Shown in pieces: positions 1 to 64,000 of a stretch of DNA of 64,000 nucleotides. The DNA comes from Desulfamplus sp. GTDB lineage: Bacteria; Desulfobacterota; Desulfobacteria; Desulfobacterales; Desulfobacteraceae. Numbering within the stretch: the stretch's first letter is position 1; each line of letters begins with the position of its first letter. Under the pieces are notes generated by a model that ran no database searches, had not been told where the DNA came from, and saw nothing but the letters and a program-made list of their open reading frames with translations. The DNA lies in contig JADFZJ010000009.1 of assembly GCA_015232555.1 (NCBI GenBank), positions 1 to 64,000 of the forward strand, written 5' to 3'. The translations under genes were made by a program, and so were the position numbers.

Positions 1-125
1 AGTAGGAGGTGTTTTTAGGTTCTCTAAAAACTCCCTTGTTTAAATATTGTTACGTTCCAATACATAAAAACCTCAGCAAAAAATTGAAAGTATGGGCATT
101 GTTTATCCTATCAACTTATTTATTA

Positions 126-557
126 TTATATTCCTATCTCCAAAAATTCGGAGATTAAATTCCACTTTTCTTCATAATGTTCGTAGTTAGGTATGTCTTT
201 CATATTGACTTTACCCCAGTCTTTACTGCGAGGTGCAAGCTGAACAAGTTCAACTGGAAATACATAATATTTTGGTGGCAACACTTCTTTTTTGCCATCT
301 TTTGAGCCACGATTTAGCAATACCACAACCACGAAATCACACTCAAAATTTTTGATAGGAAATCCCCCTGCACCAGTTCTCCATCTGCTCTTAACTTGAA
401 TCATAGCAGACTTGTTTGATTCTGGATTAGTGGCAACTAAATCATAACCAGGCATATTGGTATACGTTTTATAGGAAGCTATTTTATTTAAAAGAAGCTG
501 ACCTAATACAAGAAATTCAGCTCCTTCAGCTTCAAGCCTTGTGTCTAATCGTGACAT
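126..557 (-). CDS. PD-(D/E)XK nuclease-like hypothetical protein
   Basis: A 143-residue protein of unknown role. Around residues 38-57 it reads GYDLVAT followed by QVKSR, the Asp...Gln/Glu-x-Lys spacing of restriction-endonuclease-like (PD-(D/E)XK) folds; Asp39, Gln54 and Lys56 would be the metal/catalytic set, with Glu residues near 11-14 as a possible fourth ligand. No DNA-binding domain is visible, so the substrate cannot be named. The length fits small single-domain members of this fold, which occur in defence islands and near toxin-antitoxin modules. It lies downstream of a DUF29 relic and MazEF on the same strand, separated by about 190 bp, so it may be transcribed alone. The fold call is inference from one motif; an inactive or structural role is possible. 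Confidence 0.6.
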   Translation of the reverse strand: MSRLDTRLEAEGAEFLVLGQLLLNKIASYKTYTNMPGYDLVATNPESNKSAMIQVKSRWRTGAGGFPIKNFECDFVVVVLLNRGSKDGKKEVLPPKYYVFPVELVQLAPRSKDWGKVNMKDIPNYEHYEEKWNLISEFLEIGI

Positions 558-590
558 GATACTACCAAATGAATAGTGATTGTCTCTAAT

Positions 591-749
591 TTACAAATCA
601 GATTCAGGATAATAGGTCTTATCAAAAGCCTGCTCTAAAGTGTATGGACAACTCTGTGGAAAATCAGACTCAAACAGCCCTGTCTCTAAAGCTGCATATT
701 CGATAGCATCAGTGTAAGCATCTGTTATTTTTTCTTCAATTGAAATTAG
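591..749 (-). pseudogene. DUF29 family C-terminal fragment
   Basis: Read on the minus strand this stretch encodes about 52 codons with no start, ending at a TAA at 591-593. The reading contains ALETGLFESDF, then PQSCPYTLEQAF, then YYPESDL, which matches the usual C-terminal end of DUF29 proteins (ETGL..xxFP..CP(W/F)T.EQ...xD.(F/Y).P). The front of the domain is missing: the frame runs straight into the last codons of the mazF-like gene and reaches a stop at about 774. It is therefore a decayed remnant, probably cut off when the neighbouring toxin-antitoxin module arrived. DUF29 function is unknown. The family match is from memory of the motif. Confidence 0.6.
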
Positions 750-1075
750 TATGCAAAAAGCTCTTGCAAACAGTTAATTATTTCGAGTTGAACGTTTTTG
801 GTAATTATACCAATTCTTTGAATTAATCTGGATTTATCAACAGCTCTTATTTGATCCAATAATATTAATCCATTTTTGTCTTGGAAATCACATGGGATTC
901 TTGTTGGAAATGTAAACCCCTTGGATGTCATTGGAGCAACAATAACGGTTTTCAGTGCGGACATTTCATCGGGGGAAATGACAACACAAGGTCTTGTTTT
1001 TTGAATTTCAGAACCTTGAGTTGGGTCTAACTGTACCAACCAAATATCAAATCTATGAATGTTTGGGTTTACCAT
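746..1075 (-). CDS. MazF/PemK-type toxin endoribonuclease
   Basis: A 109-residue type II toxin of the MazF/PemK/CcdB fold, expected to cleave mRNA in the cytoplasm when free of its antitoxin. It shows the family pattern: RFDIWLVQLDPTQGSE with the GSE loop near the N-terminus, then KTRPCVVIS, VIVAPMTS and the LDQIRAVDKSRL segment. The open frame could begin at a TTG at 1081, but the ATG at 1075 has AAGGTG seven bases upstream and is preferred. The gene overlaps the 3' end of the preceding AbrB-type antitoxin by 7 nt, so the two are translationally coupled, antitoxin first. Autoregulation by the complex is usual for the family. All key segments are present, so it is probably intact. Confidence 0.9.
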   Translation of the reverse strand: MVNPNIHRFDIWLVQLDPTQGSEIQKTRPCVVISPDEMSALKTVIVAPMTSKGFTFPTRIPCDFQDKNGLILLDQIRAVDKSRLIQRIGIITKNVQLEIINCLQELFAY

Positions 1076-1323
1076 TCCCAATCACCTTTAGTAACCAATG
1101 GTGCTTCTAACCATTCCATATCTTCATTGCTTGATGCTTGGAACTGATGAGCTTTATCAAAATGTTCTTTCCAACCTTCTCTGTGTTTTTTTACTGGCTG
1201 AATCAATAGTCCATCGTCAGTCACTATAAATTTCAGTTCTTTATCTCCCAAATGAGCTTGCTCAATAATTGCTTTTGGAATTCGTATGCCTTGAGAATTT
1301 CCTATTCTGATTAAAGTTGTCAT
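1069..1323 (-). CDS. AbrB/MazE-type antitoxin
   Basis: An 84-residue protein with a SpoVT/AbrB swapped-hairpin DNA-binding domain at residues 1-45, visible as RIGNSQGIRIPKAIIEQ, the standard MazE-like signature. The acidic, Trp-rich C-terminus (ending GDWEW) is the part that normally wraps around and inhibits MazF. It lies directly upstream of, and overlaps, the mazF-like toxin gene. AGGTAGG just before the ATG gives a good ribosome-binding site. The complex is expected to bind the promoter region at about 1325-1400, as AbrB-type antitoxins usually do; no clear operator palindrome was picked out there. Confidence 0.88.
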   Translation of the reverse strand: MTTLIRIGNSQGIRIPKAIIEQAHLGDKELKFIVTDDGLLIQPVKKHREGWKEHFDKAHQFQASSNEDMEWLEAPLVTKGDWEW

Positions 1324-1423
1324 TCCTACCTCTATATGTGGATTATGTAATTACTTTATAGCCACACACGGATTGATTGTCAAATTGTAATTAAGGAAGC
1401 ATTGGGACTAACCATATTATTAT

Positions 1424-1458
1424 CAAGCTATCCATGACCATATATCACGGATAGCTTG
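1424..1458 (-). terminator. Hairpin at the end of the acyl-CoA operon
   Basis: A 10-bp perfect stem (CAAGCTATCC / GGATAGCTTG) with a 15-nt loop follows the last open frame of the leucine-type degradation operon on the minus strand and separates it from mazEF. There is no long T-run after the stem, so it may be a weak or Rho-assisted terminator, or an mRNA 3'-end stabiliser. Confidence 0.5.
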
Positions 1459-1471
1459 CAAATATTAAATC

Positions 1472-1555
1472 TTACCACCCATCAGGCAGTTTTTGATCTG
1501 ATTTTTCACCAAGTTTCTCTTTTAGTTTGGCAAGACACGGACAGGCATAGTGCAT
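1472..1555 (-). CDS. Possible 27-residue CxC small protein
   Basis: A short open frame directly after the HMG-CoA lyase-like gene, starting MHYACPCLAKLKEKLGEK and ending LPDGW, with AGAGGG about five bases before the ATG. The Cys-Pro-Cys near the start and the charged rest look protein-like. The same frame is open upstream to a GTG at 1598-1600, which would give 42 residues and overlap the lyase stop. I do not recognise the family. It is reported because the ribosome-binding site is good and the gap to the next hairpin is short; it could also be chance coding. Confidence 0.35.
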   Translation of the reverse strand: MHYACPCLAKLKEKLGEKSDQKLPDGW

Positions 1556-1592
1556 GTGTCCCTCTTTAAGGTTCTGCCGTTTGGGATAGCCA

Positions 1593-2771
1593 TTAAGCAC
1601 TGTATAGTTCGGTAACGCTCTTTGGCAGCTCTCCATTTAACAATATGAATGAGCGGCAGTGCATGAACTCGCGACCAAGCTTTTCCTGTCGGGCGGCAAA
1701 AGTATCCAGTACCTCGGCACGAAATTCACGCCCCAGAGCCAACAGCCTTCCTTGATCTATTCCTGTATCAACCCCAATCTCATGGAACATTGTAACCATG
1801 TCTTCTGTGGAAACCAGACCATGGTTAAAGTGATCACTGTAATAATCGCCCTCACGTCCTTTAATCGGAACGCCGTCAACCGTGTTAGCAGGTTGACCGC
1901 CAATTCCTGACATACATGATTCAAACCGAATAATGCCGGCTTTAAGGGCGGCTGCTGCATTTCTTAGTGCTGATGCCATGTTTTTGGTGTGAAAATGGGC
2001 AACGTAGAGTTTGGGGTCTGAATAATCACGACCGTCTGGTCCTTTGCCCATCTCTTTGGGATCAAGCACACGGCTAAAGAACTCATAAGCCTTGTGATAA
2101 TCAGTAACAGAGCCGTCATGGTCAGCAAGTTCTATGTCATCTGCCCCGCAATCTAAATAGCGTTTTACAAAAGCAATGGCAAAGTCTAATTTTTCAGCCA
2201 TGCTGTATTGCTTGTTAAATGTTTCAAAAGGACTGCCCCAAATGGTGCTGACGGTACCGTTTACTACCATGCCCCGACTATGGGCAGCTTTTATGACCTG
2301 TTCGGTCATTGCAAAGTACTGGTCATGCGTCTTGCCTGAATTGGCTTTCTGATGTTCGGGACAGGTTGAGGTCATCTGGAGTATTCGATCCGGACCAAAC
2401 CCGGCATCAAAGTCCTTAAAGGCACGTTCTGCCCCTGTTTCATGGATGGAAACTGCTGTAAGCTCAACATCGCCGCCGTTGCGTTTCATCATTTCGCCTA
2501 TGGTTTTGCCGTTAGGCATCTTAGTTTCGCTGTTCAGCAGCCGTTTTAGTACTTCCGTGGCATCGGGAAAAAAGGGGACAAATTTTGGATGTCCGTAGTT
2601 TGTGGCTTCCAAACGTTTAAAGCCTGCTATAATTAAGCCTTCCAAATATTTGACCTTGGTATCGGTATCTATGATGGTTTCCAGCGATTGTAAACCGTCT
2701 CTGATACTGATATCACTAAGTTCTACTTTTTTCCCTGCAAAATCTTTTTTTGATATATAAAGTTCTGACAT
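1593..2771 (-). CDS. HMG-CoA lyase-like DRE-TIM metallolyase
   Basis: A 392-residue member of the DRE-TIM metallolyase superfamily (HMG-CoA lyase, homocitrate and isopropylmalate synthases). The N-terminal SDISIRDGLQS carries the Arg-Asp dyad, and AHFHTKNMASA supplies the two metal-binding His residues. In operon context it would split 3-hydroxy-3-methylglutaryl-CoA to acetyl-CoA and acetoacetate, the last step of leucine breakdown. The loop of classic lyases, GLGGCPYA with the catalytic Cys, reads GIGGQPA here, so the Cys is Gln. The protein is also longer than the usual 300 residues, with additions around 75-110 and 235-255. Base composition by eye is richer in G+C (about 45-50% in several lines) than its neighbours, which may mean recent transfer. 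Substrate is therefore uncertain. Confidence 0.75.
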   Translation of the reverse strand: MSELYISKKDFAGKKVELSDISIRDGLQSLETIIDTDTKVKYLEGLIIAGFKRLEATNYGHPKFVPFFPDATEVLKRLLNSETKMPNGKTIGEMMKRNGGDVELTAVSIHETGAERAFKDFDAGFGPDRILQMTSTCPEHQKANSGKTHDQYFAMTEQVIKAAHSRGMVVNGTVSTIWGSPFETFNKQYSMAEKLDFAIAFVKRYLDCGADDIELADHDGSVTDYHKAYEFFSRVLDPKEMGKGPDGRDYSDPKLYVAHFHTKNMASALRNAAAALKAGIIRFESCMSGIGGQPANTVDGVPIKGREGDYYSDHFNHGLVSTEDMVTMFHEIGVDTGIDQGRLLALGREFRAEVLDTFAARQEKLGREFMHCRSFILLNGELPKSVTELYSA

Positions 2772-2821
2772 TTTTTCCTCCTTTGTGGTGCTGTTATCTT
2801 TAGCCCGCCAGCAATTGACTT

Positions 2822-4411
2822 CTAAAATCTGAAATTACCAAATGATGGTTCACCAATCTCCTTTAACAGACTTACTTCAAACGCCATTCCTAACCACTCG
2901 CGTATTTCAGAGAATTTAAGAACTCCATCATTTAAAAGCCTTGATGCACAGAAAAACGGATGAGCTTCACCATCATATTTTGCAATCATCTTATCTTGAA
3001 ACGCATCTTTTTCTTCCTGGGTCATGGGTTTGCCGCTGCCTTTACGTTTTGCCTCTTCAATCGAGAGAAGCACACCTCCAGCACTTTTTCCGCTCATAAC
3101 AGAGGTTCTTGCCCGCATTGTGATAAACAGGAAATGTGGGCGATAGGCTCTTCCGCACATTCCATAGTTTGCAGCACCATTATCTGGACCTATTACAAGC
3201 TGAATCTTTGGCACCTGAGCACAGGAGACCGCTCTGACCAGATCTGCCCCATACTTACCGATACCCGCATGTTCAGAATCAGACCCTACCATAAACCCCG
3301 GGGCATTCTGGATAAACAGGAGAGGAATCTTCTCCTGAGAGCATCTTACAATCCACTCAGTTGCCTTTCTTGCAGCTTCATAAAAAATAATCCCAACGCG
3401 ATTAGAGCAAATAACCCCCACAGGAAAACCTTTTATTCTGATTTTGCCGGTAATGATATTATCTCCCCGTCCCTGGGCATAGTCTTTTTTGTACTCCTGA
3501 AAGACACTGCCATCAGCAATGCACTCAAGAATCTGACGGGAATCTATAGCCTGATGAGGAAAGATTGGCATGTAATCATAAATATTGTCAGGCGGAATAG
3601 CAGGTTCTTCTTCCTGATAGCGGTGCAGGTTGATTGTCTGCGGTTTTTCAAGAGAGAGGATATCGCGAACTTTGGCAACTGCCTCAGCCTGATCATAGCA
3701 AAGATGATCTGCCCCTCCTGATATTTGGGTATGAACCGCAGCACCACCTAAATCTTCAGCAGAGATAGTTTCACCAGTAGCCATTTTGACTAAAGGAGGT
3801 CCGGCAAGAAAAGAAAATGACTGCTGGTCAATCATGATGGACTGACACGCCATAAATACAATATATGCACCGCCAGCAGTGTTGCCGCCTGTACTCATGG
3901 TTATCTGTTTCAAACCTTTTGCCGACATTCTTGCCATATTGTAGAAAATAGTGCCAAAATGCTGGTCATCAGGAAAAACATCAGCCTGCATGGGCAAAAA
4001 CACACCGCCAGAATCGCCGATATAAACAGAATTGATACCGCACTGATCAGCAATTGCCTGTGCTCTCATGTGTTTTTTAAGTGTAATTGGAAAATATGTG
4101 CCAGCCTTGACTCTTGAATCGTGCCCCACAATCATTGTCCAGTTGCCATGTATTTTACCAAGTCCTGTGACAATAGCGGCACATGGCACATCGTCAACTC
4201 CTGGATAACCCATGCCAAAACCTGCAAGTTTAGAGAGTTCAAAGAATCTCGTGCCCGGATCTATCATATCTTGAATAAGGTCTCTAACAGGACGTTTATT
4301 TTTAGCAGCTAAGGAATCAACCGCCTTTTGTCCGCCGGGCCATGTTGCCTGATATTCACGTTCTGCAAGCAGTGCCTCTTCATTTTCCCAGAATGTTCTG
4401 TTTTCGCTCAT
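2822..4411 (-). CDS. Acyl-CoA carboxylase, carboxyltransferase (beta) subunit
   Basis: A 529-residue biotin-dependent carboxyltransferase subunit with two crotonase-fold halves: GDSGGVFLPMQ at 132-142 and TGGNTAGGAYI near 175 in the first half, and IPLLFIQNAPGFMVG with the Gly-rich GKYGADLVRAV in the second. It resembles methylcrotonyl-CoA carboxylase beta and propionyl/glutaconyl-CoA carboxyltransferases. Between a methylglutaconyl-CoA hydratase-like gene (4-bp gap) and an HMG-CoA lyase-like gene (50-bp gap), the likely substrate is 3-methylcrotonyl-CoA. No biotin carboxylase or biotin carrier gene is in the window, so partners must be encoded elsewhere, or it could work with a decarboxylase of the glutaconyl-CoA type. 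Length matches the family. Confidence 0.85.
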   Translation of the reverse strand: MSENRTFWENEEALLAEREYQATWPGGQKAVDSLAAKNKRPVRDLIQDMIDPGTRFFELSKLAGFGMGYPGVDDVPCAAIVTGLGKIHGNWTMIVGHDSRVKAGTYFPITLKKHMRAQAIADQCGINSVYIGDSGGVFLPMQADVFPDDQHFGTIFYNMARMSAKGLKQITMSTGGNTAGGAYIVFMACQSIMIDQQSFSFLAGPPLVKMATGETISAEDLGGAAVHTQISGGADHLCYDQAEAVAKVRDILSLEKPQTINLHRYQEEEPAIPPDNIYDYMPIFPHQAIDSRQILECIADGSVFQEYKKDYAQGRGDNIITGKIRIKGFPVGVICSNRVGIIFYEAARKATEWIVRCSQEKIPLLFIQNAPGFMVGSDSEHAGIGKYGADLVRAVSCAQVPKIQLVIGPDNGAANYGMCGRAYRPHFLFITMRARTSVMSGKSAGGVLLSIEEAKRKGSGKPMTQEEKDAFQDKMIAKYDGEAHPFFCASRLLNDGVLKFSEIREWLGMAFEVSLLKEIGEPSFGNFRF

Positions 4412-4415
4412 AATT

Positions 4416-5225
4416 CTATCGTCCTTTATATACAGGTTTACGTTTTTCTCTAAATGCTGTTAATCCTTCAACTCGATCCTCTGTAGGAATGGTTACGCGA
4501 TAAGCATTAGACTCAATGGCAAGACCAGTAGTCAAATCTGTCTCAACACCTTGATTGATTGCATATTTTGCCATCTCAACAGCAATTGGTCCTGTTTCAG
4601 CTATCATATCAGCCATTGCCATGCACTCATCAATAAGTTTTTCTGGCTCGCAAATTTTATTTGCAAGACCGATTGATAGAGCCTCGGCAGCATCAACTCT
4701 TCTTCCTGTAAAGATAAGCTCTTTTGCCTTTGCAACTCCTATAACTCTTGGAAGCCTTTGAGTTCCGCCGCCGCCAGGAATAATTGCAAGACGAGTTTCT
4801 GTCAGACCCATTACAGCAGCTTTTGAGACAATTCGTATATCAGATGCAAGGGCAAGCTCAGTCCCGCCGCCAAGGGCAATTCCATTTACTGCTGCAATTA
4901 CTGGTTTATTTAAGTTTTGAACTGATGTGAGAAGATTTCTAATCGTTAGAATGAACTTTTTGACCTCATCTTGAGACAGAGTTCCACGCTCTTTTAAATC
5001 TGCACCAGAACAGAATGCTTTTTCTCCAGCACCTGTGATGATAACGGTCCTAATTTCTGAGCGATACTGTAAAGCATCAACTGCATCTCTTAAAGCATAA
5101 AGCATCTCAAAATTGAGGGAGTTCATAGACTTTGGACGGTTAAGGGTCAGTATAACTGTATGCCCTCTATCTTCTTGTATAAGAACTGGTTGGTTTTCTA
5201 TATTTTGATTATTATCAGTAATCAT
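4416..5225 (-). CDS. Enoyl-CoA hydratase, 3-methylglutaconyl-CoA hydratase-like
   Basis: A 269-residue crotonase. The oxyanion-hole segments are FCSGADLKERG near residue 70 and NGIALGGGTELALA near 115; the run LAIIPGGGGTQRLPR holds the loop before the second active-site Glu. The stretch from AKELIFTGRR to the C-terminal TAFREKR is very close to mammalian AUH as I remember it (RNA-binding 3-methylglutaconyl-CoA hydratase), so hydration of 3-methylglutaconyl-CoA to HMG-CoA is the best guess. It sits between a HicA toxin gene (28-bp gap upstream) and the carboxyltransferase (4-bp gap downstream) and should share their transcript. The N-terminal 15 residues are variable. Confidence 0.85.
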   Translation of the reverse strand: MITDNNQNIENQPVLIQEDRGHTVILTLNRPKSMNSLNFEMLYALRDAVDALQYRSEIRTVIITGAGEKAFCSGADLKERGTLSQDEVKKFILTIRNLLTSVQNLNKPVIAAVNGIALGGGTELALASDIRIVSKAAVMGLTETRLAIIPGGGGTQRLPRVIGVAKAKELIFTGRRVDAAEALSIGLANKICEPEKLIDECMAMADMIAETGPIAVEMAKYAINQGVETDLTTGLAIESNAYRVTIPTEDRVEGLTAFREKRKPVYKGR

Positions 5226-5253
5226 TTATTACTCCATTAAATTATTTCTACAA

Positions 5254-5466
5254 TTATAATAATTTTTTAAATTCTTCTATGGATAATCCAGCGTCTTTAG
5301 CAATTCCACCCATCGTAAAAGCATTGATAGGGTTTGCCCTTGGAATAGTTAGTATTCTTGAACCATCGGTCATAATAATATGACCACTCTGACGGACTAC
5401 TTCAAATCCAACTTTTTTCAACGCTTTTACAGCCTGTTCATGATTAATTCCTGGTATTTTAGGCAT
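5254..5466 (-). CDS. hicA: HicA family mRNA interferase toxin
   Basis: A 70-residue HicA toxin with the double-stranded-RNA-binding-like fold. It shows GFEVVRQSGHIIMTDGS with the catalytic His, followed by TIPRANPIN and the C-terminal IAKDAGLSIEEF helix. It should cleave mRNA when released from HicB. Its ATG overlaps the hicB stop by one base (TAATG), so it is coupled to the antitoxin in the order hicB-hicA. The pair interrupts a catabolic operon, lying between the acyl-CoA dehydrogenase and hydratase genes with short gaps on both sides. Confidence 0.9.
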   Translation of the reverse strand: MPKIPGINHEQAVKALKKVGFEVVRQSGHIIMTDGSRILTIPRANPINAFTMGGIAKDAGLSIEEFKKLL

Positions 5467-5660
5467 TACGCAACCTGTATCTCTCTTATTTCATATCCTT
5501 GGCAAAGAGTTTCAGCTACTTCCTGATAATCTTTGATTGCATCAATGATATTTGCAATAGCTTCCTCTTCAGTATTGCCCTGTGACCAACAACCTGGCAA
5601 CCCAGGAACAGAGATACTAATCCCTTCATCAGTTTTATGTAATGCTATTTTATATTTCAT
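5466..5660 (-). CDS. hicB: HicB family antitoxin (short form)
   Basis: A 64-residue HicB with only the partially degraded RNase H-like domain, seen as SVPGLPGCWSQGNTEEEA followed by a helix IANIIDAIKDY. No C-terminal helix-turn-helix or ribbon-helix-helix domain follows, so this short form probably cannot bind its own operator and relies on the host operon promoter. It precedes and overlaps hicA by one base. It lies 35 bp downstream of the acyl-CoA dehydrogenase gene on the same strand. Confidence 0.88.
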   Translation of the reverse strand: MKYKIALHKTDEGISISVPGLPGCWSQGNTEEEAIANIIDAIKDYQEVAETLCQGYEIREIQVA

Positions 5661-5695
5661 CTTGCTAAACCTTTATACAATTACGAAATAATTAT

Positions 5696-6844
5696 TTAAC
5701 ACCCAATATACCTTGAAATTACAATCCTCTGAACCTCTGAAGTGCCTTCACCTATATCAAGAAGTTTTTGGTCTCTGTAGAATCTCTCAACATTATACTC
5801 TTTCATAAGACCGTAACCGCCATGAATTTGAACAGCATGATTTGCAACCCTTCCCATAAGCTCTGAACAGTAGAGCTTTGCCATTGCAGCCTCTTTCTCA
5901 AACGGGCGTTTCTCATTTCTAAGCCAGCACGCCTTATACATAAGATTTCTTGCACATTCGATCTCCATTGCACAATCAGCAAGTTTAAATGCAATAGCCT
6001 GAAATTTGGAGATTGACTGTCCGAACTGTTTTCTCTCTTTTGCGTATTGTAGAGCAAGATCGTAAGCACCTTGTGCACCACCAAGCCCCATTGCACCAAT
6101 TGAGAGCCTTCCGCCGTCAAGAGTTTTGAGCATCTGATGAAATCCATCGCCCTGTTTGCCCAAGATATTCTCTTTTGGTACACGAACATTATCAAAATAG
6201 AGTTCAGCAGTGTTAGAGGCTCTCCACATCATTTTTTTGTGCATGGGAACTGCCTTAAACCCTGGAGTTCCTTTTTCAACTATAAAACAGGTATATTCAG
6301 GCTTACCGTTTGCCTTTGTACCAGTGATTGCCTGAACAGTTACACCAAGTGTCATTTCGCAGGCAGCATTGGTGATAAAAATCTTTGAGCCGTTGATAAT
6401 CCAGTCATTTCCATCTGGAACTGCTGTGGTTTTACTGCCTCCAGCGTCAGAGCCAGCAGTTGGTTCTGTTAAGCCAAATCCCCAAAGAGCTTCACCCCGA
6501 CATAACGGTGGAAGATATTTTTGTTTCTGCTCTTCTGAGCCAAAGTAATATAAAGGACCTATGCCAAGCGAGTTGCCAGCGGCAACGGTTGCAGCTTGAG
6601 AGCCGTCAATTCTGGCGACCTCTTCAACTGCTATAATGTATGAAAGATAATCCATACCCTGACCCTCATACTTTTCAGAGACAAACATTCCAAAAAGACC
6701 GATTTCTCCCATCTTGCGGGTAAGTTCAGTGGAAAACTCCTCCTTCTCATCAAGCTCGCTTGCGATTGGGGCAATCTCTTTCTGGGCAAAATTTCTTACC
6801 TCTTTACGGATCATCTCCTGCTCTTTTGTAAGATCAAAATTCAC
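5696..6844 (-). CDS. Acyl-CoA dehydrogenase (flavoprotein)
   Basis: A 382-residue acyl-CoA dehydrogenase of standard length, using FAD and passing electrons to electron-transfer flavoprotein. Signatures seen: GLTEPTAGSDAG in the middle domain, ERKQFGQSISKFQAIAFKLAD, and QIHGGYGLMKEYNVERFYRDQ. The C-terminal segment reads DIGEGTSEVQR with Glu at about 366, the catalytic-base position of short/medium-chain enzymes. Isovaleryl-CoA dehydrogenases have Gly there and place the Glu elsewhere, so despite the leucine context this may be a different branched- or short-chain enzyme. It is the first gene of the degradation operon, preceded by a TetR-type operator-like palindrome, and a ribosome-binding site AAGGAGG lies just upstream of the ATG. 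Confidence 0.9.
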   Translation of the reverse strand: MNFDLTKEQEMIRKEVRNFAQKEIAPIASELDEKEEFSTELTRKMGEIGLFGMFVSEKYEGQGMDYLSYIIAVEEVARIDGSQAATVAAGNSLGIGPLYYFGSEEQKQKYLPPLCRGEALWGFGLTEPTAGSDAGGSKTTAVPDGNDWIINGSKIFITNAACEMTLGVTVQAITGTKANGKPEYTCFIVEKGTPGFKAVPMHKKMMWRASNTAELYFDNVRVPKENILGKQGDGFHQMLKTLDGGRLSIGAMGLGGAQGAYDLALQYAKERKQFGQSISKFQAIAFKLADCAMEIECARNLMYKACWLRNEKRPFEKEAAMAKLYCSELMGRVANHAVQIHGGYGLMKEYNVERFYRDQKLLDIGEGTSEVQRIVISRYIGC

Positions 6845-6921
6845 CTTGTATCCTCCTTAATTTCTATGAATGATAGTTCTTTAGTTTGGGCGATCTGATT
6901 ATATTTTCAGTAATACTGCTT

Positions 6922-6954
6922 ATTATAAATATAGTTCCGAACGAACGCTCAGTC
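6922..6954 (-). promoter_or_regulatory. Putative promoter with TetR-type operator
   Basis: On the minus strand a perfect TATAAT (-10 candidate, 6922-6927) lies downstream of an imperfect palindrome, GACTGA GCGT TCGTTC, at 6939-6954. GACTGA-N4-TCRGTC-like sites are typical of TetR/FadR-type regulators in front of acyl-CoA catabolic genes. The palindrome overlaps the expected -35 position, which fits repression. The half-sites match each other at 4 of 6 positions. Leader to the dehydrogenase ATG is about 75 nt. Motif recognition is by eye. Confidence 0.45.
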
Positions 6955-7049
6955 TGTTTAAAACAGATATATATTTGTTGAATTGTTTTTGTCAACAATT
7001 TTTCAAAAATTACTCTAATTTTTTATTTTGGGCTTGATTTGATGGGGAA

Positions 7050-8540
7050 TTACAAACTTATCACATTCAACCTTTCTAACACATCTTTGAAACTCTGCAA
7101 ACCAGCCTCTAAATTCTCAATTATCTCTTCTGCAATCTCATCAGGTTCAGGCAGATTGTCAAGATCAGCAAGGCTTTTATCCTTGAGCCAAAAAATATCC
7201 AAATTTGTTTTGTCTCTGCTGATAATTTCACTGTATGAGAACTTTCGCCATCTATCTTCAGGGTTTGGCTCTCTGCCGGATTGCCGTTCGTGGCGATTTG
7301 ACGGATTGTAGCAGGCTATAAAATCTGCCAAATCCTCTTTTTTTAATGGTCGTTTTTTTAGAGTATGGTGGATGTTGGTGCGATAATCGTAAATCCAGAC
7401 CTCTTTTGTCCAAGGGTCTTTGCTTGCTGGTTTGTTATCGAAAAAAAGCACATTTGCCTTAACACCCTGAGCGTAAAATATACCAGTCGGTAATCGAAGA
7501 ATTGTGTGCAGATCAGTTGTCTGCATAAGTTTTGTCCTTACAATTTCGCCTGCTCCACCCTCAAACAGCACATTATCAGGCACAACCACAGCAGCCTTTC
7601 CAGTAGTTTTGAGCATGGTGCGAATATGCTGGACAAAATTTAACTGCTTGTTTGATGTGGTTGTCCAGAAATCTTGACGGTTATAGACAAAATCCTCTTT
7701 TTCTTCTTCACCTTTATCGTTGGTGATGGTGGTAGAGCTTTTTTTCCCAAACGGCGGATTTGCAAGCACGTAGTCATAACGATTTCCACTGTCAGCAATC
7801 AGCGAGTCATTTGGAGATATCGGTACCTCTCCGTCAATTTCGCCTATGTTGTGTAAAAACATATTCATCAAACACAACCGCCGTGCACTTGCAACAATCT
7901 CATTACCTGCAAAGGTGTTGAATTTGAGGAGCTTCTTCTGCTCCTTGTCAAGCGGGTAGTTGTGTAAAAGATAATCATAAGCTGTCAGAAAAAAACCGCC
8001 AGTTCCGCACGCAGGATCAGCAATGGTTCTATCAGGTTCAGGACGGACACACTCCACCATAGCAAAAATCAAGGCACGCGGAGTAAAATATTGTCCTGCT
8101 CCAGACTTTGTATCTTCAGCATTTTTTTCAAGCAAACCTTCGTAAATATCACCTTTTACATCAGTGCCGAGCATTGTCCATCGCTCGCCGTTGATCATCT
8201 GGATAACCTTGTAGAGCATTGACGGATTCTGGATTTTGTTCTGAGATTTAACAAAAATCTGACCTAAAATCCCTTTTGCATTTGCAAGCTCTTTTAACAG
8301 CTCATTGTAATGGCTCTCAAGCTCTGCACCGCTTCGAGAGATAAGACTCTCCCAGCGGTATTTATCAGGTATGCCAAGATTTCGGTTATGAGGCGGAGTG
8401 CTGTATTCATCAGCCATTTTCAAGAAGATAAGATAGGTGAGCTGTTCAAGGTAATCACCGTAACTCACTCCGTCATCTCTTAAGGCATTGCAATAGCTCC
8501 ACACTTTTGAGACAATGGAGGAGGTGTTGTTGTCATTCAT
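7050..8540 (-). CDS. hsdM: Type I restriction-modification methyltransferase subunit HsdM
   Basis: A 496-residue N6-adenine DNA methyltransferase. Residues 1-130 form the HsdM N-terminal helical domain; SAM-binding motif I is ADPACGTGGFF at 174-184 and catalytic motif IV is NPPF at 261-264. The C-terminal region (EDRWRKFSYSEIISRDKTNLD) is typical of HsdM. It would form an M2S1 complex with HsdS to methylate host DNA and, with HsdR, to restrict foreign DNA. It lies at the far downstream end of the locus, about 1.8 kb from hsdS, with five open frames between, an order unlike the usual hsdM-hsdS adjacency. Length and motifs indicate an intact gene. Confidence 0.95.
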   Translation of the reverse strand: MNDNNTSSIVSKVWSYCNALRDDGVSYGDYLEQLTYLIFLKMADEYSTPPHNRNLGIPDKYRWESLISRSGAELESHYNELLKELANAKGILGQIFVKSQNKIQNPSMLYKVIQMINGERWTMLGTDVKGDIYEGLLEKNAEDTKSGAGQYFTPRALIFAMVECVRPEPDRTIADPACGTGGFFLTAYDYLLHNYPLDKEQKKLLKFNTFAGNEIVASARRLCLMNMFLHNIGEIDGEVPISPNDSLIADSGNRYDYVLANPPFGKKSSTTITNDKGEEEKEDFVYNRQDFWTTTSNKQLNFVQHIRTMLKTTGKAAVVVPDNVLFEGGAGEIVRTKLMQTTDLHTILRLPTGIFYAQGVKANVLFFDNKPASKDPWTKEVWIYDYRTNIHHTLKKRPLKKEDLADFIACYNPSNRHERQSGREPNPEDRWRKFSYSEIISRDKTNLDIFWLKDKSLADLDNLPEPDEIAEEIIENLEAGLQSFKDVLERLNVISL

Positions 8541-8600
8541 TTCGTGTTTTTTATCTCGCTAATGTTACGTCAATATTTAGAAGTCGGATTTTATATCAGT

Positions 8601-8631
8601 AGTATGGATAGAAAAATGTTCTATCCATACT
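8601..8631. terminator. Strong hairpin between repeat protein gene and hsdM
   Basis: An 11-12 bp perfect stem (AGTATGGATAGA / TCTATCCATACT) with a short A-rich loop lies about 24 bp after the Ala/Pro-rich gene stop and about 60 bp before the hsdM start. Flanking CAGTAG/CTACTG extends the pairing. It could attenuate transcription into hsdM or act as a processing site. There is no clear T-run on the minus strand. Confidence 0.45.
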
Positions 8632-8654
8632 AAAACTACTGAACACATCTTTTT

Positions 8655-9059
8655 TTATTTCCCATCTTCGAGTTTACGAACGTCTTTGTTACCTTGCCAA
8701 ATCTCAAATGCTATTACACCTCCTAATGCTACAATGCCGAAGAACATCGGAGAAAACAGAAAACCTTTCAAAGCAGCAGCCATTCCTGTTGCTGACGTTG
8801 CTTTACCTATTGTCGCGGCTTTAGCTGCTGGAACAGTTACAGCCGTTGCTATCTTAGCTGCTGGAACTACTGCTGTAGCTGGAATCGTTGGAGCTGCTGC
8901 AACTGCTGCTGCTTTGGCTGCTGGAATTGCGGCTGTCGTTGGAGCTGCTGCAACTGTTGCTGCTTTGGCTGCTGGAATTGCGGCTGTCGTTGGAGCTACT
9001 GCAACTGTTGCTGCTTTGGCTGCTGGAATTGCTGATGTTACAACGGATTCTTCAATCAT
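8655..9059 (-). CDS. Ala/Pro-rich tandem-repeat protein with one membrane helix
   Basis: A 134-residue protein I do not recognise. Residues 9-65 are near-perfect 17-residue repeats built on AIPAAKAATVAxAPTTA (51-nt units in DNA, about three copies), followed by degenerate PAAK units to about residue 85. Residues about 95-120 hold a hydrophobic helix (GFLFSPMFFGIVALGGVIAF), and the tail is charged (GNKDVRKLEDGK). The layout suggests a long flexible Ala/Pro arm ending in a membrane anchor. AAAAAGGAGATTAAC before the ATG is a strong ribosome-binding site, so the gene is probably expressed. It lies inside the type I restriction locus between an unknown gene and hsdM. The repeats also keep an antisense frame open, which is taken as a by-product. 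Confidence 0.7.
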   Translation of the reverse strand: MIEESVVTSAIPAAKAATVAVAPTTAAIPAAKAATVAAAPTTAAIPAAKAAAVAAAPTIPATAVVPAAKIATAVTVPAAKAATIGKATSATGMAAALKGFLFSPMFFGIVALGGVIAFEIWQGNKDVRKLEDGK

Positions 9060-9160
9060 GTTAATCTCCTTTTTGTTATCCTGATTTAGTTAATTTTCAT
9101 AGGTTGACTAAAAAATATTCAACTTCCATCTTTAAATTGTGACATAACAGTTATATTCAT

Positions 9161-9544
9161 TTAAATTCCCCCTATTACTGATGCCACCAATACACGATAC
9201 TCCTCACCAGCATCCTCTATTCTGGCATTTACAATCTGAATATTAACATCGGGGTATAAAGTTTCTTTCTGTTCTATTAACAACCTTATATCCCCTTCGT
9301 GAGCTTTTGCTGTCTCCTCATCAAAATTGTTTATTGTTTTAAATTCTTCAATATATTGTTTGATTGTGGGTTCTCTATTTATAAAAGGCAAACAAGAGGT
9401 ATTCCATGCTACACAAGCAGAACGGAGCAAATTTTCTTTTTCTTCTATAGTTGTTCCTATATCAATATATCCTTCGGCAACATTTAACAACATTGCCGAT
9501 ATTTTCTCCCTCTCAGGTCTTTTTAGATTCTTTTTCTTTTTCAT
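9161..9544 (-). CDS. Hypothetical protein in restriction locus
   Basis: A 127-residue soluble protein with no family I can name. The first 15 residues are very basic (KKKKNLKRPEREK), the rest predicted mostly helical with acidic patches (EEFKTINNFDEETAKAHEGD) and a hydrophobic C-terminal strand RVLVASVIGGI. AAAGGAGT before the ATG gives a good start. Just upstream lies a 38-bp duplicate of the hsdS 3' coding region, in another frame, so this gene sits at a recombination junction. It is downstream of vapC and upstream of the repeat protein, on the same strand. Function unknown; accessory cargo of the locus is the most that can be said. Confidence 0.65.
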   Translation of the reverse strand: MKKKKNLKRPEREKISAMLLNVAEGYIDIGTTIEEKENLLRSACVAWNTSCLPFINREPTIKQYIEEFKTINNFDEETAKAHEGDIRLLIEQKETLYPDVNIQIVNARIEDAGEEYRVLVASVIGGI

Positions 9545-9562
9545 ATTTTACTCCTTTTGCCC

Positions 9563-9600
9563 TTATCCTCTCCAACAACACGCTCGCGGGTTCATCGTTT
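9563..9600. repeat. Direct repeat copy 1: duplicated hsdS 3' segment
   Basis: A 38-bp segment identical at 36 of 38 positions to 10340-10377, where it encodes part of the hsdS C-terminus (NDEPASVLLERI). Here it is outside any intact hsdS and reads, on the minus strand, INDEPASVLLERIRA before running into the 127-residue gene in another frame. The two copies are direct repeats flanking the vapBC pair. Confidence 0.85.
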
Positions 9601-9614
9601 ATTTTAATTCAGAC

Positions 9615-10016
9615 TTACAATTTTATAAGCTCAAACAAACTAAATTTCGAGGCTTTTTTGTCAAATGTAAGAACAGCTTGACAGCCGTTTGTCTTAGCTG
9701 AATGTGCAATAAGCAGATCAGAAAGATCGTATTTATTACCCTGTGCAGAGTCTATAAATTGCTGCAAAGTTAATCGGCATTCAAATTTCAAAACAGGCAT
9801 CAATAATAGATCGTTTATACAGTCTAAAATCTCAAATCTTCCAATATCATAGACAGCTTCTAAAACCCAAATTACTTCTAAAACTACAAGTAACGGCACA
9901 AATAACCTTGTATGTTCTGATTCAGCAGTTTGAAAAACTTCATAAACTCTCTTTGCTTGAAGCTCATCATCTTTAGTTAACAAACGAATTAAAATATTTG
10001 TATCAAGAGCCTTCAT
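9615..10016 (-). CDS. VapC-type PIN domain toxin
   Basis: A 133-residue PIN-domain ribonuclease. The four acidic metal-binding residues are visible: Asp in LDTNIL near residue 5, Glu in VVLEVIW near 47, Asp in YDLSDLLIA near 98-101 and Asp in TFDKKA near 119. It should cleave a structured RNA target when not held by VapB. It overlaps the upstream antitoxin gene by 14 nt. The pair is bounded by direct repeats of hsdS sequence, so it appears to be an insertion into the restriction operon. The length is standard and the gene looks intact. Confidence 0.9.
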   Translation of the reverse strand: MKALDTNILIRLLTKDDELQAKRVYEVFQTAESEHTRLFVPLLVVLEVIWVLEAVYDIGRFEILDCINDLLLMPVLKFECRLTLQQFIDSAQGNKYDLSDLLIAHSAKTNGCQAVLTFDKKASKFSLFELIKL

Positions 10017-10275
10017 TTTTAAACTGTTGCCTCATTCTATTTCTAATTGCATCATCTATCTCTTCAATAGATACTGATTTTCTGTCAGGTTTATGAAGTT
10101 TGCCAAACACATCATCTACTGTTTTAAAAATTGGTTTTGCAATAGGTCTTATTACAGCCTCCATTTTATCAGTTATAATAATCTCAATTTTATCTCCGCT
10201 ATTCAATTGCAGCGATTCTCTTATATTTTTCGGAATAGTAATTTGCCCTTTATTTGTAATGGTTGCTAAAGCCAT
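10003..10275 (-). CDS. VapB-type AbrB-family antitoxin
   Basis: A 90-residue antitoxin with an N-terminal SpoVT/AbrB domain (MALATITNKGQITIPKNIRE) and a C-terminal toxin-binding arm containing KPDRKSVSIEEIDDAI. The ATG at 10275 follows AAGGAGAT with correct spacing and is preferred to a start 12 codons upstream that would overlap the hsdS 3' end. It is translationally coupled to vapC. AbrB-type antitoxins usually repress their own promoter; here the region just upstream is the hsdS coding end, so a separate promoter would lie inside hsdS. Confidence 0.88.
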   Translation of the reverse strand: MALATITNKGQITIPKNIRESLQLNSGDKIEIIITDKMEAVIRPIAKPIFKTVDDVFGKLHKPDRKSVSIEEIDDAIRNRMRQQFKNEGS

Positions 10276-10307
10276 GATTAATCTCCTTATAGTTAATAGA
10301 AAAAGAT

Positions 10308-11822
10308 TCAATTACAACCTGCTCGTGCTTTTTCCGCCTTTATCCTCTCCAACAACACGCTCGCTGGTTCATCATTTGGGTCTTGTGGGACTAACTGACC
10401 TGAAAAGGCTTTCTTTAAGATGGATTGTTTAAGTGTGGCTGATTGTGTCAATGCTAATTCTATATCATTATCAAGTTTATCAATCACGGAAAGACATGAA
10501 TCTATTTGAGAAATGATTTCAATTTGTTCTGTTTTTGAAAGTAATGGAACTGGAAAATTACTTAATACGGTTTTGTTTATTGATGCTAAGTTAGTTGTTT
10601 GCTTACCTTCTGCATCAAAATATTGTTGACCAAAAGAATTACCCCAATGAGAAATCAACTTGGAAAATGCTTCTGATTCTAAATAAGGAGTAGCTCTAAA
10701 TACATGATTTTGAGTTATACAAGGTATTATTTGTGATTCCCAAATCCAACCCCTACCGAGCTTATCCCTGTCTCCGCCTTCATTGAATAATATATCCCAT
10801 TGTTTTAATTCTAATTTTTTTAATTGACAGCGTTCAATCTGCATGGTTTTTATCTCGTCTAAAACCAGTTTGCCTCTTTGCACATTTGCTACTCTCAAAT
10901 AACTCACTTCTATTGGGTCGCCCAATTTTTTTGATTTACTGAGTGCCTGACCAGAGCCGATTTCAGCAACTTCGGATAACCTTACATATAGCCAATCTTG
11001 GGGTAAGTTGAGCAAACCATTTAATTCTTCAGTTTTAATTAAAGAAGCACTATTCAATCTAAAAGGCTTACTCGGCTTTTTCCCCTTCTTTCCTTCCGAT
11101 TCCCACAGCTTAACCGCAGATTCCCACTCCTCAAGCTGCTGCTGATAGCGTGATTCTCTTGCCTGTTTTATCTGTTCTAAAAGCTCGTCAGCGGGGATAA
11201 CCTTATCTGGATTCTCTTTTCTCCATTGTTCCGTGAGTTTGCCTTCAAATGCGTGTTTCAGCAAAGATTGACGATACAATATAAGCAATTCGTTTGCCTT
11301 TTGCAAGGATTCAACGCCTTTGTCGATTTCGGAAAATAGCTCCTCAATTTTCGTGACGATTCGGTGTTGTTCGTTGAGAGGTGGGAGGTTAAAAGACAAG
11401 CGTTCAATATATTGCTTACTTATTGCACTAAATGTTGATCCTGTGCCTTTAGATGATAGTTGACTTTCAATACATCTAAACAGCCAGAACACAAAATTAT
11501 TAGGTATTTTTCCTAACGGATGAATTGCACATAATCCACGTCCAATACAACATTTTTCAAATGCCATATTTGTAGGTCCAACTGGTGCACGGACAGATAA
11601 TAAAGTCGCTCCTTTTCTGGCAATCTTTACGGGCTTGGAGCAATATTTGACTGCTATTGGAAATTTTTTATCAAATTCAGCTTTTCCCTGAAAAAAGGGT
11701 AGCCCCTCTTTTTTATTATTATATGTTTCAGACGGCGGAGACTGCCCCATTACAATATCTGTGAAATCAGGTAAATTCACACGAACCCAACCTTCAGGTA
11801 ATAGCATTTTTTCATTATCCAT
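10308..11822 (-). CDS. hsdS: Type I restriction-modification specificity subunit HsdS
   Basis: The DNA-recognition subunit, about 504 residues from the preferred ATG at 11822 (MDNEKMLLPEGW), which has AAGGTG upstream; longer readings start at 11840 or 11876. Two target-recognition domains are visible, each preceded by a LPxxW(V/L) start and followed by a conserved helix: the first ends with LNEQHRIVTKIEELFSEID, the second with SKTEQIEIISQIDSCLSVID. Between them lies LTEQWRKENPD. The C-terminus NDEPASVLLERIKAEKA is the part duplicated at 9563-9600. Two full domains imply a bipartite asymmetric recognition sequence. The start overlaps or abuts the upstream 194-residue gene, so they are co-transcribed. 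Intact by length. Confidence 0.93.
   Translation of the reverse strand: MDNEKMLLPEGWVRVNLPDFTDIVMGQSPPSETYNNKKEGLPFFQGKAEFDKKFPIAVKYCSKPVKIARKGATLLSVRAPVGPTNMAFEKCCIGRGLCAIHPLGKIPNNFVFWLFRCIESQLSSKGTGSTFSAISKQYIERLSFNLPPLNEQHRIVTKIEELFSEIDKGVESLQKANELLILYRQSLLKHAFEGKLTEQWRKENPDKVIPADELLEQIKQARESRYQQQLEEWESAVKLWESEGKKGKKPSKPFRLNSASLIKTEELNGLLNLPQDWLYVRLSEVAEIGSGQALSKSKKLGDPIEVSYLRVANVQRGKLVLDEIKTMQIERCQLKKLELKQWDILFNEGGDRDKLGRGWIWESQIIPCITQNHVFRATPYLESEAFSKLISHWGNSFGQQYFDAEGKQTTNLASINKTVLSNFPVPLLSKTEQIEIISQIDSCLSVIDKLDNDIELALTQSATLKQSILKKAFSGQLVPQDPNDEPASVLLERIKAEKARAGCN
10340..10377. repeat. Direct repeat copy 2, within hsdS
   Basis: The parental copy of the 38-bp repeat, lying in the last codons of hsdS. 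It differs from the copy at 9563-9600 at two positions. The repeats bracket about 740 bp that hold vapB and vapC. Confidence 0.85.
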
Positions 11823-11842
11823 TAACCACCACACCTTCATAT

Positions 11843-12424
11843 TCAATAACACGATGACCACATTTCTTTCTGCCAATCACGATAAACGGATATTCCGATA
11901 CTAATAGATTCTAAATCTTTTGATAGTGCCTCTACATGTGTAGCTAAACGGCGAATGTTTATATGCAATACACCATCAAGGGTTTTATCTCCATTCTTGG
12001 TTGTTGGATAACGAAATGAAAAAGAATCAGGGTCAATTTGTGAAAATTCTCTTATTACGTGTTCAGCATATTTTAAGTCAGGAGATTCTTCTTCATTATC
12101 AAATGATTTCAGTATAATTTTTTTTGCTAAACACCATAAATCAAATATCTTATGGTGCTTTGGAAAATCATTTCCTTCTTCCAATAGGATTCGACCTTCT
12201 CTAATAATCTCTTTTAGCCTCAATTCTATGTATTGACGGTAAAGAAAAACGATTGGATATATCAGAGTATCTTGCTCATTTTCTGCCACAAGCACATATT
12301 CAACAAGCAGATCGCCTGCTTCTTTGTATCCTTTAGCGTATAAATGAATAGGATCATCTGAGAAATTTAAACAAGCATTTGCTTTCCAATCATGATCACA
12401 ACAAAAAACAGGTTCTATTTCCAT
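11843..12424 (-). CDS. Hypothetical helical protein, possibly HEPN-like
   Basis: A protein of about 193 residues starting at ATG 12424 (a GTG lies one codon earlier). It is predicted to be mostly helical. The segment YPIVFLYRQYIELRLKEII followed by HHKIFDLW and, later, a FRYP motif resembles uncharacterised proteins that I associate with HEPN-type helical bundles, but the R-x4-6-H ribonuclease signature is not clear. It overlaps the hsdS frame by a few bases and follows the truncated DUF262 gene. Its position between hsdR-side and hsdS-side genes suggests an accessory or regulatory part of the restriction locus, such as a small toxin; that is conjecture. Confidence 0.6.
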   Translation of the reverse strand: MEIEPVFCCDHDWKANACLNFSDDPIHLYAKGYKEAGDLLVEYVLVAENEQDTLIYPIVFLYRQYIELRLKEIIREGRILLEEGNDFPKHHKIFDLWCLAKKIILKSFDNEEESPDLKYAEHVIREFSQIDPDSFSFRYPTTKNGDKTLDGVLHINIRRLATHVEALSKDLESISIGISVYRDWQKEMWSSCY

Positions 12425-12551
12425 CACGCAACCAACGCCTCATTTAATTTAACGCCCATAGCTTTTTAGCCCACGGCTGTAATTTATCTTACTCAATACT
12501 CCAAATTATCTTAATTTTGCTTTATTTTGAAAATCAGACATAACAATCTAC

Positions 12552-13079
12552 TCATTTATTAACATCATTATCTGTTTTATATCTTTCAAAAAGCTCTTGT
12601 TTGATTCTGCTATTGCTGGAAGCCCGTATTATTTCCACTCTGCAAACAGCTCTTTTTAAACTAATTTTATATTTAGAAGGCAGAGTATCAATATCAAACC
12701 CATTAAGATTTTTAATCAATCCGCCAGCTTCTAATTTCCATCTGTTCTCTGTGGTAGAATCAAATTCTCCAAAAAAACTGATAAAAGTTGCAACTCTTTG
12801 TAATCCATCAACTAACTCCCAAATTCCCTCTTTATCCTCTGCCACAAAAATTGGAGGAATTGGAATTGATAGGAGTATTGACTCTATAAGTGCTGTTTTT
12901 TGTTTAGAAGTCCACCTAAAAAGGCGTTGATACTCTGGGCGGATTATTAATTCTCCATTTTTGTAAAGATTAATCAACTCTCCAAATGAAATATCCATTC
13001 TATCAGTAGAAAGTTTACCTCTCTCCTCAGAAATCTCTTTTTCTAATGCATCTTCTTTATCTTTTAAATCATTATCCAT
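12552..13079 (-). pseudogene. DUF262 (GmrSD N-domain) protein, C-terminally truncated
   Basis: A 175-residue open frame with the ParB/sulfiredoxin-like DUF262 domain: IIRPEYQRLFRWTSKQKTAL, then SIPIPPIFVAEDKEG and WELVDGLQRVATF, with the (D)GQQR-type motif as DGLQR. Full DUF262 proteins run to 300-700 residues, often with a DUF1524 HNH nuclease domain. Here the frame stops at FERYKTDNDVNK, where FxRLNxGG would be expected, and no continuation is seen in any frame in the 120 bp that follow. AGGAG before the ATG is good, so a short product may still be made. DUF262 proteins act in defence against modified phage DNA (GmrSD, BrxU). It is best treated as a truncated gene. Confidence 0.7.
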
Positions 13080-13140
13080 AACTAACTACTCCTATTAAAA
13101 AACACTCTGCTTTAATCGTATTTATTTCACCCTCTTTACA

Positions 13141-15990
13141 TCACGCCACCAGCACCTCATTCATCTCATTTATGATTAAATCCATACGCTCTCCAAACAA
13201 CTGATACATCTTGCCCAGCCCTCCATGTGAGTCAAACGGTGCCATATCCAAATCATCACGCTCAAAGTGAAACGAACTGCTGATATGGTCAGAGATCATT
13301 CTCAACCAGTTCATCTGCTCTTCATTGAATTTCTCTCCAGCACCTGCGTGAACCTTGAAAATCCACTCCTGAAAGTTTTTTCTAACAGTGCTGTGATATG
13401 GTGTAAGCTCTTGATCAAGACCTGTAACCCGCCGAATCAGTGCAACCAATGCTGTAAGTTCGTTCAGCGGTGATTCTTTGATTTCATCAAGAGCCTGATA
13501 AGCTTTCCAGACATTCAACGGTGCAAGGCGTGGTTTGTCTGATTTTAGTTTATCCATAACATCTCTTATCATCTTAAAAGTTATATCTCTTCTTCTGTGC
13601 GGCTGATCGTAGTAGATGGTCAAAGCCTCTAATTCATCTTTGTGCTGTTCAAAATAATCCTTCAACTCCTGAATCAGGCTGATTGCGTTCTCCTTGGAAT
13701 CCTGCTGCCACTCTGATTTTATTATCTCATCAAGATTTTCATGGTCAATTGTCTGCTCTTTTTCTCGTCTGATGGTGTCTAAAAGTTCGACAATCTCACC
13801 TGTAAAGAGATCGCCGGCTTCGACACAAAGCTCTGACTGTGCTGTTTGTCTTACTTCGTCAGTAATATCTGAGCCTGATTGTTCTGCCAACTTTGATGCC
13901 CGTTCTTCAACATAATCAGCATCAATGCAGTTGAGCAGAGTTTTAGTAATGTCGGTCAGGGGTTTTCCTGTGGTCTCCCTGATTTTGTCCTGCTCTTTTT
14001 GAGTCAACTGCTTGTCCATTCGTGCTAATCTTCCGGCTAAAGATGAGATTGCATCTTCGTCACCCGCACCCATCATAATTCCCATCATCAGGTCTTTGAG
14101 TGGGACTGAGGGCTTTGTAATCAACGGCTGACTTGATGTTTTCAGGGATTTGGTTACGCCGATTGCATCAACAATAACGTAGTGGGTTTTGGCGTATCGT
14201 GCTGATGGGGTAACTCGTTTGAGATCATCAAACCCGAGGGTGCGTGTTCCGCGTCCTTTCATCTGTTCAAAGTAGTTACGGCTTTTGACATCACGCATGA
14301 ATAAGAGACACTCAAGCGGTTTAACATCAGTGCCAGTTGCAATCATATCAACAGTTACAGCAATTCTTGGATAAAATTCATTGCGGAAACTTGAAAGTAG
14401 AGTGTCAGGGTCTTCGCCTTTTTGAACAAGTTTGCCCTGTTTATCAACAATATCTTGTGAAGCCTTGTAGGTGATTTTTTTGCAAAATTGGTTGCTCTCT
14501 CCAAATTCTTCACGCACAGTACGGATAATGTCGTCAGCGTGGCTGTCTGTCTTTGCAAAAACCAGTGTTTTGGGGATTTCTGTTCTCTCTGGAAATATTA
14601 TCGGCAGCTTCTCTTTAAATTCACGGATAACAGTGCGAATTTGATCAGGATTTACAATATCCCTGTCAAGCTGACGTGCGGAATACTCCTCATCTTCATC
14701 CTGCTCTTCCCAGCGTCTTTTGCGGGTCATTCGCTCCCGTTTTTCGACCAGCTTGCCTTTTTCGATTGTTGCACCTTTTTCTGTTATCAAAGTTCCGATA
14801 AGGTAAATCTCATTGCCCACATTCACGCCATCAGCAACAGCTTTTTCATGGCTGTAGTCTGACACCACATTCTTCTTGAAAAAGCCGTATGTGCGGTTGT
14901 CAGGAGTTGCCGTAAGTCCTATAAGAAAAGCGTCAAAGTAATCAAGCACCTGCTGCCAGAGATTGTAGATGGAGCGGTGGCATTCGTCTATAAAGATCAC
15001 GTCAAAAAAATCAGGGGTTATTTTGTCGTTGTAAACCACAGGAAGTGGCTCTTTTCTTGAGATATATTTTTCAGCAGGGTTTATCTCTTCCTGAGATTCG
15101 TCCAGTTCTTCGCCTTTCAGGATTGAGTAGAGACGCTGAATTGTGCAAACGACCACCTGACTTGTTTTTGCAATATTTGGGCTTGTTGGACGCTGGACAG
15201 TGTAAAGCTCTGTAAATTTTCGGTTATCGTCAAACGGAGTATATGCCATCATCTCCTGTTCTGCCTGCTTGCCAAGATTTTTAGTATCAACAAGAAACAG
15301 CACTCTTCTTGCTCGTGCGTATTTTAGCAGACGATAGATGGATGTAATGGCTGTGTAGGTCTTGCCTGCACCTGTTGCCATCTGGATTAGTGCCTTTGGT
15401 CTGCCCTGTTTTAACGAAGCCTCTAAATTGGTGATAGCTATCTGTTGACACTCTCGCAGATTTAGTTGAGTTGCTGCCATTGTTTGAGGGGAAAGGTTTT
15501 CAGGAACAACTTTAATGGGATTAAACTCTGGTATATCTTGAATACGTGAGCGAAGAGAGGGAATTTTAATTTTTCGTGCAAGCTCTTCAGGTCGGTGAAA
15601 GGTAAATATTTCTCTGGCACGGGGTTTTGGGTCTCTGCGATCAGTGAACCATGTTACAACGCCTGTGCTTTCATACAGAAATGGTAATGGTTTTGGATTG
15701 TTTATCCATTTGAGTTTTGCGTTGCTGTATCCTGTAGTCTGCTCTTCTACAGCATTCAGGTGAAAGCCTTCATCTGCCTTTTTAGCCTCAATCACGCCAA
15801 CTGGCTTTTTATCGACAAAGAGCATGTAGTCAGCAGGTCCAACATCAGTCTGATATTCTCGAACAGCAACGCCTCTTGATGCTGAAAAGTTGATTTTGTT
15901 CTTATGCTGCACCGTCCAGCCAGCTTGAACAAGGAGGTTGTCGATTTTGTCGCGGGCTTTCTGTTCTGGATTCTGGTTTGTAGGTGGCAT
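13141..15990 (-). CDS. hsdR: Type I restriction enzyme endonuclease/translocase subunit HsdR
   Basis: A 949-residue motor and nuclease subunit. The N-terminal nuclease domain shows GPADYMLF with Asp54 and VIEAKK with Glu68-Lys70 (PD-(D/E)XK). The superfamily 2 helicase follows: Walker A ATGAGKT at 205-211, DECH box near 337 (IFIDECHRS), LTATP near 360, then the second RecA domain with MKGRGTRTLGFDDL near 590. The C-terminal region of about 250 residues contacts HsdM/HsdS. It resembles EcoEI-type enzymes. It is the first gene of the locus in transcription order, preceded by a palindromic repeat at 16033-16109. All motifs are present, so it is probably active. Confidence 0.95.
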   Translation of the reverse strand: MPPTNQNPEQKARDKIDNLLVQAGWTVQHKNKINFSASRGVAVREYQTDVGPADYMLFVDKKPVGVIEAKKADEGFHLNAVEEQTTGYSNAKLKWINNPKPLPFLYESTGVVTWFTDRRDPKPRAREIFTFHRPEELARKIKIPSLRSRIQDIPEFNPIKVVPENLSPQTMAATQLNLRECQQIAITNLEASLKQGRPKALIQMATGAGKTYTAITSIYRLLKYARARRVLFLVDTKNLGKQAEQEMMAYTPFDDNRKFTELYTVQRPTSPNIAKTSQVVVCTIQRLYSILKGEELDESQEEINPAEKYISRKEPLPVVYNDKITPDFFDVIFIDECHRSIYNLWQQVLDYFDAFLIGLTATPDNRTYGFFKKNVVSDYSHEKAVADGVNVGNEIYLIGTLITEKGATIEKGKLVEKRERMTRKRRWEEQDEDEEYSARQLDRDIVNPDQIRTVIREFKEKLPIIFPERTEIPKTLVFAKTDSHADDIIRTVREEFGESNQFCKKITYKASQDIVDKQGKLVQKGEDPDTLLSSFRNEFYPRIAVTVDMIATGTDVKPLECLLFMRDVKSRNYFEQMKGRGTRTLGFDDLKRVTPSARYAKTHYVIVDAIGVTKSLKTSSQPLITKPSVPLKDLMMGIMMGAGDEDAISSLAGRLARMDKQLTQKEQDKIRETTGKPLTDITKTLLNCIDADYVEERASKLAEQSGSDITDEVRQTAQSELCVEAGDLFTGEIVELLDTIRREKEQTIDHENLDEIIKSEWQQDSKENAISLIQELKDYFEQHKDELEALTIYYDQPHRRRDITFKMIRDVMDKLKSDKPRLAPLNVWKAYQALDEIKESPLNELTALVALIRRVTGLDQELTPYHSTVRKNFQEWIFKVHAGAGEKFNEEQMNWLRMISDHISSSFHFERDDLDMAPFDSHGGLGKMYQLFGERMDLIINEMNEVLVA

Positions 15991-16032
15991 ATTCTTTCAA
16001 GTGGACTCTTTTATAATTATACTGTTCAAGGT

Positions 16033-16109
16033 CATAAATTGAGTTTTATCTAAACTGTAGAGACGCACGGCTATGCGTCTCTACTTAGAATAAAAAAGTT
16101 CAATTCATG
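16033..16109. repeat. 77-bp imperfect palindrome, MITE/REP-like
   Basis: The centre is a perfect 11-bp stem, GTAGAGACGCA / TGCGTCTCTAC, with loop CGGCTA (16057-16084). Outer arms, starting CATAAATTGAGTTTTAT on the left, pair imperfectly with TAAAAAAGTTCAATTCATG on the right, so the whole 77 bp forms one inverted repeat. No coding capacity. It separates hsdR from the P-type ATPase gene. The core AAACTGTAGAGA is seen again in the hairpin at 40329-40375. Confidence 0.7.
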
Positions 16110-16160
16110 CCAGCTTAGAGTATAGTTGAGGCTGTTAAGTCATGGAATTACAAACGCTTA

Positions 16161-18929
16161 TCAACTCTTGTGTAATATGTTGTGCATGATAAATTTTCTC
16201 AAGAGATCAAGAGGGATAATCAGAAGTGCAAGTCCGATTATCAGAAGCCACTCATTGAAGACAAGTCCGTAAGTTCTTAGTATAACTCCGCCAAGGTAGG
16301 TCATTATAACCTGTATTACAAGAATGGAGGACATAACCTTTACAAACCCCATATTCTGGGTAATGTGCTCAAACAGTTTCATGGTCTCTGTTCTTGCGTT
16401 CAATCCGTTCAATATGCTTATAAATACAAAGAACGAGAAAAATCCAGTGTATAGGTACATATCGTGCTTTCCATCAGGTCCAAATCGGAAAAAGTCTGCT
16501 ATCCAGCCTGATGTTAGGAAAAATATACTCAATGAAGATATAAAGATACCGCCCATCAAAATAGAACTCCACATGTCAGGAGAGACAATCTTTTCGTCAC
16601 GCCGTTTAGGAGGCTCGTTCATATATCGTCTGAGGGCTGGCTCTCCTCCAAATGCAAGAGCTGCAAGCGTATCCATTACAAGGTTGACCCAGAGCATCTG
16701 TGTAATTGTAAGAGGTTGAACAAGTCCAATTAGAGGACCTATAAACGAGATAAGAACGGCACTGACATTTATCGACAACTGGAATATAATAAACTTTCGG
16801 ATACTCTTGAAAATTGTTCGTCCGTATAGAACAGCCTTTTCAATTGAGATAAAATTATCGTCAAGAATAACAATATCACCAGCCTCTTTGGCAACCTCTG
16901 TACCACTGCCCATTGCAAAACCTACATCAGATTTTTTGAGTGCTGGTGCGTCATTTACGCCGTCACCTGTCATTCCAACAACAAGGTTAAGCTCTTGAGC
17001 AACTTTTACTAAACGGCTCTTATCTGTGGGCAACGCCCTTGCAATAACCCTGACTTTAGGAAGTAGTTTTTTAAGCTCATCATCTGATATTGTTTGAAGC
17101 TCCTCAGATGTCAAAATAACATCATCATCGCTTTGCATAAGACCAGACTCCTTTGCAATTGCAATAGCTGTCTCTCGTCTGTCTCCTGTAATCATAACAA
17201 CCTGAATACCAGCACCTTGAACCTCTTTTATTGCAGATACAGCTTCTGGTCTGACATCATCACGTATTCCGACAATACCAACAAGAGTCATATTGGAAAA
17301 GGTTTTATTCTCTTCAAGAGGCTCGTTAGATGTAGCAAGGGCAATAACTCTTATTGCTCTTGCTGCAAGCTCATTCATGGTGTTATCAAGTTTAGCTATA
17401 TCAGATTTGGCAAGCTCTCGTATCTCGCCGTTGTGACCATAATATCGAGTGCATTTTTCGATAATTTTTTCAGGAGCACCTTTAATCAGGGTTACGTTCT
17501 CAGACTCTTGAGCGTCATTTTGAGATTTAATGTAAGATGGCAAAGCATTTGTGCCAGTAGAACGAACTTCAGTTGCAGAATATTTTTTATCGCTGCTAAA
17601 AGGGAGGGTAAACACCTTCTCCATCCTATAATCAACGCTTTCGCCCATATTGATAAATCCAACTAATGCCCTTTCAGTTGCATTGCCTCCAATAATCTTT
17701 GTTACACCACCCTCGTCAGAAAAAAGTGCATTGGTATTATGGGCAATTGAGATATGTAGAAGCTCTTTGAGTTCTGCCATAATCTCATCAAATTTGTTAA
17801 ACGGCTGATTTTCACCACTTATAAATGTGATAACCTCAAGCTGACCTTTGGTGATTGTGCCTGTTTTGTCAGAAAATAGAATGTTCAAACTTCCTGAGGT
17901 CTCAATTCCCACAAGTTTTCTCACCAAAATATTGTCGTTGAGCATCTTTCTCATGTTAAGAGATAGAACCATTGCAATCATCATCGGGAGCCCCTCTGGC
18001 ACTGCAACAACAATAATAATTACAGCAAGAATTACAGCATTTACAATATCGTTGACAGGATTTTGCCAAACTCCAACATACTCAATGATTCTTGCCATAT
18101 TAAAGCCATTTTCAAGGATAATTTTCTTGAAGATAAATGCTACTGCAATCAAGGCACCTCCGATATATCCAAATAGACTTATGGAATCTGCAAGATCACT
18201 AAGTTTTACCTTTAACGGGCTTTCTCGGTCTTCGGTCTGCATCTCAAGAGCAAGTTTGCCGTATTGGGAGGTGTCCCCAACCCTTTTGGCAACCATTACA
18301 GCTTCACCTGAACAGACAACAGTTCCGCGAAAGAGTTTGTGCGGATCAAGAAAATCGATCTCTTTGTCAAAATCAGGATCATAGTCGGTAATCTGCTTGT
18401 CGCTCTTATAAAAAGGGGAATCAGTAGAGGGTTTTAACTTCTTTGCCTCTGCTGACTCTCCATTCAAGGTCGCCTGATCTACCTTCATATTACCGCTGTA
18501 GATAATGCCATCTGCTGGAATTTTATCTCCAGACTGTAGCAATATAAAATCGCCCACAACAATATCGTCAATATATATTTCAGTGACGTTTCCATCTCTG
18601 AACACCTTGCACTTGATTTTTGACGCATCTTCCTGCAACTGCTGAAAGGTTGCCTCATTTTTGTGTTCTGACCATGTGCCTACAAGGGTTGCAAGCAGAA
18701 CAGCAACCGCAATTCCAAAAGATTCATACCAGTGAGCCTTGCCAAGAAAGACAAAAACAACATTAATCGCAAGTGCTACTAAAAGTATTTTGATAATTGG
18801 ATCATCAAAATTTCCTTTATACTTGTCCCAGAAACTCTCAACTTCCTGTTTTGTCAACTGGTTTGAACCGTAGCTCTCTCTTGATTCAAGAACAGCCGAT
18901 GATGATAATCCTAAAATTTTTTTATCCAT
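16161..18929 (-). CDS. P-type cation ATPase, Ca2+-type (P2)
   Basis: A 922-residue P2-type ATPase expected to move Ca2+ (or another divalent cation) out across the inner membrane. Seen: PEGLP at 311-315 in M4, the phosphorylated Asp354 in SDKTGTIT, a KGAPE nucleotide-domain motif, MITGDRRETA and the hinge GDGVNDAP. The four C-terminal membrane helices close the protein, as in plasma-membrane-type Ca pumps, which it resembles in the VVAVPEGLPMMIAMVLSLN stretch. The actuator-loop TGES reads NGES (156-159). No calmodulin-type tail is evident. It is monocistronic, with an upstream YdcZ-type gene ending beyond it. Substrate is inferred from family only. Confidence 0.9.
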   Translation of the reverse strand: MDKKILGLSSSAVLESRESYGSNQLTKQEVESFWDKYKGNFDDPIIKILLVALAINVVFVFLGKAHWYESFGIAVAVLLATLVGTWSEHKNEATFQQLQEDASKIKCKVFRDGNVTEIYIDDIVVGDFILLQSGDKIPADGIIYSGNMKVDQATLNGESAEAKKLKPSTDSPFYKSDKQITDYDPDFDKEIDFLDPHKLFRGTVVCSGEAVMVAKRVGDTSQYGKLALEMQTEDRESPLKVKLSDLADSISLFGYIGGALIAVAFIFKKIILENGFNMARIIEYVGVWQNPVNDIVNAVILAVIIIVVAVPEGLPMMIAMVLSLNMRKMLNDNILVRKLVGIETSGSLNILFSDKTGTITKGQLEVITFISGENQPFNKFDEIMAELKELLHISIAHNTNALFSDEGGVTKIIGGNATERALVGFINMGESVDYRMEKVFTLPFSSDKKYSATEVRSTGTNALPSYIKSQNDAQESENVTLIKGAPEKIIEKCTRYYGHNGEIRELAKSDIAKLDNTMNELAARAIRVIALATSNEPLEENKTFSNMTLVGIVGIRDDVRPEAVSAIKEVQGAGIQVVMITGDRRETAIAIAKESGLMQSDDDVILTSEELQTISDDELKKLLPKVRVIARALPTDKSRLVKVAQELNLVVGMTGDGVNDAPALKKSDVGFAMGSGTEVAKEAGDIVILDDNFISIEKAVLYGRTIFKSIRKFIIFQLSINVSAVLISFIGPLIGLVQPLTITQMLWVNLVMDTLAALAFGGEPALRRYMNEPPKRRDEKIVSPDMWSSILMGGIFISSLSIFFLTSGWIADFFRFGPDGKHDMYLYTGFFSFFVFISILNGLNARTETMKLFEHITQNMGFVKVMSSILVIQVIMTYLGGVILRTYGLVFNEWLLIIGLALLIIPLDLLRKFIMHNILHKS

Positions 18930-18978
18930 TAGTTCTCCGTTAGTTGTTTAATATCAATAGTTTAGATAGTTAATAAAT

Positions 18979-19416
18979 TCATTTAATTACAAGCCATATA
19001 CCAAACATCATAACACCTATTCCACATATACGAGATGGTGTCAGAAGGCGAATATCTGCTCCAAGAAGCCCAAAATGGTCAATCAATGCAGCAGATATAA
19101 ACTGTGCAGCCACTAAAAGAGTTGATGCGGGCACAAGCCCAAGCCGCGGAGTTACAAAGCCGATTGATCCAACAATAACAAGTCCTACTATACCGCTTGA
19201 GAGTGCATACAGAGGCACAGTGTTAAAAGCAGATAAATTGCCACCTCGCAATAAAAGCATAATCAGCCCGACACAAAGCCCACCGCCGCCGTAAGTGATA
19301 AATACGCTCTCAATAGTTCCGATATTTTTATCTAAAACCCCCATAAATTGTGCCTGTATTGTTACAAAAGCCCCTCCAATAACTGCTACAAAAATGAAAA
19401 AAATTGTATTAGACAA
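18979..19416 (-). CDS. DMT superfamily transporter, YdcZ (DUF606) type
   Basis: A 145-residue membrane protein with four to five hydrophobic helices. The opening IFVAVIGGAFVTIQAQFMGVL and the later PASTLLVAAQFISAALIDHFG with PSRICGIGVMMFGIWL are the pattern of the YdcZ/DUF606 family, half-size members of the drug/metabolite transporter superfamily that work as dimers. Substrate is unknown. The start codon is TTG at 19416 with AAAGGAG about seven bases upstream. It lies 49 bp upstream of the ATPase start on the same strand and could be co-transcribed with it. Confidence 0.85.
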   Translation of the reverse strand: MSNTIFFIFVAVIGGAFVTIQAQFMGVLDKNIGTIESVFITYGGGGLCVGLIMLLLRGGNLSAFNTVPLYALSSGIVGLVIVGSIGFVTPRLGLVPASTLLVAAQFISAALIDHFGLLGADIRLLTPSRICGIGVMMFGIWLVIK

Positions 19417-19465
19417 TATAATACTCCTTTATCTTTAAATTAGTTCTTTTACCTATAGGTTAGAA

Positions 19466-21343
19466 TCAATCAGCCATTTTAAAACGCTCATCAATTATAG
19501 TTACTGGTTTAAAAGATTTGCCATCTTTGATTGCTTTTTTAGTCTCATCATAAACACTTTTATCAAACCAGAAGAGTCCTCCTGCTGTAGAGCCAAACGG
19601 ATCAAATAGGCCTTCAGATTTTCTTGTACCATGATTTTCAGGTAATTTTATCCATCTCCAATAACCTTCACGAATATATGGAACCATAAATGTTGGCACA
19701 AAGGATGCCTGTTTATGAATAAGCTCTTGAATCTTTATAGAAAGGTCAATTCTCTCTTTTGACTCAAGGCTTGCCCTGTATTGGTCTATCAATTTATCAA
19801 TTTCAGGGTTGTCTGTGTTGGTGATATTGTTTGTCTGTACTTTATGGGCATTATCTGAGTGCCACCCTTCCCAATATGACGGTCTTAAGCCCGTACTCCA
19901 GCCCATCCACGCTACATCATGTTTTTTCTCAAGAAATTTTTTAAATGCTGCTGTTCCATCTAAAAGTTGAAGTCTAAGCTCAACACCAGCTTTAAGAGCC
20001 TCCTCCTTTAAAACAACAAGTCTTGGAGTGTGTTCGTCAAAGCTGTAAGTTACCTCTACAGAAAATCGCATCTTATCCTTCTGCCAAATTCCATCGCTGC
20101 CACGCTTCCAGCCAGCATCCGTCATAAGTATTTCAACTTGTTCGATACTAAATGCTCTTGCCTTTATACTGCTGTTTGTATACGCACCATATCCGATATA
20201 TGCCTGATCAAGTCTTACATAGTCGCCTCTAAGCACATTGTCGATAACCTTCTGCACATTCATGGCATGAGCAAATGCAACTCTCACCCGTTTGTCAGCA
20301 AAAATATCCTTATCCTCATTGAGCCACATACCAGAAGCCGATCGTTGAGTATCGTTGAAAAACCAAATTTTCTCCACATATCCTTTATTAAAAACATCTA
20401 TATTTGCTCTTTCATACCAGTAATTTGGCATTGTCAAAGCAAATGTATCAATATCTCCCTTTTTAAAATACTCCCACAACATGTTAAAGTCTCTGACCAC
20501 ATTGAAGTTGACTCTATCAACATTAAATCTATTCTTAAAATATCTTAGATTTTCCCCCCACCAGTTCTCTTTACGCTTAAAATTTACATATTTGCCTTTT
20601 TTGAAATCATCTATCTGATAAGGTCCAGTATTGGGTACAATCTTCCAGTTGTAATCTTTTACAAAATCTTTATTCAAAGTTCCAAAAAAATGGCGGGGAG
20701 TTGGAGAGATACCAACAATCATATAGAGATCAGGCTGTGCTTTGGTGCTTGTAACAGCAAGTGTATGGTCATCATAAACAGTTACAGACTCAATCTCTTT
20801 GGTGTAGTAATCGTTATACCAAGGGGCGATGATATGTTCAGATCGCATAAACTCCAAAGTATATGCAAAATCATAAGAAGTTACTGGAACCCCGTCTGAC
20901 CATGTTGCAGCTTTATTGAGCTTAAAATACATTGTCCGTTTATCCTTATCAAATGCCCAGTGGGTGGCAATCTCTGGAATAATATTCTCTGTATTAGGAT
21001 GAATATTTATAAGGGATAGGTGATTATCAAGAATTGCACTTCTGAAACTTCCATTTGAATCTGGACCAACAGTGCGGAAAGTCATTGGAAAACTTAATAT
21101 TGCAGAGCGAAGTGTTCCGCCTTTTACTGCATTAGGAGATGCAAACAGGGGGTCTATGTCATTAGTTACCCATTCTATCCCCTCTGGTAAAGCTGCTTTA
21201 ACCTTATCTTGAGTGAGAGCAGAGCTGGCGGGAATAAAACAGAGAACAAAAAAAAAGGATATTATAAATACTGCTGTAATTACTTTGGGATATGGTATTA
21301 AACTGTCTATTAAAATCAGATAAAAATTTTTTCTATTTTTCAT
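19466..21343 (-). CDS. Extracellular solute-binding protein family 5, YejA-like
   Basis: A 625-residue periplasmic peptide/nickel-type binding protein. A long N-terminal hydrophobic segment (about residues 18-42, ending PASSA) serves as signal peptide. The body begins DIDPLFASPNAVKGGTLR and contains TWSDGVPVTSYDFAYTLE, characteristic of family 5; the length and the LNEDKDIFADKRVRVAFAHAMN segment fit the YejA subgroup, which in E. coli feeds the YejBEF microcin C/peptide transporter. No permease or ATPase gene is next to it, so partners are elsewhere. It is followed upstream by the EcsC gene with no gap (stop of EcsC at 21345), suggesting one transcript. Confidence 0.88.
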   Translation of the reverse strand: MKNRKNFYLILIDSLIPYPKVITAVFIISFFFVLCFIPASSALTQDKVKAALPEGIEWVTNDIDPLFASPNAVKGGTLRSAILSFPMTFRTVGPDSNGSFRSAILDNHLSLINIHPNTENIIPEIATHWAFDKDKRTMYFKLNKAATWSDGVPVTSYDFAYTLEFMRSEHIIAPWYNDYYTKEIESVTVYDDHTLAVTSTKAQPDLYMIVGISPTPRHFFGTLNKDFVKDYNWKIVPNTGPYQIDDFKKGKYVNFKRKENWWGENLRYFKNRFNVDRVNFNVVRDFNMLWEYFKKGDIDTFALTMPNYWYERANIDVFNKGYVEKIWFFNDTQRSASGMWLNEDKDIFADKRVRVAFAHAMNVQKVIDNVLRGDYVRLDQAYIGYGAYTNSSIKARAFSIEQVEILMTDAGWKRGSDGIWQKDKMRFSVEVTYSFDEHTPRLVVLKEEALKAGVELRLQLLDGTAAFKKFLEKKHDVAWMGWSTGLRPSYWEGWHSDNAHKVQTNNITNTDNPEIDKLIDQYRASLESKERIDLSIKIQELIHKQASFVPTFMVPYIREGYWRWIKLPENHGTRKSEGLFDPFGSTAGGLFWFDKSVYDETKKAIKDGKSFKPVTIIDERFKMAD

Positions 21344-21344
21344 A

Positions 21345-22148
21345 TTATTTTCTCCAAATATCTTTTGATGGTTCTAAAATCTGATATGTACTTTTAACCA
21401 TCTCATTTCCATATTTTCTCTCAAGCCTTCTTACTGTAAAGTGTCCCCTTGCCATATCCTGAAAATGATCAATAAACAGGGTATTTATGATAGCCCCTGC
21501 TGCTGCTCCAATTGCTGGAATAGCCTGAGAGACAACTTTTTCTGACACCTGAATGCTGAACCTTTCTGAAATCTGGATAATGAAACGCACAAGAGCAGGG
21601 CTGCCCTCTACCAACCCTTTTTCTGCAATATATTCAGTAGCTTTTGCCAATGAAGAGGCTAATGCCGCTCGTGCAGCAAAGTATGCAGATTCGTGATTAT
21701 CATCTATATCTGTTCTTCCGCCAAATGCAAACACCTCCATGCAGGCAAGCTGGGCTTCAGTTGATGTGATAAGCTCACCCTCACTTCTTGCAATATCTAC
21801 AATAGAGCGAAGCATTATTGTTGTTGATATTGGAAGTTCAATAGTAAGTCCAGCTAAACCAAAAAATCCGCCAACACCTCCTGTTACTCCGACAGCAATT
21901 TTATGCAGCATGTTAGAGGATTTTATACACGGTTGATTATTGAGAGTATTAACTGCTGTAGCAACTGCTTTAGAAAGGGCAGAATGGGTAATTACACCTA
22001 CCTTATCTTTCCAAGTTTCAGGCAGCATGGCAAAACTTTTTTCAATCGGAGTACCAAAGAAATCGGTCAGTTTCGCAGCAAATCCAGGATTTTCTAAAAG
22101 CCATTTGGCTTTTTCTAAATCACAAATATCATTAGAATCAAGAATCAT
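21345..22148 (-). CDS. EcsC family protein
   Basis: A 267-residue protein with the EcsC domain over most of its length. The Gly-rich hydrophobic core GGVGGFFGLAGLTIELPIST, the SEGELIT segment and the paired glycines near AIPAIGAAAGAIIN are typical. Function is unknown in general; EcsC was first named from an ABC-transporter operon in Bacillus, which makes its adjacency to a solute-binding protein worth noting, though EcsC-like proteins occur in many contexts. Two hydrophobic stretches suggest membrane association. Its stop lies one base from the start of the YejA-like gene, so the two are coupled. Confidence 0.82.
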   Translation of the reverse strand: MILDSNDICDLEKAKWLLENPGFAAKLTDFFGTPIEKSFAMLPETWKDKVGVITHSALSKAVATAVNTLNNQPCIKSSNMLHKIAVGVTGGVGGFFGLAGLTIELPISTTIMLRSIVDIARSEGELITSTEAQLACMEVFAFGGRTDIDDNHESAYFAARAALASSLAKATEYIAEKGLVEGSPALVRFIIQISERFSIQVSEKVVSQAIPAIGAAAGAIINTLFIDHFQDMARGHFTVRRLERKYGNEMVKSTYQILEPSKDIWRK

Positions 22149-22234
22149 ATTACCTCTCTTGCTATTTAGTATCTATTGAAAAGACAAATCACAAATATTT
22201 TATACCTTGTTGTCTATTTTAAAAGTTGCATAAA

Positions 22235-22888
22235 TCAAAGAAGTTTTATTGCCATTTTTGACCAAAGCTCTAAATTAAACTGAGTGCATCTATCTGTTAA
22301 AAGAGATTCTGTTTTAACCCACTGAAAATCTACAAGCTCCTCTCCAGCAACAAAATCGTCACAAGAGCCAGCCTCTATTTTAAAGACAACGCCAAAATGA
22401 ACCTTGCCAACATCAGTCAGCTCCTCATTAATGATTCCCATAAACTCAGGCTTAAAAGAGTATTCAGGCTTAGAAATAATCTCTTCGTTAAATTCCCGAA
22501 TCATGCCTGAATAAAGTATCTGTTTAAAATTTGCTTTTGAATTTATCGTCAAATCTGCTTTTGAATCTTCAATATTACTTAAACTTATATCTAAAGGATT
22601 TATATGTCCTCCAATCCCGATTGACCATAAGCCATGAAGGCGGCTTTCACTCCCTTTTCTTCTATAGATAGCTGTAATATTTCCATTATCAGATTGAATG
22701 ACAATATATGGGATAATCTGCTTAAATGAGCTGTCTTTCTCTGCAACTGGACGATCAAGCCAGTAATAGGCAAAATCAGGCGATAAAAAAGCGGAAAAAA
22801 AGATATCTTCCCCCATTTTTATAGATGATTCATCTTTTAACCATTTACTTGGAATATCTGCTCGCTTTATACAAAGGACTTTTTCCAT
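22235..22888 (-). CDS. Nudix hydrolase-like protein
   Basis: A 217-residue protein with a Nudix box spread over residues 92-140: GIGGHINP, then a ~35-residue insertion, then GMIREFNEEI, matching the G...x..REUxEE core. The long insertion in the box resembles nucleotide-phosphoesterase Nudix proteins found in phage and bacteria rather than MutT. The N-terminal 60 residues are a separate strand-rich segment that often accompanies these forms. The substrate would be a nucleoside diphosphate linked to something else; which one cannot be told. It lies between EcsC and GDPD genes on the same strand with 45-85 bp gaps. Confidence 0.75.
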   Translation of the reverse strand: MEKVLCIKRADIPSKWLKDESSIKMGEDIFFSAFLSPDFAYYWLDRPVAEKDSSFKQIIPYIVIQSDNGNITAIYRRKGSESRLHGLWSIGIGGHINPLDISLSNIEDSKADLTINSKANFKQILYSGMIREFNEEIISKPEYSFKPEFMGIINEELTDVGKVHFGVVFKIEAGSCDDFVAGEELVDFQWVKTESLLTDRCTQFNLELWSKMAIKLL

Positions 22889-22933
22889 AAAAACAATATT
22901 TTCCTTAAAGTTATAAAATAGTTCAGAAACAGA

Positions 22934-23824
22934 TTAACGCAATAAAGTTTTCATAACTTGCGGATAGTCAGTAAAAATTCCATCAACACCTGCATTAATA
23001 TACTTTACCATATCATCTTTATTATTGATTGTGAAAAGATTGACTTTTTTACCCATCTTTTTCAACTCTGCTATCTCATCCACTGTTATCATGGTGCTGT
23101 TTATGTTGTATGTATCAAAATTTAAACTTCCAGAGCAGAGAAAAGCCATATTATCAGAAGTAGGATTTCCTGAAAATATCTGAGTCCAGTCAATCGTTTT
23201 ATCATAATCATCTCCAAGCAGAGGCTGAATTTCAATTTCTGGGAAAAGCGTCTGAACCTCTTTGAGCCAGATATGGTTAAATGATGAGATAACCATAAGC
23301 TCAGGGTGGATGTTCAGCTTGCGAATCATATCAATTACCATATTGGGAAGCTGATAATTGTCAAAAGCGTTGAAGGTGGATGCATCTGGTTTACTCTGAT
23401 TTGATGACTTCTGCTTAAGCTCAAGATTAACTCTCCAACCCGTTTTTTTAGTATAATTTAGAGCATCTTCAAGAGTTGGGATTTTTTCTCCTTTGAATGC
23501 TTCAAGAGATTGGGAGGAGACATTTCCAGCTCCAATCTCTCCAAAAGGATCATTTCGTATAAAAGTTGTGCCAATATCAAGCATCAAAATTTCAGATAGA
23601 TCAAACTTATCAACTTCAAACGATTTACGATCAGGAAATTTTTCAAGCACATCCGTTGTCCGCAAAAGGTCATCATCATGGAAGAGAATTAGATGTCCAT
23701 CTCTCGTAACAGTTACATCAGTCTCCCAGAGGTTTGCTCCGATATTACGGGCAATCTCTGCGGCTGCAATGCTATTTTCTGGTCCAATGCTTCTTGCACC
23801 CCTATGGGCGATTATTTTTGTCAT
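22934..23824 (-). CDS. Glycerophosphodiester phosphodiesterase
   Basis: A 296-residue cytoplasmic (UgpQ-like) enzyme that hydrolyses glycerophosphodiesters to glycerol 3-phosphate and an alcohol. The catalytic signature IAHRGARSIGPENSIAA is at the N-terminus with the first His, Arg and the Glu-Asn metal site; VTRDGHLILFHDDDLLR gives the second catalytic His. A C-terminal GVDGIFTDYP is also standard. The start is placed at ATG 23824 (MTKIIAHRGA); an upstream start at 23857 adds 11 residues without a signal peptide. There is an unusual 25-residue polar insertion near residue 150 (KQKSSNQSKPDAS). Probably recycles phospholipid head groups. Confidence 0.9.
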   Translation of the reverse strand: MTKIIAHRGARSIGPENSIAAAEIARNIGANLWETDVTVTRDGHLILFHDDDLLRTTDVLEKFPDRKSFEVDKFDLSEILMLDIGTTFIRNDPFGEIGAGNVSSQSLEAFKGEKIPTLEDALNYTKKTGWRVNLELKQKSSNQSKPDASTFNAFDNYQLPNMVIDMIRKLNIHPELMVISSFNHIWLKEVQTLFPEIEIQPLLGDDYDKTIDWTQIFSGNPTSDNMAFLCSGSLNFDTYNINSTMITVDEIAELKKMGKKVNLFTINNKDDMVKYINAGVDGIFTDYPQVMKTLLR

Positions 23825-23904
23825 TATGATTCTGAAATCTCTTCGATATTTGATCAATTATGTTCAATGTGTTTAAAAATAATCTTTTCTGGTATTAAAA
23901 AAAA

Positions 23905-23938
23905 CGGCAGCCATAAATATGAAACTTTATGGCTGCCG
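23905..23938 (-). terminator. Rho-independent terminator of the vWA-OmpA lipoprotein gene
   Basis: A 13-bp perfect stem, CGGCAGCCATAAA / TTTATGGCTGCCG, with an 8-nt loop, followed on the minus strand by nine T residues. It lies 37 bp after the lipoprotein stop and is the clearest intrinsic terminator in the window. Confidence 0.92.
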
Positions 23939-23974
23939 ATAATATTAAGAAATATTTTTAAGAAAAATGGGGTA

Positions 23975-25222
23975 CTATTTAATAGGCATCAACTGAACAC
24001 GTCTGTTTAAAGAACGACCAAATTCTGTGTCGTTAGAAGCAGCAGGCATGCTTTCGCCATAACCTTCACACTTCATTCTATCTGCACTTATTCCCTTATT
24101 TGCAAGATAAACCTTGACAGACTGTGCTCTTCTCATGGAAAGAGCCTGATTATAAGCATCACTACCTTTACTGTCAGTATGTCCCTGTATATCAACCCTT
24201 AGATTTGGGTTTTTGCTAAGTATATCAACAACATTGTTAAGTTCTGCATAACCTGATGGTTTGATATCTGATTTGTCAAAATCAAACAGGAGGTCACCAA
24301 GAACCCAGCAACCCATTGGATTTACTTTAGCACCGATTGGAGTTCCGGGGCATTTATCAAGATAATCAGGAACACCGTCTCCGTCTGTATCAAGTGGGCA
24401 GCCGTCAGCATCAACTTCTACACCAGGAGGTGTATCAGGGCATTTATCTCTATCATCAGGCACACCATCATTATCGCTGTCTTTTACAATAGCTGAAGCA
24501 ACGGGTTTTGATCCTGCAAGGAAAGCATTTTGAACGAAATTTGCCATCTCTGCGGAAGATAAAGTCTGTGACGCGTCTGTAACAAAACCACATCCGCCAA
24601 TATCAGAGAGTGTTTGCATAAGAGCTTTGCCATCTTTATTATCTCCTACAATTACAGGATAAATACATAGCGTATCCCCAAACTTATCTTTTAACGCCTG
24701 AGCCGTAACAGCGGTTTTTGGAGACAGATCTTTGAAATCGGAAACGATAACAAGGGCTGTTGTTCCTGATTTGCCGTCAATGTCACCAATAGAGGCTGCA
24801 AGTGCTCTGTAAAGAGGGCTATTACCACCAGCTCCACTGAGTTTTGCCAATCCTGCTGCAAATACTTGAGTTGAATAGACTTCCATGCCATAGAGCATCT
24901 TAGTCTGTTCTGGTGATACACTTGGTTTGTGCCCAAAAGACCTTAAACCGCCAATTTGACCCAATTCAGGGAGAGTCTGATTCATACGTCCAACAAACTC
25001 TTTAGCAATATCAAATTTTGGATTACCATCAAACATCTCTTCCATAGAGCTTGAGCCGTCAAGAATCACGAGAAAATTGTCGTGTTTGAGGCTGTACTGA
25101 GAGCCATCAAGAGCATTGGGGGCAAATGCAACAAAAGGTTTTTTAGGTCCTTGTGCCGCACAGCCCACCATAAAAACCATCGCAACTGCAATAAATAGAC
25201 TTTTTGAAATAAAATTTTTCAT
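23975..25222 (-). CDS. Lipoprotein with vWA, thrombospondin type 3 and OmpA domains
   Basis: A 415-residue envelope protein. The signal ends with a lipobox-like MVGC, so Cys21 would be lipidated. Residues 50-235 form a von Willebrand A domain with the metal-site motif DGSSS at 55-59. Residues 247-300 hold two Ca-binding thrombospondin type 3 repeats (DSDNDGVPDDRDKCPDTP, then DTDGDGVPDYLDKCPGTP). Residues 310-415 are an OmpA C-terminal peptidoglycan-binding domain (LLFDFDKSDIK, GHTDSKGSD, NRRVQL). The combination suggests an outer-membrane lipoprotein bound to the wall and presenting an adhesive or scaffold vWA domain on the periplasmic or surface side. It is monocistronic with a strong terminator; two tandem 16-bp repeats lie upstream. 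Confidence 0.9.
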   Translation of the reverse strand: MKNFISKSLFIAVAMVFMVGCAAQGPKKPFVAFAPNALDGSQYSLKHDNFLVILDGSSSMEEMFDGNPKFDIAKEFVGRMNQTLPELGQIGGLRSFGHKPSVSPEQTKMLYGMEVYSTQVFAAGLAKLSGAGGNSPLYRALAASIGDIDGKSGTTALVIVSDFKDLSPKTAVTAQALKDKFGDTLCIYPVIVGDNKDGKALMQTLSDIGGCGFVTDASQTLSSAEMANFVQNAFLAGSKPVASAIVKDSDNDGVPDDRDKCPDTPPGVEVDADGCPLDTDGDGVPDYLDKCPGTPIGAKVNPMGCWVLGDLLFDFDKSDIKPSGYAELNNVVDILSKNPNLRVDIQGHTDSKGSDAYNQALSMRRAQSVKVYLANKGISADRMKCEGYGESMPAASNDTEFGRSLNRRVQLMPIK

Positions 25223-25269
25223 CGTTTTTTTTCTCCTTTAAAATTTAGAATCACACATTAAAACAATTT

Positions 25270-25307
25270 TTTAACCGATACTCTGCTACTATTTAACCGA
25301 TCCTCTG
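25270..25307. repeat. Tandem 16-bp repeats upstream of the vWA-OmpA gene
   Basis: TTTAACCGATNCTCTG occurs at 25270-25285 and 25292-25307, differing at one base and spaced 22 bp start to start, about two helical turns. The pair lies 50-85 bp upstream of the lipoprotein start, in the expected promoter region, and could be a binding site for an activator or repressor dimer of dimers. Confidence 0.5.
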
Positions 25308-25428
25308 ACCATTGTAATTTACAAACATATAATTACAATTGATGAGCTAATCATTATAACTGATAATCTAAACTGAATTTACTTAATATATATGAGTATT
25401 AAGAGTCAAGAAATAAAATCATAATGAT

Positions 25429-25698
25429 TTATGGCTGACTTTTTTCAAGAATTTTCTGTACAACAGAATTCTGTCTTTTCAAAATTTTTGATCCCCTTGT
25501 GATTTTACATAAGCTTATACCATACTTTTCAGCAATTTTTCTCTGGGTCATGCCGCTGTGGAGGTCCTTCAAAAGTTTCCAGCGAAGAGATAAATCTGCA
25601 AGTTCACCAGGTGTTAATATTTCATCAAAAAAGGATTGTAACTCAGCCACACCTTTAATAGCAATTATTGTCTGTAATAAGTCTTGATCAATAGTCAT
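25429..25698 (-). CDS. TrpR family transcriptional regulator
   Basis: An 89-residue protein of the Trp repressor superfamily. It shows the compact all-helical pattern with the helix-turn-helix MTQRKIAEKYGISLCKITRGSK, where ITRGSK is the diagnostic recognition-helix sequence of TrpR. Whether it binds tryptophan cannot be told; the family also includes YerC-like proteins without that ligand. No trp genes are near. It is divergent from a small lipoprotein gene, with a 113-bp shared upstream region, so it may regulate that gene and itself. Confidence 0.88.
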   Translation of the reverse strand: MTIDQDLLQTIIAIKGVAELQSFFDEILTPGELADLSLRWKLLKDLHSGMTQRKIAEKYGISLCKITRGSKILKRQNSVVQKILEKSQP

Positions 25699-25811
25699 GT
25701 TTTATCACAAAAATCTGGCTTTTTATTTGTCTTTTTGTTTATATGTTTTATCGTCTATTAATAACAGAATAAATATGTTATCAACCATAAAAATCATAAA
25801 AGGAGATAATT

Positions 25812-26168
25812 ATGAAATCATTAAGATTTTTCTCATCAATGTTTTTGGCATCACTTCTCTTATCATCGTTTTTTATCCAAGGATGCTCTCAGTTTATAAA
25901 TAGACCTCTGTCAGCCGAGTATATTGCTGGCAAAAAATTGGCTGAGATATATGCAAAACAGGATGCAATTGACAGCCATTGCATTGATTATCCGGTTTCA
26001 TTAAGCAACAATATACTAAATAATACCAAAAGACATGTTAATAATTTCAAAGATGAAAAGAGCAGTGATTTTATAAATGGCTTTTCTAAAAGCTATGAAG
26101 ATGAATATCGAGAATACATGAGTCTATATTGTGATAGTTTAGACTCATCACAAGAGTATATAAAATAA
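25812..26168 (+). CDS. Small lipoprotein of unknown function
   Basis: A 118-residue protein with a signal peptide and lipobox FIQGC, giving a lipid-modified Cys25. The mature part is short, charged and predicted helical, with two more Cys residues (near 57 and 108) that could form a disulphide. AAAGGAGAT lies just before the ATG. It is divergently transcribed from the TrpR-like gene. I do not recognise the family. Confidence 0.72.
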   Translation: MKSLRFFSSMFLASLLLSSFFIQGCSQFINRPLSAEYIAGKKLAEIYAKQDAIDSHCIDYPVSLSNNILNNTKRHVNNFKDEKSSDFINGFSKSYEDEYREYMSLYCDSLDSSQEYIK

Positions 26169-26229
26169 TAAAAAATCACAAAAAAAACTTAACCTGTTCA
26201 ACATCATGCAATAAAGATGAGCAGAAACA

Positions 26230-27606
26230 TCATGCCATGAAATAAAATCCTAAATTTTTGTCATAGGGAGGGGGATTATAGAACTGAGCCACAATATATT
26301 TATCTTTTACAGCATCTATTCTCACCCTTCTTTTAATTAAAGAACGCTTGCTGTCATCCAGAGTAAAAGTTACATCAAGGATATCATCTGGTTCAATTTT
26401 ATGCTGCTGTCGCATGATTTCAAAGTCGATTCCCTTCATTGAAAGCTTTTTCACTGTAATGTGACCGTGATCATTTTTGCTGTAATGAGTGTAATCTCCA
26501 GCGAGCATAACATCTTTATAGCGAACCTTACGCTGCTCCACCATATCCTCAGATATATTCTCTTCATCAAGCAGAGGTTTAAGGTTGCTCTCCATCCTTT
26601 CAACATCTGCGTCCTGAGATATTGAAGATGGAGAGAGGGGATTTTTCTTATTTACAAAGTTGAGTATCTCTTTAGTTGTCTCTTCATCTATAAGACGAAT
26701 TCCTACTGTGACATTAATATTGACTTTACCATCTAAAAAAGCCTCAGATGTCAGCTTGGTTAAGATACGAAGTTTCGCCTGCTCTGCTTTGTCTAAACTT
26801 GTCTGAGGCATAATCACAGTAAATTTATCTCCGCTGTAACGAAAAATCTCATCAACTGCACGCAGCATGTTTCTGAGCATCAGGGCAAACTCTCTTAACA
26901 CCTTATCAGCATCTGTATGTCCATATTTTGAGTTAATCTGTTTAAAATCCTTGATATCAATAATCAGAAGCGAAGAGATAACACCATACCGCTTGAGCAT
27001 TTCGACTCTGTTGTTCAGTGTCCGTTCAAAGCTGTTTCTATTTTTCAATCCTGTAAGAGAGTCAGTCAGAGCAATTTTTTTCAATGCCTGATTGTAATAA
27101 GAGCGTTCAATTGCAATGGCAGCATATTCTGCAATAGTGCTCAAAAGGGTAAGTTCAAACTGGGTAAAATTGTGACCGCTAATTTTATTTATAAGCTCTA
27201 TTACACCAAATATCTTGTCATCAGTTTTAAGTGGCACACCAATAATGGATTTAGTTTTAAATCCTGTAGATTCATCCATTCGCATACTGAATCTTTTATC
27301 TTCTTCAACATTCTCAACAATAAGAGAGTCCCCAGTATTAAGGATATGTCCAGCGATTCCCTCCCCTTTGGGTATTCGTACGCCCTCAAGTTTTTCTTTA
27401 TTTGCACCAACAACAATAGTAAAAATCATATCACCGCTTTTAGGGTCTTTAAGAAGAAGTGACCAATTCATAGGCTGAAAAATGGTGCCAATCTGATACA
27501 TTAGCACTTCAAGAGTATCTTTAATTGTTTTTGCTTTGGCAAGAGGCTTGCCTATCTCAAGAAAAAAGGAAGCATTATTAATTCTTTCCATTATGCCTTT
27601 ATCCAT
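26230..27606 (-). CDS. GAF domain protein with degenerate GGDEF and C-terminal PilZ-like domain
   Basis: A 458-residue cytoplasmic sensor. Residues 25-170 are a GAF domain (IPKGEGIAGHILNTGD, GVIELINK). Residues 175-330 are a GGDEF domain beginning LTDSLTGLKNRNSFE, but the active loop reads SGDKF at 258-262 instead of GGDEF, so diguanylate cyclase activity is unlikely. From about 360 a PilZ-like domain follows, with LSMKG matching the (D/N)xSxxG motif but only a weak RxxxR before it. The protein may act as a c-di-GMP receptor or a GTP/GAF-ligand sensor rather than an enzyme. It lies 38 bp downstream of the response-regulator gene and could be co-transcribed. Confidence 0.82.
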   Translation of the reverse strand: MDKGIMERINNASFFLEIGKPLAKAKTIKDTLEVLMYQIGTIFQPMNWSLLLKDPKSGDMIFTIVVGANKEKLEGVRIPKGEGIAGHILNTGDSLIVENVEEDKRFSMRMDESTGFKTKSIIGVPLKTDDKIFGVIELINKISGHNFTQFELTLLSTIAEYAAIAIERSYYNQALKKIALTDSLTGLKNRNSFERTLNNRVEMLKRYGVISSLLIIDIKDFKQINSKYGHTDADKVLREFALMLRNMLRAVDEIFRYSGDKFTVIMPQTSLDKAEQAKLRILTKLTSEAFLDGKVNINVTVGIRLIDEETTKEILNFVNKKNPLSPSSISQDADVERMESNLKPLLDEENISEDMVEQRKVRYKDVMLAGDYTHYSKNDHGHITVKKLSMKGIDFEIMRQQHKIEPDDILDVTFTLDDSKRSLIKRRVRIDAVKDKYIVAQFYNPPPYDKNLGFYFMA

Positions 27607-27644
27607 AATCTCGCTCCTTAATTTAATATTAGAATTTTAGAGAA

Positions 27645-29072
27645 TTACAGATCACAATATTCACCATCTTCATATCTGTTCTCTCCATCTTGCTTGCTTA
27701 TTCGATATCTAATTGATCTAAGGGTGATTCCTAACAATTCTGCTGCCTTACTCTTATTAGCACCTGCTATCTCCATAGCCTTCTGAACATAAGCTGCTTC
27801 AATGGAAGAGAGAATATCATCAAGATTAACCCCATGTGCAACATCATTAAGATCATAATGGCGTTCCTTATGCCCTTCAATCCATCTACGTTTTTTGTAC
27901 ATTGAAATAGTAAGACTTTCAGGAAGAATGATATTGGTTGAAGAGAGAGCAACGCTTCTTTCAATAAGATTTTCAAGCTCTCGGACATTGCCGGGAAATG
28001 TGTATTTATTTAAAAATGAGATGGCGTAAGATGATAATTTTGCAATATCTTTTCCCATTGCTCGTGAATATTTCTCAGCAAAATGGTTGGCAAGAATTTC
28101 GATATCCCCCTTTCTATCGCGCAGAGGAGGAACTTTGATAGGAATAACATTAAGCCTAAAAAAGAGGTCTTCGCGGAAACTACCTTTGACCACCTCATCC
28201 TCAAGGTTTTTGTTTGTAGCTGAGATTATTCTAACATCAACTGCAATTTCTCTGGTGCTGCCAACAGGTTTTACAACAGTCTCTTGAAGTGCCCTCAAAA
28301 GTTTAACTTGAAGCATTGATGAAAGCTCACCAATTTCATCTAAAAATATTGTGCCTTGATGTGCTGCCTCAAAAAGACCTTTTTTATCGGAGATTGCCCC
28401 AGTAAATGCTCCTTTAACATGACCAAAAAATTCACTTTCAATAAGATTTTCAGGGATACCACCGCAGTTGACAACAACAAAAGGCTTATCCTTGCGGTCG
28501 CTCATATCGTGAAGAGCTCTTGCAATAAGCTCTTTACCTGTGCCGCTCTCACCTAAAATAAGAACATTTGTTTTAGTGGCAGCAACTTGACTTATCAGGT
28601 TATATATTTTTATCATGCCTTGGCTGTTACCTACAATCTTGCCAAAATTGAGCCTTGCCTGACTCTCTTTGGTGACAACCTCAGTTTTAAACTTGGGATG
28701 TTTAAGATCAAGTGCTTTTTTTATTGCCTGCTTCAGTTCATTATTGTCAAAAGGTTTTGGTACAAAATCATAAGCACCTTCATTCATAGCCTCGACAGCC
28801 ACTTCGGTTGTGGCATAAGCAGAAATCATTATAACAATAGTCTCGGAGTTTTTCTTTTTTGCAGCCCTTAAAATATCTAAACCAGTGAGATCACCAAGCC
28901 GAATATCGCATAACAGCAGATCAAACACCTTCTCCTGAATCATCTTTAGTGCCTGTTTGCCGTTTTTTGCAAGGGATACATCGTAGCCTGTCTGGGTTAG
29001 AAGAACCTCAAGAAACTCACGCATACTGAGTTCATCATCCACAACAAGAATTTTTGGCAGGCAATCGACCAT
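27645..29072 (-). CDS. Sigma-54-dependent response regulator, PilR/NtrC-like
   Basis: A 475-residue three-domain activator. The receiver has VDDE near 11-14, phosphoacceptor Asp56 and the Lys in PKPF. The AAA+ domain has Walker A GESGTGK at 174-180, the sigma-54 contact loop GAFTGA at 221-226 and DEIGEL at 245-250. A Fis-type helix-turn-helix near the end reads NKSKAAELLGITLRSIRYR, close to PilR. It should activate RNA polymerase carrying RpoN, whose gene is also in this window. No histidine kinase gene is adjacent, so it is an orphan here. The GAF-GGDEF-PilZ gene follows and may be part of the same circuit. Confidence 0.93.
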   Translation of the reverse strand: MVDCLPKILVVDDELSMREFLEVLLTQTGYDVSLAKNGKQALKMIQEKVFDLLLCDIRLGDLTGLDILRAAKKKNSETIVIMISAYATTEVAVEAMNEGAYDFVPKPFDNNELKQAIKKALDLKHPKFKTEVVTKESQARLNFGKIVGNSQGMIKIYNLISQVAATKTNVLILGESGTGKELIARALHDMSDRKDKPFVVVNCGGIPENLIESEFFGHVKGAFTGAISDKKGLFEAAHQGTIFLDEIGELSSMLQVKLLRALQETVVKPVGSTREIAVDVRIISATNKNLEDEVVKGSFREDLFFRLNVIPIKVPPLRDRKGDIEILANHFAEKYSRAMGKDIAKLSSYAISFLNKYTFPGNVRELENLIERSVALSSTNIILPESLTISMYKKRRWIEGHKERHYDLNDVAHGVNLDDILSSIEAAYVQKAMEIAGANKSKAAELLGITLRSIRYRISKQDGENRYEDGEYCDL

Positions 29073-29127
29073 TTTAATTTTTCTCCAATGCTATCAATCA
29101 TCTATTTATACAAATAAGATGGTATTG

Positions 29128-30510
29128 TTAATCTCTTTGATATGCAATTTTACCGCCAACTATGGTCATATAGACTTCTCCTTTAAGGCTGAATCCTGTA
29201 AACGGAGTATTTCTGCTTTTTGAAAGAAAGGTTTTTGGATTAACTGACCAGAAGGAATTTGTGTCTATTACAGTGATATCAGCAGGATTGCCAACTTTAA
29301 GATCATTGTTGATGCCAAGTATTAAAGCGGGTTTCTTTGACATTTTGTTAATCAAATCACCAAAAGAGAGCCTACCGTCCTGCACTAACTGCATTGACAA
29401 TCCAAGAGAGGTCTCCAGTCCAACAATACCAAACGCTGCCCTGTCAAATTCAACATCTTTCTCAAGAGGAGAGTGTGGGGCGTGATCTGTTGCAATAATA
29501 TCAATAGTCCCATCAACAAGACCGTCAATAACTGCCTGACGATCACGTTCAGTTCTTAATGGCGGATTCATTTTAGCATTTGTGTCATATCTTGCTACAG
29601 CTTCATCAGTAAGGGTAAAGTAGTGAGGAGCCGTCTCGGCAGTAACCTTAACCCCCCTTTTTTTTCCATTTCTTATGGCATCCACAGACTCTTCACAACT
29701 TACATGTGCGATATGAACAGAGGCACCAGTAAGCTCGGCAAGGGCAATATCTCTCATAATAACAGTGCTTTCAGCAGCATTCGGAATTCCCTTGAGTCCA
29801 AGCCGTGTAGCAGTAATACCTTCGTTCATGGCACCATCTCGGGCAAGGTTAATATCTTCAGAATGAGAGATAACAGGCAGTTCAAGACCCTTTGCATACT
29901 CCATTGCACGCCGCATGACTCTGGCATTTTCAACAGGGCGACCATCATCGCTAATCGCAACTATGCCCGCTCTTTTCATATCTCCATATTCGCAAAGAGA
30001 TTCACCTTTTAGCTCTTTTGTAATTGCACCAACAGGGTAGAGTCGGCAAACTCCTGAACCGCGTGTGGAATCGTTGGAAGATAGAGAAGAATTAACAAGC
30101 TCTTTAGCACGGCTTACCATAAAGGCTGTAATAGAATTGTTATCGTTCACAGGAGAGGTGTTTGGCATTGCACAGACCGCTGTAAATCCACCTTTTGCTG
30201 CCGCCTTCAATCCAGTCTTAATTGTCTCTTTATATTCATGTCCGGGTTCACGCAAATGGACATGCATATCAATCAAGCCCGGAACTACAACCATGCCTGT
30301 TATGTCAATATCGGTTATGCTATCATTTTCAGGCGTATAGACAGATGGCTGCACCTCTCTATTGGATTCAGAAGAAGATTGGGAGACGGGCGGTAACTCT
30401 ATACAGGGGTCCATTAGTGCATCAATCACACCATCAGAAATAATAATATCCTTAAAGCCATCTATATTTCCAGGGTCAAGAACCCTTGCACCTTTCAATC
30501 TAATCCGCAT
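29128..30510 (-). CDS. pyrC: Dihydroorotase
   Basis: A 460-residue type I dihydroorotase of pyrimidine synthesis, converting carbamoyl aspartate to dihydroorotate. The metal motif [10 protein letters not shown] is present, followed by [18 protein letters not shown] for the other His ligands, and [12 protein letters not shown] with the catalytic Asp. A polar insertion of about 25 residues near position 40-60 ([14 protein letters not shown]) lengthens the N-terminal beta domain compared with typical 425-430 residue enzymes. The gene overlaps the 3' end of pyrB by 11 nt, so the two are coupled. Activity or complex formation with PyrB is plausible, as in Aquifex. Confidence 0.95.
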
Positions 30511-31432
30511 TTTTCATTCCCCCTGCAACAAGATAAAATACAGCCATTCTAAGGGCAACACCGTTTGTAACCTGCTCTAATATGACAGAGTGCTCTCCAT
30601 CAGCCACATCATTGGATATCTCAACGCCTCTATTCATTGGACCTGGGTGCATAACCAAGACATCACGCTTTGCACCTTTTAATCTATCGCTGTTCAATCC
30701 AAACAGCATTGAATATTCACGTTCAGTAGGAAACAAAATAGTCTCCTGACGCTCCTTTTGGATACGAAGCATCATAACCACATCAGCATTTTCAATGCAC
30801 GAATCAATATCAGGAGCAAGCCTGCATCCAAGTGTCTCAACTCCTTTGGGAATCATAGTAGGAGGTGCGGCAACCGTCACAATTGCCCCCATCTTTGTAA
30901 ACCCCTCTATATTAGACCGTGCCACCCGGCTGTGTGCGATATCCCCAATAATTGAGATATTTAACCCTTCAATTCTTCCCTTTTTCTCACGAACACTCAT
31001 CATATCAAGCAGAGCCTGCGTGGGATGTGCATGAAGACCGTCTCCTGCATTGACAACTGAGGCTTTTACTCTTCGGGATATAAGTTCGGCAGCACCAGAA
31101 GACGGATGACGGATAACAATAATATCAGGATTCATTGACTCAAGGTTCTTTGCAGTGTCAATCAGGGTTTCTCCCTTTACAATGCTGCTTGAACCCGATG
31201 ATATTGAGATTGTGTCAGCACTGAGACGCTTTGCAGCAATATCAAATGATAATTTTGTTCGAGTGCTTGGTTCCTGAAAAAAAAGGACTATTGTTTTTCC
31301 TCTGAGTGTAGGAACTTTTTTAACAGGACGGTTAGAAATCTCTTTCATTCCTTCTGCGGTGTCAAGAATCATGCTAATATCTCTGACAGAAAGAGAGTCA
31401 ATATCTAAAAGGTCTTTATGTTCAAAACGCAT
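30500..31432 (-). CDS. pyrB: Aspartate carbamoyltransferase catalytic subunit
   Basis: A 310-residue catalytic chain that joins carbamoyl phosphate and aspartate. Carbamoyl-phosphate loop [18 protein letters not shown] and [12 protein letters not shown] are all intact. No pyrI regulatory chain is near, so it is probably of the class that pairs with dihydroorotase (class A/C). It is transcribed just ahead of pyrC. lepB lies 42 bp upstream of it on the same strand and may be in the same transcript. Confidence 0.96.
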
Positions 31433-31474
31433 TTTTGCAATATTCCATCATTATATTTTCAAATTTACATCTGG

Positions 31475-32209
31475 TTACTTTAATACATCCCCTATCCTGT
31501 TCCACCTTACCCAGAAGTTTTTCAAATCCCATGACCCTTCACTGTTCCACGACCAGTAGATTAAAAATGCCTTACCTTTTACAGACTTTAAATCTACAAA
31601 TCCCCAAAATCTGCTGTCATGGCTGTTATCACGGTTATCGCCCATAACAAAAAGGGAGTTTTCAGGAACTTTAGTTAAAGGCAGGTTATCTCGAGTTGTA
31701 AATGTAGCAGGAATAACAGAAGGGTCTTTATAAACAGCATAAGGTTCACTCTCTTGAAGTGCATCGTTGACATAGAGTTTTTTATTTTTTATCTCAACAG
31801 TATCACCGCCTACAGCCACAACTCTTTTAATAAAATCTTTCTCAGGGTCTTCAGGGTATTTGAAAACCACAATATCCCGTCTGGCAGGGTCTTTAAAAGG
31901 AATGATGGTGTATCCATCTGTAAATGGTATTTTAACCCCATAGATGAATTTACTCACCAGAATATGATCACCTATAAGAAGCGTATCCATCATGGAACCA
32001 GATGGAATCTTAAACGCCTGAACAATAAAAGTTCTGATAAAAAGAGCAAGAAGCACAGCAATTATAATTGCCTCTATATTTTCCCTAACAGCACTCTTTT
32101 TCTTTTCAATCTTAATTTTTTTTTCGACCTTAATAGTTTCTGTCTGACTACCCTTATTCACTTCTACTGTTTTGTTTTCATCTGAGAATGTTGTCTCTTT
32201 CAATGTCAT
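31475..32209 (-). CDS. lepB: Signal peptidase I
   Basis: A 244-residue membrane peptidase that removes signal peptides from exported proteins. One transmembrane helix lies at residues 44-65. The catalytic Ser72 is in PSGSMMDTL and the general base Lys128 in DFIKRVVAVGGD; MGDNRDNSHDSR is box E. The cytoplasmic N-terminus is long and lysine-rich (about 43 residues, KVEKKIKIEKKK). It precedes pyrB-pyrC and follows a DUF39 gene, all in one direction with gaps of 18-42 bp. Confidence 0.95.
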   Translation of the reverse strand: MTLKETTFSDENKTVEVNKGSQTETIKVEKKIKIEKKKSAVRENIEAIIIAVLLALFIRTFIVQAFKIPSGSMMDTLLIGDHILVSKFIYGVKIPFTDGYTIIPFKDPARRDIVVFKYPEDPEKDFIKRVVAVGGDTVEIKNKKLYVNDALQESEPYAVYKDPSVIPATFTTRDNLPLTKVPENSLFVMGDNRDNSHDSRFWGFVDLKSVKGKAFLIYWSWNSEGSWDLKNFWVRWNRIGDVLK

Positions 32210-32227
32210 ATTAATTCCTTATAAAAT

Positions 32228-33388
32228 TTAAAAAAAATGCTGAGGCTCTCCCAGCAGAAAAGTTCCGTTTTTAATTGATTCTTTTAGCAGCAGTGCAATT
32301 TTTCTTGCCTTAACCATACTGGAGAGAGGAACAGTCTGCACCTCTTTTCCCTGTATGATAATTGTGCCGCTTTTAAGTTCCGCATAACTTACTTGACCGT
32401 AACTCTTTGATGCTGCATTTGGATAATCATATCCATAATCAATTACCTGAGTAAAAATATCCTCATCTGACACAGATGTATATGCGGCAATCTCTTCATT
32501 GAGAATGGGAATCGGGATACCAAACCCCACAGATAGTGAGCAGCCATATCCTCTTATGCTCTGACCTACAAGCCACTCTGGCGACATCTCTTTAAGGTTG
32601 CCCATTACAAAAAGAGTTGCAGCTGGAGTTAACGGCACACCATTCAATCCTCGCTGAACATCTTTTTTATGTTGGGTTCCATACCATGTTACATATCCTT
32701 GTGCACCCCCTAAAAAAATTCTTGTGCCAAGTCCTATTGTTTTAAGATAAGGATCATTTAATAATGGACTTAAAGCTCCAGAGGTAGAGTAGTTTGCATT
32801 TGCCATCTGAGGTTTAAGTGTTCCCATATATGTGTATTTTATTTTATCAGAACGATTGATAGCACAATTGTAATTTTGATATGCGTTTCGAGGGTTGCAC
32901 ATTGTTGCTTGAGGTAAGTCATTTAATGTTACGATCTTCTCAATACGCCGATTTGGATAGCAGTCTGTTCCATAGCTCTCTGCCCTAAGTTCAATCTTCT
33001 TGCCAGCAACAAGATCTTGGATAACATGACCTCCACCATAGTTGAATTCTCCAGGATATATTCTGTTTAATGGGTCATCATCGCTTGTCTGAGTAGCACC
33101 AATAAAGCAATCTACAGCAGCTACACCAGAATAGGCTGGCACATTGTTAAACCATGTTTTTGTGGTTCTCACAAGAGGCTTGAACTGACCGATATTTATA
33201 AACGCACCAGATGAGCACATTGGAGCGAATGTCCCCGTTGTAACAACATCAACATTCTGAGCTGCTTCAATCGCACCGTCTTCTCTGACAATGTCTATAA
33301 TCTCCTCAGCAGTTACCACTACAGCTTTGCCTTCTCTTATCTTCTCGTTAATCTGAGCATAAGTTTTATTTACTTTGAATTGAGTCAT
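32228..33388 (-). CDS. DUF39 / HcyBio family, homocysteine biosynthesis protein
   Basis: A 386-residue protein of the HcyBio (DUF39) family, which in methanogens and some anaerobes makes homocysteine from aspartate semialdehyde and sulfide (L-aspartate semialdehyde sulfurtransferase). The start VVVTAEEIIDIVREDGA, VVTTGTFAPMCSSGAF and NYGGGHVIQDLVAGK are characteristic. Several Cys residues in motifs MCSSG, TDCYPN and MCNPRNAY could carry persulfide or metal. No CBS tail and no neighbouring NIL/ferredoxin partner are present, although the archaeal system needs one. Its place upstream of lepB-pyrBC has no obvious logic and may be chance. Confidence 0.88.
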   Translation of the reverse strand: MTQFKVNKTYAQINEKIREGKAVVVTAEEIIDIVREDGAIEAAQNVDVVTTGTFAPMCSSGAFINIGQFKPLVRTTKTWFNNVPAYSGVAAVDCFIGATQTSDDDPLNRIYPGEFNYGGGHVIQDLVAGKKIELRAESYGTDCYPNRRIEKIVTLNDLPQATMCNPRNAYQNYNCAINRSDKIKYTYMGTLKPQMANANYSTSGALSPLLNDPYLKTIGLGTRIFLGGAQGYVTWYGTQHKKDVQRGLNGVPLTPAATLFVMGNLKEMSPEWLVGQSIRGYGCSLSVGFGIPIPILNEEIAAYTSVSDEDIFTQVIDYGYDYPNAASKSYGQVSYAELKSGTIIIQGKEVQTVPLSSMVKARKIALLLKESIKNGTFLLGEPQHFF

Positions 33389-33444
33389 ATTATTTTTATT
33401 GTTCCATATTACTTATTGTTTTAATTGTTATATATTGAAATATA

Positions 33445-34842
33445 TCATCTTAATTTTTTGCCAAGTTCCTGTTTAACTTCATTTATCTTTAAGTCAATGT
33501 TGTTTTTGATCCATAATGGATCCCACCACTCCACAGGATTTACAAAAGTCTTATCAATAGACATTCCAAAATGGAGATGATCTCCTGCTGCAAGACCTGT
33601 AGTTCCAGTCTGCCCAATAATATCTCCTTTTTTGACTATATCTCCTGTTTTTACCGATATCTGACTTAAATGGGCATAAGAAGAACAGACTCCGAAACCG
33701 TGATCAATCAGTACACATTTACCGAAAATTCCAATATCGTCAACTCCTAACACCCTACCTGAATTTGCAGCTGGTATGTTTGAATGGGCAAGAGAAGCTA
33801 AATCAACACCCATGTGATATTGCTGATCAATCTGCTTTCCATTATATCTGTATGTTCTGCGATCCGCAAATTGTGCACGCGGAGCAGCACCTGGCAGGCG
33901 AAGAAACTGACCAGACCACATCATTTTATGTTCTGTCTGTTCCACAGGCTTTAAAATCTGGTCAATATTCATTGGTCTTAATTTCTGATTTATATATACA
34001 AATTTGCTCAACAGGGGGTTAGCCTCAGAATCGAATCCTGCATCAACCTCTCCTAAATTAAACTGAGGCATAATATTTTGTAAAAAAGAGTCAGATATTT
34101 CAAGAGTATCGTTTCTAAATTTTTTCTCTTTTATATAGTGATAAAATCCTTTTTTTGCAATATTACCAGCAACATCTTCAGCCTTGACATAAATTTCTGT
34201 CCCAGCACCCTGAAGATGTGTTAATGCAAAAAATGCTGTAAATATATCTTTTTGTTTAAATGTTCCAGAGTATCCTTTATAAAAAATATCTCCAACTTGT
34301 ACCCCACTTTGAGTCTGTGCATCGTCATCTTTAAGCCTGTAGATAACAAGCCCCACGCCTCCTCTGTTGATATTGTGGGTTTTACTTAACACCTCAATTT
34401 CAGGAGGTTTTGTATCTATAACAACTTTTTGTTCTTTAAAAAAGCGGTTACCGTTATTCCATCTCCACCATGAAAAGTCAGAAATATTAATTGTCAGTGT
34501 GGCTTCACCGTCTCCCATACCATACTTTGATGATTCAACTGCAATTTTCAAAGAGTCATTATAAACACCAGAACCAAAAAATAATCCTATGTTTGACTTA
34601 CGAGGATAGATTTTATCTAAAATAATCTTCTCTTTGGTGTTTTGAGAAATGGCAATAAATACCCGTCTCAAGCCAGTTCCTTTTTCTGTAATATCTAAAT
34701 CCATATTATATGTTTTTGGAAGGTATGTTGAAGGAATATTTATATTCACAACTGGACTTCTCAATTCAAACTGACTAAAAAGAAACCACAACAAGGGAAA
34801 AACAAAAAACAGAATAAAGATACAAAGCAATGTTTTTTTCAT
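33445..34842 (-). CDS. M23 family metallopeptidase with N-terminal anchor
   Basis: A 465-residue membrane-anchored cell-wall endopeptidase or LytM-type factor. A single hydrophobic helix at residues 4-22 is the anchor. The middle 300 residues are strand-rich and Ig/cadherin-like, with signs of stabilising Asp/Gly turns. The C-terminal LytM domain has HMGVDLAS and HLHFG for the zinc ligands and YAHLS before, so it is probably catalytically active. Its general role would be cutting peptidoglycan cross-links in the periplasm. It is divergent from a DUF697 gene, with 220 bp of non-coding sequence between in which nothing specific is seen. Confidence 0.9.
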   Translation of the reverse strand: MKKTLLCIFILFFVFPLLWFLFSQFELRSPVVNINIPSTYLPKTYNMDLDITEKGTGLRRVFIAISQNTKEKIILDKIYPRKSNIGLFFGSGVYNDSLKIAVESSKYGMGDGEATLTINISDFSWWRWNNGNRFFKEQKVVIDTKPPEIEVLSKTHNINRGGVGLVIYRLKDDDAQTQSGVQVGDIFYKGYSGTFKQKDIFTAFFALTHLQGAGTEIYVKAEDVAGNIAKKGFYHYIKEKKFRNDTLEISDSFLQNIMPQFNLGEVDAGFDSEANPLLSKFVYINQKLRPMNIDQILKPVEQTEHKMMWSGQFLRLPGAAPRAQFADRRTYRYNGKQIDQQYHMGVDLASLAHSNIPAANSGRVLGVDDIGIFGKCVLIDHGFGVCSSYAHLSQISVKTGDIVKKGDIIGQTGTTGLAAGDHLHFGMSIDKTFVNPVEWWDPLWIKNNIDLKINEVKQELGKKLR

Positions 34843-35107
34843 AATTTACACCTGTTTACACCTGATTGTTCAGAAAACTCTTGTATATTCCAAAAACAAT
34901 ATTCAAAACTGGGGTAAAATAACAGCAATGAATCAAGTTATCAAGCCATTTTACACTATTAAAAAGGCTCTGTATGAGTCAAAACAGTTATAAATCAACT
35001 GATAAACTCATTGACAATAAATTAATTAAAAGCTAAAGTTTTTAATTAATTTATGTGAGCTAATGTTCACCCGTAAGAAATTCAAAAAAATCTTGAAAGG
35101 AGAACAG

Positions 35108-35926
35108 GTGAAAGAAGAAAAAATAAAAAAAGAGAATCTAACTCCCCTTAATTCAACAATCTCAAATCAACAGAATTCAACAAATGTAGAACAGAAAGTT
35201 GCAGCAACGGCAGATAAACAAAGTTCAACAAATGTAGAACAAAAAGTTGCAGCAACGGCAGATAAACAGAATTTAACAAATGTAGAACAGAAAGTTGTGG
35301 CAACGGCAGATAAACAGAATTCAACAAATATAGAACAAAAAGTTGCAGCAACGGCAGATAAACAGAATTTAACCATAAATCAACAAAAGGAGAACAAAGA
35401 AGAGATGAAAAATGAACAAAAAGCAGCCACGGATCAGACTGAAGCAGCTCCAGCCCCGATGACTACAAAAGAGAGATTAGCAGAAGCAAACCATATCATT
35501 AAAAACAGAATGATTGCTTCAGTTGGTGCAGGTCTTATTCCATTTCCAGTAGTAGATATTGTTGCATTGACTGGAATTCAACTGGATGCAGTCAGAGCAC
35601 TTTGTAACCTTTACAATGTTAAGTTTAGTAAAGATATGGGCAAAAGTGCTATAACCAGCCTAACTGGCGGTGTAGTTCCAGTAGCAATAGGTCCATGGGT
35701 TACATCTCTTGCAAAAACAATACCTGTTGTAGGACAGATTATGGGCACCATTTCCATGCCGATTATAGCTGGTGCTTCTACCTATGCTGTCGGTAAAGTA
35801 TTTATCCAGCACTTTGAGTCAGGCGGAACATTCCTAACATTTGACCCTGAGAAAGTTAAAGAATATTTTCAGGATGAGTTTGAGAAAGGTAAAGAATTTG
35901 CCAAGACAGAAGCAAAAGCAAGCTGA
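35108..35926 (+). CDS. DUF697 protein with N-terminal 16-residue repeats
   Basis: A protein of about 272 residues. The first part is a hydrophilic array of four to five repeats of QNSTNVEQKVAATADK (48-nt units) at 35170-35370. The second part (residues about 130-270) is a DUF697-type domain: RMIASVGAGLIPFPVVDIVALTGIQLDAVRALC is split here as ASVGAGLIPFPVVDIVAL and TGIQLDAVRALC, then a Gly-rich hydrophobic pair of helices. DUF697 domains accompany GTPases of the Era/dynamin type and associate with membranes. The GTG at 35108 is preferred over ATG 35063 because AAAGGAG lies five bases before it. A perfect 39-nt palindrome follows the stop. Function unknown. Confidence 0.75.
   Translation: MKEEKIKKENLTPLNSTISNQQNSTNVEQKVAATADKQSSTNVEQKVAATADKQNLTNVEQKVVATADKQNSTNIEQKVAATADKQNLTINQQKENKEEMKNEQKAATDQTEAAPAPMTTKERLAEANHIIKNRMIASVGAGLIPFPVVDIVALTGIQLDAVRALCNLYNVKFSKDMGKSAITSLTGGVVPVAIGPWVTSLAKTIPVVGQIMGTISMPIIAGASTYAVGKVFIQHFESGGTFLTFDPEKVKEYFQDEFEKGKEFAKTEAKAS
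35170..35370. repeat. 48-bp tandem repeats in the DUF697 gene
   Basis: Four full and one partial copy of a 48-nt unit, each encoding (N/S)(S/L)TN(V/I)EQKV(A/V)ATADKQ. Units are 90% or more identical, so the array is probably young and liable to change copy number by slippage. No spacers, so not CRISPR. Confidence 0.9.
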
Positions 35927-35955
35927 ATACGGTATTTATTTAAACAGAATTTATT

Positions 35956-35994
35956 AACAGATTTGATAATTTTTTAAAAATTATCAAATCTGTT
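35956..35994 (+). terminator. Perfect palindrome after the DUF697 gene
   Basis: AACAGATTTGATAATTTTT pairs with AAAAATTATCAAATCTGTT, a 19-bp stem with almost no loop, 29 bp after the stop. T-rich and A-rich arms make it likely to act as a bidirectional terminator between this gene and the convergent PHP gene. Confidence 0.7.
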
Positions 35995-36050
35995 GCAACA
36001 CTGACCTCGAATAAATCCACTATAAGCAAAGTTTTTATCTATATCATATT

Positions 36051-37040
36051 TTAATCATCCTGCCTCATCCCAATCATAAATTTATCAAATTCCTCTTCTT
36101 TAATGCCCTCAACTCCAGGTGGACGTATAAAAGCATCATGACAATCAGAGCCTCCAGTCATCACAAGGTTATATTTTTTTGCCCACTGATGCAGAATCTC
36201 CCTATGTTTTTGAATATGCCCAGGGTAGTTAATCTCAAGTCCTCTGATACCTGCATCAATAAAACGAGGCAGCAGTTTCTCCACAATCTCAATTGGAGGG
36301 TGCACCTCTTTGTAATGTCCACCACCTGGAAAAGAACCAGCAGCAGGGTGGGCAAGAACCATCATAAGATGCCCCGTGCTTTTCAACTGATTTTTACGTT
36401 TAGAAGACAACATATCTTGTTCAAAAGCAGCATGACTTATACTCTCAAAAAACTGTTTTATACTTTCAATATCAACCCCTGAAGGCAGATATGCAGGGCT
36501 GTCATTGCCAATAATTTGATTTACAATATCAGGATTTTTGATGTGATGTTTTTCAGTCAATGCCAAAGCAAAATGGCGGCGGGTAACGGTGGGGCTGTAT
36601 GATGCAACATCTTCAAAAGAGAGGTCTCTTTTAAGCGTAGGATTTTTAATAACACTTTTTTGTCCGAAAAACTTATTTATCTCTTTAACTCTTGCCCGCA
36701 CCAAGTGATCCCCTCTACCCTTTCTAAGTGTATTGTGAAGAGAATCTCTAAAGTCTGAATCTTTGAGCATCTCAGGGTGAAAGTAGCATAACAGATGCAG
36801 TGTTCCAGTAAAAAAATCCTCCTTAAAACGCACTGATATCTCTACCCCAGGTAGAACTTTAACTCCGATCCTGTCTCCCTCTGATAGTGCAACTTCAAGC
36901 CCTTTGTCTGTATCATGGTCAGTTATTCCGACAACTGCTATCCCAAGAGCCTTTATTTTTTGTACCAACTGCTCAGGCGAAAAATCACCGTCTGATGCTG
37001 TAGTGTGGTTGTGCATATCTGCATATATATCTTTTTTCAA
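36051..37040 (-). CDS. PHP domain metal-dependent phosphoesterase
   Basis: A 329-residue PHP-family hydrolase. Metal motifs: ADMHNHTTASDGDFSP at the N-terminus, GITDHDT near 40, GVEISVRF near 65, VLAHPAAG near 230 and GGSDCHD near 300. The family includes histidinol phosphatase, 5'-3' nanoRNase/AMP phosphatase (YciV, RnaAM) and polymerase proofreading domains; the layout is nearest to the YciV/TrpH type but an insertion of about 50 residues between 100 and 190 sets it apart. The first codon is TTG at 37040; AAAGGAG lies unusually far upstream (about 12 nt), so the exact start is uncertain. Confidence 0.85.
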   Translation of the reverse strand: MKKDIYADMHNHTTASDGDFSPEQLVQKIKALGIAVVGITDHDTDKGLEVALSEGDRIGVKVLPGVEISVRFKEDFFTGTLHLLCYFHPEMLKDSDFRDSLHNTLRKGRGDHLVRARVKEINKFFGQKSVIKNPTLKRDLSFEDVASYSPTVTRRHFALALTEKHHIKNPDIVNQIIGNDSPAYLPSGVDIESIKQFFESISHAAFEQDMLSSKRKNQLKSTGHLMMVLAHPAAGSFPGGGHYKEVHPPIEIVEKLLPRFIDAGIRGLEINYPGHIQKHREILHQWAKKYNLVMTGGSDCHDAFIRPPGVEGIKEEEFDKFMIGMRQDD

Positions 37041-37237
37041 AACTCTGATTTTCTCCTTTCATAAAAGTTAAAAAATATCTGTTTTTTCATTCATAACACT
37101 AAAGTCATCTTGAACAATTCTTTTTTCAGTGTTACTAACCATTTATTTTATTTGTTAATGAATGTTTTAAGACTTTTAATTAGTCCATAATCATTGAAGA
37201 AAAGAGTCATATTTTGCATAATAGAGAGGCAGATTCC

Positions 37238-37912
37238 ATGAAAAAAACGATTAAAACATATATCTATATTAAAAGCAGACAATTTACAAATATTTGCTCT
37301 TTTACATTAAAATCTATATTTGCCTTGGTATTAATGTTTAGTCTAATGCCTGCTGTCTACTCAAATGCAGAACAGTATTATGTGGGTCAGCGAATAGAGA
37401 TAACCATGAGAACAGGTCCTGGAACATCTTACAAAGTTATGACAATGCTCCCCTCGGGAGAGGAGGCAACCATGATGGAATATGGTAAAGAGTGGTCAAG
37501 AATTAGAACTTCTGATGGTAAAGATGGCTGGGTGTTAAGCCGTTACCTGACAAAAGAGATGCCGGCTACAGCTATGCTAACTGAACTTCAGGCTAAAAAC
37601 AGCGAACTATCTTCTATGCTTGAGCAGATCAAAGCAGAAAACAGCACCTTGTCCGGCACCAAGGAGCGGCTTACTGTCAAGGAAAAGGAATATAGCGATC
37701 TTAAAAAAAGATCATCAAATTTTCTTGCAATCGAAGAAAAATACCATGAGGCTGTCAAACAGCTTGAAGAACAGAAAGTGTTTATTGATAAATGCAATAG
37801 CCAGTCACACAGGGAAATTCTATACTCTTTTTCGATAGGAGCGGGTGTGCTTATTATCGGTATAATACTCGGAATGAGTGCAAAGAAAAAGCAGAAAAGT
37901 TCATTTTTGTAA
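37238..37912 (+). CDS. SH3 domain protein with coiled coil and C-terminal membrane helix (YgiM-like)
   Basis: A protein of about 224 residues. After a signal sequence (to about residue 45) comes a bacterial SH3 domain, YVGQRIEITMRTGPGTSYKV to DGWVLSRYL, then a coiled coil of about 80 residues (LQAKNSELSSMLEQIKAENS), and a hydrophobic helix near the end (FSIGAGVLIIGIILGMSA) with a basic tail. This matches the TIGR04211 / YgiM architecture, a periplasmic wall-binding domain held to the inner membrane. ATG 37238 with AGAGAGG upstream is preferred. It converges on ubiE. Confidence 0.87.
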   Translation: MKKTIKTYIYIKSRQFTNICSFTLKSIFALVLMFSLMPAVYSNAEQYYVGQRIEITMRTGPGTSYKVMTMLPSGEEATMMEYGKEWSRIRTSDGKDGWVLSRYLTKEMPATAMLTELQAKNSELSSMLEQIKAENSTLSGTKERLTVKEKEYSDLKKRSSNFLAIEEKYHEAVKQLEEQKVFIDKCNSQSHREILYSFSIGAGVLIIGIILGMSAKKKQKSSFL

Positions 37913-38665
37913 CAAAGAACTTTTTTTCCCTATAAAAAGTGTTACTATTCCAAATGTCATTCCTTTACATTTCACAGATTTAAACCCTGACTCCCGAATG
38001 GTTGCAGCAAAATGTTCAGGAGTCGGAAAATTGAGAACTGATGCTGGCAGATAGCTATAAGCACTGCTATTTTTGGAAAAAATCGCTCCAATTGCAGGCA
38101 GCAGACGCTTGAAATATAGAAGATATATATCCCTGAAAAATCCTTCTGGCGGAGAGGTCAGTTCAAGTATTGCAAGTGTCCCACCAGTTTTTAATGTCCT
38201 GTGAAACTCGAGTATAGCACCTTCTCTATCCATAATATTTCTGATGCCAAATGCAATAAAAACTGCATCAAAAATTTCATCTCTAAAAGCAAGGGCAAGA
38301 GCATTGCCTGCTACAAGATGAATAGTATTATTTTTATGAATAGAATGATTATCTGCTTTAAGGCCGTTACTCTTATCTTTTATCTTTTTCATAATTTTAT
38401 TTTTGCCAAGAGCAAGCATTCCGGGAGAAAAATCAGTTCCAAATATTGTAACTGTATTACCCTTCTGGCGTTTTACCTCCAAAGCCACATCACAGGTGCC
38501 ACAGGCAACATCAAGCACTCGGCTGTCTTGGGGGATATCTGCACTAACGACCATCTCTCTTCTCCAGATAATATCTTGTCCAGCACTTAGGAATCGGTTG
38601 AGAAAATCGTATTTGGGGGCAATGCTGTCAAACATATCTTTAATAAAATCAAGTTCCACGCTCAT
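37901..38665 (-). CDS. ubiE: Demethylmenaquinone methyltransferase
   Basis: A 254-residue SAM-dependent methyltransferase that makes menaquinone (UbiE/MenG). SAM motif I is VLDVACGTCDVALE; FGIRNIMDRE and TGGTLAILELTSP are the UbiE signature segments. The frame is open for another 60 codons upstream, but that part has no protein-like pattern and overlaps the divergent dnaJ promoter region; ATG 38665 (MSVELDFIKDMFDSIAPKYD) is the real start. It includes a 20-residue polar insertion near position 95-115 (KKIKDKSNGLKADNHS). Its 3' end overlaps the convergent SH3 gene by 12 bases. Confidence 0.92.
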   Translation of the reverse strand: MSVELDFIKDMFDSIAPKYDFLNRFLSAGQDIIWRREMVVSADIPQDSRVLDVACGTCDVALEVKRQKGNTVTIFGTDFSPGMLALGKNKIMKKIKDKSNGLKADNHSIHKNNTIHLVAGNALALAFRDEIFDAVFIAFGIRNIMDREGAILEFHRTLKTGGTLAILELTSPPEGFFRDIYLLYFKRLLPAIGAIFSKNSSAYSYLPASVLNFPTPEHFAATIRESGFKSVKCKGMTFGIVTLFIGKKSSLLQK

Positions 38666-38769
38666 TATTGACAATCCTATATTATGAGTTAGTTTACAGT
38701 GTTTAAAAAAATTAATCTGTTTATCAAAATTTGGTTGTTTGTCAAATTTAAAATCATTGAGGGAACAGT

Positions 38770-39870
38770 ATGTCAGAGAAACGCGATTATTATGAAGTAC
38801 TCGGAGTCTCCAGAGACGCAACAAAGGACGAACTAAAATCCACATACCGAAAACTTGCCATTAAATATCATCCAGATAAAAATCCAGGCAACAAGGAAGC
38901 AGAAGAGAAATTCAAGGAGGCATCTGAAGCCTATAGTGTTCTTTCAGATGATCAGAAACGGCAGATTTATAATCAGTATGGTCATAAGGGGCTTGAGGGT
39001 TCAAATTTTTCTACCAATGTCAATTTTGAAGATATCTTTTCAGGTTTTGGCAATATCTTTGAAGAGTTTTTTGGTTTCAACAGTTCAGGTGGAAGAGGCG
39101 GAGCAAGAGTTCAAAGAGGTGCTGACCTCCGTTATGACATGACACTTGAGTTCATGGAGGCTGCTTTTGGGGTTGAGCGAGAGATTGATATAAGAAAGTA
39201 TGATCTATGCGATGTATGTCATGGTGATGGCTGCAAAGAGGGTACACAGCCAGAAATATGCTCACATTGTCATGGTACTGGACAATTTGTCCAGAGCCAG
39301 GGTTTTTTTAAGGTAAAGACAACCTGCCCATATTGCCGCGGTAAGGGAAAATCAATACCTCACCCTTGCAGAAAATGTGTAGGTGCAGGCAGAGTTGAGG
39401 TAACCAAAAAGGTCTTGGTAAAGATTCCCGGGGGCGTTGATACTGGTGCAAAACTGAGACTTACAGGCGAAGGTGAAGTAAGCATGTCAGGAGGTCCTCC
39501 TGGCGATCTCTATGTATTTATACAGGTAAGACCTCACAAGTTTTTCAGGCGTGAAGGAAGTGATATTCTATGCGTTGTGGATATCTCTTTTGTACAGGCT
39601 GCCCTTGGTGACGAGATAACCATTCCCACTCTTGAGGGTGAAAAGAGTCTTAAAATACCAAAAGGTACCCAGTATGGAGATACCTTCAGATTTAAAGGTG
39701 ATGGAATCCAGTCACTTAGAAGCGGAAGACGCGGAGATCAGATCATTCAGTTCAATATAAAAACGCCTACAGGACTCTCTAAAAAACAGGAGAAGCTGCT
39801 TAAAGAGTTTGACCAGCTTGATGCCAATAAGATATCCAACAAATTAAGAAATCTTTTCAAAGGGCTGTAA
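38770..39870 (+). CDS. dnaJ: Chaperone DnaJ
   Basis: A 366-residue Hsp40. J domain with HPD at 34-36 (YHPDKNPGN), a G/F region, four CxxCxGxG-type zinc repeats ([32 protein letters not shown]) and the substrate-binding C-terminal domains ending in a dimerisation helix. It stimulates DnaK ATPase. dnaK and grpE are not in the window, so dnaJ is unlinked here. The start follows GAGGGAACAGT. It is followed by queD 70 bp downstream. Confidence 0.95.
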
Positions 39871-39940
39871 TATATGTCTTAATAAGACATGATTGTCTAA
39901 CACACTACCTGAATATTTTGATAAAGAGAGGAACCCGAAT

Positions 39941-40315
39941 ATGTTTGAACTAAAAGTAAAGACTCATTTTGCTGCGGCACATAAATTGACAATGGTAGGG
40001 CAGAAATGTGAAAATCTACATGGACATAACTGGGATATTGAAGTCTATGTTGCAGGTGATAAACTCAACACTGCTGGGGTTCTTGTAGATTTTGGCGATA
40101 TAAAAAAAGAGGTTCGGAAGATTATGACGGACTTAGATCACAAATATCTCAATGAGCTTGAGGCATTTGAATCCATTCAGCCTTCATCAGAGAGAATTGC
40201 CATATATATTGCTGAAAAATTGCAATCACGCCTTAAAGATTTAAATGAGGATATCAGAGTCTCAAGAGTATCTGCATGGGAGTCATCAGATTCATGTGCA
40301 ACATACATTCCGTGA
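39941..40315 (+). CDS. queD: 6-carboxy-5,6,7,8-tetrahydropterin synthase
   Basis: A 124-residue QueD/PTPS-family enzyme of queuosine (7-deazaguanine) synthesis. Zinc ligands are HFAAAH and HGHNW; the catalytic Cys is in KCENLHGH. The catalytic Asp-His pair is in DLDHKYLN, and WESSDSCATY closes the fold. The ATG at 39941 has AGAGAGG upstream and begins the conserved MFELKVKTHF; the frame is open 16 codons earlier without similarity. No queC/queE are near. Confidence 0.93.
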   Translation: MFELKVKTHFAAAHKLTMVGQKCENLHGHNWDIEVYVAGDKLNTAGVLVDFGDIKKEVRKIMTDLDHKYLNELEAFESIQPSSERIAIYIAEKLQSRLKDLNEDIRVSRVSAWESSDSCATYIP

Positions 40316-40328
40316 CATCTGCAAAGAG

Positions 40329-40375
40329 CAATCAAACTGTAGAGATAGAAAGCCATAAGTCTCTACGTTTGATTG
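40329..40375. terminator. Bidirectional terminator hairpin between queD and the ABC permease
   Basis: CAATCAAACTGTAGAGA pairs with TCTCTACGTTTGATTG (16 bp, one bulge) around a 14-nt loop, placed between two converging genes. The inner half AACTGTAGAGA...TCTCTAC resembles the core of the palindromic repeat at 16033-16109. Confidence 0.72.
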
Positions 40376-40396
40376 TTTAGGGAATCCTTAAAAAAC

Positions 40397-41317
40397 CTAT
40401 CTCTCTCCTCTTTTGTATGGCTCTCCAAGCTGTGCAGGAGCATCAAGCCTTCTACGATCCCTTAAGCTCATACCAAGCAAAATCAGCAGTGTTGCAGCAT
40501 AAGGGAGCATGGCAAGAAAGTTGGGTGATATACCAAACGGCTGCAAAAGATACTGCAATACAAATACACCCCCAAACAGAAACGCCCCAAATATAGCCTT
40601 GCCAGGATTCCAGAGAGCAAAGATGGTAAGAGCAATCACAATCCACCCTCTGCCTGCTGTCATACCCTCTATCCATGACTTGCTGTATGATGTTGAAAGA
40701 TGTGCTCCCGCCATAGCTGAAAAAGCTCCACCAACGATCACGCACGAATACTTTATTAAAGTGACATTAACCCCTTGTGTTTCGGTAGCTCGTGGATTCT
40801 CTCCAGTTGAGCGGACTTTAATGCCCGCAAGTGTTCGTTCAAGAAAAAACCACGCACCAAGTGCTAAAATTATCGCCATATAGAAAAACGGACTCTGTTT
40901 GAAAAATAGAGGTCCAATAAACGGGATATCTGAAAGCCAGGGGATTGCAATATCGTTCATCTGTACAGCAAGAGGTTTTCCTACATAGGGTTTTCCTATC
41001 ATACCAGAAAGACCAAGACCTATCATGGTAAGGGCAAGACCAGATACAACCTGATTTGCCATAAGGGTGATAGATGCAAAAGCGTGAATCAACGAAATGA
41101 GCATACCAGCACCAATAGCAGCCATAAGAGCAAGCCAAGGATTGCCAGTGGTGTAAGTAACGACAAATGCCACCACAGCACCAACAGCCATGACTCCCTC
41201 AACACCCAGATTGATTATTCCTGAACGCTCACATATAACCTCTCCTACAGTGCCAAGCAAAAGAGGCGTTCCTGCTACCATGGTTCTTTGCAACACTGAA
41301 ATTACAACATCTTCCAT
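40397..41317 (-). CDS. ABC transporter permease, nucleoside/simple-sugar type
   Basis: A 306-residue inner-membrane permease of the BPD_transp_2 family. About eight hydrophobic helices; the segment CERSGIINLGVEGVMAVGAV is the family signature, and the later RSTGENPRATETQGVN is the cytoplasmic coupling loop. It is closest in pattern to the second permease of BmpA/NupNOPQ-type purine nucleoside importers. Such importers have an ATPase, a first permease and a binding protein, usually as one operon; none of them lies on either side within this window, so this copy is unpartnered locally. Confidence 0.87.
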   Translation of the reverse strand: MEDVVISVLQRTMVAGTPLLLGTVGEVICERSGIINLGVEGVMAVGAVVAFVVTYTTGNPWLALMAAIGAGMLISLIHAFASITLMANQVVSGLALTMIGLGLSGMIGKPYVGKPLAVQMNDIAIPWLSDIPFIGPLFFKQSPFFYMAIILALGAWFFLERTLAGIKVRSTGENPRATETQGVNVTLIKYSCVIVGGAFSAMAGAHLSTSYSKSWIEGMTAGRGWIVIALTIFALWNPGKAIFGAFLFGGVFVLQYLLQPFGISPNFLAMLPYAATLLILLGMSLRDRRRLDAPAQLGEPYKRGER

Positions 41318-41366
41318 ATATTTATTGTGCCCGTATTTTTACATATACAATCCAAACTTAAAATTG

Positions 41367-42035
41367 CTACTTTTTTTCCAATATTTTCCTGCACAGTGCA
41401 ATATTTTCCAAAGCACGCCTGCCAGCTTCTGTATCAGGGTACAAGGCAAATATCTCTTCAAATCTTTTTAAAGCAGCCTTATGCTGCCCGCTTTTTAAAT
41501 AAAAGTTAGCAACATACTCTTCATGATTTGCAAGGCTCTCTTTGCATCTACTAATCTTTTTTGCAGTTTTTAGAGAGTATGGATTATCAGGAAAGCGGTT
41601 TACAAGACGTTGAAACTGTTCAATTGCCTTTTTGGCGGGAGTCTGATCTTTATCAACAGCCTCGATTCGATTGTACCAGCACATACCTGTTCTATAAATC
41701 ACATAAGGAATTGCTTCATTTTCAGGATGGAGATTTTCAAATGACTCATAATTTGCCCGTGCATCTTCATAATCTTCAAGTTTGTAATGAGCATCAGCAA
41801 TTTTAAGCTCTGCTAAAATTGCATATTTACTAAACGGATACCAATCTCTTAAGGTTGTAAAAGATTTGATCGCTTTTTTGTAATTTTCTTCTCTAAATTC
41901 AAGACTTCCCTGAGTTGCAAGCTCTTTTGCACTTTTTTCCATCTCATGATCTTCTGAGCTAAACCATGAGCAGCCAGAGACAAACATCAGAATAGATAAT
42001 AAAATTGCAATTAGGAGAGGAACATTAATTTTCAT
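41367..42035 (-). CDS. bamD: Outer membrane assembly lipoprotein BamD
   Basis: A 222-residue TPR lipoprotein that works with BamA to insert outer-membrane proteins. The lipobox FVSGC follows a hydrophobic signal, and five TPR-like repeats are visible (EENYKKAIKSFTTLRDWYPF is one). ATG 42035 (MKINVPLL) starts the signal directly; an ATG four codons earlier is possible. It lies 49 bp upstream of the ABC permease on the same strand. No other bam gene is near. Confidence 0.88.
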   Translation of the reverse strand: MKINVPLLIAILLSILMFVSGCSWFSSEDHEMEKSAKELATQGSLEFREENYKKAIKSFTTLRDWYPFSKYAILAELKIADAHYKLEDYEDARANYESFENLHPENEAIPYVIYRTGMCWYNRIEAVDKDQTPAKKAIEQFQRLVNRFPDNPYSLKTAKKISRCKESLANHEEYVANFYLKSGQHKAALKRFEEIFALYPDTEAGRRALENIALCRKILEKK

Positions 42036-42056
42036 TATTTGCACCATAACTTAAAT

Positions 42057-42098
42057 CAAAAAAGAATAAACTGAAGAACCCCAGCTTATTCTTTTTTG
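42057..42098 (-). terminator. Terminator-like hairpin after trxB
   Basis: A 17-bp stem with one mismatch, CAAAAAAGAATAAxCTG pairing across an 8-nt GGGTTCTT loop, between the trxB stop and the bamD start. The A/T-rich arms give a T-run on the minus strand, so it can end the trxA-trxB transcript. Confidence 0.65.
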
Positions 42099-42112
42099 AT
42101 AATTGACGGGTT

Positions 42113-42173
42113 ATATTTTTTTATTCAGGAATTTTAATCCAACAAGAATGGCAGCGAAGCTGCTTATGTTCTA
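42113..42173. repeat. Dispersed repeat, copy 1
   Basis: The segment around AATCCAACAAGAATGGCAGC and ending CTTATGTT resembles 57077-57132 (AATCCAATAATAATTGCAAT ... CTTATGTT) at roughly 70% of positions by eye. Both copies lie between minus-strand genes. Function unknown; possibly an old mobile palindromic element. Confidence 0.4.
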
Positions 42174-42184
42174 TTTAATGGATA

Positions 42185-43147
42185 TTAATCCTGCAAATTA
42201 TCAATATAATGTTCGGCAGACATTACAGCAATAGCAGCATCGCCAACAGCAGTCGCAATCTGTTTAAGTTGCGTTGTTCTTACATCACCAGCAGCAAAAA
42301 TACCAGGAATAGAAGTCTCCATACGTTCGTTGGTATGGATAAAACCGCCGTCATCCATTTTAAGACTCTTAGAGGCATTAATATTGATGTCTGAATTAAG
42401 AGAATCTTTCAGAAAGTCAGTGTTAGGATTAATTCCAACCCATATAAAACAGCCGTCAGCCTTGATATTTTTCTCTTCACCTGTTTTCACATGCTTGATT
42501 TTCACATTTTCAACTGAGAAAAAACCATCCATACCTGACACCACAGAATCCCAGACAAATTCAATCTTGTCATTTTTAAACGCCCGCTCCTGAAGTATCT
42601 TGGTAGCTCTAAGTTCACTGCGTCTATGTACCAAATAGACCTTTTTTGCAAACCGTGTAAGGAAAATTGACTCCTGAACAGCGGTATCACCACCACCTAC
42701 AGCAACAACGGTCTTATCTCTAAAAAATGGTCCGTCACAGGTAGCACAAAAAGAGACGCCTTTACCCATAAATTTTGCTTCTCCAACATTGAGCTTTCGA
42801 GGTGATGCACCAGACGCAATAATAACAGCTTTTGTGGTTATTTTTCTTTTGTTATTAAGATGAATTGTCTTGCACTCTCCATCAGCTTCAATAGCAGTAA
42901 CATCTTCAGACTCAATCGTAAGCCCTAAGTTCTTTGCCTGATTGAGCATTTTATCACCCAAATCATAACCACTGATACCGTCTGGAAAGCCTGGATAATT
43001 TTCAATCCAGTCAGAAACAATCACCTGACCGCCAGGTGCTGACTTTTCGTAAAGCACAACATTCATCCTTGCTCTGGCAGCATATATTCCTGCTGTAAGT
43101 CCTGCTGGTCCGCCGCCAATTATCACAAGTTCGTAATCAGTTTGCAT
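42185..43147 (-). CDS. trxB: Thioredoxin-disulfide reductase
   Basis: A 320-residue FAD enzyme that uses NADPH (or NADH/ferredoxin in some anaerobes) to reduce thioredoxin. FAD motif GGGPAGLTAG near residue 11, redox pair Cys134-x-x-Cys137 in CATCDGPFF, pyridine-nucleotide motif GGGDTAVQE and the C-terminal AAGDVRTTQLKQ are all in place. It lies 23 bp downstream of trxA, forming a thioredoxin operon. Confidence 0.96.
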   Translation of the reverse strand: MQTDYELVIIGGGPAGLTAGIYAARARMNVVLYEKSAPGGQVIVSDWIENYPGFPDGISGYDLGDKMLNQAKNLGLTIESEDVTAIEADGECKTIHLNNKRKITTKAVIIASGASPRKLNVGEAKFMGKGVSFCATCDGPFFRDKTVVAVGGGDTAVQESIFLTRFAKKVYLVHRRSELRATKILQERAFKNDKIEFVWDSVVSGMDGFFSVENVKIKHVKTGEEKNIKADGCFIWVGINPNTDFLKDSLNSDININASKSLKMDDGGFIHTNERMETSIPGIFAAGDVRTTQLKQIATAVGDAAIAVMSAEHYIDNLQD

Positions 43148-43170
43148 TTAATTTCAAATTCCTGTTATAT

Positions 43171-43497
43171 TTACAGAAGAGCGTCCATTGCCTGTTCTAA
43201 TTTTGCCTTTGCAACCATGCCTGTTATCTGTTCAACTATCTGGCCGTTTTTGAAAAAAATAAGCGTTGGTATTGCCTGAATGCCATATTTCGTTGGAGAC
43301 TGAGGGTTTTCATCAACATTAACCTTTACAAATTTAATTTTTCCTGAATATGTCTGCTCAAGAGCCTCAATAGTAGGTGCAATAGCTCTGCATGGTCCGC
43401 ACCATGGAGCCCAGAAATCAACCATTACTGGTAAACTTGATTTAATAACTTCATTCTCAAAGGCAGCATCATCTATTTCTATAATATTTCCTGACAT
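43171..43497 (-). CDS. trxA: Thioredoxin
   Basis: A 108-residue thioredoxin with the redox motif WCGPC (Cys33 and Cys36), DFWAPWCG and the cis-Pro in AIPTLIFF. It reduces protein disulfides in the cytoplasm and is recycled by the TrxB encoded just downstream. AGGAGA before the ATG. The 186-bp upstream region is A/T-rich and divergent to purN; it should hold both promoters but no clear boxes were fixed. Confidence 0.96.
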   Translation of the reverse strand: MSGNIIEIDDAAFENEVIKSSLPVMVDFWAPWCGPCRAIAPTIEALEQTYSGKIKFVKVNVDENPQSPTKYGIQAIPTLIFFKNGQIVEQITGMVAKAKLEQAMDALL

Positions 43498-43740
43498 TTA
43501 TCTTCTCCTTATGTTATGTTAGGTTAATCAAGAACTCTTATTTAAATCAAACAACTGTTTCTCTTTAATGGTGTTTAAAAAAACTATTTTTATAAAAATA
43601 ACTTTATTTATATTTATGATTTTTATTACAATACGGTATTTTATTAAAAGTTGACTATATTAAAAAAACTATTTTTTTAATATATGAGTTTAGTTATCCT
43701 TTGTCAATATAATGAAAAATTCCTTTTAAAGGAGGTTCGC

Positions 43741-44502
43741 ATGAGAAAAAAAATCAAAATTGGCACACTTGTATCTGGCGGCGGAACAAATTTGCAGGCA
43801 ATAATTGACAGTTGTGCAGATGAAAAAATTGATGCAGAGATTCTCTTTACTGGTTCTGATGTTCCGGGAGTAAAGGGGCTTGAACGTGCACAGAAAGCGG
43901 GTATCGAGACTTTTGTTGTTGATTACAGAAAGATACTAAAAAGAGCTAAAGAAAATCCATCATCGTTAGTTCTACCAGATGATTTCAATATTGAGGAGAT
44001 AAAAGCAAAACAACGGCTTATAAATAAAAGAGAGGAAATTCAAAAAATTGAGTTTTTCTTAAAAACAAGAGCAGTAGCAGAAAGAGAGCTTCTTGATAAA
44101 ATTCTTCCATATAAACTTGATCTTCTTGTGCTTGCTGGTTTTATGAGAACTCTTACGCCATATTTTATTGATCGCATCAACAATGATATTTTATATAATA
44201 TAGACTTAAACAACACTAAGTCTATATATCACAAATATAAAATAATGAATATCCATCCAGCCATCTTGCCAGCATTTCCTGGAACTGACGGTTATGGAGA
44301 TACATTCAGATATGGATGCAAGGTCGGGGGCTGTACTGTCCATTATATAGATTATGGAGAAGATTCAGGACCAATTATTGGACAGCGTGCATTTCAGATT
44401 GAAGATGGAGATACTCTTGAAATTGTAAAGCAAAAAGGGCTTGCATTGGAGTGGCAGTTGTATCCTGAGTGTATTCAAAAATTTGCTCTGGGTATGGTTT
44501 AA
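43741..44502 (+). CDS. purN: Phosphoribosylglycinamide formyltransferase, long form
   Basis: A 253-residue GART, making formyl-GAR in purine synthesis with 10-formyl-tetrahydrofolate. Seen: IGTLVSGGGTNLQAIID, LLVLAGFMRTLTPYF, MNIHPAILPAFPG with catalytic Asn and His, and DYGEDSGPIIGQ with the catalytic Asp. It is about 50 residues longer than usual PurN because of a charged segment near 65-105 and a second near 135-155. The substrate loop reads GTDGYGDTFRYGCKVGG, a variant I associate with Desulfobacterota. ATG 43741 follows AAAGGAGG and starts the conserved part. Confidence 0.9.
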   Translation: MRKKIKIGTLVSGGGTNLQAIIDSCADEKIDAEILFTGSDVPGVKGLERAQKAGIETFVVDYRKILKRAKENPSSLVLPDDFNIEEIKAKQRLINKREEIQKIEFFLKTRAVAERELLDKILPYKLDLLVLAGFMRTLTPYFIDRINNDILYNIDLNNTKSIYHKYKIMNIHPAILPAFPGTDGYGDTFRYGCKVGGCTVHYIDYGEDSGPIIGQRAFQIEDGDTLEIVKQKGLALEWQLYPECIQKFALGMV

Positions 44503-44633
44503 CTAAATAAGTGGAATGACGATTGCTCTTTGGGGAAGCATAATTCGAATCAAAAAATTTCTATCATCATCCCTTTAATTCATTTATAATGCTAAACAAT
44601 TAACGGCTGAAACAAAAGCCAATTTATCAACTG

Positions 44634-46457
44634 ATGGAAAAAATGCAAATGCGTATCGTTCAAAGAAAATTTATAATGGGTTTACAATCGGTTATAATTA
44701 CTATTTTTATCTTGCTATCAGGAGTGTTTATCCCCGATAAAATTATGGCTGACCTCAATAAGGAGCAAACCCAGCTTCAAGTATTGCAATCCTTAAACCT
44801 GATTGCGGTCTCTTTGACTCATATAATGACTTACAACGACAAGATGGTTCTTGACCAAGAATACAATACCATCATCAATAACTTGAATTTGAGTAATATT
44901 CCTGATGCCGATATAATCACGTTGCTTCAGGAACTTATGGATCTGCTAACAAGTTCTAAAATTCAAGAGCAGGAACGAGAACACCTCTTGAGTCGATTTG
45001 ATAAAAATGTCCAGAACGAGCTTAAAAATAGAGTTAGATCACGAATTTTAGATACTGACCTATTTATCAACCCTTATACTACCATTTTATCTGCTGTACT
45101 ATCTACAGGGTCATTTTATTTCAATTACCGAGCCCAAATGGATGCTTATGCTAAAGAGAAAGACGAAGGGAAATGGGCACTTGAAGCAAAAACCATGCAG
45201 GGACTTAATAATTTTTACAAGAAGCTGCTAAAATATTCATGGGAGTTGATGAGGCGATATAATTTTCCTGATGAATGGAGATTAGATGAAAAACAGATCA
45301 GTGATTATACGGCTATTTTAAAGGAACCAGAGCTTGATCTGCGGTATCGAAAATTAGAGCGGATTGAAAACAGTTTCCAAAAATTTCCTCCTTATTGGTA
45401 TTACCGAGGTCAAGCGGCTCACGAAATCGGTAAAAATGAGGAGGCATTTAATTGCTTCAACCAATTTCAGCAAATACATCAAGGAATATTGAGAAAAGAT
45501 CCTTATGCTGCATCTGTTGCCATGTACAAAACTATGCTAAAAGTGGAACACGCGGAAGCAGACCCAAACATGATTAAAAGAGATTTGGATTTAATTTTAT
45601 CTAATTCAGATGATGCTGATTGGGGGAATATACTTTTTGCTGCTCTTCAGTATGCACGTATGGGCGATTCTGATACGGCGGGTAAGCTTATTCTGCGTAA
45701 TTTGGATAACGGGCATATCGCCTTCATAGACTCTCCTGATATGATCCGAAGAGTGGGTCCAGCTTTACTGCTGAACGCTAAACCTGAACTCTTCAATCGC
45801 ATCATGGACATGATACTAAATAATGACAAGGTGAAGAATTATGATCTGCTGTGGCTTTACGGGCAAATTAGGAACAGTGATATTTTAAAAAGGATACAGC
45901 CTGAATTTGACCGAGTGTTGTTGCAGACTACGGATAAGTCCATTTTTAATCCGCTCAATCTTTTTAAGGGCAACAATATTTCACTTTTTTTGCCAACACG
46001 CTGGATGGCTGAAAATTCGTTAGTAACATTGCAATTAAATAGTGAAACACGGGAGAAAGAATTCAATCCTGTCGATGCCGCCGTGATGCCTAACTTACCA
46101 GAAATGACTGTATTGACATTTGAAAATGTATTGCCGATAAAAACATTTATAAAGAAAAAACATTCTGCTGAGATATCCATCTCTTTAGTTCGCGAAAAAC
46201 TTGATGGGGACAAGACAGAAATAGAAGGCTACGATATAAAACTGGTCTTCCAATCCCAAATCATTGGCTCTGATGAACAATTATCAAAAATGGTAAAATA
46301 TACTAATAATCTCTTTAAAGTGGGTAATCCAAACATTGCTACTGAAAAAATAGAGAAGGATCCAGATGATTTGACAGTTTGGTTCAATAAAGAAAAAATC
46401 ATCTTAAACGGTGAATCTTTCGGGTGGAGCGATGACGGGGTTACCATATCTAAGTAA
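44634..46457 (+). CDS. Large hypothetical protein with signal/anchor and helical repeats
   Basis: A 607-residue protein I cannot assign. A hydrophobic segment at about residues 17-37 (SVIITIFILLSGVFIPDKI) is a signal or anchor; a second weaker one is near 148-165. The central 250 residues are helical with TPR-like units (YYRGQAAHEIGKNEEAFNCFNQF). The last 130 residues are strand-rich. This looks like a periplasmic or membrane-facing scaffold. No strong ribosome-binding site precedes the first ATG. It stands alone on the plus strand, converging with an SH3 gene. Confidence 0.7.
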   Translation: MEKMQMRIVQRKFIMGLQSVIITIFILLSGVFIPDKIMADLNKEQTQLQVLQSLNLIAVSLTHIMTYNDKMVLDQEYNTIINNLNLSNIPDADIITLLQELMDLLTSSKIQEQEREHLLSRFDKNVQNELKNRVRSRILDTDLFINPYTTILSAVLSTGSFYFNYRAQMDAYAKEKDEGKWALEAKTMQGLNNFYKKLLKYSWELMRRYNFPDEWRLDEKQISDYTAILKEPELDLRYRKLERIENSFQKFPPYWYYRGQAAHEIGKNEEAFNCFNQFQQIHQGILRKDPYAASVAMYKTMLKVEHAEADPNMIKRDLDLILSNSDDADWGNILFAALQYARMGDSDTAGKLILRNLDNGHIAFIDSPDMIRRVGPALLLNAKPELFNRIMDMILNNDKVKNYDLLWLYGQIRNSDILKRIQPEFDRVLLQTTDKSIFNPLNLFKGNNISLFLPTRWMAENSLVTLQLNSETREKEFNPVDAAVMPNLPEMTVLTFENVLPIKTFIKKKHSAEISISLVREKLDGDKTEIEGYDIKLVFQSQIIGSDEQLSKMVKYTNNLFKVGNPNIATEKIEKDPDDLTVWFNKEKIILNGESFGWSDDGVTISK

Positions 46458-46500
46458 CCTTCAAGTGTGAAATGATAGTTTGTTTCACTATAACTCAGGG

Positions 46501-46926
46501 TTATCCAAATTTAGAATTGTTAGGTGTAACCTGACCTTCAATCAAAAAATTGTGTATCTGTGCGTCAGATATGGTGATAGCCTCCATCTTGTTAATCCAT
46601 GTAAAATCAGCCTTTGGATTTCTGGATTTATACTGCTGTTCCACCTGTTTATTGAATCCTTTGCCTGCAAGGGCAAGTTCATCTCCAGTTGCTGAGTGCC
46701 CATCACTTAAACCTCCAGATTTAAGTTTAATGGCTTTTTCTGATAGTGCAGAATTATGAATCCATCCTCTCTGCCCTGTGCGAACAACACGCACATTCGA
46801 CCAGCCGTTTGATTCACTTGAGATCTCGACTGCCTCTCCATAATTGATATTTGTGAGCAATTGACTGATAAAAGAGGGCTGAGAACGCAAAGCTCCCTGT
46901 TTCACAATAACATTAGACATTTTCAT
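46501..46926 (-). CDS. SH3-like domain protein without signal peptide
   Basis: A 141-residue protein with one bacterial SH3 domain at residues 5-62 (VIVKQGALRSQPSFISQLL to RGWIHNSALSE) and a C-terminal part (KGFNKQVEQQYKSRNPKADF, then a strand pair) seen in envelope SH3 proteins that, as I remember, are often paired with M48 peptidases. Those relatives have a signal peptide; here the domain starts at residue 4, so either the protein is cytoplasmic or the gene has lost its 5' end. It lies upstream of nothing obvious and converges on the 607-residue gene. Confidence 0.68.
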   Translation of the reverse strand: MKMSNVIVKQGALRSQPSFISQLLTNINYGEAVEISSESNGWSNVRVVRTGQRGWIHNSALSEKAIKLKSGGLSDGHSATGDELALAGKGFNKQVEQQYKSRNPKADFTWINKMEAITISDAQIHNFLIEGQVTPNNSKFG

Positions 46927-47031
46927 ATTAAACTTACCTCCTTTTATTAAAGATAGACCATTTTCATTTGGTAATTTGTAATTATGCTTTTAAATTATTT
47001 TGTAATTATGGCTTTAAGCTATTTAAAATAT

Positions 47032-47349
47032 TTACGATAACAGAGTATCCACCTCATCATTAATTCTTTGAATTTGACTGACCAGAGCATCTGAGCCTCC
47101 CTCTTTTGCTGAAACTAAAGACTCTCCCCACTTTTGAAGCATTTTGGTATCAATTCGTCTGAGGGTGTTATCCCTTGACCACTCTCTGCCAATTCTTTCC
47201 CCAAGCATCTCAAGTTGTTGATGCAGTTTCTCTTTTTCAGGTGAAATAAAAGGTTTCATTATTTCTTTCATTTGACCTTTCCAACCCTTAACCAAGAGAG
47301 TTCCATCTTGAAACTTTTTAAACCAATCTCCCTCTTCTTTGCTATACAT
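47032..47349 (-). CDS. Hypothetical 105-residue helical protein
   Basis: A soluble, highly charged, helical protein with no known family. The first 25 residues read YSKEEGDWFKKFQDGTLLV; the rest is amphipathic helix rich in Lys/Glu with Trp residues, ending INDEVDTLLS. Its ATG overlaps the stop of a preceding interrupted small ORF (47342-47479) by 8 bases, typical of coupled genes. It lies 105 bp upstream of the SH3 gene on the same strand and may share a transcript. Confidence 0.6.
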   Translation of the reverse strand: MYSKEEGDWFKKFQDGTLLVKGWKGQMKEIMKPFISPEKEKLHQQLEMLGERIGREWSRDNTLRRIDTKMLQKWGESLVSAKEGGSDALVSQIQRINDEVDTLLS

Positions 47350-47479
47350 AAATAACTCCTTTACTCAATACGTTGACAAACCACTCCATATTTGAGAAAT
47401 CACTCGAACCATTGCTGTTATATGCCTTAACCGCCTCATAAAAAGCAAACTATTTTCCGTCAAATGTGATTTTGACCAT
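47342..47479 (-). pseudogene. Small ORF interrupted by one in-frame TAG
   Basis: On the minus strand, from ATG at 47477-47479: MVKITFDGK, a TAG at 47450-47452, then FAFYEAVKAYNSNG on to VNVLSKGVIYV and a stop that overlaps the start of the 105-residue gene. The sequence on both sides of the TAG reads as one sensible 45-residue protein; a GAG-to-TAG change would explain it. The region 47480-47652 upstream shows nothing further. Confidence 0.4.
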
Positions 47480-47652
47480 GATATTAGTAGCCCACCGATA
47501 GATGGCAATGCTCGAAGCATTTGGGGCTGTAAATTTTTAAGGGATGAAGTATTTTTTTTTCATAAGGTGCTCACAATACCCTGATTATAGGGGAATATAC
47601 AAAATTAATAATCGTCGAAAGTAGCCCTTTTTTCTCAAAATCCCTGAAAAAT

Positions 47653-48090
47653 TTACAGTCCGAATAAATTCAAATCCATATCCGTTATCCAAGGAGATAG
47701 AAGCTCCAACTCATTTGGTCTTGCTTCTCTCCATAAAGCGGAAAAGAGCTTTTTATCTGATACATGCGAAGCAGAACGGATATTGGCAACAATAAGCTCG
47801 TCAACTCCAGATAATGGGTTTGAGATTATTTCTGACCATAATGTTTTTTCAATATCGATATTAAACTCTTCTGATATCACTCTCGCAAAATTATGGATAT
47901 AATTTTTAAGAGAAGTTCCCCTGCCCCTGTTTTTTAAAATAACAGCATACAGTTTAAGATATATAATTTTTGGATTATCAGATGAAAGGTCAATAATACG
48001 CATCCTGTAAGAACCTGGCCACCAGCAGATAGGCTGATTCCCGTCTGTGCTTTTGCCATCCCATTCATATATTCCATCGTATAAAATCAT
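47653..48090 (-). CDS. Hypothetical 145-residue protein
   Basis: A soluble protein with an N-terminal strand-rich part (YDGIYEWDGKSTDGNQPICW, RMRIIDLSS) and a helical C-terminus. No family recognised; it has the look of small immunity or effector-associated proteins, but that is only an impression. It ends in DMDLNLFGL. It precedes the interrupted small ORF and the 105-residue gene on the same strand. The ribosome-binding site is weak. Confidence 0.55.
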   Translation of the reverse strand: MILYDGIYEWDGKSTDGNQPICWWPGSYRMRIIDLSSDNPKIIYLKLYAVILKNRGRGTSLKNYIHNFARVISEEFNIDIEKTLWSEIISNPLSGVDELIVANIRSASHVSDKKLFSALWREARPNELELLSPWITDMDLNLFGL

Positions 48091-48136
48091 AAAATTTCGC
48101 CTAAAAGTTTTTTATTTAGTAGCTTGGGCTTAATAC

Positions 48137-48306
48137 TGTGAGCAGCCATACAATTTGGTATACTTTAGAGATAGTCAAAAAAACAAAAATAAAGGAGGGG
48201 ATATGCTGCTCACAGATAAGAAGAATTTATCAGAATTGAGTTTCACTGGAAAGAAGTTTATTCGTCAAACGGGATTAAGAGCCTGAATATTTAAACAGGC
48301 TCTTAA
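48137..48306 (+). other. 27-codon ORF between inverted repeats and a hairpin
   Basis: Within the 370-bp gap before the TetR gene. TGTGAGCAGC (48137-48146) and GCTGCTCACA (48205-48214) are a perfect 10-bp inverted repeat. Between them lie TATACT (a -10 candidate near 48159) and AAGGAGGGG. An ATG at 48203 opens MLLTDKKNLSELSFTGKK and stops at 48286, inside an 11-bp stem (48275-48285 / 48296-48306). It may be a leader peptide, a tiny protein, or the left end of a lost insertion sequence whose transposase start survives. Confidence 0.45.
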
Positions 48307-48407
48307 TCTTAAGCATATTTCTAAAAAAACAACTTTAGAACACCACCTATTAATCAGATACTCACATGATTTATGGTTTTTTTCTTGTCTCTACTCTCAA
48401 TGCGTGA

Positions 48408-48423
48408 TATTTGTTTACAAATA
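48408..48423. promoter_or_regulatory. Palindrome upstream of the TetR gene
   Basis: TATTTGT TT ACAAATA is a perfect 7-bp inverted repeat with a 2-bp centre, 38 bp before the GTG start of the TetR-type gene. The size and place fit an autoregulatory operator. Confidence 0.45.
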
Positions 48424-48461
48424 ATAGTAACATTCACACATTAATATCAGGAGGTCATTTA

Positions 48462-49076
48462 GTGAATACAGAATCAAAGTTTGCTGAATTAAAAGAGAAG
48501 GAGCGGGAGGCAAGGAAACAGATTATTATAGATTCTGCTTTATCTCTTTTTGCAAAAAAACCGTTTTATGACGTGGGAATGAGGGATGTTGCAGATGAAG
48601 CAGGAGTTTCTCCTGCAACACTTTATAGATATTTTCCAAGTCAGGAAGAGCTGTTTGTTGAAGCATTTATACAGGATATTTCTGCAGTAAGTCTTGAATT
48701 TGAAAATATGGTAAAAAAAGATCAGCCAGCAACAATTGAGGAGTTCGCCACCACCTATGTTGATCATCTGTTTCAAAATGAATCAACATTTCAGATGATG
48801 ACCTATATTCTGCTTAAAGAGCACCTTGACAAGTCAGCTTTGGCAAAATTTGGCTCTGTTACAAGAATTTTTTTCGATACGTTTGAGCGTCTGCTTAGGC
48901 GGTATGGGACAGAGAATGATGTCAGAATGTATGTTCATGCGTTTATTGCATCAATGACAGGCATTATAATGACTTTTAGAAATCACCCTGTGAAAGAAAA
49001 AGATGCTATAAGAGAACATATCCTTAAAATAACAAGACTCACTGCTGATCTTTTCAGCAACAAACTTATAAAATAG
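48462..49076 (+). CDS. TetR family transcriptional regulator
   Basis: A 204-residue regulator. The N-terminal helix-turn-helix reads KQIIIDSALSLFAKKPFYDV, MRDVADEAGVSPATLYRYFPSQEELF. The C-terminal ligand domain is generic, so the effector is unknown; many relatives in this group respond to acyl-CoA. The GTG at 48462 follows CAGGAGGT with good spacing and is preferred to a start 17 codons upstream. A perfect palindrome lies in its leader. No obvious target is adjacent, but a TetR-type site is present upstream of the acyl-CoA dehydrogenase at 6939. Confidence 0.9.
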   Translation: MNTESKFAELKEKEREARKQIIIDSALSLFAKKPFYDVGMRDVADEAGVSPATLYRYFPSQEELFVEAFIQDISAVSLEFENMVKKDQPATIEEFATTYVDHLFQNESTFQMMTYILLKEHLDKSALAKFGSVTRIFFDTFERLLRRYGTENDVRMYVHAFIASMTGIIMTFRNHPVKEKDAIREHILKITRLTADLFSNKLIK

Positions 49077-49199
49077 CAGTAAATGTTAGGCTTTCATTTT
49101 AGGAACCGATTTTCTGCTGAAATCGTGAAATTTTGACCTGATAATGAAAATAATCTTACAGTTAAAATAAAAGAGAACAGGGGTAAAAATATAGATACA

Positions 49200-50174
49200 A
49201 TGGATCGAATAAGAGACCGAGTAGAATCAAAGCACCTACTTATAAGCAGTATAAAAAAAGAGATAAGCAAGGAGATTGTCGGACAGCACAAACTTGTTGA
49301 TGCCCTTTTGATTGGGCTTTTATCTGGCGGGCATGTATTGATTGAAGGCGTACCTGGACTTGCCAAGACCAGTGCTGTCAAAGCCCTTGCATCAACTGTG
49401 CAGGCAAAATTCAAGAGAATTCAGTTTACACCCGATCTTCTGCCTGCTGATCTTGTGGGTACTGAGGTTTACAGACCAAAAACAGGCGATTTTGTTACAC
49501 GCAAGGGACCTCTTTTTAACAATATTATCCTTGCAGATGAGATTAACCGTGCCCCTTCCAAAGTTCAGTCTGCTCTTTTAGAGGCAATGCAGGAAAAACA
49601 GGTAACTATCGGTGATGAGACATATCTCTTACCCGATCCCTTTTTGGTGCTTGCAACCCAGAACCCAATTGAACAGGAGGGAACCTATACGCTACCTGAA
49701 GCTCAGGTTGATCGTTTTATGCTTAAAGTGCTGATTGACTATCCTGATAGAAATCAGGAGTTGGAAATTCTAAAGAAGAGTGAGTTTGAACAAAAGCAGA
49801 CCATTGAACCTGTGATCTCTCCTGAACAGCTTCGAGAGATGGCTGAGATAATCAAGGAAATTTATGTTGATGACAAGCTCAAAGAGTATATTGTCAATCT
49901 TGTTTTTGCCACAAGAGAACCTCTAAAATATGGCATGGACATTGGCAACTATGTGGAGTTTGGAGCATCTCCAAGGGCAACTCTTTTTCTTGCTCAAGCT
50001 GCAAGAGTGACAGCATTCCTACAGGGCAGAGCATACATAACTCCACAAGATATAAAAATTATCGCACCAGATGTCTTGCGTCACAGAATTATCCTCTCAT
50101 TTGAGGCAGAAGCAGAACAGATAACAACTGACCAGATTATTAAATCTGTTTTTGATTCGGTTGAGGTGCCTTGA
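49200..50174 (+). CDS. MoxR family AAA+ ATPase
   Basis: A 324-residue MoxR-type chaperone ATPase. Walker A is GVPGLAKTS near 55, Walker B LADEINRAP near 105, sensor and arginine-finger segments ATQNPIEQEGTYTLPEAQ and DRFMLK follow, and GASPRATLFLAQAAR is the C-terminal lid. MoxR proteins help assemble metalloenzymes or envelope complexes and are normally followed by DUF58 and vWA genes; here the next gene, ackA, converges with an 11-bp gap, so the usual partners are missing at this site. A vWA protein is encoded at 23975-25222 but not linked. Confidence 0.93.
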   Translation: MDRIRDRVESKHLLISSIKKEISKEIVGQHKLVDALLIGLLSGGHVLIEGVPGLAKTSAVKALASTVQAKFKRIQFTPDLLPADLVGTEVYRPKTGDFVTRKGPLFNNIILADEINRAPSKVQSALLEAMQEKQVTIGDETYLLPDPFLVLATQNPIEQEGTYTLPEAQVDRFMLKVLIDYPDRNQELEILKKSEFEQKQTIEPVISPEQLREMAEIIKEIYVDDKLKEYIVNLVFATREPLKYGMDIGNYVEFGASPRATLFLAQAARVTAFLQGRAYITPQDIKIIAPDVLRHRIILSFEAEAEQITTDQIIKSVFDSVEVP

Positions 50175-50185
50175 TCATACCGATA

Positions 50186-51580
50186 TTAACCTACATTACT
50201 GCACATAACATTGACAACCTCACGGGCAATCTGCAGCTCTTCATTTGTAGGCACAACCCATATCTCTACATAGCTGTTATCTGAGTGTATAGCTCTTGCC
50301 TTTGGTTCAGATAAAATTTCACTGTTTTTTTTAAGATCAAGCACAATGCCAAGACCAATAAGATTAGAGCATATCATCTCTCTTATAGCTTTGTCATTCT
50401 CACCAATACCAGCGGTAAAAACAATACCATCTACATGACCAAGCACGGCAAAATATGCTCCAATATACTTTTTAACCTGATAGGCAAACATCTCAAGGGC
50501 AAGTTTTGCTCGCTCATTGCCTGAATCTGCTGCGGCATGAATGTCTCTCATGTCATTCATGCCGCAAATACCTTTTAGCCCGCTCTGTTTGTTGAATATA
50601 TTATCAATCTCTTGCGAATTTAGATGGGTATAATCTGTAAGATACTTCTGGATCGCAGGGTCAATATCTCCTGTTCTTGTTCCCATCATCACACCTGAAA
50701 GCGGTGTCATTCCCATTGACGTATCAACACATCTGCCATTTTCTATTGCACATATTGAGCAGCCATTGCCAAGATGAACCGTAATCAGATTTAACTCTTC
50801 TTTATTGATTATAGACATCTCTCTTGACTCTATATCACTACTTTTTGAGGCTAAACCACTACCTGTTTTTTGATTCCCACCTTGATTTTGTCTAATCAAC
50901 TCTGTAGCCGTATTGGCGACAAATTTATGTGATGTCCCGTGAAATCCGTATCGTCTGACCCTGAACTGTTCATAAAACTTGTATGGCAGAGCATACATAA
51001 AGGCTTTTTGCGGAATGGTGTGGTGAAACTCTGTGTCAAATACTGCAATATTTGGAATTGAGGGGAAAAGAGATTCTGCAACTTCAATTCCTGTAAGATT
51101 TGGTGGATTGTGCAGAGGTGCAAGTGGAAAGTTATCGTGGATTGCCTGTTTTACAGCATCATTAATCAGAATTGATGAGTTGAAATTCTCTCCGCCCTGC
51201 ACAACACGATGACCAATTGCATCTATCTGGTTAATATTTTTTATCACACCTGAGCCAGATTGATTATCGGTGAGCATCTTAGCAGCAAGATGCATGGCAA
51301 GAGCATGATCGTTTATCTCCTGCTCTTTTATAAACTTAAGCGTCTCTTTCTCTTGAGCAGTCTCTTTATTTTCATTATCTCTTTTATTTTTAATATTTTC
51401 TTTGACTGATATTTTTTTATGTGTAAGTTTTCCCATTGCTTCGCCAATTCGTTCAACTACACCTGATGCCATAACAGAGTGATCAGAGTCATTTAGTATA
51501 TTTATTAGCTGATACTTTAATGACGAACTACCGGCATTAATAATTAGAACTATCATTCTTTGCATTTTTATTTTACTCAT
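50186..51580 (-). CDS. ackA: Acetate kinase
   Basis: A kinase interconverting acetate + ATP and acetyl phosphate. Conserved parts: LIINAGSSSLKY, HRVVQGGENF, VFDTEFHHTIP, RRYGFHGTSHK, LITVHLGNGCSICAI, SGLKGICG and VFTAGIGEN. ATG 51580 overlaps the ahbD stop as ATGA and is preferred; this gives 464 residues, against about 400 usually. The surplus is in two polar insertions, one near residues 50-75 (KENIKNKRDNENKETAQEK) and one near 245-270 (QGGNQKTGSGLASKSSDIES). It closes the haem operon. No pta gene is next to it. Confidence 0.93.
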   Translation of the reverse strand: MSKIKMQRMIVLIINAGSSSLKYQLINILNDSDHSVMASGVVERIGEAMGKLTHKKISVKENIKNKRDNENKETAQEKETLKFIKEQEINDHALAMHLAAKMLTDNQSGSGVIKNINQIDAIGHRVVQGGENFNSSILINDAVKQAIHDNFPLAPLHNPPNLTGIEVAESLFPSIPNIAVFDTEFHHTIPQKAFMYALPYKFYEQFRVRRYGFHGTSHKFVANTATELIRQNQGGNQKTGSGLASKSSDIESREMSIINKEELNLITVHLGNGCSICAIENGRCVDTSMGMTPLSGVMMGTRTGDIDPAIQKYLTDYTHLNSQEIDNIFNKQSGLKGICGMNDMRDIHAAADSGNERAKLALEMFAYQVKKYIGAYFAVLGHVDGIVFTAGIGENDKAIREMICSNLIGLGIVLDLKKNSEILSEPKARAIHSDNSYVEIWVVPTNEELQIAREVVNVMCSNVG

Positions 51581-52740
51581 TTTGGTATGTATGTGCAAAG
51601 AGGCTCTTCAGCCATATAGCTGCCTGTAGCTTCATAGGCTCTTGCTCTGCATCCTCCGCAAACTTTTCGATATTCACAGATACCACATTTGCCATCAACA
51701 GCGTTAAAATCTCTTAGTTTATTGAACACCTCTGAGTTTGCCCAAACCTCTTTAAAAGTCGATTTTGTGATATCTCCGCACTTGACATCCAAAAATCCGC
51801 AGGTTTGTACCTCTCCAATATGAGATATAAAACAGAAACCTGTTCCAGCAAGACAGCCACGGGTTACAGCATCTAATCCATGACTCTCAAAGGTCACCTG
51901 TTTACCCTCATCTTTTGCACGCTGCCTCAATATTCTGTAGTAATGAGGGGCACAGGTAGCTTTTAACTGTAAAGATGTCTTATCTCTTTGATCGTAAAAC
52001 CAGTTAAGTGTCTTTTCATACTCAATAGCATCTATCTCTTGATCCACAATGTATTTGCCTCTGCCTGTTGGAACAAGAAGAAATATGTGGTGAGCAACCG
52101 CACCAAGAGATTCGGCAAGAGAGAGGATTTTGGGGATTTCGTCTAAATTTGTTTTTGTGATTGTGGTATTTATCTGAAACTCAATTCCAGCCTCTTTTGC
52201 AAATTTGATACCGTTTAATGCACCATCAAAAGCACCAATAACTCCTCTGAATTTATCGTGGCTTTCCCGGGTGGAGCCATCTAAGCTGATGCTTATCCTT
52301 TTAATTCCAGATTTCCGCATCTTTGCTGCGTTTTCTGCTGTAATCATCGTTCCATTTGGTGCCATGACCATTTTAAGCCCAATTTTAGTTCCATAAGCAG
52401 CAATTTCAAAGATATCTGGTCTTAAGAGAGGCTCACCACCGGTAAGAATTATTATAGGCTGCCCAACTTCCCTTATCTGATCCATAAGTCGTATGGCTGC
52501 CTCTGTGGTCAGCTCATTCTCATAAACATGATTTTCAGCAGCAGCACGGCAGTGGATGCATGAAAGGTTACAGCGTCTGGTTGTCTCCCATGCAACTAAT
52601 CTTATAGTTGTATATTGTGCTTTTTGGCTCTCTCCATATTTAGAAATTCCATGTCCATGAGCAGAAGTTGGGTGATTATGAGTGTTACCATGAGGAGAAT
52701 TTTGTTTTGAGTCATGATTGGCATCATGGGAAGAGTGCAT
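51577..52740 (-). CDS. ahbD: Radical SAM haem synthase AhbD (Fe-coproporphyrin III decarboxylase)
   Basis: A 387-residue radical SAM/SPASM enzyme, last step of the siroheme-dependent haem pathway: removal of two propionate carboxyls from Fe-coproporphyrin III. The cluster motif is CNLSCIHC near 60; the C-terminal SPASM cysteines are in TCGFLDVKCGD and CGICEYRKVCGGCRAR, and YMAEEPLCTY ends the AhbD signature. The first 35 residues are His-rich (HSSHDANHDSKQNSPHG and more, nine His), an unusual tail that might hold metal or haem. Its ATG overlaps the hemB stop by one base. ahbC lies two genes upstream. ahbA/ahbB are not in the window. Confidence 0.9.
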   Translation of the reverse strand: MHSSHDANHDSKQNSPHGNTHNHPTSAHGHGISKYGESQKAQYTTIRLVAWETTRRCNLSCIHCRAAAENHVYENELTTEAAIRLMDQIREVGQPIIILTGGEPLLRPDIFEIAAYGTKIGLKMVMAPNGTMITAENAAKMRKSGIKRISISLDGSTRESHDKFRGVIGAFDGALNGIKFAKEAGIEFQINTTITKTNLDEIPKILSLAESLGAVAHHIFLLVPTGRGKYIVDQEIDAIEYEKTLNWFYDQRDKTSLQLKATCAPHYYRILRQRAKDEGKQVTFESHGLDAVTRGCLAGTGFCFISHIGEVQTCGFLDVKCGDITKSTFKEVWANSEVFNKLRDFNAVDGKCGICEYRKVCGGCRARAYEATGSYMAEEPLCTYIPK

Positions 52741-53714
52741 TATCGATTCAACTCCCTTGCAGCTTCAAGAGCAAAATAGGTTAGGATAGTATCAGCTCCT
52801 GCACGCTTGATAGAAAGAAGAGTCTCCATCATAACCTTTTTACCATCTACCCAACCCATAAGTTCAGCAGCTTTTATCATGGCATATTCTCCGCTCACAC
52901 TGTAGGCAGCTATGGGAAGATCAATTTCATCTTTTAATCTACGTATTATATCTAAGTATGGTAGAGCAGGTTTTACCATGATTATGTCAGCACCCTCTTC
53001 AACGTCCATTGTTGCTTCTCTTATGGCTTCAAGAGAGTTTGCGGGATCCATCTGATATGAGCGTCTATCTCCAAACTGAGGTGCAGAATCAGCAGCCTGT
53101 CTGAACGGACCATAATAGGCAGATGCGTATTTTACAGCATACGACATGATTGGAATATCGGAGAATCCCTCTTCATCAAGAGTATCGCGTATTTCTCCAA
53201 CCCTTCCGTCCATCATGTCAGAGGGTGCGACCATATCAGCACCAGCTTTTGCATGAGACAGAGCTGTTTTTGCAATCAACTCAAGAGATGCATCATTATC
53301 GATCCGTCCATTTTCAACCATACCGCAATGTCCATGATCTGTATATTGGCACAAGCATACATCAGTTATAACAGCCATCCCAGGAACAGCATCTTTAACA
53401 GCCTTGATAGCTTTTTGAACTATGCCGTCAGACGCATAGGCTCTTGTAGCAAGAGGGTCTTTTTTATCAGGCAAGCCAAAAAGCATTACAGCAGCAAGTC
53501 CTGCATCTTGAGCCTCTTGAACAGTTTTCACAAGATAGTCGCATGTCAGTTGAAACTGACCGGGCATTGAAGCGATTGGATTTTTAATCCCTTTTCCCTC
53601 AATTGCAAATAAGGGAAGTATAAAATCATCAACAGTGAGAGTAGTTTCACGAATCATTCTTCTGAAGGCTTCTTTTTCTCTAAGGCGTCTGGCTCTGAAA
53701 TCAGGAAACAACAT
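52740..53714 (-). CDS. hemB: Porphobilinogen synthase (delta-aminolevulinic acid dehydratase)
   Basis: A 324-residue enzyme joining two aminolevulinic acid molecules, the first common tetrapyrrole step. The zinc-site cysteines are in DVCLCQYTDHGHCG; the Schiff-base lysines lie in YAVKYASAYYGPFR and IIMVKPALPYLD. It starts 4 bp after ahbC ends and overlaps ahbD by one base, so one transcript serves early and late steps of the same pathway. Length is standard. Confidence 0.96.
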   Translation of the reverse strand: MLFPDFRARRLREKEAFRRMIRETTLTVDDFILPLFAIEGKGIKNPIASMPGQFQLTCDYLVKTVQEAQDAGLAAVMLFGLPDKKDPLATRAYASDGIVQKAIKAVKDAVPGMAVITDVCLCQYTDHGHCGMVENGRIDNDASLELIAKTALSHAKAGADMVAPSDMMDGRVGEIRDTLDEEGFSDIPIMSYAVKYASAYYGPFRQAADSAPQFGDRRSYQMDPANSLEAIREATMDVEEGADIIMVKPALPYLDIIRRLKDEIDLPIAAYSVSGEYAMIKAAELMGWVDGKKVMMETLLSIKRAGADTILTYFALEAARELNR

Positions 53715-53718
53715 GGTT

Positions 53719-54906
53719 TTAACTCTCCTTTTTTATCTCATCATCTGTCAAGTAACAGGCAGGGTCTTGGTCCCAAGGATCACCTTTGATCGACTCCGCC
53801 CTTGCCCTGAAATTGCCACCACATACGTCAAGCCATTTACAACCAGCACATCTGCCTTTGACATGACGTTTTTTATCTTTCATTTTCATTAGAAACTCAT
53901 TTGTGCTGTCTGTCCATATCTCTGAAAATGGTCTCTCTTTAACATTACCAAAAACCTCTTCTCTCCAGAACTGATCAGGGTGGACATCTCCATTCCAACT
54001 GATGCAGCCAAATCCTCTGCCAGAATTATTTCCCTCGTTCATCTGAAGAAGATCTAAAACCTCTGCTGCTCTTATTGGATCTTCTTGAAGAAGTTTTAAA
54101 TATAGATAAGGCCCATCTGCATGGTTATCCACAGTAAGAATCTCTTTGGGCAGGTTGCGATCATGTAAGTCTCGTGTTCGTTTCATAATAAGATCGAGCG
54201 TTTTTCTTGTCTCTTCGTGAGAAAGATCTTCATTTGCAATTGCAGAACCTCTGCCAGAATAGACAAGATGGTAAAAACAGGCTCTGGGAATATCCATCTT
54301 TTCGAGCAGATCAAAGATGCCTGGTATTTCATCTACATTTCTCTTGTTGATGGTAAATCTCAAACCGACCTTTATACCAGCCGCCTGACAGTTACGGATT
54401 CCTTGAAGTGCTTTTTGAAATGAACCCTTGACCCCTCTGAATTTATCGTGCGTCTCTTCAAGTCCATCTAAGCTGATACCCACATAAGAGAGACCAATCT
54501 GTTTGAGAATCTTTGCCTTCTCTTTTGTGATCAGAGTTCCGTTAGTTGATATAACTGCCCTCATACCTTTTTTTACCGCATATTCAGCATACTCTGCAAG
54601 ACGTGGATGAACTAATGGTTCTCCACCTGAAAATAGAAGGACAGGGGCACCAAACTCGGCTAAATCATCAATCATAGCAAGGCTTTGCTCATGAGTCAGC
54701 TCGTTATCGTAGGATATATCTTCAGATTGTGCATAACAGTGCACACATCGTAAATTACAACGTCTCGTCATATTCCAAACCACAACAGGTTTTTTGTCAG
54801 AAGAGAACTGAAGAAGATGAGATGGAAGTTTCCCTGAATGGCGTGAATAACGTAAAGTATCAGAGGGTTCAACAGTGTCGCAGTATAGTTTTGAAATTCC
54901 AATCAT
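53719..54906 (-). CDS. ahbC: Radical SAM enzyme AhbC (didecarboxysiroheme deacetylase)
   Basis: A 395-residue radical SAM enzyme of the NirJ/AhbC type, removing acetate side chains from 12,18-didecarboxysiroheme. The N-terminus MIGISKLYC and C-terminal DPACYLTDDEI are characteristic. The radical SAM cluster is CNLRCVHC near 50, the SPASM region CAGCKWLDVCGGNFRAR. Its ATG overlaps the stop of the ClpX-like gene by one base (TAATG), tight coupling. NirJ of haem d1 synthesis is the nearest alternative, but the pairing with ahbD and hemB favours AhbC. Confidence 0.92.
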   Translation of the reverse strand: MIGISKLYCDTVEPSDTLRYSRHSGKLPSHLLQFSSDKKPVVVWNMTRRCNLRCVHCYAQSEDISYDNELTHEQSLAMIDDLAEFGAPVLLFSGGEPLVHPRLAEYAEYAVKKGMRAVISTNGTLITKEKAKILKQIGLSYVGISLDGLEETHDKFRGVKGSFQKALQGIRNCQAAGIKVGLRFTINKRNVDEIPGIFDLLEKMDIPRACFYHLVYSGRGSAIANEDLSHEETRKTLDLIMKRTRDLHDRNLPKEILTVDNHADGPYLYLKLLQEDPIRAAEVLDLLQMNEGNNSGRGFGCISWNGDVHPDQFWREEVFGNVKERPFSEIWTDSTNEFLMKMKDKKRHVKGRCAGCKWLDVCGGNFRARAESIKGDPWDQDPACYLTDDEIKKES

Positions 54907-56750
54907 TATGATATCTCTTGTTTAATAAGGTCATTCAGAAAGTTTTTTGGTTCAAGAAGTGAGCTTCTGGATAGAAAAAACCTGTTCTTTCCCGATTTGT
55001 CACGAAGCAGATTTAGTCCATTGTAAAAATCATTATAAATTTTTGTCATGATGTCTCTTGAAGTTATCTGATTACGAATCAGCTCTTCAATCAGAAAATC
55101 AACGGCATCCTCCTCAAAGACAATGTTTAAGTCATAGTTTTTATAAAAATCGACCTCAATTTTTTTGATCGATTCATAGTATGATTTAATCTGTTTGATT
55201 GCATTGCCAAGTTCTGTAATATGGGTACAGAAGTATTCAGCCACAAGAGTACAACGATATTGTGAAAGGGTTAGCCCATGCCGTATGGAGAGGTGTTTCC
55301 AGTTATTGGAGATATATTCAGTGATGTACTCTTTTTCTCGCTCAGTAGCTATGCGGTGAATTTCATCAAGTTCATTATTAAATGAATCAAAATTCAGATT
55401 CTGTAAAGGGTATGATTCAGAACTTCCTGAAGATTTTTGACGGCTATCCAATATCTTTTCAAGATGCGTTTCAGGATTCTCTATAAGTTGCGGCGTTACT
55501 GTAAGTTTTTTTATATCAGATGATGGGAGATGCTCTTCAAAGTGAATCAGAGTATCTTCAACTGCACTGACAAGACCTCTTGCCCCTGTATTTTCATTAA
55601 ATGCTTTAGCAGCAAGAAGTTTAAGAGATTCATCTGTAAATATGATATCAATTCCATAGGCTTTAAAATCAAGACGCTTGCCAAGAATAACGGGGTTATT
55701 GGGCATTCTCAGGATTGAATAAAGGTCATCTTCAGAGAGCTTTTCAAGCACACACCGTACAGGTAACCTTCCAATAAATTCAGACTCAAATCCAAATTCA
55801 ACTAAATCCTCTGCTTTCAGGTGTTTGAGAATCTCTGACTCATCTTTGGGAGTGGAGAGAGTTGAGCCAAATCCGATTGACTGCTTTGATATGCGTTTTG
55901 TGATAATTTGAGCAAGATCGCCAAAAGCCCCACTTACAATAAAAAGAATGTTTGCGGTATTTATGCATCTTTTTGTTCGTTTACCAGTTTTCTGATAATT
56001 ATCAAGCTCCTGCATCATGGATATAGGATCATGTGGAACCTTAAGATCAATATCTGTCTCTTCCATAGGTTTTAGAAGTGCTCTTTGTACCCCAGTCCTT
56101 GAGACATCTGCACCCCTGAAATTTTGGCTTGCAGCAATTTTATCGATCTCATCAATATAGACAATGCCATACTGAGCAAGTGTAAGGTCATCATTTGCCT
56201 CTTTCACAAGGTCTCTGATAATATCTTCTACATCACCGCCTACATAACCAGTTTCAGAGAATTTAGTGGCATCAGCCTTAACAAACGGCACCCCGATTTT
56301 TTTAGCAATAAGTTTGATGATATATGTTTTGCCAACACCAGTAGGTCCAAGCATCAAGATATTTGATTTGATGCTGCCTGTAATACTATTTCTAAAAGTG
56401 ACATTAGCACCATGATTGTTTTCAATATCACTGACAACTCCTGATGATATTGCTTCAAGATGTTTTATGCGATTGAAATGGGTGCATATCTTTGTGGAGA
56501 GGATAGATTTTGCTTTTTTTTGTCTGACAATGTATTGATCAAGATAAGATACAAGCTCTATAGGCTTGATATCAAAATTGACAAACTGCTTTTTTCCGTT
56601 AAACGGGTTTGAACCTGTAACAGGAGACTGTTTGGGGAGTATTGATGGAGAGATAATTTTAACATTTCCTCCGAATTTCTTGTTTAGAAATTCGCTAATC
56701 TCTTTCTCTATTTTTTGTGGGTCAGGTAAGTTTTGATTTTTTTCATTCAT
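54906..56750 (-). CDS. ClpX-like AAA+ ATPase lacking the zinc domain, with C-terminal extension
   Basis: About 614 residues (the start could be 56756 or 56792). Numbering from the longest frame: Walker A GPTGVGKT at 149-156, pore loop GYVG at 182-185, Walker B IDEID at 213-217, ClpP-docking-type IGFG at 306-309, and sensor-2 segment NTGARGLVSAVED near 430. These are ClpX/HslU features. The N-terminal four-Cys zinc domain of ClpX is absent; a short helical segment replaces it. After residue about 455 there is an extension of about 170 residues, helical and unlike ClpX. It is coupled by a 1-nt overlap to ahbC and so opens the haem operon. An unfoldase for a haem-pathway enzyme is a reasonable guess. 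Confidence 0.85.
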   Translation of the reverse strand: MNEKNQNLPDPQKIEKEISEFLNKKFGGNVKIISPSILPKQSPVTGSNPFNGKKQFVNFDIKPIELVSYLDQYIVRQKKAKSILSTKICTHFNRIKHLEAISSGVVSDIENNHGANVTFRNSITGSIKSNILMLGPTGVGKTYIIKLIAKKIGVPFVKADATKFSETGYVGGDVEDIIRDLVKEANDDLTLAQYGIVYIDEIDKIAASQNFRGADVSRTGVQRALLKPMEETDIDLKVPHDPISMMQELDNYQKTGKRTKRCINTANILFIVSGAFGDLAQIITKRISKQSIGFGSTLSTPKDESEILKHLKAEDLVEFGFESEFIGRLPVRCVLEKLSEDDLYSILRMPNNPVILGKRLDFKAYGIDIIFTDESLKLLAAKAFNENTGARGLVSAVEDTLIHFEEHLPSSDIKKLTVTPQLIENPETHLEKILDSRQKSSGSSESYPLQNLNFDSFNNELDEIHRIATEREKEYITEYISNNWKHLSIRHGLTLSQYRCTLVAEYFCTHITELGNAIKQIKSYYESIKKIEVDFYKNYDLNIVFEEDAVDFLIEELIRNQITSRDIMTKIYNDFYNGLNLLRDKSGKNRFFLSRSSLLEPKNFLNDLIKQEIS

Positions 56751-56854
56751 ATTCATGGCAATTAAGTATAAGCATATTAAAGTGATATTCAATAACTACT
56801 TCTAAGTTTTTACACGAAACGTTTACCTCTTTAGAATTATATTCTTTCGCTTTT

Positions 56855-57070
56855 TTATAATTTTTCTTTTTTAGAAGAGTCTCCTCTGGTTTTTACCTTT
56901 TTTTCAAACAAAAGACACTGTTTGCCAGTTGAGTTTAAAACAGCAATAGACGGCATCTGTTTTCCCTTAAAGCCCATTGCCTTGCATCCATAGGGACAAT
57001 TGATATCCCATGTAACATAATAGTAGATACACTCACGGCAGTTGACTTTTCTATTTTCTGTGTGTGTCAT
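56855..57070 (-). CDS. Small Cys-rich protein, probable zinc-binding
   Basis: A 71-residue protein with Cys at about 11, 14, 25, 29 and 52 (NCRECIYYYVTWD, NCPYGCKAMGFK, QCLLFE). Proteins with this pattern occur widely in Desulfobacterota and are sometimes mislabelled uracil-DNA glycosylase. The first four Cys could bind zinc. The C-terminal 20 residues are basic. It precedes the ClpX-like gene by about 100 bp on the same strand. Function unknown. Confidence 0.72.
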   Translation of the reverse strand: MTHTENRKVNCRECIYYYVTWDINCPYGCKAMGFKGKQMPSIAVLNSTGKQCLLFEKKVKTRGDSSKKEKL

Positions 57071-57076
57071 ATATTT

Positions 57077-57132
57077 TATTATTTAGAAAGTTCAATCCAA
57101 TAATAATTGCAATGAAGTTACTTATGTTTTGT
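57077..57132. repeat. Dispersed repeat, copy 2
   Basis: Similar to 42113-42173, ending in the same CTTATGTT. It lies just upstream of the small Cys-rich gene. Confidence 0.4.
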
Positions 57133-57237
57133 ATAAGTTAAGTATGTGTATATATCACAAATGTGCACATAGATATTAGTGTGTTAATATACGAAATAAT
57201 CCTAAAATTGGGAATATTTTTTAGTGTCAATAACAAA

Positions 57238-57272
57238 AAAGAGCCACAAACATTAAATGTAAGTGGCTCTTT
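57238..57272 (-). terminator. Rho-independent terminator after tRNA-Leu
   Basis: AAAGAGCCAC pairs with GTGGCTCTTT (10 bp) around a 15-nt A/T-rich loop, followed on the minus strand by a T-run. It lies 9 bp after the tRNA 3' end and closes the lptA-to-tRNA transcript. Confidence 0.88.
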
Positions 57273-57280
57273 CAAATATT

Positions 57281-57365
57281 TGGTGCCGAAGAGGAGACTT
57301 GAACTCCTACGGGTCGCCCCACACGCCCCTCAAGCGTGCGTGTCTACCAATTCCACCACTTCGGC
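57281..57365 (-). tRNA. tRNA-Leu (anticodon GAG)
   Basis: An 85-nt gene on the minus strand, from GCCGAAG at the 5' end to CTTCGGCACCA with the CCA encoded. The anticodon stem is CACGC/GCGTG with loop TTGAGGG, giving anticodon GAG (codons CUC/CUU). The T arm is GGAG-TTCAAGT-CTCC, and a long variable arm (TGGGGCGACCCG) marks a class II tRNA. It is the standard companion of secG in this gene block. Confidence 0.95.
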
Positions 57366-57430
57366 TTGATAACAATTAACATTAGAACTTTTTATTACTT
57401 AAGTTGATAACTTCACTACAGCTTCTTTTA

Positions 57431-57814
57431 CTACTTTTTTTCCGTAGCTGGTTGTCCGGCTGGTGAAGTTGTTTTAGCTGTATTATCTACTTTTGGTAAC
57501 TTTTTTTCTGCTGTTTTATCAGCGTCACTATTTTTATCAGCAACGGTAGTTGTAACAGCAGGCATAATAGTCTTACTTGATTTATGACCCGATGTATATG
57601 CCATTGTTAAAGATGTCAGCATAAAAATAACAGCAACTACAGTAGTGATCTTGCTTAATGCAGTAGCGGGTCCTGAGCCACCGAATAAAGATTGACCACC
57701 AGAAGCAGAACCAAATGACGCACCCATATCTGCCCCTTTACCCGTCTGAAGCAAAACAATCAGAATAAGAAGGACACAGGAAATAATATGTATAGAAAGG
57801 ACTAATATTGTCAT
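57431..57814 (-). CDS. secG: Protein translocase subunit SecG
   Basis: A 127-residue inner-membrane protein of the SecYEG channel. Two transmembrane helices (residues 4-22 and about 53-70) flank the conserved Gly-rich loop LLQTGKGADMGASFGSASGG. A 50-residue tail rich in Lys, Thr, Ala and Pro extends beyond the usual end. It lies 4 bp downstream of tpiA and upstream of tRNA-Leu. Confidence 0.95.
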   Translation of the reverse strand: MTILVLSIHIISCVLLILIVLLQTGKGADMGASFGSASGGQSLFGGSGPATALSKITTVVAVIFMLTSLTMAYTSGHKSSKTIMPAVTTTVADKNSDADKTAEKKLPKVDNTAKTTSPAGQPATEKK

Positions 57815-57818
57815 AAAA

Positions 57819-58589
57819 TCATTTAATTCTGTTATATTTTATAATTTTAATAAACTTATCTGCATCAAGACTTGCACCGCCAACCAGTGCACCATCAACA
57901 TTCTTATGACTCATAAGTTCCGAGATGTTATCAGGTTTTACAGAGCCACCGTAAATAATACGTATGTCTTCTGCAAGGTTACTATTAAACATTTTTTCAA
58001 TCTCAGACCTTATGTAGCTATGAACTGCTTCCGCCTGCTCAGGTGTTGCTGTATTACCTGTCCCAATTGCCCATACTGGCTCATAAGCAATAACAAGAGT
58101 TAAAAGTTCATTAGAACGGAAACCTTGTAACCCATTTTGAATTTGTTTGTCAAGCACATAAAATGTTTTTCCATCCTTTTTTTGGCTCTCTGTTTCACCA
58201 ATGCACATTATTGGAATAAGGTCAGATTCAACAGCAGCCTTGATCTTTCTGCATATATCTTCATTTGTCTCGCCAAAATATTGCCTTCGTTCTGAATGCC
58301 CTATAATTACATGGCTTACCCCCGCAGCTTTAAGCATCTTTGCAGAAACTTCTCCAGTATAAGCACCCTCATTTATATAGAAAAGATTTTGTGCTCCAAC
58401 ATTTACGCGGCTGCTCATACTTTTAAGATTTTCACTTACAAGGGCAAGTGACGGAAACGGCGGAGCTATCATTATATCTATATTTGTAATATCAGATGCG
58501 AATTCTGCAAGTCTTCGTGCAGTAGCAACCGCTTCAGAGCCAGTTTTAAACATTTTCCAGTTACCAGCAATTAATGGAGTTCTGCTCAT
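57819..58589 (-). CDS. tpiA: Triosephosphate isomerase
   Basis: A 256-residue glycolytic enzyme. N-terminal AGNWKMFK with the catalytic Lys, HVIIGHSERR with the catalytic His, YEPVWAIGTG with the catalytic Glu, and DGALVGGASL with the phosphate-binding glycines are all intact. It lies between the EIIA gene (12-bp gap) and secG. Confidence 0.97.
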   Translation of the reverse strand: MSRTPLIAGNWKMFKTGSEAVATARRLAEFASDITNIDIMIAPPFPSLALVSENLKSMSSRVNVGAQNLFYINEGAYTGEVSAKMLKAAGVSHVIIGHSERRQYFGETNEDICRKIKAAVESDLIPIMCIGETESQKKDGKTFYVLDKQIQNGLQGFRSNELLTLVIAYEPVWAIGTGNTATPEQAEAVHSYIRSEIEKMFNSNLAEDIRIIYGGSVKPDNISELMSHKNVDGALVGGASLDADKFIKIIKYNRIK

Positions 58590-58601
58590 TGTAATTCTCC
58601 T

Positions 58602-59015
58602 TTATTCTCTTTTTTCCCCTCTGAGTATTCCACTTGCAAGAGAGATGCTTTTTTTTCCATCGGCAACGATCTGTTCCACAGCTTTTGAGATATCCATTTT
58701 GTCTCTTATAGTTATAGCTTTAAACAGAGTTGGAAGATTTACACCTGAAATAACTTCGACTGAACCTTCTTCAAGAAACGAATAGCTTAAATTAGACGGA
58801 GTTCCCCCAAACATATCTGTAAAAATAATAACCCCTTTATCATCTTTAACCTTTTTAATCCCTTTTTTTATTTTATTACGCAAAGAGTCTGGATTCTCTT
58901 TAGTATCTATTGAAACAGCGGTCATATTTTCTATCTTATCTTCCACGATAAATTCAACTGCTTCAATAAGTGCATGTCCAAGGTTGGCGTGAGTGACAAT
59001 TAAAATTCCTGTCAT
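58602..59015 (-). CDS. PTS mannose-family EIIA component
   Basis: A 137-residue phosphotransferase protein of the mannose/sorbose EIIA fold. ILIVTHANLGHALIEAVE at the start carries the phosphorylated His; FTDMFGGTPSNLS is the second conserved stretch. In this block, with rapZ and ptsN, such proteins are thought to act in regulation (PTS-Ntr type) rather than sugar uptake: no EIIB, EIIC or EIID gene is present, nor HPr or EI in this window. Confidence 0.92.
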   Translation of the reverse strand: MTGILIVTHANLGHALIEAVEFIVEDKIENMTAVSIDTKENPDSLRNKIKKGIKKVKDDKGVIIFTDMFGGTPSNLSYSFLEEGSVEVISGVNLPTLFKAITIRDKMDISKAVEQIVADGKKSISLASGILRGEKRE

Positions 59016-59034
59016 GATGTTTATTTAGTTCCTG

Positions 59035-59919
59035 TCATAATTCTGTTATGTCTCTGTCAATATCTCTATGAATAATGCCAGCTTTAATACCCATGTTGTT
59101 AAAATGTTCAAATATTTTTCTTGCTATGGCAACGCTTCTATGTCTTCCACCTGTACAACCAACGGCAATAGTTAGATAGGCTTTCCCTTCTTTTTGATAA
59201 AGCGGGAACAGATAATCAAGAAGATCAAGATATTTATTAAGAAAAACACTTGTCTCGTTTAATGCAAGTACAAAGTTTTTAACATCATCTGATTCACCGT
59301 CTTGATTTTTCAATGATGGTACAAAAAACGGATTGGCAAGAAATCTCATATCAATAACAAGATCAGCATCTGGCGGAATTCCATACTTAAATCCAAATGA
59401 CATTATGTTTGTTTTCATTGAGACATGTTTTTTAGAATCTTTACCTGATGCAATTGAGATAATCTCTGCTTTAAGCCTGTGAGGATTGTATGTAGATGTG
59501 TCAATAACTATCTCTGAACTGTTTTTTATTGAGAACATCTCTTTTTTTTCTGCATTTATGCTCTCTGTTAAACTTGCATCATGGGACATTGGATGATGCC
59601 GCCGCGTCTGGCTGAATCTTTTAATCAAGGTGCTTTCGTCAGCATCAAGAAAAATTGTTATGGGATTAAACCCCCGCTCTCTTAATGCTTCAATAGTCAC
59701 AGCATATTGAGTTAAAAACTCTTTTTCTCTCATATCCATTACAAAAGCAAACCCCTTGATTTTAGGGTCATTTTTCAGAGGAAGATCAAGAAATTTCGGT
59801 AACAGAGCCATAGGCATATTATCTACACAGTAAAAAGCTGCATCTTCAAATGCTGCCATTGCAGTTGTTTTTCCTGAGCCTGAGATTCCTGTAATGATAA
59901 ATATCTTCTGATGTTTCAT
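59035..59919 (-). CDS. rapZ: RNase adapter protein RapZ
   Basis: A 294-residue P-loop protein. Walker A is GISGSGKTTA, followed by FYCVDNMPMALLP, FLDADESTLIKRFSQTRRHHP and, near the end, AVGCTGGRHRSVAIA. In E. coli RapZ directs RNase E to the GlmZ small RNA and so controls GlmS; in other bacteria the target is not known. It belongs to the rpoN-ptsN block. A 15-residue insertion near 155 (SIASGKDSKKHVSMK) is unusual. Confidence 0.94.
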   Translation of the reverse strand: MKHQKIFIITGISGSGKTTAMAAFEDAAFYCVDNMPMALLPKFLDLPLKNDPKIKGFAFVMDMREKEFLTQYAVTIEALRERGFNPITIFLDADESTLIKRFSQTRRHHPMSHDASLTESINAEKKEMFSIKNSSEIVIDTSTYNPHRLKAEIISIASGKDSKKHVSMKTNIMSFGFKYGIPPDADLVIDMRFLANPFFVPSLKNQDGESDDVKNFVLALNETSVFLNKYLDLLDYLFPLYQKEGKAYLTIAVGCTGGRHRSVAIARKIFEHFNNMGIKAGIIHRDIDRDITEL

Positions 59920-60003
59920 TATCTTATTATCCGCTAAAAGTATTCACCCTTATGAAAACATCCTTATCGACTAAAAATACTCATGCACACAACTATTTAT
60001 CCC

Positions 60004-60462
60004 CTAAAAATCTTCATCCACAGAGTTGATAATCTGCTCAATCTCTTCGGCAGATTCTGCTTTCATAAGATTATCTTTAAAATGACTCTGTTTAAGCAGT
60101 CTTGAAATTTGGGCAAGCACACTCAGATGAATGCCTGTAGAGTTGGCAGGAGTTATAAGAAGAAAAAAAATATGAACGGGTCGGTTGTCTAAGGAGTCAA
60201 ATTCAACCCCTTCACGGCTTAATCCAAAACCAACAACTATGGAGCTGATTCCGTCAAGTTTGCCATGTGGTATGGCAATACCTCCGCCAATACCTGTGCT
60301 GCCAAGCTGTTCACGCTCAAGCAGAACCCTGACAATATCTTTTGTTTCTGTTCCAGTTCTTGTTGTTATCGCTCCTGCAAGCTCTTCAAGAACCCCTTTT
60401 TTGTTTTTTGCATTTAAATTTGAAATTATTGAATTTCTATCAAGAATATCTGATATTTTCAT
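60004..60462 (-). CDS. ptsN: PTS EIIA-Ntr
   Basis: A 152-residue nitrogen-PTS regulator. The phosphorylated His is in GIGGGIAIPHGKLDG. It signals nitrogen and potassium state rather than moving sugar. It sits in the rpoN cluster between hpf and rapZ, with 124 bp and 84 bp gaps. Confidence 0.95.
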   Translation of the reverse strand: MKISDILDRNSIISNLNAKNKKGVLEELAGAITTRTGTETKDIVRVLLEREQLGSTGIGGGIAIPHGKLDGISSIVVGFGLSREGVEFDSLDNRPVHIFFLLITPANSTGIHLSVLAQISRLLKQSHFKDNLMKAESAEEIEQIINSVDEDF

Positions 60463-60586
60463 TAATATTATTACCTTGTTACCTTAGACTCTGGTAGTTC
60501 AGGGGCAATACACTCTATTTTATATGTATCGTATAAGTGTCACCCCTGAGAGTTTTTTGCAATCACTTAGATTTGATTAATCTCAA

Positions 60587-61126
60587 TTATTGAGGCTGAA
60601 TCAATCCTAAATTGCCGTCACTGCGTCTGTAAAGAACATTGAGCCGTTCAGTTCTTGAATTGTTGAAAACAAAAAAGTTCTCTTTACCTGAATTGAGTTC
60701 TGCAACTGCATCATCAACATCCATTGGTTTATAGTTTAGAGTTTCCTCTACTATATCATAGGATTTTTTTTTTTCAGCTTCTAATTCTAACTCTTCCAGA
60801 TCAATTTCATCGCTTTTAATTGTCTCTTTACTTCCTGACATGTGATTTTTCTGTCGTTCTTTATTTTTTGTAATCTGAGCTTTGACTTTATCCATTAATG
60901 TATCAATAGAGGAATACATATTTTCAGACTCCTCTTTTGCATGGATCTTAACTTTATCACAGATAAGGGTTATTTCAGCAATGTGTCTTATCTTTTCAAC
61001 GGACAGTACAACATTAGCCTCGGCAGGAGTATCCAACATCTTATCAAACCTGTCTAATTTCTTTTGAACATAGGATTTGAGAGCATCGGAAGGATCGATC
61101 TTTTTAAAAGTTACTGAAGTTTGCAT
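60587..61126 (-). CDS. hpf: Ribosome hibernation promoting factor, long form
   Basis: A 179-residue protein. Residues 1-100 form the S30AE domain that occupies the mRNA/tRNA channel of idle ribosomes; after an acidic linker (EIDLEELELEAEKKK), the C-terminal domain (MDVDDAVAELNSGKENFFVF) is the dimer module that forms 100S particles. The length marks the long form. It starts 13 bp after the rpoN stop. Confidence 0.95.
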   Translation of the reverse strand: MQTSVTFKKIDPSDALKSYVQKKLDRFDKMLDTPAEANVVLSVEKIRHIAEITLICDKVKIHAKEESENMYSSIDTLMDKVKAQITKNKERQKNHMSGSKETIKSDEIDLEELELEAEKKKSYDIVEETLNYKPMDVDDAVAELNSGKENFFVFNNSRTERLNVLYRRSDGNLGLIQPQ

Positions 61127-61138
61127 AAAAGCCCCCTT

Positions 61139-62575
61139 TCAAAATTGTTTGCGTTTACCTGACGGTAGAATATGGAGCATTTCCCGATATTTTGCGACTG
61201 TTCTTCGGGCAATGTCAATATTTGCCGTTGCCAGCAGTTCTGTTATTTCCTGATCACTCAAGGGATTGGCTGGATCTTCCTGATCAATAAGGGATTTGAT
61301 CTTCTCCTTAACACTTTCAGATGCCATTGAATCGCCATTGGTGCGTTTGATGGAGCTGTTGAAAAAATATTTCAACTCAAAAAGCCCCTGTGGTGTGTAG
61401 GCATATTTATTTGTTGTGACCCTGCTTATGGTGGATTCGTGCATATTTATATCTTCGGCCACATCTTTCAGGATCATTGGTTTTAAATAGGCAACACCTT
61501 TTTCAAAAAATTCCTTCTGGAATTTAATGATACTTTCCATCACAGCGTAGATAGTCTTCTGACGCTGATGAATACTTTTAATCAGCCATGATGCTGACTG
61601 CATTTTATCGTTAAGGTAGTTTTTAGTCTCTTTAGAGATAGCTCGTCCATTGGTGATAGCATCTCTGTAAAGCCTGTTAATCTTGAGTTTTGGTAGTCCG
61701 TCATCATTCATAACAATTTTAAAGTCATCACCATCTTTATAGACATGAATATCAGGAATGATGTAATGGGGTTCGTCTGTGGCAAACTGTCTGCCAGGTT
61801 TTGGTTCTAAATATTTGATGACATTTACTGCGGCAATCACTTTATCGAGTGTTATTTCAAGAGCATTGGCAATTTTTTTGTAGTTTTTGTTCTCAAGATT
61901 CTTCATGTGTGAAGAGATTATCTTTTCAAGAATCGGGTCATTTATCCCAAGCATTTTGATCTGTATAAGAAGGGTCTCTTTAAGGTCTCTTGCACAGACA
62001 CCCGGTGGGTCAAAATTTTGCATGGTTTTAAGAAGTTTTTCAACCTCCTCCTCAGAAAAACCGCCTGTCTGGGCAATCTCTTGAACAGAAGCACAAAGAT
62101 AGCCATCAATATTAAGATTTCCGATAATTAGGCTACCAATCTGCTCCTCCTCTTTTGTTGGTCCATACATAAGAAGCTGCCACTGCAGATGATCTTCAAG
62201 TGTCTCTTTTGAAGTGGTAAAAGCCTCATAATTGGGAGTTTCTTGAGTATCCTTTTCAGTGTGGGTTCTTCCTGTGGAGCTGTATTCATGGATATAGTTT
62301 TCCCAGTCAATATCATTGCCAACCTTCTCTTCAATTCTAACCTCCTTGAGAGAGTCATCATTGATGACATTTTCAAGGTTGTCATTGATTAGCTCCAGCT
62401 CCCCTGGAGTATCTACAAGAACCTCTTCAAGTGCAGGATTTTCTTCCATCTCCTGTTGAATTACACCTGCAAGTTCAAGCCGTGATAGCTGCAGAAGTTT
62501 AATTGCTTGCTGCAATTGTGGTGTCATAACCAATTGCTGGGTCAGTGTCAGATTTTGCTGTAATCCAAGTGTCAT
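61139..62575 (-). CDS. rpoN: RNA polymerase sigma-54 factor
   Basis: A 478-residue alternative sigma factor. Region I is Gln- and Leu-rich (LQQNLTLTQQLVMTPQLQQA); an acidic region II follows; the core-binding and helix-turn-helix domains contain HESTISRVTTNKYAYTPQG; the RpoN box ARRTVAKYRE near the end recognises the -24 element. It depends on AAA+ activators such as the response regulator at 27645-29072. Confidence 0.97.
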   Translation of the reverse strand: MTLGLQQNLTLTQQLVMTPQLQQAIKLLQLSRLELAGVIQQEMEENPALEEVLVDTPGELELINDNLENVINDDSLKEVRIEEKVGNDIDWENYIHEYSSTGRTHTEKDTQETPNYEAFTTSKETLEDHLQWQLLMYGPTKEEEQIGSLIIGNLNIDGYLCASVQEIAQTGGFSEEEVEKLLKTMQNFDPPGVCARDLKETLLIQIKMLGINDPILEKIISSHMKNLENKNYKKIANALEITLDKVIAAVNVIKYLEPKPGRQFATDEPHYIIPDIHVYKDGDDFKIVMNDDGLPKLKINRLYRDAITNGRAISKETKNYLNDKMQSASWLIKSIHQRQKTIYAVMESIIKFQKEFFEKGVAYLKPMILKDVAEDINMHESTISRVTTNKYAYTPQGLFELKYFFNSSIKRTNGDSMASESVKEKIKSLIDQEDPANPLSDQEITELLATANIDIARRTVAKYREMLHILPSGKRKQF

Positions 62576-62708
62576 ATTAATCCAAGTGCCATATCATATT
62601 TTGTTATAATCTATGGTGTTTTATGTGAAAGTCTCTTAACTGACTTTCCGTTTTCGTTGTGTAAGTTATTGCATGGGCGTTATATCAGAAGATAATTAAA
62701 TGCGTTCA

Positions 62709-63431
62709 TCAGAGCCTAAAGTCATTGCCTAAATAGATTTGCCTTGCCAATTTGCTTGATATGATTGCTTCGGGTGTACCAGATTCAACTACTTTTCCCT
62801 GACTCATAATATATGCTGTATTACAAACGCCCAGAGTCTCTCTTACATTGTGATCCGAAATAAGAATTCCAATCCCTTTTTGTGTCAGTTGGCTGATTAT
62901 GCTCTGAATATCAGCCACAGCCAATGGGTCAATTCCTGCAAACGGCTCATCTAAAAGTATGAACAATGGATCTGTTGCGAGCACCCGAGCAATTTCAAGC
63001 CGTCGTCTCTCTCCTCCAGAGAGAACAGTTGCCTTCTGGTCTGCAAGGCTAAGAATACCAAGCTCCTGCATCAGTAAATCAGCCTTGTTGTTGATCTCTC
63101 CCACTCTGTCAGGCAATAACTCTAAAATGGCTGTAATATTCTGTCTCACCGTAAGTTTCCGAAATATTGACGGCTCCTGAGGAAGGTAACCAATACCTCT
63201 TCTTGCCCGCATATACATTGGATAGTCTGTTATTGATTCTTGGTCAAGCAAAACATCGCCTTTATCTGGTTTTATCATTCCAACCGCCATGTAAAATGTG
63301 GTTGTTTTGCCTGCTCCATTTGGACCAAGAAGCCCTGTTACCTGACTTTGATGCACCTCAATATCCACACCATCAACTACTTTTCTGTTTTTATATACTT
63401 TGACAAGATTTTTTAACAGAAGTTTTGACAC
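62709..63431 (-). CDS. lptB: Lipopolysaccharide export ATPase LptB
   Basis: A 240-residue ABC ATPase powering LPS extraction from the inner membrane. Walker A GPNGAGKTT, signature LSGGERRRLEIAR, Walker B LFILLDEPFAG and the H-loop DHNVRET are intact. It starts 4 bp after lptA and precedes rpoN by 133 bp. LptF/G are not in the window. Confidence 0.96.
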   Translation of the reverse strand: MSKLLLKNLVKVYKNRKVVDGVDIEVHQSQVTGLLGPNGAGKTTTFYMAVGMIKPDKGDVLLDQESITDYPMYMRARRGIGYLPQEPSIFRKLTVRQNITAILELLPDRVGEINNKADLLMQELGILSLADQKATVLSGGERRRLEIARVLATDPLFILLDEPFAGIDPLAVADIQSIISQLTQKGIGILISDHNVRETLGVCNTAYIMSQGKVVESGTPEAIISSKLARQIYLGNDFRL

Positions 63432-63434
63432 TTA

Positions 63435-63998
63435 TTATTCCTGCTTGAAATCCTCTTTTGAATTAAAAAGTGCCTCTACCCTTTTCTCTTTTCCACCCTC
63501 AACAATAACCTTGCCTGAATCCTGAAACAGAATAATCGTTTTTCCTGTTATGTAGCTCTCTCCAGTCATAACACGCGGAAAATTAGAGCCTCCCGTAAGA
63601 ACGATTTTCTGATCCGTTGAAGTATAGACAGCTTGATCTGCCGAGGCAGTTCGGTTGGCAGACGATAATTTCACATTGCCTGATGCTGTTAAAGATTTAA
63701 TCTCTTGCTTCATATTTGAAGGATTTGTCTTTTTCTCTTTGTCTGTAAAAAGAATCACTGATATCTTATCAGCTTTAATGACCGAGTCACCTTGTTTTGC
63801 AACAACATTTCCTGAAAATGTTATTATTGATGACTCTTTCTCAGCAAGCATGTTGTCTGATGTTACATGCAGCTTTTTATCCTGATTGGATTGTGATTTT
63901 TCAATATCAGCAGCAGATATTGAAGTTATAAATTGTGATATCAAAAATATAAGTGCTACGGCTGCTATCAAAATATTTTTGTGAAAAAATGTTAACAT
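63435..63998 (-). CDS. lptA: LPS transport periplasmic protein LptA
   Basis: A 187-residue periplasmic bridge protein carrying LPS to the outer membrane. Signal peptide at residues 8-28 (ILIAAVALIFLISQFITSISA) and OstA-type strands LHVTSDNMLAEKESSIITFSG to VYTSTDQKIVLTGG. The ATG used is two bases from the window end; a start further upstream cannot be excluded. Confidence 0.9.
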   Translation of the reverse strand: MLTFFHKNILIAAVALIFLISQFITSISAADIEKSQSNQDKKLHVTSDNMLAEKESSIITFSGNVVAKQGDSVIKADKISVILFTDKEKKTNPSNMKQEIKSLTASGNVKLSSANRTASADQAVYTSTDQKIVLTGGSNFPRVMTGESYITGKTIILFQDSGKVIVEGGKEKRVEALFNSKEDFKQE

Positions 63999-64000
63999 AT

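Follow-up and report, generated by a model that had tools for sequence, protein, structure and literature searches.

The repeat-protein gene and its operon

The stretch of Desulfamplus DNA that we analysed (the window, 64,000 nucleotides) is part of an 84.6-kb contig. On its minus strand, a same-strand run comprises hsdR, a GmrSD_N gene, a gene for a 194-aa protein, hsdS, a MazE-type gene, a PIN gene, a gene for a 127-aa protein, the gene for a repeat protein, and hsdM. The earlier note had placed the repeat-protein gene inside a restriction operon, and this location was borne out by the hsdM, hsdS and hsdR genes that surround it on the same strand. The features discussed here are the following.

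8655-9059 (-): gene for a 134-aa Ala/Pro/Lys repeat protein with a predicted C-terminal membrane helix (ORF, TRF, hydropathy, codon substitutions, AlphaFold, profile family)
9039-9059 (-): conserved N-terminus MIEESVV (alignment)
8885-9032 (-): array of a 51-bp, 17-aa unit (IPAAKAATVAAAPTTAA), three clear copies followed by one decayed copy (TRF, unit identity, shuffling)
8706-8762 (-): single hydrophobic helix, residues 100-118, followed by the family-conserved tail E-x-W-x-G-x-K-D (hydropathy, alignment, AlphaFold)
9066-9071 (-): Shine-Dalgarno sequence AAGGAG (sequence, comparison with relatives)
8600-8632 (-): perfect 14-bp inverted repeat 3' of the stop codon (RNA folding, z = -4.19)
7050-8540 (-): hsdM of the host operon (ORF and profile match)
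9161-15990 (-): remainder of the host operon, that is the 127-aa gene, the PIN and MazE-type pair, hsdS, the 194-aa gene, the short GmrSD_N protein and hsdR
10308-11876 (-): hsdS (ORF and profile match)
13141-15990 (-): hsdR (ORF and profile match)
21345-22148 (-): EcsC-family gene
35063-35926 (+): gene for a DUF697 protein with 48-bp (16-aa) repeats of its own at 35169-35373 (TRF, profile match)

The 127-aa (9161-9544) and 194-aa (11843-12427) products of the operon had no match in Pfam, PHROGs or PADLOC. The 175-aa product of 12552-13079 contains the GmrSD N-terminal domain only, and it also resembles NsnA of PADLOC.

The ORF at 8655-9059 starts with ATG and encodes 134 residues: the N-terminal peptide MIEESVV, an Ala-, Pro-, Thr- and Lys-rich linker of about 90 residues, the hydrophobic helix, and the tail EIWQGNKDVRKLEDGK. 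Residues 100-118 are the sole prominent hydrophobic segment (mean Kyte-Doolittle 2.15), and the tail, which is charged, has a net charge of 0. The anatomy given in the earlier note, a repeat linker followed by a membrane helix and a charged tail, was therefore right. AlphaFold predicted a helix from residue 104 to 133 (block pLDDT 77 for residues 101-110 and 88-93 beyond), and the pLDDT was below 50 across most of residues 12-87. The C-terminal helix is the only confident part, and the model is essentially this one helix. When the sequence was inspected, without a predictor, no signal peptide was apparent. Across the family described below, the 15 residues that precede the helix carry a mean net charge of about +2, and the residues that follow it about +1. 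We infer that the helix inserts into the membrane; the charges on either side do not decide its topology.

The 17-residue period is confined to the first part of the linker. At 8885-9032, TRF reported a period of 51, 2.9 copies and 97% matches. The first two units share 98% identity; the third is 86-88% identical to them, and the fourth 53-59%. None of 2000 codon shuffles of the repeat region reached the observed identity of 0.96 over 102 nt; the highest identity in these shuffles at any codon lag was 0.70, and among codon lags 10-29 lag 17 alone stands out. TRF, the unit identities and the codon shuffles thus confirm the three near-identical 51-bp units and decayed ones reported earlier.

The substitutions that separate the last 27 codons from those of a relative (L002) fall on codon positions 1, 2 and 3 as 9, 3 and 9. 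In the frame of an ORF on the opposite strand (8686-9084, +), the same substitutions fall as 3, 9 and 9 (conversion by hand). The first pattern fits coding on the minus strand, and the second does not fit coding by 8686-9084 (+).

The strong ribosome-binding site claimed for the gene is present as the AAGGAG at 9066-9071, and the 25 bases AGGAGATTAACATGATTGAAGAATC at this site are identical in two Desulfamplus relatives; the DNA farther upstream is unrelated. The inverted repeat at 8600-8632 is not among the entries of the terminator scan. Two relatives (L002 and L004) have a different stem-loop at the same place 3' of the gene (z about -4). A stable stem-loop thus lies 3' of all three homologous genes, and that of the window is unrelated in sequence to those of the relatives. 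These stem-loops could be terminators of this single gene. Rfam had no match within 6900-16200.

A family of small proteins in the Desulfobacterales

To find relatives, we ran the C-terminal profile search that the earlier note had proposed. At E 0.05, it had matches in 27 of the 389 genomes sampled from the order; 14 of these, with 16 loci, were kept after 12 weak genomes and G069 had been dropped. The 12 had E-values of 9e-4 to 0.044; on rescoring with profile A3 their loci (L050 to L061) reached at most 15.5 bits, five not being among the matches listed. Frames were read among the dropped loci for L080 (for G071), L060 and L054. The locus of G069 (L068) was dropped because it had scored via its own row in the first profile, A2; profiles built without it gave no match or E 0.96 or worse. 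It remains a row of alignment A6, the input of the AlphaFold job, in which the L065 row lacks the first Met and the L073 row starts one residue early. A second match in G221 (L079) was dropped after its frame was read. A second copy in G199 (L089, E about 1e-5) is a weak member outside the 16 loci, and L077 was accepted as a member for its likeness to L075. A draw of 395 genomes from across the phylum, which included some from the order, added no member: it returned the window's own genome and one chance match (G632), a stretch within an 868-aa frame, which was dropped.

Leave-one-out profiles (13 sets) recovered the left-out rows at E 2.3e-21 to 2.5e-9, except for L075 (7.3e-6) and L077 (not found at E under 1). 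The window was found at E = 3.7e-12 by profile A3 without its own row, and at E = 1.4e-7 when all four Desulfamplus rows were left out. The best non-member in any set scored 2.5e-6 (L089, a probable member) and the next 8.9e-5 (L063).

The C-terminal helix and a tail like E-x-W-x-G-x-K-D are present in the window protein and in the family of profile A3. At the other end, M-[IVL]-E begins the window protein and 7 of the 11 other supported members of A6 (L002, L004, L065, L067, L071, L073 and L075), so that the motif is frequent but not universal; distant members begin with MIEEKVI, MIEKAMV, MLEQAVI or MIENQVA. Complete members range from 57 to 199 aa. One NRPS-linked member is the identical protein in genomes of different families (L075 in G134 and L076 in G090), which reflects either a recent transfer or a binning mix-up.

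No family model of Pfam, NCBIfam or PHROGs fits the 134-aa protein. The 13 members of A6 gave one match to family models, a repeat model at E = 0.025, and the best match of profile A3 to PDB sequences was at E 0.38. A tblastn search of plasmids and phages gave no match and viral contigs held no relative, so the idea of phage or plasmid cargo was dropped. Among the titles and abstract openings seen, we found none on this family. These results show an unnamed family of small proteins, each with one predicted C-terminal membrane helix, that was found only in Desulfobacterales in the sampling used here.

The linkers of this family differ in their repeats. There are three clear units in the window, three in G007 and four in G004. 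The tandem-repeat period is 51 bp here, 99 bp in L077, 105 bp in L089, 63 bp in L074 and 42 bp in L070; in L075, TRF found short repeats only. The simplest reading, made without a tree, is that the linker was lengthened independently in at least five lineages.

Could the repeats mark a contingency locus, in which slippage tunes the repeat number of a variable surface protein? The near-identity of the units within the genome, the differences in unit sequence and copy number between relatives, and the other repeats in other members would all suit this idea. However, all five periods are multiples of three, so that length, and not frame, would vary. The earlier note had offered an unrelated variable surface protein as one of its explanations. 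Its lack of relation to restriction stands, but exposure at the surface is not supported by the sequence features: no signal peptide is apparent and the charges around the helix are indecisive. We therefore consider a contingency locus unlikely.

Genomic neighbours of the family

The most frequent neighbour of the family is a DUF697 gene, and the association is significant. Such a gene lies 24-1185 bp away at 5 of the 16 loci (L065, L067, L069, L071 and L072). DUF697 occurs in 13 of the 15 searched genomes with 2 to 8 matches each, from which about 0.05 adjacent loci are expected (P about 9e-10 for independent placement within 2 kb). At the remaining 11 loci, including all four of Desulfamplus, there is no DUF697 gene within 2 kb, and G076 and G091 have the family and no DUF697. 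None of the searched neighbours was found at L066 or at three loci beside era (L082, L083 and L031). Near the DUF697-linked loci there is also a two-TM gene (L065, L067, L072), an SPFH gene (L069, L072) and a periplasmic-binding protein of one kind (L065, L069, L072). EcsC proteins accompany DUF697 at two related loci (L065, L072); ecsC matches at L067, L069 and L071 were not counted because the query contains the DUF697 domain.

In the window, the nearest DUF697 gene is 26 kb from the repeat-protein gene and does not adjoin it. Like the repeat protein, its product has a repeat extension, here at the N-terminus, with 4.3 copies of the 48-bp (16-aa) unit. Its relatives in G007 and G004 are frames of 300 and 343 aa whose extensions are repetitive by eye. 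In G007 (and in G004 by likeness), the relative adjoins genes for acyl carrier protein, 3-hydroxyacyl-CoA dehydrogenase and acyl-CoA dehydrogenase. Just to the right of the window (L084:5054-7062, about 67.1-69.1 kb of contig C106) lie genes for an SPFH protein and a 56-aa two-TM protein. They are of the kind that accompanies DUF697 elsewhere, and they adjoin a 4'-phosphopantetheinyl transferase gene. The model of the DUF697 fold had a pLDDT of 79 and a best Foldseek E of 0.23. Its best VIA-align row was 6k1h_B (Z 7.5, rmsd 3.8, 116 aligned); helical bundles may commonly share such an arrangement. Among papers containing the word DUF697, no title or abstract opening that we saw dealt with its function, and a search for papers on EcsC together with SPFH returned none.

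Several members of the family lie near assembly-line genes. An A-, C- or KS-type domain is found within 4.6 kb at L070, L072, L074, L075, L076 and L077, and a thioesterase within 0.5 kb at L071 and L073. The family gene lies between asparagine synthase and an NRPS at L070, before a PKS at L074, and between an NRPS and a KAS III gene at L075 and L076. At L077 the contig begins in the family gene and a KAS III gene follows; at L072 an adenylation-type gene is 3.5 kb away and is followed by an ABC-transporter protein. The window has no A, C or KS match within 12 kb of the repeat-protein gene, and G131 and G091 have the family and no condensation domain among the matches listed. A condensation domain lies within 10 kb at 4 of the 16 loci (P = 0.007 when the expectation is set at a generous upper bound; 0.04 for three). 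The least secure members account for three of these four (L075-L077), and the L076 protein is the same as that of L075. Thus, the assembly-line neighbourhood of the family is suggestive, and weaker than the link to DUF697.

DUF697 itself is found in similar company. At 5 of 10 further DUF697 loci (L120 to L129), PKS or NRPS modules lie within 5 kb. These five represent three settings: L122, L125 and L127, which are alike (L125 was counted by its likeness to L122), L124, and L129. A DUF481 protein occurs with DUF697 in the clusters of L127 and L129 (and of L122 and L125 by likeness). Weighing against this link, the condensation domains listed share a contig with few of the DUF697 matches (at least 7 of 55; the genome-wide search covered condensation domains). 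The presence of DUF697 genes in or beside PKS/NRPS clusters is a possible lead to the function of DUF697.

Conceivably, the family could act as a membrane-active peptide, or as an immunity partner produced together with the biosynthetic clusters nearby. The proteins are small, their C-terminus is hydrophobic, and several of their genes lie beside NRPS, PKS or thioesterase genes. However, the C-terminal helix and the E-x-W-x-G tail are conserved across families of the order, and there are loci without any biosynthetic neighbour. We regard this explanation as improbable.

A magnetosome membrane protein of magnetotactic Desulfobacterales is less probable still. Two magnetochrome matches lie on contig 55 (C55) of the window genome, one of them above the cut-off, so that this genome is probably that of a magnetotactic organism. 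Co-occurrence with magnetochrome (PF18509) did not support such a role: the window genome and four other family-positive genomes have a match (5 of 14), but the other 9 have none, and the family is missing from 11 of the 16 genomes with a magnetochrome match, some of the genomes being incomplete.

The position of the gene differs among close relatives. Desulfamplus belongs to the Desulfobacterales in the NCBI taxonomy. The homologue is flanked by engB and era in G004 and G007; in G005, of the window's own genus, it lies before era on a contig that ends within the gene. The member on the record of Desulfamplus sp. nDH2bin3 (L031) equals the match on contig 15 of G005. In the window genome (G000), engB and era adjoin with no family gene between them. 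The family gene is also not at the engB-era site of G008, G009 and G001, the last of which has another small frame there; these three have no family match at E 0.05, G008 and G009 being incomplete (74% and 85%). The corresponding loci of G002, G003 and G006 were uninformative. Between the genes of the window, G007 and G004, similarity extends from the Shine-Dalgarno sequence to the stop codon only, and their flanks are unrelated. Because its relatives lie elsewhere, the gene in the type I restriction operon is best read as a relocated passenger, although either position may be the older.

The linkage check proposed in the earlier note, run within the flanks available, found no homologue linked to restriction genes. 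No hsdM, hsdR or hsdS match lies near the 15 other supported loci (with flanks that range from 0 to 10 kb on each side). Of 98 genomes, 16 contain an HsdM relative, the window's own among them. The other 17 hsdM match rows in the 98 relatives all lack the repeat-protein gene in the adjoining sequence, up to 1.5 kb of which was available. These rows represent 16 genes (two rows are pieces of one), and three have less than 250 bp upstream. Other genes fill the slot beside hsdM in the relatives, and no PADLOC defence model matched the 134-aa protein. Thus, although the gene has hsdM on one side and the remaining genes of a same-strand hsd operon on the other, an accessory subunit that would tether the HsdRMS complex to the membrane, in line with the tether suggested in the earlier note, is largely refuted on this linkage evidence and is the least probable of the explanations considered here.

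A putative membrane-anchored tether

Based on these comparisons, we tentatively propose that the protein is a lineage-specific, membrane-anchored flexible tether that works with DUF697 proteins, perhaps around assembly lines, and that in the window it is a passenger in a restriction operon. We give this proposal a little less than an even chance. The N-terminal peptide is frequent, the spacer tolerates and gains length, and the anchor is constant, which together give the layout of a tether. The C-terminal helix would fix the protein in the membrane, probably alongside a DUF697 protein. The disordered linker would serve as an arm that carries the N-terminal peptide to a soluble partner, and this partner may be an assembly-line or related enzyme. 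Both the tether function and the partner are thus putative.

Two known designs resemble this one. Pyruvate dehydrogenase E2 has flexible linkers rich in Ala, Pro and Lys between its lipoyl domains. The linker of the repeat protein is similar in composition and predicted disorder, and would likewise serve as a length-adjustable arm. In contrast to E2, the repeat protein has no recognised catalytic or lipoyl domain and its arm ends in a membrane helix, and we claim no homology. Tail-anchored proteins are single-span membrane proteins anchored at their C-terminus. They share with the repeat protein a long soluble N-terminal part, a single helix near the C-terminus and no apparent signal peptide.

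The recurrent company of the family or of DUF697 consists of DUF697 (PF05128), SPFH/Band 7 (PF01145), EcsC (PF12787) and DUF481 (PF04338). These are other families, and the small anchor protein matches none of them. A more speculative and, in our view, doubtful extension is that DUF697, together with SPFH, two-TM and EcsC proteins and the repeat-armed anchor, forms a scaffold that recruits NRPS and PKS lines to the inner membrane. How far the arm reaches would then depend on the number of repeats, and the gene of the anchor would be a free mobile unit in the genome.

In sum, the false lead of a membrane-tethered restriction complex is removed. In its place is an undescribed protein family, which within this sampling was confined to a single order. 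Its gene neighbours direct attention to DUF697 and to the assembly-line biosynthesis of sulfate reducers. DUF697 is a domain named for its unknown function. If the protein is indeed a tether, DUF697 would gain a testable role, and the family would provide a natural series of linker lengths, probably of independent origin.
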